A stretch of 20,215 nucleotides of DNA from a virus, in IMG/VR virus record IMGVR_UViG_3300047564_004565, positions 1 through 20,215 of that record; one strand, 5' to 3'. Position 1 is the first letter of the stretch; every line of letters begins with the position of its first letter. Position numbers and translations under genes: made by a program. This document shows, piece by piece, positions 1 through 20,215 of the stretch. The notes under the pieces were generated by a model. The model worked only from the letters and a program-made list of their open reading frames with translations. It was not told where the DNA came from and did not search any database.

Positions 1-341
1 GAGACGCTAGTTCCGCTAGGTACTGCAGATGCTATACCGCTTTCAGTTATAACTTTGGTAAATGCATCTGGAGTGTTATTTGAAATTACAACAGTATCTG
101 AAGTTGATGAAAGTAAGATCTTGTTATTTCCAGCAATTAATTTTTTAAATTCTAGATTAAGACCATTCTTTTGTTTAAAAATGCCTTCACCGTTTACAGT
201 TTCTGGTATGTTTTTTCCTGTAACCGATAGTTCTGCATCTAATGACGAGAAGTTTGCATTGACCTTTTGAAACGCTGACCGTAGATCATCGCCTAGGCCA
301 TCATTTACCACGTTTCCGATATTAATTGTTTGTATAGTCAT
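1..341 (-). CDS. Tail-fibre protein, N-terminal part (runs off window)
   Basis: This is the first 113 codons of a minus-strand gene whose 3' end lies outside the window. The start is ATG at 341, with a GAGAG Shine-Dalgarno-like site about 7 nt upstream and a TAAATA motif at 365-360. The N-terminus carries the pattern INIGNVVNDGLGDDLRSAFQ followed by KVNANFSSL, the same module that opens the other fibre genes here (GDs.R.AF.KVN.NF.eLY). The rest seen is Ser/Thr/Asn-rich and beta-prone, as in fibre shafts. A role as a tail-fibre or adhesin subunit is inferred from the shared module and the position at the end of the fibre block. The tip domain cannot be seen. It seems to be separately transcribed from the four upstream fibre genes, because it has its own promoter-like motif in the 34-nt gap. 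Confidence 0.75.
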   Translation of the reverse strand, partial: MTIQTINIGNVVNDGLGDDLRSAFQKVNANFSSLDAELSVTGKNIPETVNGEGIFKQKNGLNLEFKKLIAGNNKILLSSTSDTVVISNNTPDAFTKVITESGIASAVPSGTSV

Positions 342-359
342 AACACGCTCTCTTTAGTA

Positions 360-365
360 TATTTA
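360..365 (-). promoter_or_regulatory. Late-promoter-like TAAATA
   Basis: On the minus strand the motif reads GGGTAAATA. It lies 18 nt before the ATG at 341, in the gap after the fibrinogen-domain fibre gene. It resembles the T4 late promoter (TATAAATA), which directs starts about 6 nt downstream. This leaves a short leader with a Shine-Dalgarno-like site. Confidence 0.5.
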
Positions 366-375
366 CCCTATTGTA

Positions 376-1464
376 TTATCTTACCCAATACCAAATAACG
401 CCCGGGCTACCGCCATCTTGGATTGTGGCCAACCACGGTGCTGGTTCCCATCCGCCACACGAGATCAATGTTCCCCACCAACCGCCACGGAATCCATCTG
501 TGGTCAACCAACCGTGATTGATACCAATGCCTACCCAAGGCATACGTGCTTCCATAGCATCGTAATGATAATCCCACGTTTTATCATTGTAACCAAAGCG
601 AGCTAGTTCTGTAATGTTCTTGCGCCAGCCAGGTGTACCTAAATGTTCATCACCCATGTCAGCACTTTCATGAGTTTGAGTAAATGAGTATGCTTCGTTG
701 GCAGTCCAAGCACCGCCCAGTGATCCGTGTTCGCGAGCAGTGATCATAAAATCAAATCCTGTCTCTGCACGTTTGATCTTGTTAGCCCAACTTAATATGC
801 TGTAGTTTTGTTCAACTGAACGATTGTTGTATGCAGCCAGTTGAGTAGGGCAAGTGGTAGCGTTGCGACTAAACACTTGTTCTTCTGTCCAGTTACTAAT
901 AGAATTTTGTAAAATCAATGTCCAACCACCACCAAGTGTAGTCATATCACAATAGACTTGGAACGGATCGCCATTATTGATTGCGTCATTCTGTATCCAG
1001 TATACACTATCTTCACTGTCCGGGTAGTCTTGTTTGATCTGCCACGCACTAGTGCTGTATTCTTCTCTAGTCTTGCCGTTAGGTACGCCTAATGCTTGAT
1101 TACGTGCTATAAGTTCTGCCTTTTCACGTGCTAGAATAGTCTGTTCTTCTGTGCGTATTGCGGCAACTAATGCTGTACGATCAGTAATGCTTAATGTTTC
1201 GTAATAATCTAAAACAGTTTCGTTGTCTACAACTGCGTCAGTGTTGTTGATGGTATCCGCATTTTGCAAAGAGTCGTGTAGCGTATCAAAGTTTTCATTG
1301 ACAGTATTGATAACTTCGACTAGTGGATTAGCAGGATGTAAATCTTTTAGTTCTAATTTCTTAAATGTCATAGGATTCTCAAAGTTTTCGTTAACCGTAT
1401 TAATAACTTCAACTAACGGATTAGCAGGATGTAAGTCGTAGAGTTCTATTTTCTTAACGGACAC
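376..1464 (-). CDS. Tail fibre with fibrinogen-like C-terminal (lectin) domain
   Basis: This 362-aa protein is probably a receptor-binding fibre tip. Residues 1-62 are two tandem 31-residue copies of a docking-like module (both contain LHPANPLVEVINTVNENF). Residues 63-135 are acidic/polar and probably helical. From about residue 138 to the end lies a fibrinogen-related domain, recognised by the hallmark FQVYCDMTTLGGGWTLI at 168-184 and a Gly/Trp-rich C-terminus (RGGWWGTLISCGGW). Eukaryotic proteins of this fold (ficolins, tachylectins) bind acetylated sugars, so glycan binding is inferred. The start is GTG at 1464, with AAAGGA 6 nt upstream overlapping the previous gene's stop. A second in-frame ATG at 1371 begins repeat copy 2 and has a weak GAG upstream, so a shorter product is possible. 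Cysteines at 172, 205 and 336 lie in the domain. Confidence 0.85.
   Translation of the reverse strand: MSVKKIELYDLHPANPLVEVINTVNENFENPMTFKKLELKDLHPANPLVEVINTVNENFDTLHDSLQNADTINNTDAVVDNETVLDYYETLSITDRTALVAAIRTEEQTILAREKAELIARNQALGVPNGKTREEYSTSAWQIKQDYPDSEDSVYWIQNDAINNGDPFQVYCDMTTLGGGWTLILQNSISNWTEEQVFSRNATTCPTQLAAYNNRSVEQNYSILSWANKIKRAETGFDFMITAREHGSLGGAWTANEAYSFTQTHESADMGDEHLGTPGWRKNITELARFGYNDKTWDYHYDAMEARMPWVGIGINHGWLTTDGFRGGWWGTLISCGGWEPAPWLATIQDGGSPGVIWYWVR
1279..1464 (-). repeat. Tandem 93-nt (31-aa) duplication of the N-terminal fibre module
   Basis: Two adjacent in-frame units of exactly 93 nt encode residues 1-31 and 32-62 of the fibrinogen-domain fibre. 24 of 31 residues match, including an 18-residue identical block. 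By eye about 66 of 80 aligned bases match. Within the identical 18-residue block the base differences are all synonymous. Confidence 0.9.
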
Positions 1465-1475
1465 AGTATTTCCTT

Positions 1476-2612
1476 TTACCAGCTAGTGCCAGTCCACGCT
1501 ACACGGACCCAAATGTCAGTGGTGTTATTAACGTAGTTTTGTTTACAATAGTATATGTACGGGTCAGTGAATACCACCATTCCTTCTAGGTCTCCGGCAG
1601 CACCATAACTGTGTTCTGGCACAGTTCCATTGGGGAATATCATCCTGCCGTCAGGAGAAAATGTAAAAGTAGTACTGCCTAAAAGTGTTTGTGCAATAAT
1701 CTCGGTAGTACCGTCGGAATTTATTAAAATTCCTCCTAGCGGCTCGAGTAATGGGCCATCTGCACCGGCGGCTCTCAACTGTATATATTTGTTAGAGGCA
1801 CCCCAGATATTGGTATTACCAGCGACATCGCTTTCTACTCGGACTCCGCTAGGAAATGTTAGACTACCGTCATTGTCATCAAAGTGCCAAGGATACGATG
1901 GTGTGCCTATCGTAAGTATTCCGCCGGAAGCCGGCGAAAGACCAAGACCACCGGAAGTTGATATAACACTACCGCCTGGGAGTGTCAGTCCACCGTAACT
2001 ATCAAATGTCCAAGACTTTAGTGTAGTTAGTGCATTAGTATTAACCACAACAGAGTCAGATGATGTAATTGCCACGGCTCCATTAGCAGATGCTATTTCA
2101 GCGCCTTGGATAATGATATTTTCACCAGATGCTACTGTTGGAAAAGTCACATATGGATTAGCACCACCAGTTAATACTACCTCCTTAGCACCAACTGCTA
2201 ATTTATCAGTTGAAGAAACTAATGTGCCGTTGACTGTTAATTGCCCGCTACCGTTTACACTTAGGGGAGTTTCACCTAGATAGATAGTGTTGTTGCTGAC
2301 ATATAAACTCTTCCAAGGTTTAGCAGCACTACCTAAGTTACCACCGAGAGCAGTCTGTGGAACAACATCCCCGCCTACATTTAAGTCGCTAGTAACAGTA
2401 ACAGCCTGGTCAATGGTGATCGCTGAACTGTCTGTGGTGCTGATAGTGCTGCCGGTAAATTCAAATGCGCCAATATTTAAAGGAGCAACATCTAATCCTA
2501 GTGCTGTATAAAGTTCAGTGAAGTTGGCATTTACTTTTTGGAACGCAGCACGTAGGCTATCACCTTGTTTATCATTTGATGTTATGCCTACGTTAATTGT
2601 TTGCTTAGTCAT
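1476..2612 (-). CDS. Tail-fibre/structural protein with shared N-terminal module
   Basis: This 378-aa protein is a probable fibre subunit. Residues 1-40 carry the clear docking motif (GITSNDKQGDSLRAAFQKVN, then ANFTELY). The next part contains FTGSTISTTDSSAI and a GSAAKPWKSLY element, both with counterparts in the adjacent 704-aa fibre. Several copies of a W/F-x-F-D/S-x-x-G-x-L-x-F/L-P-x-G element follow (SWTFDSYGGLTLPGG, WHFDDNDGSLTFPSG, FTFSPDGRMIFPNG), a pattern typical of repetitive beta shafts. The C-terminus ends in aromatic, Tyr/Trp-rich sequence (YIYYCKQNY, IWVRVAWTGTSW) that could form a tip. No enzymatic motif is seen. The ATG at 2612 has AGGGG about 8 nt upstream, directly after the preceding stop, so the gene is translated in the fibre operon. 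Confidence 0.8.
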   Translation of the reverse strand: MTKQTINVGITSNDKQGDSLRAAFQKVNANFTELYTALGLDVAPLNIGAFEFTGSTISTTDSSAITIDQAVTVTSDLNVGGDVVPQTALGGNLGSAAKPWKSLYVSNNTIYLGETPLSVNGSGQLTVNGTLVSSTDKLAVGAKEVVLTGGANPYVTFPTVASGENIIIQGAEIASANGAVAITSSDSVVVNTNALTTLKSWTFDSYGGLTLPGGSVISTSGGLGLSPASGGILTIGTPSYPWHFDDNDGSLTFPSGVRVESDVAGNTNIWGASNKYIQLRAAGADGPLLEPLGGILINSDGTTEIIAQTLLGSTTFTFSPDGRMIFPNGTVPEHSYGAAGDLEGMVVFTDPYIYYCKQNYVNNTTDIWVRVAWTGTSW

Positions 2613-2623
2613 TTATACGCCCC

Positions 2624-4738
2624 TTATGCCAACGCTGCTATTGCTGATTGGAATGCAGCATAACTGCCAGCTGCCGCCACCAATACTTTTAATTCTGCTA
2701 TACTAATCGCAGCACCAGTTTGATACCTAGAATCGGGGAATTGAATTTGACCGTTAGTATCAAACACCCATTCTTTCTGTGTTGGTCCAACTCCAGTAAC
2801 AACTCCCACAACTCGATTTGATGTTAATGTAACTGATTCTGTTCCAGCCCCAGAATATATAGAAATGCCAGTGTCTTTAGCCCAGTTGGAGTAAATGTTT
2901 AGCTCTTCGTTAACACCTTCTATTTCTGCAATAGCTAATCTTTTCTCAAGAATTAAATTATCTTTGAGTGTGATATTACCGTCAACTGTGATTGAAGTTT
3001 GGAATATAACTGGACTGTCAAACTGGATGGCACTGGAATCACTAGTCGAAACAGTGCTGCCTATAAATTCCAATACACTGCTTGAAAATAGTTCGCTGGT
3101 AGCTGTGTCATACATCAATGGTCGACCGTTGCCGGACGATCGTATTGGATTAACAAAGAATCCTGCAGCCGCAGCTTCTACTGCAACACCGCTGGCATTA
3201 AGTACAATTGAACTGGCATTTTGATTAGTAAAGCCTGCTCGGTATCCAATAGCGATTGAGTAGGCACCTTGATTAGTTTGACCAGCACTCCATCCTATGG
3301 CCACTGCTGAAGTACCTTGTGTAATCTGTGCAGCGGTATAACCTAGTGCAATTGAACCTGCGCCCTGAGTAGTTTGACCAGCAGTATAACCCATAGCAAT
3401 TGAATTACTTCCTTGCGTATTATAACCTGCTGTAGGACCAATAGCTATTGATTGCGAGCCTTGTGATATTTCTCCAGCAATGTGTCCTATTGCTACTCCG
3501 TAGGTACCCTGCGAAGTTTTACCAGCTTCAAATCCAATAGCCACTGCACCTTGGCCTTGCGTAGTTGTGCCAGCCTGATAACCAATTGCTGTTGCCCATT
3601 GTCCTTGTGTAGCACTTCCTGCAAGATAGCCAACAGCTACAGCTAATGTCCCTTGTGTGGTTTTCCCTGCTTCTTGACCAATAGCTATTGAATACGTACT
3701 TTGGGAAGTTTTGCCAGCATCACTACCTAATGCAATTTGAGATTCTACTGTTCGTAGTGTTGTGGCTGAAACATTGCCGTAAATGTAATTGCTGACAGCA
3801 TCAACTAAGATTGAACTGTCATCGCCGAACACTGACCCTTTGAGATCAAAACTTGTAGTAGATGAGATAGTGATCGTATCAGTACCAGGAACAGTAGTGA
3901 TAAAAATATTTGTACCTGCTGTTAAAGTAAGAGTATCTTCACGAACCTCAGCAACCACAGAACTTTGTCCAGTGACTGCTATAGTTCTAAAACCAAACGT
4001 GTCCGGTAAATCGTTAGTAATCGTTACAGCACCTGTGCCTCCTACTGGACTGATTGAAATACCTGTACCTGCTGCGATACTGGTTACTCCTAGGTTAGTC
4101 AGTGTTACCTGACCCCTACCACCTGTTAGTGTTCCGCTAATTCCTATCTGTCCTGCAGTACCTACAAGCTGTGTGACACCTAAATTAGTTAATGTAACAT
4201 TACCTTTGCCAGTACCGCTAACTCCTATTTCATTAGCAGTGCCGTTAAGTTGCGTTACACCATTGTTAACAAACGTAACAGTATCTGTTGTGGCGTTGGT
4301 TGTGATATTGATATCTGTGCCAGCAAATGTAACGGTATCAGTGTAGTTGTCTGCTGATACAGTAGTTTGACCGCTGACCGCGATGTTTTTAAAACTTGCT
4401 TCTGCAGGATTTTTTATTAATTCGCCGCCCACAGTTGATCCTGCAGGAAGATTTACAGCAGCGCCATCTGGGCTAAAAACCACTGCTCCACCTATATCGA
4501 TACCGTCTGTGGTAAGATACAGTGCTTTCCATCTGTTGTCACTAGATCCTAGAAAAAATGCTCCTGATGTATTTGGACTTAAGTTACCTGCTAGGTTTTC
4601 TAAATCTACAGCACCGGAACTACCGCCGGATATAGTCAAATATAGTTCAGTGAAATTTGCATTAATTTTATCAAATGCATCGCTGACAGAGCTCCACAGT
4701 ATAGGAGCCGAACCAGGAGTTATATTTTGTTGTGCCAT
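2624..4738 (-). CDS. Tail fibre with YadA-head-like repeats
   Basis: This 704-aa fibre protein has a diverged docking module at residues 15-33 (SSVSDAFDKINANFTELYL). Beta-rich shaft follows, including repeated NLGVTQL or TNLGVTSI elements at about 165-220. Residues 336-511 are eleven 16-residue repeats of the type AIGy.AG.tTQG..sv. These resemble the left-handed beta-roll repeats of trimeric autotransporter heads (YadA/Hia class), so a trimeric head-like region is likely. After the repeats come FIGSTVSTSDSSAI and WVFDTNGQIQFPDS elements shared with the 378-aa fibre, and a short helical Ala-rich end. The ATG overlaps the giant fibre's stop by 1 nt (TAATG), with AGGGAG 8-9 nt upstream. Adhesion or shaft function is inferred; no catalytic residues are seen. 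Confidence 0.85.
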   Translation of the reverse strand: MAQQNITPGSAPILWSSVSDAFDKINANFTELYLTISGGSSGAVDLENLAGNLSPNTSGAFFLGSSDNRWKALYLTTDGIDIGGAVVFSPDGAAVNLPAGSTVGGELIKNPAEASFKNIAVSGQTTVSADNYTDTVTFAGTDINITTNATTDTVTFVNNGVTQLNGTANEIGVSGTGKGNVTLTNLGVTQLVGTAGQIGISGTLTGGRGQVTLTNLGVTSIAAGTGISISPVGGTGAVTITNDLPDTFGFRTIAVTGQSSVVAEVREDTLTLTAGTNIFITTVPGTDTITISSTTSFDLKGSVFGDDSSILVDAVSNYIYGNVSATTLRTVESQIALGSDAGKTSQSTYSIAIGQEAGKTTQGTLAVAVGYLAGSATQGQWATAIGYQAGTTTQGQGAVAIGFEAGKTSQGTYGVAIGHIAGEISQGSQSIAIGPTAGYNTQGSNSIAMGYTAGQTTQGAGSIALGYTAAQITQGTSAVAIGWSAGQTNQGAYSIAIGYRAGFTNQNASSIVLNASGVAVEAAAAGFFVNPIRSSGNGRPLMYDTATSELFSSSVLEFIGSTVSTSDSSAIQFDSPVIFQTSITVDGNITLKDNLILEKRLAIAEIEGVNEELNIYSNWAKDTGISIYSGAGTESVTLTSNRVVGVVTGVGPTQKEWVFDTNGQIQFPDSRYQTGAAISIAELKVLVAAAGSYAAFQSAIAALA
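3206..3733 (-). repeat. Eleven in-frame 48-nt repeats (16-aa YadA-head-like)
   Basis: The units are exactly 48 nt and encode 16 residues each. The pattern is A-[IVLM]-G-x-x-A-[GA]-x-x-[TS]-[QN]-[GSN]-x-x-[AGS]-[IVT]; the AG and Q positions are nearly invariant. A twelfth unit begins (VLNASG) but breaks the pattern. The DNA copies have diverged strongly at silent sites, so this is not a young satellite expansion. Confidence 0.9.
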
Positions 4739-7700
4739 TATGCTCTCCCTACAGCAAGTTCAATAGTTCCAATATGATCACTGTCATAATCTGCTAGTGC
4801 CTTACCTAAAATTGTTCCTGATGATGCAGAGCCTTTGGCAGAAACAGCCACCCCTGGAATATTGCTAGTTACCATTAAATCTCCTTTGTTGACTTTGCCC
4901 ACTACTTTGCAAGGAACTCGACCTTGTAACGCAATTAAATTTTTGTATCCAGGACAAGCACCGTTCATCACGTACCCTGCATTGTCGCTGATGATACCCG
5001 CTACTCTATGATCTCTTTCTTTGGTAGATACTGTAACTTCTTTGTCACCGCCAAACACCAGTACTGTTCCTACTTCATATTCTCGATCACCTTCGTAATA
5101 TTCTGCTAAGTCAGCGGAATATGTTGCTTGGAATCTCGCACCAGCGTTCAAAGTCCATGTTCCCGAAACTGTAGCAGTTGATCCCGTATTACCTGCAGAT
5201 AAAGAATAAACACTTACTGTACCTGTAGAAGTAACGTTTCCGCAAGTTATAGGAGCATTCGATAAACCGTTTTGAGTATAGAAAATATGAGATTCGTTGT
5301 AATATAATGTTTTCTTATCATTTGCAACTGTGCCATCGCCTACGAATATTGCTCCCACAGATGCTCCTGAGCCGTTATAACCATATAACTGAGTATAACC
5401 TCCTGTGCCTGCACCTGTTAAGTCCAATATAGTCTGAGCTACCGGTGTTACTGCATCGTTGTTCAGCAACAGTCTATTAGCTGTAACATCAGAAAATGCG
5501 ATGTTCCCTCCGGAACTTCTTACGGCAACTGTGCTGCCAGTCGCTAGATCCGTGCCAGCGATCATTCCGTAATCCGATGCACCCGCTCCAGTTTTTCTTA
5601 AAAATCCTAAACTACTGTATTGACTCTTAAGAATAGCCCCACCCTCTTCTACTATAGTTGTGAATGCCACTGCGGCAACGTTATCTGTGCCTGCCGAGTT
5701 ATTAGCCAATGCAGTCTTCGTGGTAATCTGTTGCAGTTTTCCTGTAGGTATACCATTGGTTTTCAGTGAAGCCCAACCGTTAGTTACATCAAATTGACTG
5801 GAGTCGAATCCTGATATGCCTTTAAGAGCAGTTACTGAACCTCCCGATTCAGATCCTGTTTTTGTTCCCGCATAGGTGATTTGAGTTGCTGTGCAGGTTG
5901 ATACAGTATAGATTCCATTATAACTAGGTGTACCTGCAGCAAATCCTGATACTATGATTTTCTGTCCTGCTGTGAATACCGCAGTAGTTGTTGAAGCGAA
6001 CGATAATGTTACTACAGATCCAGTGCCGGTAGCCGATACTGATAAAATACTAGCTACAGATGTAGCATAAGCATTGTTTAAAGACAGTTTAGATTGATCG
6101 ATAGCTGCTGCAGAATTAATCTGAGAGTTAACAATTTTATCATTCTGTACATTCAGGGTTACTGAATGAGCAGTACTATCTAGAGATAGAGTGATATCTC
6201 CGCCGGAAGATATTTCAGCATTGGTAATAATAGATTCGGCACCGGTAAAGATAGCTAAATCACCGCCTCTAATATTGTCTAGATCAAAATCATCTATATT
6301 GGAAATAGTAAGACTTCTAAGATTTACAGCATCTTGAGGATTTTCAGGATCGGCGAGATTAACGATCTTGTAATTAGACATTTTCAGATTGTCTGGCCCT
6401 TCCCAATCGAGTATACCACTCAGTGCTAAAAAGCCTCCTGTATTGTTAGGAATTCTTGATTCAGCGGCAACAGCAGCCCCACTTGCTGCTCTTGTACCTA
6501 ATCTTCTTTCTATGTAACCAACTATAGCCGACTCTGTAGGAACAGTATCCTGTTGAGGATCGGCCATGTTGTCGTCTGTAGAAAATTCAGCGATTGTAGC
6601 TCCACGCTTAAATCCTAGACCGTCAAGATTACTCAATGCCAAAGATGCTGCAAACGTAACAGATCCAGTTCCTTGGTCAACTCTGAAATATGGTCCTACC
6701 GAGAAGTTACCAAACTGATCAGTGGTTACAAAAAACACACGACCCGAACCTCTTTCTTGTGTCTGTGCTCTAGTCACAGCGTTACCTTCTTCGTCGATGC
6801 TGGTCGCTGCGAGCGGAACACTATCTATGCTATTCACTGCCTGGCCGTAAATTTCATTAGGATAGTTGGTGTCGGCATACGAGCCTGTACCAATATCTAA
6901 CAAATCGTGAGATGTCACACGAGTAAGAGAAATCCTAATAGTCAGTGTACCTAAAGCAAAACTAGAATAAACAGGAATTCCAGCTTTTAATGTTATCTGT
7001 GAGTCGAATGAAATAGGACTTATATCAAAAGCAGGAGAAACAGTAATTAATCCGTAGAGAGTTCCTAGAGATGCTTTACTCTGATAATTGGTTATTTGAT
7101 ATGTGGTTCCTTGATAAACAAACTCATATTCTGTTCCCGCCGCTATGCCGTTGTTAACTCGCTGAGCATCAAGAATCGAAAGATCTCCCACGGCCAAGGT
7201 AGTTGAGTTTTGGCCTCCTATGAGGGTACCATACACCTGTGTTCCTACTCCTGTAGTAGATACATTTAACTCAGGTTTTTCAATATTAAAGACCACAGTA
7301 CCATTCGAAGGACTAGTAGAGTCGATAGTAATCGAAGTTTCGCTGACGATAGTTAAAACAGTTGGGTCAGTGCCTAGGCTTCCTGTTGCTACAACAGTAA
7401 TAGTACCTCCGCTGGCTGAAGCTACAATAGTGCTGTTAGCATAGGTTACTGTAGTAGTTGTACAGCTTATTACAGTTTTTGTACCGTTTAAACTAGTACC
7501 ACCTCCACCAAATCCACTAACGGTAATTGATTGATTAGCTAGATATGGAGGTCGAGGCTGTTTGATAAAAGTAAGAGTAGCTAGAGTAGCGGTACTAACG
7601 CCACTTACGCTGGTGATATTTGGTCTCGAAACTAATCTATCACCAGCAGCTATATTTTCAGTACAGGCTAATCCTGTTATAGTCGTTCCTGATAATGTAC

Positions 7701-10700
7701 CGCCTACTCCTATCAATGTGCTGTCAATAGGAGGCTCATTAGAAACTTTAAAGGAATCTGCGGCTAGATCTTGAGACACTACCCAGTAATAACTATCGAT
7801 ACTGCCAATACCAGAAGGCAAACTAGATCCAGTACCACTGGAATTAAATTTCAGCATAGTACCTGCCGTTAGACCGTGGGCTACTTTATTAAATACTCCA
7901 GGAGTTCCCGGAGTAACAGTATAGGTTACAAGACTACTGGGAGTAGAATAGGGTTGGGAAATATACGCACCAACATCAACATAATTATAATTTTCACGAA
8001 GCTGGGTCAAGGCCAACCCAAACGGAATCATATATACAGTACCTGACAGAGTGATAACATCTGCAGATGTGTTCACCGGTGTTCCGCCGTCAACAGCAGA
8101 GATAGTAAATGTATAATCACTAGGAACAGATGTTATATAATATTCAGTAGCGAAGTCCGGATCAACATCCGCATCGATTGATTCTGGAACTGTGGCTCCA
8201 GAAGTGGCCTTAATAATTTTAACCTTATATCCTATTTGCTGTCTATGTGCAATATCTGTAGTAATCACTCCCGGATTAGCGATCGAAATTCCTGTTATGG
8301 TAAATGTATCCCCGTCGTAGGCTGAATCGTATGCTGAAAAATCTAAAACACGATAGATGTCATTGGAGTCTGCTAGTTTAAGAGCTGTACTAGGGCGTGT
8401 AGCAACATCTACAACATCTCCTGTGAGCACAACATAACTATTCTGTCTGATAGTACATATCGCACCATTAGGAACACTGAACTGCAATCCTCCACTGCTG
8501 CTGATATTTAATTTGGTAAACTTAGTAGCTGCATTGACAATCTCCACAGTGGATATTGAATATTTTACCAATGCACCGTTGTGATTTATTTCTAATTCGG
8601 ATCCGTTTAACGGATTATAATCTTCATAATATCCGTAGATCGCAGTGCTAGCTTTTCGATTACTATACTGACTAGGAGTAGTAACCACAGTAAATCTCTG
8701 TGACAGTTTGTGGTATAAACTAACAGGAGTAGGTACTTCTAGTGGATCTGCTCCTTCAGCAACTAGAGCAAAGTTACCGTGAGAGCTAGATCCTCCGATC
8801 GATCTAATTTGTCCGCCGTTGATTGAATAATAGGATACATGACAGTAATAGGTAAACATCGATACCGCTTCAGTTAATCCACCGTTAGTAGCGATTAAAC
8901 CATAACCTAAGTCGTTGACCTGTGTAAAGTCATTGCTTAACATAGATCTATTACCAGGCATCAGCACTTCGTATATTCTTTCGTAGTTCAGTGTACCAGA
9001 ACCCGTGCTAGTTATTTCTACCGGGTCACCGTCCGGCTCGTCTGAAAATCTAAATGTATTTGCAGTTTTACCACCTAACAATACATAATAGTCCTGACCG
9101 GCGGTGATACCGCTAGGTAAGACTCCGCCTGCTCCTAATGCGAATCGTATAGTCGCTCCACTTTGTAATCCATGACCTGTTTTATTGACAGTGGCTATAT
9201 TTGAAGGATTAGTAAAAGTGAATGCCAGTGCACCATAAGTTAAAGAAAATGGAGTTGTTTCGTCTAATTCAAACTGTGCAGTTGATCCTGCCGGGTCAAA
9301 AATATACTGTCTGAGATAATTAATTCTATATACTTCGTCGTTGACGATAAATGAACAAGGCAGCTGCGGGGGTCTAATTAGCCCTGAGATCGCCAATCTT
9401 GTAGAAGTTATAGCATTAGTGATACGGAATTGTAGGTTACCGGTAAATCCGTCAACAAACATACCTCCACCGAATTTTTTGTAGCCGGTGCTTTTGCTGA
9501 ATACAGCACCTTCTTGTGCGTACGGCGACTTAGCAAGAATTTGTCCTTCCGGGTCAAGTACCAACGCAAAACCACCATGGCCTTGCATAGTCATTGCTCT
9601 AAGTATTACAGCATCGTTACACAGGAATACATCGAGTTCGTCATTATTTTTCGGTAAATTACTAGGAGAATTTTCAATTATATCTAGAAGAACATCTATT
9701 AATATACCTACAGCCCCACCTTGAGGTGTAACAGTTCCTCCGCTACCTGGTACATAAGCAGTAAATCCAGCGCCATTTACACTGGTAGTAAGATTAAAAT
9801 CTGTATATAAATCTATTCTAGTCGGTTGATTGGCGACAGTTTTCACATAATAGGTATTGCCATTGAGATTGGTCATGCTGCCGCCGGCTATTCCGGAAAT
9901 GTCTATTTTTTCTTTGTCTGCATAACCGTGTGCTGCGGTAAAGGTTAATCTCACGGGATTGGCTTGAGATGCTGCGCTGATACTTCTTGGCAGAGCACCT
10001 GCTCCCCGTTCTGCTTGATACGCAGCATCGGCAATCTGTGTAGCGGTGCTATAGATCTGTGACTCGTCTAATTCTATATTTTGTATAATTCGTTGAACTA
10101 GGTACTCTAATCTTTCAATAGCAGCTAGTGTTTCATCTAGCTGACTACTTATAGCTAGAGCTGCACTTTCATTATATGGGTCTCTGTACTTCAATGCAGC
10201 AGAAACAGTTCGATTATAACCTCCGTATTTCAAATCGTATATCATTGAATCGATGATTAATCCTACATCTCGTTTACAGATTTCACTATTGTAGGAGAAT
10301 GAACTAGTAAAGGGTGCTAGGTTTTCTTCTATTTGATAATCGATCCAAGATACTACTTCTGTTTGTAAAAATAATTTATTGCGGCTTAATAGTTCTGCAG
10401 CACTATTAAAAGACCCTTTATTGTTTACTATAGGATAGATAGGACTGTCTGAATTTTCCAAATAATGATAACCGAACAGTCTGTCTGATGTTACAAGACT
10501 GTCAATGCTTCTATCTCTTCTAAAATTTATTAATGCCCATGGGCTAGTGCTAAATCCTAATTTAGGTCTTATTATAGTTCTTCTAAATTCATCACCGATA
10601 ACAGCAACGTTTTGTGGAATTTTTATAGGTAAGTTTTCTTCATAAATACCGCTTTCTATGAACACAGATATCTGTACATTTCTAGTGATATCGCCATAGG

Positions 10701-12321
10701 CTATTCTTTCACCTTCTTGAAACGAACCGTAAATGATATCAACATCAAATACTTCAGATAAATTACCGAATTCCGAAGTTCCGTCTAATGCACCTGTATG
10801 CGCTAAAATCTGAGCCAGAGCACCGGATGCTTCTCCATAAAGATACAACCCTTCTCTGATGTCTCTTCCACGTATAGCTTCCGGGGTACCTGTTAAAACA
10901 TCGCCAGTAAAATCAGTTCTCTGACCATTAGTAAAGATTAAAAATCTCGGCAAGTCTACCACGCAGGTTGGGATTCCGGTGAACCCTGAACCTCTACTAG
11001 TGATAGTAAGTGTATCGATGCTGCCATCTATTTGATTTACAGTTGCAGTTCCAAAAGCGTTACTTCCTCCTCCGCCTACGAATCTCACTGATACTAGTGT
11101 ATAACCTGTACCTGCACCTCCTTCATCAATCTCGACACTGTTAACGTTGAATGTGGTATTAAATGTAGCACCACTACCTGGTGTTGAACCACCATTGGAA
11201 TTTGTTGCAGTGGTGCTTAATCTAACCGAACCACTTATAACGCTGCCAGGGATTACTCTGTATTTTCCTGCGCTCAACTGCTTTATAGATAAAATTGGCC
11301 CTCTTCCGCCGCTGCCTTCGAATGCATCTACATCTAATACTTCATACCTTGCCTGAAGACCTGTACCGCCAGATACTGTTAGTATGTCACCGATGGCATA
11401 GTTAGCACCGCCAAAATGTATAGAAATTTCATCTATGCTTACAAAAGTCGTACCCAAAAATCCCGAACCAGACAGGGGAGAAGTGCTAATATCAGTTAGA
11501 TAACAAAAGTTAGCTCCGTCGTTATATGTTAGAACTTTTTTGTAAGGTCCTATTTCTAATGGACTTTCGTTAATAATCTCTTCGGCTCGTTTTAATGCAG
11601 CTTCTATAGTTCTATATGCATATGCTAATGCTCTTCCTTGCAATGCGTTCGATACACCAACTCTAGAATCTTCTCCAGAAGTTGCAACATATAAGTTTGC
11701 TACACTGCCGAATGCAGACGCATCTACATATCTTTTAGTAGCTGCGATCAGTCCGTTATAAGTTTCGTCGTCGTCTGGTTCGGGGTCTCTAGATAAAATT
11801 AATGGACCGGTCATTCTACCAAACGCTGAAGTAGGTTGACCACCATCTGGATCTATAGCTTCCACGCCCGCTAGAGATATTTTTGTATCAACATATCCTT
11901 TATTAGCAGCCTCGTCGCTGGTCACAGGAGTTGCAAGATCTTGAATACGGAATTGAGTATTGGCTGATTGCGCTGAAAGATTACCACCTAATTGTGGATT
12001 TTTATCTCCGGATATGGAAGAAAATAGCGAGGATATAGATATAGATGAAGGAGTATTATTGATACTAACACCATTACCCCCAACAATAGATTTAAAAACT
12101 ACCTGTCCGCCCCCTTCTTCACTAACAGCCAGTACTCTATTATCTTGTCCTTGAAATGAATTTGGTGTTTGATCTAGCCCTGTAAAGGACAATCTTTCAC
12201 CTAGTCCCAATGAACCGTAGAGTTCTCTAAAATTATCATTAACTTTTCGGAACGCATCGCGGATACTATCGCCGGTGCCGTCATTGCCTAGTGTACCAAT
12301 ATCTATCGAGTTTCTTGCCAT
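4738..12321 (-). CDS. Giant multidomain tail-fibre protein (2527 aa)
   Basis: This is the largest protein in the window and probably the main long fibre or a baseplate appendage. Residues 1-37 hold the clearest copy of the docking module (IGTLGNDGTGDSIRDAFRKV, then NDNFRELY). DEAANKGYVD-type fibre motifs follow. At about 540-590 there is a pectin-lyase/beta-helix-like stretch (VFIESGIYEENLPIKIPQNV). Later come repeated beta domains of two kinds: HGL.(A/S)G...F...G..LPSGI...YYV at about 1050 and 1490, and I.(V/I)SG(F/I).GG...LNG..TV at about 800, 1610 and 2130. Around 1970-2020 lies YKIVNLADPENPQDAVNLR, a common phage-fibre motif. The C-terminal 130 residues (SADLAEYYEGDREYEVGTVL, VAGIISDNAGYVMN) resemble the G2-peptidase/self-cleaving C-terminal domains of phage appendages. 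Whether it cleaves is unknown. The ATG at 12321 has a TTAGGA site. Confidence 0.85.
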   Translation of the reverse strand: MARNSIDIGTLGNDGTGDSIRDAFRKVNDNFRELYGSLGLGERLSFTGLDQTPNSFQGQDNRVLAVSEEGGGQVVFKSIVGGNGVSINNTPSSISISSLFSSISGDKNPQLGGNLSAQSANTQFRIQDLATPVTSDEAANKGYVDTKISLAGVEAIDPDGGQPTSAFGRMTGPLILSRDPEPDDDETYNGLIAATKRYVDASAFGSVANLYVATSGEDSRVGVSNALQGRALAYAYRTIEAALKRAEEIINESPLEIGPYKKVLTYNDGANFCYLTDISTSPLSGSGFLGTTFVSIDEISIHFGGANYAIGDILTVSGGTGLQARYEVLDVDAFEGSGGRGPILSIKQLSAGKYRVIPGSVISGSVRLSTTATNSNGGSTPGSGATFNTTFNVNSVEIDEGGAGTGYTLVSVRFVGGGGSNAFGTATVNQIDGSIDTLTITSRGSGFTGIPTCVVDLPRFLIFTNGQRTDFTGDVLTGTPEAIRGRDIREGLYLYGEASGALAQILAHTGALDGTSEFGNLSEVFDVDIIYGSFQEGERIAYGDITRNVQISVFIESGIYEENLPIKIPQNVAVIGDEFRRTIIRPKLGFSTSPWALINFRRDRSIDSLVTSDRLFGYHYLENSDSPIYPIVNNKGSFNSAAELLSRNKLFLQTEVVSWIDYQIEENLAPFTSSFSYNSEICKRDVGLIIDSMIYDLKYGGYNRTVSAALKYRDPYNESAALAISSQLDETLAAIERLEYLVQRIIQNIELDESQIYSTATQIADAAYQAERGAGALPRSISAASQANPVRLTFTAAHGYADKEKIDISGIAGGSMTNLNGNTYYVKTVANQPTRIDLYTDFNLTTSVNGAGFTAYVPGSGGTVTPQGGAVGILIDVLLDIIENSPSNLPKNNDELDVFLCNDAVILRAMTMQGHGGFALVLDPEGQILAKSPYAQEGAVFSKSTGYKKFGGGMFVDGFTGNLQFRITNAITSTRLAISGLIRPPQLPCSFIVNDEVYRINYLRQYIFDPAGSTAQFELDETTPFSLTYGALAFTFTNPSNIATVNKTGHGLQSGATIRFALGAGGVLPSGITAGQDYYVLLGGKTANTFRFSDEPDGDPVEITSTGSGTLNYERIYEVLMPGNRSMLSNDFTQVNDLGYGLIATNGGLTEAVSMFTYYCHVSYYSINGGQIRSIGGSSSHGNFALVAEGADPLEVPTPVSLYHKLSQRFTVVTTPSQYSNRKASTAIYGYYEDYNPLNGSELEINHNGALVKYSISTVEIVNAATKFTKLNISSSGGLQFSVPNGAICTIRQNSYVVLTGDVVDVATRPSTALKLADSNDIYRVLDFSAYDSAYDGDTFTITGISIANPGVITTDIAHRQQIGYKVKIIKATSGATVPESIDADVDPDFATEYYITSVPSDYTFTISAVDGGTPVNTSADVITLSGTVYMIPFGLALTQLRENYNYVDVGAYISQPYSTPSSLVTYTVTPGTPGVFNKVAHGLTAGTMLKFNSSGTGSSLPSGIGSIDSYYWVVSQDLAADSFKVSNEPPIDSTLIGVGGTLSGTTITGLACTENIAAGDRLVSRPNITSVSGVSTATLATLTFIKQPRPPYLANQSITVSGFGGGGTSLNGTKTVISCTTTTVTYANSTIVASASGGTITVVATGSLGTDPTVLTIVSETSITIDSTSPSNGTVVFNIEKPELNVSTTGVGTQVYGTLIGGQNSTTLAVGDLSILDAQRVNNGIAAGTEYEFVYQGTTYQITNYQSKASLGTLYGLITVSPAFDISPISFDSQITLKAGIPVYSSFALGTLTIRISLTRVTSHDLLDIGTGSYADTNYPNEIYGQAVNSIDSVPLAATSIDEEGNAVTRAQTQERGSGRVFFVTTDQFGNFSVGPYFRVDQGTGSVTFAASLALSNLDGLGFKRGATIAEFSTDDNMADPQQDTVPTESAIVGYIERRLGTRAASGAAVAAESRIPNNTGGFLALSGILDWEGPDNLKMSNYKIVNLADPENPQDAVNLRSLTISNIDDFDLDNIRGGDLAIFTGAESIITNAEISSGGDITLSLDSTAHSVTLNVQNDKIVNSQINSAAAIDQSKLSLNNAYATSVASILSVSATGTGSVVTLSFASTTTAVFTAGQKIIVSGFAAGTPSYNGIYTVSTCTATQITYAGTKTGSESGGSVTALKGISGFDSSQFDVTNGWASLKTNGIPTGKLQQITTKTALANNSAGTDNVAAVAFTTIVEEGGAILKSQYSSLGFLRKTGAGASDYGMIAGTDLATGSTVAVRSSGGNIAFSDVTANRLLLNNDAVTPVAQTILDLTGAGTGGYTQLYGYNGSGASVGAIFVGDGTVANDKKTLYYNESHIFYTQNGLSNAPITCGNVTSTGTVSVYSLSAGNTGSTATVSGTWTLNAGARFQATYSADLAEYYEGDREYEVGTVLVFGGDKEVTVSTKERDHRVAGIISDNAGYVMNGACPGYKNLIALQGRVPCKVVGKVNKGDLMVTSNIPGVAVSAKGSASSGTILGKALADYDSDHIGTIELAVGRA

Positions 12322-12350
12322 AATAATTCCTAAGAATATGAATTTCTAAG

Positions 12351-12356
12351 TATTTA
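12351..12356 (-). promoter_or_regulatory. Late-promoter-like TAAATA for the fibre operon
   Basis: The minus strand reads GGGCTAAATAC, 29 nt before the giant fibre ATG. A start about 6 nt downstream would leave a leader of roughly 24 nt containing the TTAGGA ribosome site. No other such motif lies between the next three fibre genes, so they are probably co-transcribed from here. Confidence 0.55.
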
Positions 12357-12380
12357 GCCCAAAATTCTGTAAGCCTAATG

Positions 12381-12386
12381 TAAATA
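12381..12386 (+). promoter_or_regulatory. TAAATA 4 nt before the zinc-finger-like gene
   Basis: The plus strand reads TGTAAATACTTGATG. The motif ends 4 nt before the ATG at 12391, leaving no room for a Shine-Dalgarno site. If it works like a T4 late promoter, the transcript starts at or just inside the start codon. It is divergent from the fibre-operon motif 24 bp away. Confidence 0.35.
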
Positions 12387-12390
12387 CTTG

Positions 12391-12678
12391 ATGTTTCTAA
12401 AAACAGAAATTGAATCTACAGAATATGTTCGAGTCAGCAAGTTAGGCAAAGAACATAGGTATAAAAGAAAAAAGACCTTAGCGGTCTTTAGATGTGATAA
12501 CTGTGATCAAATTTTTAAGAGAGAACTTAAAAAAATACACAGTAAAAGATTAAGTAACAATTATTTTCATTGTTGTTCAAACTGCGATGCAAAGAAATTT
12601 GCTCAACGAAAAGGAGTGGAGCGAAAGAAAATATGGGATATGCCAGCTAGTTTAGAGTGGCCAGTGTCTAAATTCTAA
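12391..12678 (+). CDS. Small Cys-rich, zinc-finger-like protein
   Basis: This 95-aa basic protein is one of only two plus-strand genes in the window. The N-terminal third is Lys/Arg-rich (KLGKEHRYKRKK), followed by FRCDNCDQIF (Cys 35 and 38) and HCCSNC (Cys 61, 62, 65). Two CxxC pairs spaced about 23 residues apart suggest a treble-clef or zinc-ribbon fold. Small proteins of this kind occur in T4-like phages without known function; nucleic-acid binding is a guess. The start is uncertain: ATG at 12391 or TTG at 12388, neither with a Shine-Dalgarno site. The 3' end overlaps the iscA-like gene tail to tail by 11 nt. Part of the gene doubles as a minus-strand terminator (12461-12489). Confidence 0.7.
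   Translation: MFLKTEIESTEYVRVSKLGKEHRYKRKKTLAVFRCDNCDQIFKRELKKIHSKRLSNNYFHCCSNCDAKKFAQRKGVERKKIWDMPASLEWPVSKF
12461..12489 (-). terminator. Intrinsic terminator of the sod-iscU-iscA operon, antisense in a gene
   Basis: Read on the minus strand, a 7-bp stem (AAAGACC / GGTCTTT) with a 5-nt loop is followed by TTTCTTTTAT, giving a U-rich run directly after the stem. It lies about 180 nt past the iscA-like stop, inside the coding sequence of the plus-strand zinc-finger gene. On the plus strand no T run follows the stem, so it should act in one direction only. Confidence 0.6.
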
Positions 12679-12988
12679 AACTTTCGCCGCAGCCACAGCG
12701 GTCTCGTTCGTTAGGATTAATAAAATCAAAACCTTCGTTTAAGCCTTTTTTTAGCCAATCCATAGTCAAACCGTTTAGATAAGGCATAGCTTTAGGATCT
12801 ACGAATATATGTATCCCTTCGCTAACAAAGCTAAGATCTTCCTGTATAGGATTGTCGACGTATTCTATAGTATATGCAAGTCCGCTACAGCCTGTGGTTT
12901 TTACACCGATTTTAATTCCGTGTCCTTTGCCTCTATGTTCTAGATGATGTTTTACTTTGTTAGCTGCTAACGGTGTTAGTGATATCAT
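12668..12988 (-). CDS. iscA: A-type Fe-S carrier, IscA/ErpA-like
   Basis: This 106-aa protein belongs to the HesB/IscA family, which receives [2Fe-2S] or [4Fe-4S] clusters or iron and passes them to apo-proteins. All three cluster-binding cysteines are present: Cys34 in TTGCSGLAY, and Cys98 and Cys100 in the C-terminal CGCGESF. Length and the GLNEGFDFINPN motif are typical of the family. Its ATG lies 29 nt inside the end of iscU and has no good Shine-Dalgarno, so translation is probably coupled to iscU. IscA versus ErpA cannot be settled by eye; the neighbouring iscU favours IscA. It is the last gene of the redox/Fe-S operon. No iscS, hscA/hscB or fdx is present in the window, so sulfur would have to come from the host. 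Confidence 0.92.
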   Translation of the reverse strand: MISLTPLAANKVKHHLEHRGKGHGIKIGVKTTGCSGLAYTIEYVDNPIQEDLSFVSEGIHIFVDPKAMPYLNGLTMDWLKKGLNEGFDFINPNERDRCGCGESFRI

Positions 12989-13364
12989 GTTTGGCTTTAT
13001 AATCAGCTACTGCGGCTTTGATCGCATCTTCGGCTAGAATACTACAGTGTATTTTAACTGGCGGCAAGGCTAGCTCTTCGGCGATAGCGGAGTTTTTAAT
13101 TGTTCCTGCTTCGTCGAGGGTTTTTCCTTTGAGCCATTCTGTAACGAGGCTCGAGCTTGCGATAGCCGATCCGCAGCCATACGTTTTAAATTTTGCATCT
13201 GTAATAATACCTGTATCATCATCGACCTTAATCTGTAGTTTCATAACATCTCCGCAGGCAGGAGCACCAACCATACCGGTGCCCACCTCCGGATCATTCT
13301 TATCAAAGCTACCCACGTTACGAGGGTTCTCGTAGTGGTCAATAACTCTGTCAGAATATGCCAT
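12960..13364 (-). CDS. iscU: Fe-S cluster scaffold protein IscU
   Basis: IscU assembles [2Fe-2S] clusters from iron and IscS-donated sulfur in the cytoplasm. The 134-aa protein is nearly collinear with bacterial IscU: the N-terminus MAYSDRVIDHYENPRNVGSF, GAPACGDV with Cys37 and Asp39, YGCGSA with Cys64, and LPPVKIHCSILAEDAI with the HscA-binding LPPVK and His106/Cys107. One extra residue (DDDTG) shifts the later numbering by one from E. coli. All active residues are intact. The sequence is much closer to beta/gammaproteobacterial IscU than to SufU or NifU, which suggests acquisition from such a host. AAGGAG lies 9 nt before the ATG, just after the stop of the 39-aa peptide gene. It overlaps the iscA-like gene by 29 nt. 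Confidence 0.95.
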   Translation of the reverse strand: MAYSDRVIDHYENPRNVGSFDKNDPEVGTGMVGAPACGDVMKLQIKVDDDTGIITDAKFKTYGCGSAIASSSLVTEWLKGKTLDEAGTIKNSAIAEELALPPVKIHCSILAEDAIKAAVADYKAKHDITNTVSS

Positions 13365-13373
13365 ACTATCTCC

Positions 13374-13493
13374 TTATTGTTTCTTAGCAATCATTGCCTG
13401 AATTTTTTCCTGTACGATCTTAGCCCAAAATGGCTGTGGAAAATTCCATCCAATAAATGCCCCGACTGCTACCCATAATAGTGTATCTAACAT
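13374..13493 (-). CDS. 39-aa single-pass membrane peptide
   Basis: This short ORF encodes MLDTLLWVAVGAFIGWNFPQ followed by PFWAKIVQEKIQAMIAKKQ. Residues 3-17 are hydrophobic enough for one membrane segment, and the rest is an amphipathic Lys-rich tail. The ATG at 13493 has an AAGGAG site formed by the last codons of the superoxide dismutase gene, whose stop is 1 nt away. The stop is followed at once by the iscU ribosome site, so the peptide is embedded in the sod-iscU-iscA operon. Spacing, signals and a clean frame make it a real gene. The function is unknown. Confidence 0.8.
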   Translation of the reverse strand: MLDTLLWVAVGAFIGWNFPQPFWAKIVQEKIQAMIAKKQ

Positions 13494-13494
13494 T

Positions 13495-14052
13495 TTACGC
13501 TCCTTGTAAACGGATATCAACAACTTCCCAGTTGATGATTCTCCATATATTATTTAAGTACTTTGCTTTGTCTTGTTGATAATCCAGTGCCCAAGCGTGT
13601 TCCCAAGCATCTATCAACAGAGCAATTTTCATATTCTTTTTATATTCGTGATTATGTATTGTGTGCAGTTTGCCGGAGGTATCCATATAGATCCAATTGG
13701 ATCCTTGAGCGGCCATGAACTCTTTTTCAAAAGCCTCTTTAAACTTTTCAAAATTTCCATAATTATCTTCGATTAGGGTCTTACTGATCCCCTCTGGTTT
13801 ATTAGCAGCTCTAGGTGGGGTAAGATTAGCAAAGAAAATATTATGTAACATAGCACCACCGTAGTTAAAATCCGGGTCGCCTTCACCTTTGTTGTAACGT
13901 TCAGAGTATTTGGCAGCTAATCCGTCGTAATGATATTTAACGGTATCTTCGCTCATCACAGGCTCTAACTCGTTTTTATCAAACTTGAGTTTATCTTGAC
14001 GGATTTCGCTCTTGTCTTTGTTTTCTGTTATACTTTTAATAAAATGTAGCAT
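13495..14052 (-). CDS. Iron/manganese-type superoxide dismutase
   Basis: This protein is predicted to convert superoxide to oxygen and peroxide. It matches the Fe/Mn SOD fold along its length: LEPVMSEDTVKYHYDGLAAKY at the N-terminal hairpin (split here as LEPVMSED and TVKYHYDG), GGAMLHNIFF, LIDAWEHAWALDY and NNIWRIINWEVV at the end. Counting from the ATG at 14058, metal ligands are His43, His72, Asp150 and His154. Some second-shell residues differ: His30 of E. coli MnSOD is replaced by Leu, and the Gln146 position looks like His137. There is no signal peptide, so it should act in the cytoplasm. I prefer the ATG at 14052 (MLHFIK) because a TAAATA ends 5 nt before it; the ATG at 14058 overlaps that motif. 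No Shine-Dalgarno site is seen. Confidence 0.88.
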   Translation of the reverse strand: MLHFIKSITENKDKSEIRQDKLKFDKNELEPVMSEDTVKYHYDGLAAKYSERYNKGEGDPDFNYGGAMLHNIFFANLTPPRAANKPEGISKTLIEDNYGNFEKFKEAFEKEFMAAQGSNWIYMDTSGKLHTIHNHEYKKNMKIALLIDAWEHAWALDYQQDKAKYLNNIWRIINWEVVDIRLQGA

Positions 14053-14057
14053 ATGCA

Positions 14058-14063
14058 TATTTA
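14058..14063 (-). promoter_or_regulatory. TAAATA for the sod-iscU-iscA operon
   Basis: The minus strand reads GGTAAATATGCATATG. The motif ends 5 nt before the ATG at 14052, so a T4-late-like start would fall on that start codon. It is arranged back to back with a plus-strand TAAATA 6 bp away. Confidence 0.5.
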
Positions 14064-14069
14064 CCGTGC

Positions 14070-14075
14070 TAAATA
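14070..14075 (+). promoter_or_regulatory. TAAATA for the dockerin-like gene
   Basis: The plus strand reads GTGCTAAATAAACC, 20 nt before the ATG at 14096. An AAGGAG ribosome site follows at 14082-14087. The 8-mer GCTAAATA is identical to that at the fibre operon. Confidence 0.55.
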
Positions 14076-14095
14076 AACCACAAGGAGAAAAACCT

Positions 14096-14404
14096 ATGGA
14101 AATCGTACTTCTAGCAATCGCCGCAGTGGTAATTGGTGCTTTTGTTTATTACAATCGTTCTTCAAAAGGACTCGATGTAAACAATGATGGCAAAGTTGAC
14201 GCTGCTGATGCCAAGGCTGCTGTTCAAAATGTCGTTGAGGGTGTAAAAGCCACCGCCGATGTTAACAAGGACGGAAAAGTTGATTCTGCAGATGTAGCAG
14301 TGGTAAAAGAAAAGGTCAAGACAGTTGCCAAAAAGACAACAGCCAAGGCCAAAGAAACTGTTACGAAAGCAACAACTCGCGGTCGCAAGCCAAAGGCTCA
14401 ATAA
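14096..14404 (+). CDS. Membrane-anchored dockerin/EF-hand-like protein
   Basis: This 102-aa protein has a hydrophobic N-terminal segment (residues 3-19, MEIVLLAIAAVVIGAFVYY) without a clear cleavage site, so it is probably anchored. Two calcium-binding loops of the type I dockerin kind follow: DVNNDGKVDAAD (27-38) and DVNKDGKVDSAD (55-66), each with Asp/Asn at loop positions 1, 3, 5, 9 and 12. The last 30 residues are Lys/Thr/Ala-rich like a histone tail (KKTTAKAKETVTKATTRGRK). In cellulosomes paired loops of this kind bind cohesins; no cohesin is seen here. Calcium binding is a strong inference and its role is unknown. AAGGAG lies 8 nt before the ATG. The gene converges with uvsE, overlapping its end by 44 nt. 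Confidence 0.85.
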   Translation: MEIVLLAIAAVVIGAFVYYNRSSKGLDVNNDGKVDAADAKAAVQNVVEGVKATADVNKDGKVDSADVAVVKEKVKTVAKKTTAKAKETVTKATTRGRKPKAQ

Positions 14405-15419
14405 TCTTTTGAGCCTCTTCGTAAAGTGCAAATGAAGCTAGATTCTTAGCTTTGCTTTCGCACATTATATCGAAGTCATCCCTAAAACTCAGTGCCCATT
14501 GATTCGCTGCTGTATTCCAGTAGAAGTTTGAATGCGCTCTGAGTTTTGCTTTTTTGTGTCCGGATTCTAGTAGCGTCCGAAGATCGGGACGGATGTGTCT
14601 GGGATGGTCATTAAGATGCTCTTCCCGTGAAACACTATAATGTATGACAGGACGCACACCACGCCAGCTATCAATAATCCTTTTAACACGGTCGTCATTC
14701 GCATTTATATATTCTCCTGTGTGTATCCAATGATGGTGTATGTCTAATACTAGAGCACAATGATCGACTAGTTCTAGGCTAGAATCAATACCCCAACTAA
14801 TTTCGTCGTTCTCAATAGTTAGTGTATTGCGAGCCTCTGGAGTCATGCGAGCCAACGCAGCAACGATTCCCATTGGGCCTTGTCTACCTGCGATATGAAC
14901 GTTGATTTTAAAGTCTTGAAACGTTCGGCCAAATCCCATCCAGCGAGCCATGTCCACATGATATTCAAACTCCTCTATACTTCTATTTACAATATCTGGA
15001 TTATCGCTAGCAAGGACAGTAAACTGCCCAGGATGAAAACTAAGGCGAACACCCCTCTTGCGAGCCAAATCCCCCACGGCTCGAAATGCTGTTTCACAAT
15101 AGGCTCGGACATCGGAAGTCCGCCAAAACCAACTCCAAGTTGGCTCAGTGTACACAGGAAGGATATCGCTGCTGAGTCGTACCATTCTAAGATTTTCATC
15201 TAGTTCTCCTACTCGTTCCACAAGCAAGCGGCACGATTCAATGTTCTGTTCCATAAGGGACCAGAGTTTTTCAGTAGCCACGTCCTTAGTCTGTCTATTT
15301 AACCAGGCTACGGTGGTACTACCGGTATTGTATTTTTTACAATCATCTTTGGGTTTAATGCCGTCTACTTGATCGGAACGGTCGATCCATTTGCAGGCAA
15401 AGCCAATACGCTTGATCAT
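14361..15419 (-). CDS. uvsE: UV damage endonuclease UvsE/UVDE
   Basis: UVDE enzymes nick DNA just 5' of UV photoproducts and some other lesions and so start excision repair. The 352-aa protein has the family's TIM-barrel motifs in order: RIGFACKW at the start, NIESCRLLVE (59-68), RLSSDILP (81-88), LSFHPGQF (126-133, metal His129), TIENDE (201-206, Glu203), LVLDIHHHWIH (223-233, Asp226 and nearby His), and PVIHYS (257-262). Length is within the usual range. The start ATG at 15419 directly follows the stop of the 55-aa ORF (TAAATGA, no Shine-Dalgarno), suggesting translational coupling. The gene is probably driven by the sigma70-like promoter at 15594-15622 and thus expressed early. The 3' end overlaps the convergent dockerin-like gene. 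Confidence 0.93.
   Translation of the reverse strand: MIKRIGFACKWIDRSDQVDGIKPKDDCKKYNTGSTTVAWLNRQTKDVATEKLWSLMEQNIESCRLLVERVGELDENLRMVRLSSDILPVYTEPTWSWFWRTSDVRAYCETAFRAVGDLARKRGVRLSFHPGQFTVLASDNPDIVNRSIEEFEYHVDMARWMGFGRTFQDFKINVHIAGRQGPMGIVAALARMTPEARNTLTIENDEISWGIDSSLELVDHCALVLDIHHHWIHTGEYINANDDRVKRIIDSWRGVRPVIHYSVSREEHLNDHPRHIRPDLRTLLESGHKKAKLRAHSNFYWNTAANQWALSFRDDFDIMCESKAKNLASFALYEEAQKIIEPLACDRELLLS
14394..14416. repeat. 8-bp stem-loop at the dockerin-like/uvsE junction
   Basis: AGGCTCAA (14394-14401) pairs with TTGAGCCT (14409-14416) across a 7-nt loop that contains the dockerin-like gene's TAA stop. Neither strand has a strong U-run after the stem. It may mark or protect a 3' end rather than act as a classical intrinsic terminator. 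Confidence 0.45.
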
Positions 15420-15587
15420 TTAATGTACCGCTTTCTTAGCATCTACTTCGCACTCAACTACCCAATTATTAAATTCGGTAAATTTGTTTACTTCAACTCC
15501 TAGTCCAACGGCTTCATTTACAAAGTGCTGCAGAAGTGCATTATAAAGCTCGTCGGGCATTGTGTTTTTATCAAATTTAATTTTCAT
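15420..15587 (-). CDS. 55-aa acidic ORF upstream of uvsE
   Basis: The ORF encodes a 55-residue protein beginning MKIKFDKNTMPDELYNALLQ and ending CEVDAKKAVH. It is soluble, mildly acidic, with no recognisable motif; the composition suggests a small alpha/beta fold. The stop and uvsE start share the string TAAATGA, so the two are coupled. There is no Shine-Dalgarno site. Instead a near-consensus sigma70 promoter has its -10 hexamer 6 nt before the ATG, which predicts a transcript starting at the start codon. Function unknown. Confidence 0.7.
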   Translation of the reverse strand: MKIKFDKNTMPDELYNALLQHFVNEAVGLGVEVNKFTEFNNWVVECEVDAKKAVH

Positions 15588-15593
15588 AATACA

Positions 15594-15622
15594 AGTATAA
15601 CACCATCAGCACCAGTTGTCAA
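15594..15622 (-). promoter_or_regulatory. Near-consensus sigma70 promoter (early) for the 55-aa ORF and uvsE
   Basis: On the minus strand TTGACA (15622-15617, perfect -35) is followed after exactly 17 nt by TATACT (15599-15594, 5 of 6 for -10). A TG dinucleotide sits at the extended -10 position. The -35 and most of the spacer overlap the last codons of the glycosyltransferase gene. The predicted +1 falls on the A of the ATG at 15587. Confidence 0.8.
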
Positions 15623-16394
15623 CAACAAACTTGTCTCTAACGTCTTGAGGTTTTGGATCACCGTGGAATACTGCCACGCAGCATTCTGGACTTATATTGA
15701 GATTATCCTGAGTGTCTTTAAAAAATCGTTTACCCTTTTCATAGATCAGCTCTTCTCTTTTTCGTATTTCCCACTTGTAACTTAATATCCAATCGGTGGG
15801 CCAATATTTGATTTTATTGAAACTTACTTTATAGATCCAATCTTGGTCACCCTGCAATCTTTGAGCCTCAGATGGGTTAACCATAAATTTTTCATATATT
15901 TCTGTTTGGGAACCGTGTCTCCAAGACATCACAGAACTGTTAACAATTTTCCAATTGTTATAAAATTTTCTATTAAAATCTTGTATACCGTAAAAACCGT
16001 TACCTAAATTTGTCACTAACTTATTGATGTTAGCGTGTATTACAACATCCAAATCAAAATATAAGATTCTACCGTGTACCGGTAATCGAGAATCGAACAT
16101 ATGAACTTTGTGCCACCAAAGTTTTTTATAAGGACCTGTTGGTTGATAGATGTTTCTAACTCCGTCAATTGTGTGACGATCGTCAGTTAGACAAACAAAT
16201 TCATAGGGAACAGTAAGATGTCTTGCGACCATGTTGCGGAGACGTTCAACATATTCTCTACCGTATCGTGTACCAAATCTCACACAGAGAACGGTGACTT
16301 TATCATCTTCAGCTGAAATTACAGATTGTTGATTAAATTTTTCTGCACGTTTTTCCGCTTTAAGACGTCTACGTTCTTCTTTTGACAATTCCAT
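15606..16394 (-). CDS. Glycosyltransferase (GT-A/GT8-like)
   Basis: This 262-aa protein is a likely sugar-nucleotide-dependent transferase. After a charged N-terminal helix (residues 2-20) the fold begins with [14 protein letters not shown] DxD metal/nucleotide motif lies in [14 protein letters not shown] (Asp114 and Asp116). Further conserved-looking acceptor-side motifs are LQGDQDWIY (180-188) and [12 protein letters not shown] (241-252), the latter like the C-terminal HxxG/HGxxKP of GT8-type enzymes. There is no signal or membrane segment. The ATG lies 26 nt inside the end of kdsA with GGTGG upstream, so it is expressed with kdsA. A role in modifying LPS core sugars is suggested by that neighbour; the exact donor and acceptor are unknown. 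The last codons contain the next promoter. Confidence 0.75.
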
Positions 16395-17199
16395 CGATAG
16401 CCACCAATTCTTCTAATAGTTCTTTTAATTTATCTAGACGAACCATATTTGGACCGTCGCTTGGAGCATTGTCTGGATTTTCGTGAGTTTCGATAAAAAC
16501 TCCAGCAACACAACCTGTAGCTACAGCAGCTCTCGCCAGGTAGGGTACCATGGTCCGATCTCCACCAGATCGTTCTCCCATTCCTCCAGGTTGCTGTACA
16601 CTATGAGTGGCATCAAAGACCACTGGATACCCGGTGCTTGCCATAATAGGCAAACTGCGCATATCCACAACAAGATTGTTATATCCATGGGTGTATCCTC
16701 TTTCGCATAACATAACTCGATCATTCCCGGTAGATGCTATTTTTTCTGCGACATTTTTCATGTCGTGCGGTGCTAAGAATTGTCCCTTCTTAACATTAAC
16801 AGCCTTACCGGTACTACCTGCTGCTAGTAGCAAGTCAGTTTGTCTACATAAAAAAGCTGGTATCTGTAACACATCTGTGCCAGCACTGGCAACTAACTCT
16901 GCCTGCCAGCACTCATGAATATCAGTCAATATAGGCATACCAAAAAGATGTTTAACAGAATTTAATATTTGTAAACCCTTTTCTAATCCGACACCTCTTT
17001 TAGTGTTTATACTGGATCTGTTAGCTTTATCGAAACTGCTTTTATAGATCAAACCAATATTAAGATCATCGCAGATTTCTTTAATTGATCCTGCTGTTTG
17101 ATGAGCATGATCTTGACTTTCTATTTGACAAGGGCCAGCGATTAAAAATATTTTGTTCTTATTGCTGATCTCTACGTGGTTGATTGAAAATGTATGCAT
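16369..17199 (-). CDS. kdsA: 3-deoxy-D-manno-octulosonate-8-phosphate synthase (metal-dependent)
   Basis: KdsA condenses phosphoenolpyruvate with arabinose-5-phosphate to give KDO-8-phosphate, the precursor of the LPS inner-core sugar KDO. The 276-aa protein is full length, with [11 protein letters not shown] (18-28), [12 protein letters not shown] (52-63), LTDIHE (91-96), [16 protein letters not shown] (109-124), [10 protein letters not shown] (135-144), CERG, and [12 protein letters not shown] (195-206). Cys24, His199, Glu237 and Asp248 match the four metal ligands of class II enzymes; E. coli KdsA has Asn at the Cys position, so this is the metal-dependent class. The ATG at 17199 has no Shine-Dalgarno, but TAAATA ends 5 nt before it. 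No kdsB, kdsC or kdsD is in the window, so the phage would feed the host pathway. Confidence 0.94.
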
Positions 17200-17204
17200 A
17201 TTAT

Positions 17205-17210
17205 TATTTA
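17205..17210 (-). promoter_or_regulatory. TAAATA 5 nt before kdsA
   Basis: The minus strand reads GGTAAATAATAATATG. The TAA stop of the 63-aa membrane protein forms the first half of the motif. The spacing to ATG puts a T4-late-like +1 exactly on the kdsA start codon. Confidence 0.5.
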
Positions 17211-17399
17211 CCAGTGTCTAATGACATTGGCAATAATGAACAGGCAAGTAACTACGTGGATAACTACCCAAAAAGTTTTTAGAAACAAAGCTATTCTAGC
17301 TTCTCGAATAGTGAGAATAGGCACATCTGGCCTATCCTCGTCAGTTCTGCCCATTAAATGGCCAGTAGCCCTAGCCCAGATTTTTTCTAAACTGTTCAT
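17208..17399 (-). CDS. 63-aa single-pass membrane protein
   Basis: The N-terminal 38 residues are polar and charged ([20 protein letters not shown] at the start). Residues 42-60 ([20 protein letters not shown]) form one membrane segment, ending in RHW. The ATG overlaps the queD-like stop by 4 nt (ATGA), a translational coupling arrangement. No family is assigned. A cytoplasmic head with a C-terminal anchor is likely. The stop codon forms part of the TAAATA motif before kdsA. Confidence 0.78.
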
Positions 17400-17923
17400 C
17401 CCTCGTACACTGCCGAGTTTCCTGCGTGTTCAAATACTTCGGCGGATTTTAGTCTAACACCTTGTCCGACTGGATAACGTGCTTCAAATACACGACCATC
17501 CGGATGCGTCCAACCGCGACCTTCTTGATAAGCAGTTAAAATTTCATTCATAGTTTTGTAAACTAATTCAGCGAACATTTCACAGCCAACACCGTCTACA
17601 ATACGTAGATCGATGATGCCCATGTTTTTAAATCCGCCTTGGATTTTGTTTAGTTCTACAAATGTGCCGCGTTCCGGATCGTCTTTGCCGATGACCATAG
17701 TATGATCAAACTGCCATTCGCTCCATTCTTTAAAAGCTTTAAGTCCGCCAAAGTCCATGACCCAATTCCGATCATCTAAGGTTTCAGATTCAAAGATTAG
17801 TTTGATGCCAATGGAATAACCATGTAGCAGTGAGCAATGGCTGTGTGTTGAACGCCATTGTCTAAAACAGCATGACAGGCCTCTGTCGTTACCGTAAGTT
17901 TTTGTTGAAAGATATTTCGCCAT
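17396..17923 (-). CDS. queD: QueD-like 6-carboxytetrahydropterin synthase family protein
   Basis: QueD converts dihydroneopterin triphosphate to 6-carboxytetrahydropterin on the way to queuosine and other 7-deazaguanines, which some phages put in tRNA or DNA. The 175-aa protein shows the family layout: STHSHCSLLHGYSIG (25-39; zinc His27 and His34, catalytic Cys30), WVMDFGGLKAF (54-64), FDHTMVI (72-78) and EVFEHAGNSAVYE (162-174, Glu165). The usual third zinc ligand, the second His of HGH, is Tyr36 here. The start is ATG at 17923 because AGGAGG lies 6 nt upstream; a 15-residue upstream extension lacks such a site. Activity is likely but the ligand change leaves doubt. No queC, queE or folE is visible. 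Confidence 0.85.
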   Translation of the reverse strand: MAKYLSTKTYGNDRGLSCCFRQWRSTHSHCSLLHGYSIGIKLIFESETLDDRNWVMDFGGLKAFKEWSEWQFDHTMVIGKDDPERGTFVELNKIQGGFKNMGIIDLRIVDGVGCEMFAELVYKTMNEILTAYQEGRGWTHPDGRVFEARYPVGQGVRLKSAEVFEHAGNSAVYEG

Positions 17924-17974
17924 CTCTTGCCTCCTATAAAATGCATAAGCGAGTAAGTTTGATGACACGCAGAG

Positions 17975-17980
17975 TATTTA
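17975..17980 (-). promoter_or_regulatory. TAAATA for the queD-like gene
   Basis: The minus strand reads CTTTAAATACTC, 51 nt before the ATG, in the 95-nt gap after the GT42/MptE-like gene. A second copy, GCTAAATA, lies just upstream within the end of that gene (18032-18027). Either could drive queD and the membrane protein. Confidence 0.4.
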
Positions 17981-18018
17981 AAGAGGGGTGAGCGTCATAG
18001 AAGTCCTCTATATGTATA

Positions 18019-18666
18019 TTACACGATATTTAGCTGAAGTGCAAGACCTTGATCGATATTCTTGAAATTCTCTATCTCCATAAAAGAAACATTGTCTAAA
18101 ATCCACTCTTTAGGCATTTTCCAATCTTTATAATTGACAATGATATATTCTTTATGGGTATGATGTTTGAACGTTTCGGATATTTGATAGATCCAAAAAC
18201 TAGGATCTACTGGTAAAGAATCGGTACTGTTATAATTTTTTGTACCTTTATAGATATTATTAAATTTGTTATTAGTTGAATAAAGATCAAAACCTATGAG
18301 ATAGATTTGATCATGATCTAATAAACTGGCTACTAATATTGCATACGGACCGCTGCCCCAATGTTCAGGGTTATCTCTTTTGATATTGCCATTTGTAGGC
18401 ACTGCAGGAAGTTGACATATATTTTTATTTTTTTGTATCTTTTTGAAAGATTTATAAAATCTTTCTCTTACATATATTTTTGTTGATAGATTGTTTTTAT
18501 TTTCTAATGACTCAAAGACCATTCGATGATCGCAACAAATTAGATGATCGACAGTAATATCTCTGTGTATAGCGTTGCAACCTACTATCGGATATATCTT
18601 CTTGAGATTGTCGATATCAACGGCTGACCTGCTTTCGCCGTTGCCTAAAACTATTACCGAGTTCAC
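18019..18666 (-). CDS. GT42/MptE-like Rossmann protein, probable sugar transferase
   Basis: This 215-aa protein starts with VIVLGNGESR (4-13), a nucleotide-binding loop typical of GT42-type sialyltransferases and MptE-like proteins (GNGPS). A CDHRM stretch follows at 45-49. The segment WGSGPYAILVASLLDHDQIY and then LIGFDLYST (103-131) matches the SG.yA...A..LG...IyL.G.DfY pattern of the Campylobacter GT42 family. The last part is polar, Lys/Asn-rich and more AT-rich than its neighbours, a possible sign of separate origin. Substrate unknown; a surface-glycan role fits the nearby kdsA and glycosyltransferase. The start is GTG at 18666, overlapping the upstream stop by 4 nt (GTGA). The gene is therefore coupled to the structural gene before it. 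Confidence 0.6.
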   Translation of the reverse strand: MNSVIVLGNGESRSAVDIDNLKKIYPIVGCNAIHRDITVDHLICCDHRMVFESLENKNNLSTKIYVRERFYKSFKKIQKNKNICQLPAVPTNGNIKRDNPEHWGSGPYAILVASLLDHDQIYLIGFDLYSTNNKFNNIYKGTKNYNSTDSLPVDPSFWIYQISETFKHHTHKEYIIVNYKDWKMPKEWILDNVSFMEIENFKNIDQGLALQLNIV

Positions 18667-19820
18667 AGTGTAGGTTTAATATCACCAAATGGTAACCATA
18701 TCCCGGGTGCGCCTGCAGAAATACAGACCCAGCCAATATAAGATCCGGGTCTTGGTTCAGTGTTCCAGACCACGTCCCCTTTATTGTAATTGCCGCTGCT
18801 AGGAAATCTTTCTCCGTATTGATGTAATCTGTCGTCGAACTTTATAGATCCCTGAACGTGTAATGCAGCACGATCGTCGGGATTTTTAGCACCGATAGAT
18901 AATTTGCCATGAACAAAAACTTTACTTGGAAATTGATTTTGATTACCAAGAATTATATCGCCGTTTGGTTGTACGGTAATTCTAGCTGTGTTATCAGTAA
19001 CGATGTCGAAAGGTAAACTTGCGTAAGTTCCTACGATACCTCTGGTCTGATCTTTAGTGCCTAACAATACTTCAACACCATCTTCCATTACAGATAAAGC
19101 GGCATTGGGTTCTTCGGTTCCTAGACCTAACCTATTACTATTAGAACTATAAACAATATACTGATCGATTATTACATCACCGTCTACTATTAAACCTTTT
19201 AATCTTCCTAGCTCTCGGAGAGAACTTTTAGTCACTGAGTTACCTAATTCATTAGGAGCCAATACAGGAACTCCATTAATAGCGTAATGTTTGTCTTTGT
19301 GGATATCGATTATTTCTGTACTGAAGAATCTATCAGGATATGGTTTGTAAACAAATTGTTTAGCATAGCCTTCACCTATCCACCAAAGTCCTTTGTTTTC
19401 TAAAGACTCAGTTTCAGTTTTTTTAAACTCTAAAGAAGCAGACCTTTCTATTCTAGTATCTGATAAAATTTCAGTTACTTCAATAGTTGCTGCTTTGAGA
19501 TGCCCACTGATAGTTAGATTTTTGGCTGTTATATTCTCGGAAACATTGAGGTTTCCTTGTAATGTGCCTACACTTAAAACGTCGATTTTAATACCGTCGT
19601 TGCCTACTACTAGCTTAGTAGAAGTAGCATCATCTTTAATACCTAGGCTAGAAAATGCAGTTATTGTTCCGCCCGTTATATGATCTCCGCTTAGACCTCT
19701 TTTCGGTATCGATTTAACGATATCGTTAAAGTCAAAAACAGGTTTGGTGTTATTGGCCAGGTCTTTTAGAGCTGTGCCAAGGTATGCGATTGCTTTATCT
19801 AGGTTGTTTTGGTCTGTCAT
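18663..19820 (-). CDS. Tail-fibre-like structural protein
   Basis: This 385-aa protein lacks the docking motif of the fibre block. It has a helical start (residues 1-25), then beta-rich segments with hexad-like repeats (LSVGTLQGNLNVSENITAKN, then LTISGHLKAATI). RLGLGTEEPNAALSV (about 232-246) is the G.GT..P.a.L.V motif frequent in phage fibres and tailspike heads, and a second form is SIGAKNPDDRAALHVQGS. The C-terminus YNKGDVVWNTEPRPGSYIGW plus VCISAGAPGIWLPFGDI matches a common tip pattern (GD.VWN..P..G...GW.C...G.PG.W). A structural, perhaps receptor-binding role is inferred. The ATG lacks a Shine-Dalgarno; it sits in one arm of an inverted repeat with TAAATA in the loop. Confidence 0.8.
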   Translation of the reverse strand: MTDQNNLDKAIAYLGTALKDLANNTKPVFDFNDIVKSIPKRGLSGDHITGGTITAFSSLGIKDDATSTKLVVGNDGIKIDVLSVGTLQGNLNVSENITAKNLTISGHLKAATIEVTEILSDTRIERSASLEFKKTETESLENKGLWWIGEGYAKQFVYKPYPDRFFSTEIIDIHKDKHYAINGVPVLAPNELGNSVTKSSLRELGRLKGLIVDGDVIIDQYIVYSSNSNRLGLGTEEPNAALSVMEDGVEVLLGTKDQTRGIVGTYASLPFDIVTDNTARITVQPNGDIILGNQNQFPSKVFVHGKLSIGAKNPDDRAALHVQGSIKFDDRLHQYGERFPSSGNYNKGDVVWNTEPRPGSYIGWVCISAGAPGIWLPFGDIKPTL

Positions 19821-19850
19821 AGTCTAGTATTTATTTAGAACTATGACAGA
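19813..19850. repeat. 11-bp inverted repeat around TAAATA and a start codon
   Basis: Arms 19813-19823 (TCTGTCATAGT on plus) and 19840-19850 (ACTATGACAGA) are perfect reverse complements around a 16-nt loop. The minus-strand loop holds two overlapping TAAATA copies, and one arm contains the ATG of the 385-aa gene. Inner CTA/TAG could extend the stem past a bulge. Confidence 0.85.
19828..19837 (-). promoter_or_regulatory. Overlapping double TAAATA before the 385-aa gene
   Basis: The minus strand reads TTCTAAATAAATAC, giving TAAATA at 19837-19832 and again at 19833-19828. They end 11 and 7 nt before the ATG at 19820. A T4-late-like start would leave a leader of at most a few nucleotides, too short for a ribosome site. 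Confidence 0.45.
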
Positions 19851-19862
19851 TCAAGAATTGAA

Positions 19863-20215
19863 TTACAAAGTTTTAAGTAGAATTGTATCTTCGTTGATGC
19901 GACCGTTGAGCTTGATATCTACTGCTTTAATGTCCTCTAAGAACTTACGCAGGGCTACTTTACCTGCCGCTTTGAACTCTTTGAGTTGCTCTTCGGGCTT
20001 GCGCAAGGTCTTCTGCACAGATCGATTTTCGTCAAAACCCGTGATAGAAGTACCCTTAACTCCGAGCTCACCAAATTCGCTGGTAACATATTTGCCTAAC
20101 TTACGGGTCTTGATATTGAAGATCCATAGTTCTTTGGCACCCACGATATCTGCAGGGCTAATAGAAACCAGTTTGAGCTTATCATCTTGCTTCAAATATT
20201 TGAGCTTTTCGACGA
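19863..20215 (-). CDS. C-terminal part of an unrecognised protein (runs off window)
   Basis: The frame is open from the window edge to the TAA at 19863, giving at least 117 codons. A TTG at 20195 could be called a start, but the frame continues upstream (VEKLKYLKQDDKLKL) with no ribosome site, so the gene most likely begins outside. The visible part is Lys/Glu-rich: ELWIFNIKTRKLGKYVTSEF, then GTSITGFDENRSVQKTLRKP, EEQLKEFKAAGKVALRKFLE and a final LNGRINEDTILLKTL. It looks like a mixed alpha/beta C-terminal domain. I do not recognise the family. It is followed after 42 nt by the 385-aa structural gene on the same strand, so a virion role is possible but unsupported. Confidence 0.7.
   Translation of the reverse strand, partial: VEKLKYLKQDDKLKLVSISPADIVGAKELWIFNIKTRKLGKYVTSEFGELGVKGTSITGFDENRSVQKTLRKPEEQLKEFKAAGKVALRKFLEDIKAVDIKLNGRINEDTILLKTL

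Follow-up and report, generated by a model that had tools for sequence, protein, structure and literature searches.

Start codons placed just behind late-type and sigma70-type promoters predict leaderless genes in a group of aquatic T4-related phages

Bacteria have leaderless 'TA-led' genes, in which a TANNNT −10-like signal lies some 12 nt ahead of the start codon (Zheng et al., 2011; PMC3160421). Among phages, lambda cI is named as a leaderless mRNA (PMC3160421, PMC9031893). A passing remark in the paper on phage AR9 states that phage transcripts are often leaderless; AR9's own leaders measure 26–491 nt (PMC5312081). Late-promoter prediction by cyanophage methods was reported as unsuccessful in pelagimyophages (PMC7029224). 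Our searches, in which most results were judged from titles and abstract openings, turned up no account of leaderless late promoters among T4-type phages, a weak negative.

The window analysed here is a 20,215-nt stretch of viral DNA (IMG/VR record IMGVR_UViG_3300047564_004565, positions 1 to 20,215). TAAATA lies 4–7 nt before the start codon (the gap) at 4 of 17 tested window genes, and a fifth gene has the end of a sigma70-type promoter 6 nt before its start. All five of these sites had been named in the first-pass annotation and are present in the sequence. The features are:

12351–12356, minus strand: leadered contrast, late-type TAAATA at gap 29 before a 2527-aa gene with the Shine–Dalgarno (SD) site AGGA
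12381–12386, plus strand: late-type TAAATA, N4, then ATG 12391 of the zinc-finger gene
12391–12678, plus strand: 95-aa zinc-finger gene, predicted leaderless
13495–14052, minus strand: sod, Fe/Mn superoxide dismutase gene (Pfam Sod_Fe_C; homologue starts), predicted leaderless
14058–14063, minus strand: TAAATA, N5, then ATG 14052 of sod
14070–14075, plus strand: leadered contrast, TAAATA at gap 20 before ATG 14096, with the SD site AAGGAG
15420–15587, minus strand: 55-aa ORF, with uvdE next downstream
15594–15622, minus strand: sigma70-type promoter TTGACA-N17-TATACT, gap 6, before the 55-aa ORF
16369–17199, minus strand: kdsA, 276-aa gene (Pfam DAHP_synth_1), predicted leaderless or coupled
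17205–17210, minus strand: TAAATA, N5, then ATG 17199 of kdsA
18663–19820, minus strand: 385-aa gene; its matches to PHROGs (tail-fibre, virion-structural) are partial and weak
19828–19833, minus strand: TAAATA, N7, then ATG 19820 of the 385-aa gene

The 17 starts were chosen by hand, with sod taken at its second ATG and PTPS at ATG 17923; a GTG-start gene at 1464 and a cut gene near 20195 were excluded. Dinucleotide-shuffled sequence gave a mean of 0.11 such starts, and 0 of 5000 shuffles reached 4. The proposed contrast with SD genes is also borne out. Seven window genes have an SD site; the motif lies within 40 nt of the start in two (gaps 20 and 29) and is absent in five. These longer gaps recur in relatives, at 27–40 nt in 21/21 distinct homologues of the 2527-aa gene (27/28 scored) and at 20 nt in 3/3 distinct homologues of the gene at ATG 14096 (5/7 hits scored). 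Separately, a preQ1-type riboswitch was suspected before the PTPS gene; an Rfam search with a cut-off of E 0.5 found no match.

The short gaps are also kept, and spacing is constant in relatives although the spacer letters differ. TAAATA stands at gap 4–5 in 22/22 distinct homologues of the zinc-finger gene, with 16 different spacers, and the gene begins ATG TTY in the 28 homologues examined. The 95-aa protein has no Pfam or PHROG match, 'zinc-finger' being the label of the first-pass annotation. The gap before sod is 4–5 in 18 of 20 distinct homologues (13 spacers). The first in-frame ATG of sod (14058) overlaps the hexamer, a detail absent from the earlier reading; homologues align to the second ATG (14052), and the N5 spacing is therefore correct. 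Simple ORF rules may misplace starts in such genomes, as sod exemplifies. The gap before the 385-aa gene is 7 in all four scorable homologues of 11 (the window and the near-identical L002, L023 and L025), and a leader of about 2 nt would remain; a second, overlapping TAAATA (19832–19837, minus strand) lies at gap 11.

At the 55-aa ORF, TATACT (15599–15594, minus strand) precedes ATG 15587 by 6 nt, as had been described. A perfect TTGACA (15622–15617), previously missed, lies 17 bp from TATACT and thus completes a full sigma70-type promoter; it falls inside the 262-aa gene upstream, in its final codons. A matching promoter ends 6 nt before uvdE's own ATG in L004 and G002/L071 (both TATAAT) and in L039 and L057 (both TATACT).

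The lack of any excess of the 4–7 nt spacing in related phages had been set beforehand as a refuting outcome. We detected a large excess at gene starts, with counts above shuffles in the window, G001, G002, G004 and the Pelagibacter phage HTVC008M. Across the pooled set of 78 related contigs, an SD-less member with TAAATA at gap 4–7 occurs in 38 of 518 protein families, against 2–11 families for each of ten control hexamers of the same composition (homologues collapsed). The signal is clear only when counted at gene starts, not over whole records: GTAAATA-N5-ATG occurs 15 times against 11 reversed across 14 whole contigs with gene starts ignored. An SD site is absent in 82 of 84 gap-4–7 genes, in part automatically, since the hexamer occupies the SD position. 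The upstream neighbour is on the opposite strand for 39% of these 82 genes, compared with 5% of other SD-less genes and 8% of SD genes. Pooled tallies dropped identical 40-nt upstream regions (1286 genes reduced to 1245) and eight overlapping loci (L001–L003, L021, L032, L068, L071, L078). Most tallies excluded non-ATG starts, and homologue scoring left out those unaligned near residue 1 or lacking an ATG there. Gene calls come from a simple in-house caller rather than Prodigal; in most contigs it overlooked the zinc-finger gene, and that family is thus under-counted in the pooled tallies.

The gap distribution is two-peaked, with a trough at 8–16 nt. Counting each family once per gap, TAAATA gaps number 50 at 4–7, 10 at 8–12, 5 at 13–16, 55 at 17–24 and 48 at 25–40. 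The late-type motif occurs at gap 5 in 20 families and at gap 6 in 3, while TTGACA/TATAAT promoters occur at gap 6 in 12 families and at gap 5 in 1 (20:3 versus 1:12, Fisher P about 4e-6). The sigma70 −10 element spans −12 to −7, which puts +1 at gap 6. The T4 late octamer starts at −13 (PMC2988020), which puts +1 at gap 5. The preferred gaps thus differ by one nt between promoter types, as their +1 distances predict, and both would place +1 on the A of ATG. For the 15 families at gap 4, +1 would have to move by 1 nt, and the 10 families at gap 7 would keep a leader of about 2 nt.

The full T4 octamer, TATAAATA, occurs 0 times in the window, where the TAAATA core alone is kept, a point against the late-promoter reading. 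Relative G004, which has the same layout, encodes a gp55 homologue (PHROG 'sigma factor for late transcription', E 6.6e-72), and a gp55-family late sigma is present in HTVC008M. The gp55 search found none in the partial contigs G001, G002, G010 and G011, which means little because it also missed that of S-PM2. Gap-5/6 genes of G004 match virion structural and tail tube PHROGs; the late-type motif precedes virion genes in both G004 and HTVC008M, as expected of a T4-type late promoter. Some gap-5/6 genes lie outside the virion set (sod, peptide deformylase). A search for a phage-encoded initiator tRNA gave one tRNA-Met(cat), initiator or elongator, in G004 and none in G001 or G002.

HTVC008M has the motif near 9 of 54 depositor-annotated CDS starts (eight at gap 5, one at gap 6). 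These include genes for the end protector, head completion, tail-tube-associated baseplate, base plate wedge and tape measure proteins. Four of the nine sites read TATAAATA, two GATAAATA and three CTAAATA. The end-protector and head-completion genes are divergent, with start codons 26 nt apart, and have gap 5 in 6/8 and 4/8 distinct upstream regions scored in relatives; the baseplate gene has it in 7/7.

The layout is found in a group of aquatic T4-related phages, with no sign of it in T4 and other model phages. TAAATA at gap 4–7 precedes 0 SD-less genes in T4, KVP40, Syn9, S-PM2, S-CRM01 and phiM12 and in 200-kb samples of Atu_ph07 and Phosso. C48C1 has 1 in 67 SD-less genes, and methylophage Melnitz 2 in 154, a level reached by 79 of 300 shuffles and not significant. 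Whole-record counts of TAAATA-N5-ATG against its reverse are 14:4 in HTVC008M, 10:5 in T4, 5:0 in S-CRM01, 5:3 in S-PM2, 6:6 in P-SSM2, 3:3 in Syn9, 2:2 in KVP40, 1:1 in C48C1 and 0:0 in phiM12. For TAAATA-N4-7-ATG they are 36:56 in Atu_ph07, 8:6 in Phosso, 22:46 in 121Q and 10:7 in Melnitz. P-SSM2 and 121Q entered through these raw counts only. 'Acinetobacter phage MD-2021a' (CAKLQF020000009) was dropped as bacterial-chromosome-like (isc operon, hupB, mfd).

A SAR11 host was considered as a common cause and not adopted, given the IscU and Pelagibacter-sample evidence. The nearest relatives of KdsA are in Pelagibacter-type genomes (best 65% identity among the matches listed), and all 80 kept of 156 KdsA loci have Pelagibacter, Pelagibacteraceae or Pelagibacterales titles. 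IscU has up to 86% identity to genomes of the same phylum and a weak match to Pelagibacter genome G015 (E 1e-11). A 400-kb Pelagibacter sample has TAAATA at gap 4–7 in 13/319 SD-less genes against a control mean of 7.3 (maximum 11), and a sigma70-type promoter at gap 4–8 in 4/319, one of them at gap 6. This sample, with no clear leaderless signal, gives no support for a host preference.

We estimate a probability of roughly 0.85 that in these phages the same promoter types give rise to two classes of mRNA, one of them leaderless with +1 on or near the ATG. The leaderless reading, offered as an inference in the first-pass annotation, gains support at that level from the spacing excess, the kept gaps and the one-nt offset between promoter types. 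Judged from sequence, TAAATA would be the late promoter of the window phage, with +1 and leaderless translation as predicted. In the smaller share of genes, often preceded by a gene on the opposite strand, the promoter would be set against the ATG; it would be either of the late TAAATA type, recognised by a gp55-type sigma, or of the sigma70 consensus type. Transcripts would begin at the A of ATG or no more than about 2 nt from it and, being leaderless, would enter translation through the 5'-AUG (70S-type) route. The remaining genes would have a leader with an SD site and a promoter at least 17 nt away.

The gene called kdsA in the first-pass annotation, and placed here in the Pfam DAHP_synth_1 family, is the weakest of the leaderless examples. 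It has gap 5 in 10/12 distinct homologues; the motif is absent in 2/12 and the TAA of the hexamer doubles as the stop of an upstream 63-aa ORF, so translational coupling is a live alternative. Applied to all sites, termination–reinitiation would make TAAATA mostly an upstream TAA stop followed by chance AT-rich letters, with the nearby ATG coupled to it. At 23 of 84 gap-4–7 sites the hexamer could close an upstream frame that stays open for 40 codons or more. However, no such frame ends there in 61 genes (29 families), other TAA-first permutations are rare at this gap (TAAAAT 4 genes, TAATAA 2), and the frequent opposite-strand neighbours also argue against this account, which we consider unlikely.

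The promoter might instead be real and the true start lie downstream behind an SD site, the first ATG being unused. The start codons came from ORF rules, two ATGs are candidates in sod, and callers differ on one HTVC008M gene (head completion, placed at 18985 by the in-house caller, unlike the depositor's start). We give this reading only a slim chance, as the zinc-finger and kdsA homologues examined show homology all the way to residue 1, the zinc-finger family retains its ATG TTY, the HTVC008M depositor annotation has the same starts, and the conserved gap would be left unexplained. That an AT-rich, unstructured stretch simply aids SD-less (S1-type) initiation, with no promoter role, is barely credible. 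Such stretches are frequent before SD-less starts in AT-rich genomes, yet the same-composition controls fall far below TAAATA, the signal is missing from T4 (GC 0.35) and from cyanophages of similar AT content, and the GC-richer, longer sigma70 promoter is placed likewise, at its own gap.

Under the two-mRNA reading, the layout predicts late transcript starts to the nucleotide in aquatic phages. It also offers a natural system in which leadered and leaderless genes share promoter types, so that a late-infection preference for leaderless translation can be asked about directly. More tentatively, and with the odds somewhat against it, the window's jumbo-like clade and the HTVC008M Pelagibacter lineage may have independently shifted gp55-type late promoters onto virion and metabolic start codons, making part of the late proteome leaderless and perhaps exploiting a changed ribosome state late in infection.

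The predicted genes resemble TA-led bacterial genes in lacking a leader, and TATAAT-N6-ATG in the present phages fits that pattern; they differ in belonging to T4-type phages and in also using a late motif, for which the gap is 5. As in T4 late promoters (gp55/gp33/gp45; PMC2988020), a TAAATA core lies about one helical turn before +1, and G004 has the gp55 homologue. Unlike the gap of 5 in HTVC008M, the head-completion genes of T4 and KVP40 have gaps of 26 and 18 with AAGGAG. Known phage leaderless mRNAs are likewise translated from a 5'-terminal AUG, but the accounts cited here connect them neither with a T4-type late promoter nor with a gap held constant at many genes. Pelagimyophages are T4-type phages of SAR11 (PMC7029224), as is HTVC008M, and promoters set against the ATG could explain why late-promoter prediction failed in them.

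The genes of the window (20,215 bases, a virus record) include T4-type tail genes (PHROG baseplate wedge/tail-fibre connector) and those for IscA, IscU, an Fe/Mn SOD, UvdE, a PTPS enzyme and a 276-aa DAHP_synth_1 enzyme, the last labelled kdsA in the first-pass annotation. Near-identical sequence occurs in the related 86-kb contig G001 (locus L002; longest aligned piece 17,253 bases, 99.97%), and parts of the window are common to many further loci at ~65-95% DNA identity. The G001 DNA polymerase is nearest to those of the jumbo phages Phosso (51%) and Atu_ph07 (47%). Further features of this region and its relatives are:

Window 17950-18015 (-): conserved element upstream of the PTPS (QueD-like) gene, with a short stem that varies among relatives (AGAGG/CCTCT, TGCGG/CCGCA, AGCGG/CCGCT) and a conserved tail ending TCTGC; the element resembles a preQ1-type riboswitch but has no match in Rfam. 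Translation of PTPS probably begins at ATG 17923, which has AGGAGG, and not at GTG 17968.
L087:7738-12877 (contig G002) and L096:376-3414 (contig G004): large tRNA arrays of 22 and 16 genes.

The first-pass annotation reported a promoter hexamer just before the ATG of five genes that lack a Shine-Dalgarno (SD) site: TAAATA at the zinc-finger gene, sod, kdsA and a 385-aa gene, and TATACT at a 55-aa ORF. All five sites are present as described, and homologue starts place the sod start at the second ATG (14052). TAAATA stands 4-7 nt from the ATG (the gap) in 4 of the 17 window genes; shuffled sequences average 0.11 and none of 5000 reaches 4, which excludes chance as the source of the pattern in the window. 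TATACT at the 55-aa ORF completes a sigma70-type promoter: a 17-bp spacer separates it from a perfect TTGACA. This TTGACA sits inside the 3' end of the upstream 262-aa gene, so its conservation alone is no evidence. At loci L004, L071 (G002), L039 and L057, the same promoter stops 6 nt short of uvdE's own ATG.

Comparison of homologues shows that the conserved feature is the spacing and not the spacer letters. The zinc-finger gene has gap 4 in 17 and gap 5 in 5 of 22 distinct homologues, with 16 different spacers. Distinct sod homologues (20 scored, one additional homologue being unscorable) have gap 5 in 16 and gap 4 in 2, with 13 spacers; the other two, distant ones, lack the motif. The kdsA homologues have gap 5 in 10/12 (3 spacers) and no motif in 2/12, and gap 7 is found in all four scorable members (of 11) of the 385-aa family: the window, near-identical L002, L023 and L025. 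In contrast, the 2527-aa gene, which diverges from the zinc-finger gene, has TAAATA at gap 27-40 in 21/21 distinct homologues, and most of the upstream regions listed show an AGGA-type SD. The intergenic region of this gene pair (window 12322-12390) holds a conserved TTATAAGCC-like stretch (GTAAGCC in the window) between two divergent TAAATA, one leaderless-type and the other leadered.

We pooled 78 related contigs (1.27 Mb, 1201 ATG genes, identical upstream regions removed) and identified TAAATA at gap 4-7 in 82/665 SD-less genes vs 2/536 SD genes, with at least one such gene in 42 contigs. This contrast between SD-less and SD genes is partly mechanical because the hexamer occupies the SD position; control permutations, the gap distribution, upstream stop codons and neighbour orientation give fairer tests. 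SD-less members with this gap occur in 38/518 protein families, compared with 2-11 for ten control permutations and 5-22 for four permutations able to overlap TAAATA. Raw pattern counts disregarding gene starts gave little signal. With every family counted once per gap, the histogram has counts of 7 at gaps 0-3, 50 at 4-7, 10 at 8-12, 5 at 13-16, 55 at 17-24, 48 at 25-40 and 34 at 41-59; its trough spans leader lengths that leave no room for an SD yet exceed those of leaderless mRNAs. TAAATA could instead contain the stop codon of the upstream gene, but 61 of the 84 genes (29 families) cannot be accounted for by an upstream open frame of at least 40 codons that ends in this TAA. Of the 82 SD-less genes, 39% have an opposite-strand gene upstream, as expected for promoters; the share is 5% among the remaining SD-less genes and 8% among those with an SD.

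The sigma70 class (TTGACA-N16-18-TANNNT, at least 9/12 positions matched) lies at gap 4-8 in 25/665 pooled SD-less genes (gap 6 in 20 of these 25) and in 0/536 SD genes. At a match of at least 10/12, 12 sigma70 families have gap 6 and one has gap 5; for TAAATA, 20 families have gap 5 and three have gap 6 (Fisher P about 4e-6, families being only approximately independent). With a -10 element whose last base is at -7, the sigma70 class has its +1 at gap 6. The T4 octamer is reported to begin at -13 (PMC2988020), and the late-class +1 therefore falls at gap 5. At its preferred gap, each class thus has its predicted +1 at the A of the ATG. For the 15 families at gap 4 and the 10 at gap 7, either +1 would have to shift by 1-2 nt or a leader of 2 nt would remain.

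TAAATA stands at gap 4-7 before 8/54 SD-less genes in G001, 9/59 in G002, 7/91 in G004, 3/18 in G010 and 2/11 in G011 (all related contigs), and before 9/76 in Pelagibacter phage HTVC008M, 2/59 in Melnitz and 1/67 in C48C1; among SD genes it does so in 1/109 in G004 and 2/87 in HTVC008M. None was found in T4 (0/73), KVP40 (0/166), Syn9 (0/91), S-PM2 (0/85), S-CRM01 (0/149), phiM12 (0/117) or 200-kb samples of Atu_ph07 (0/69) and Phosso (0/71), all of which carry TAAATA 13-40 nt from start codons. The anticipated excess over shuffled sequence extends from the window to G001 (8/95 genes, 0.65 expected), G002 (9/90, 0.98), G004 (8/200, 1.46) and HTVC008M (11/163, 1.52), each count matched by 0/300 shuffles. 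Melnitz (2/154) does not differ significantly from shuffles, and no gap-4-7 TAAATA occurs in T4 (212 genes), Syn9 (139) or the sampled part of Atu_ph07 (189). Sigma70 sites at gap 4-8 of SD-less genes are absent from T4, Syn9, S-PM2, KVP40 and phiM12; HTVC008M and Atu_ph07 have one each, Melnitz and Phosso two, and C48C1 and S-CRM01 three, with two sites at gap 6 in Phosso only.

Depositor-annotated starts in HTVC008M (54 CDS, first 34 kb) show gap 5 in 8/54 and gap 6 in 1/54, with gaps 0, 1, 30 and 49 once each; AGGA is nearby in one of the nine gap-5/6 CDS. These nine include genes for the DNA end protector, head completion, tail-tube-associated baseplate, base plate wedge, tape measure and CsgF proteins. 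Our own gene caller placed the head-completion start 42 nt downstream of the depositor's. Head-completion orthologues in T4 (gap 26) and KVP40 (gap 18) both have AAGGAG. The end-protector and head-completion start codons of HTVC008M are divergent and 26 nt apart, leaving little space for a leader on either side. Among scorable, distinct upstream regions of marine relatives (partial hits skipped), gap 5 occurs in 6/8 for the end protector, 4/8 for head completion and 7/7 for the baseplate protein. The peptide deformylase gene of G004 (L101:5006-5518, +) is itself a gap-5 gene, predicted to be leaderless.

The best reading of these comparisons is dual-mode expression, for which we infer leaderless translation throughout: both promoter classes would yield leadered SD mRNAs or leaderless mRNAs, the mode being set by the position of the start codon relative to the promoter. 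A gp55-type late sigma is encoded in G004 (E 6.6e-72) and by HTVC008M; partial contigs nearest the window gave no gp55 match in a search that missed S-PM2 too. The window lacks the complete T4 octamer, which places its sites outside strict T4 late promoters. At L082:14122-15660 (-), a 512-aa protein combines a cytidyltransferase domain with a following region that matches RNA polymerase sigma-factor PHROGs.

Leaderless expression in phages has precedents: lambda cI is the classical case (PMC3160421, PMC9031893), and the AR9 paper states in passing that leaderless transcripts are common in phages (PMC5312081). Searches of open-licence papers turned up no account of T4-type phages with leaderless late promoters, which is weak evidence of absence. 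The Melnitz paper used a search with TATAAAT, and 'leaderless' appears there in the reference list only (PMC9004378). Late-promoter prediction reportedly failed in pelagimyophage genomes (PMC7029224), which promoters set against the start codon could explain. Known leaderless bacterial genes are described as having a TANNNT signal ~12 nt ahead of the start (PMC3160421). The parts are ordinary and their arrangement is unusual, with strong comparative evidence behind it and one quantitative prediction, at single-nucleotide resolution, that is open to direct test in a cultured phage-host pair.
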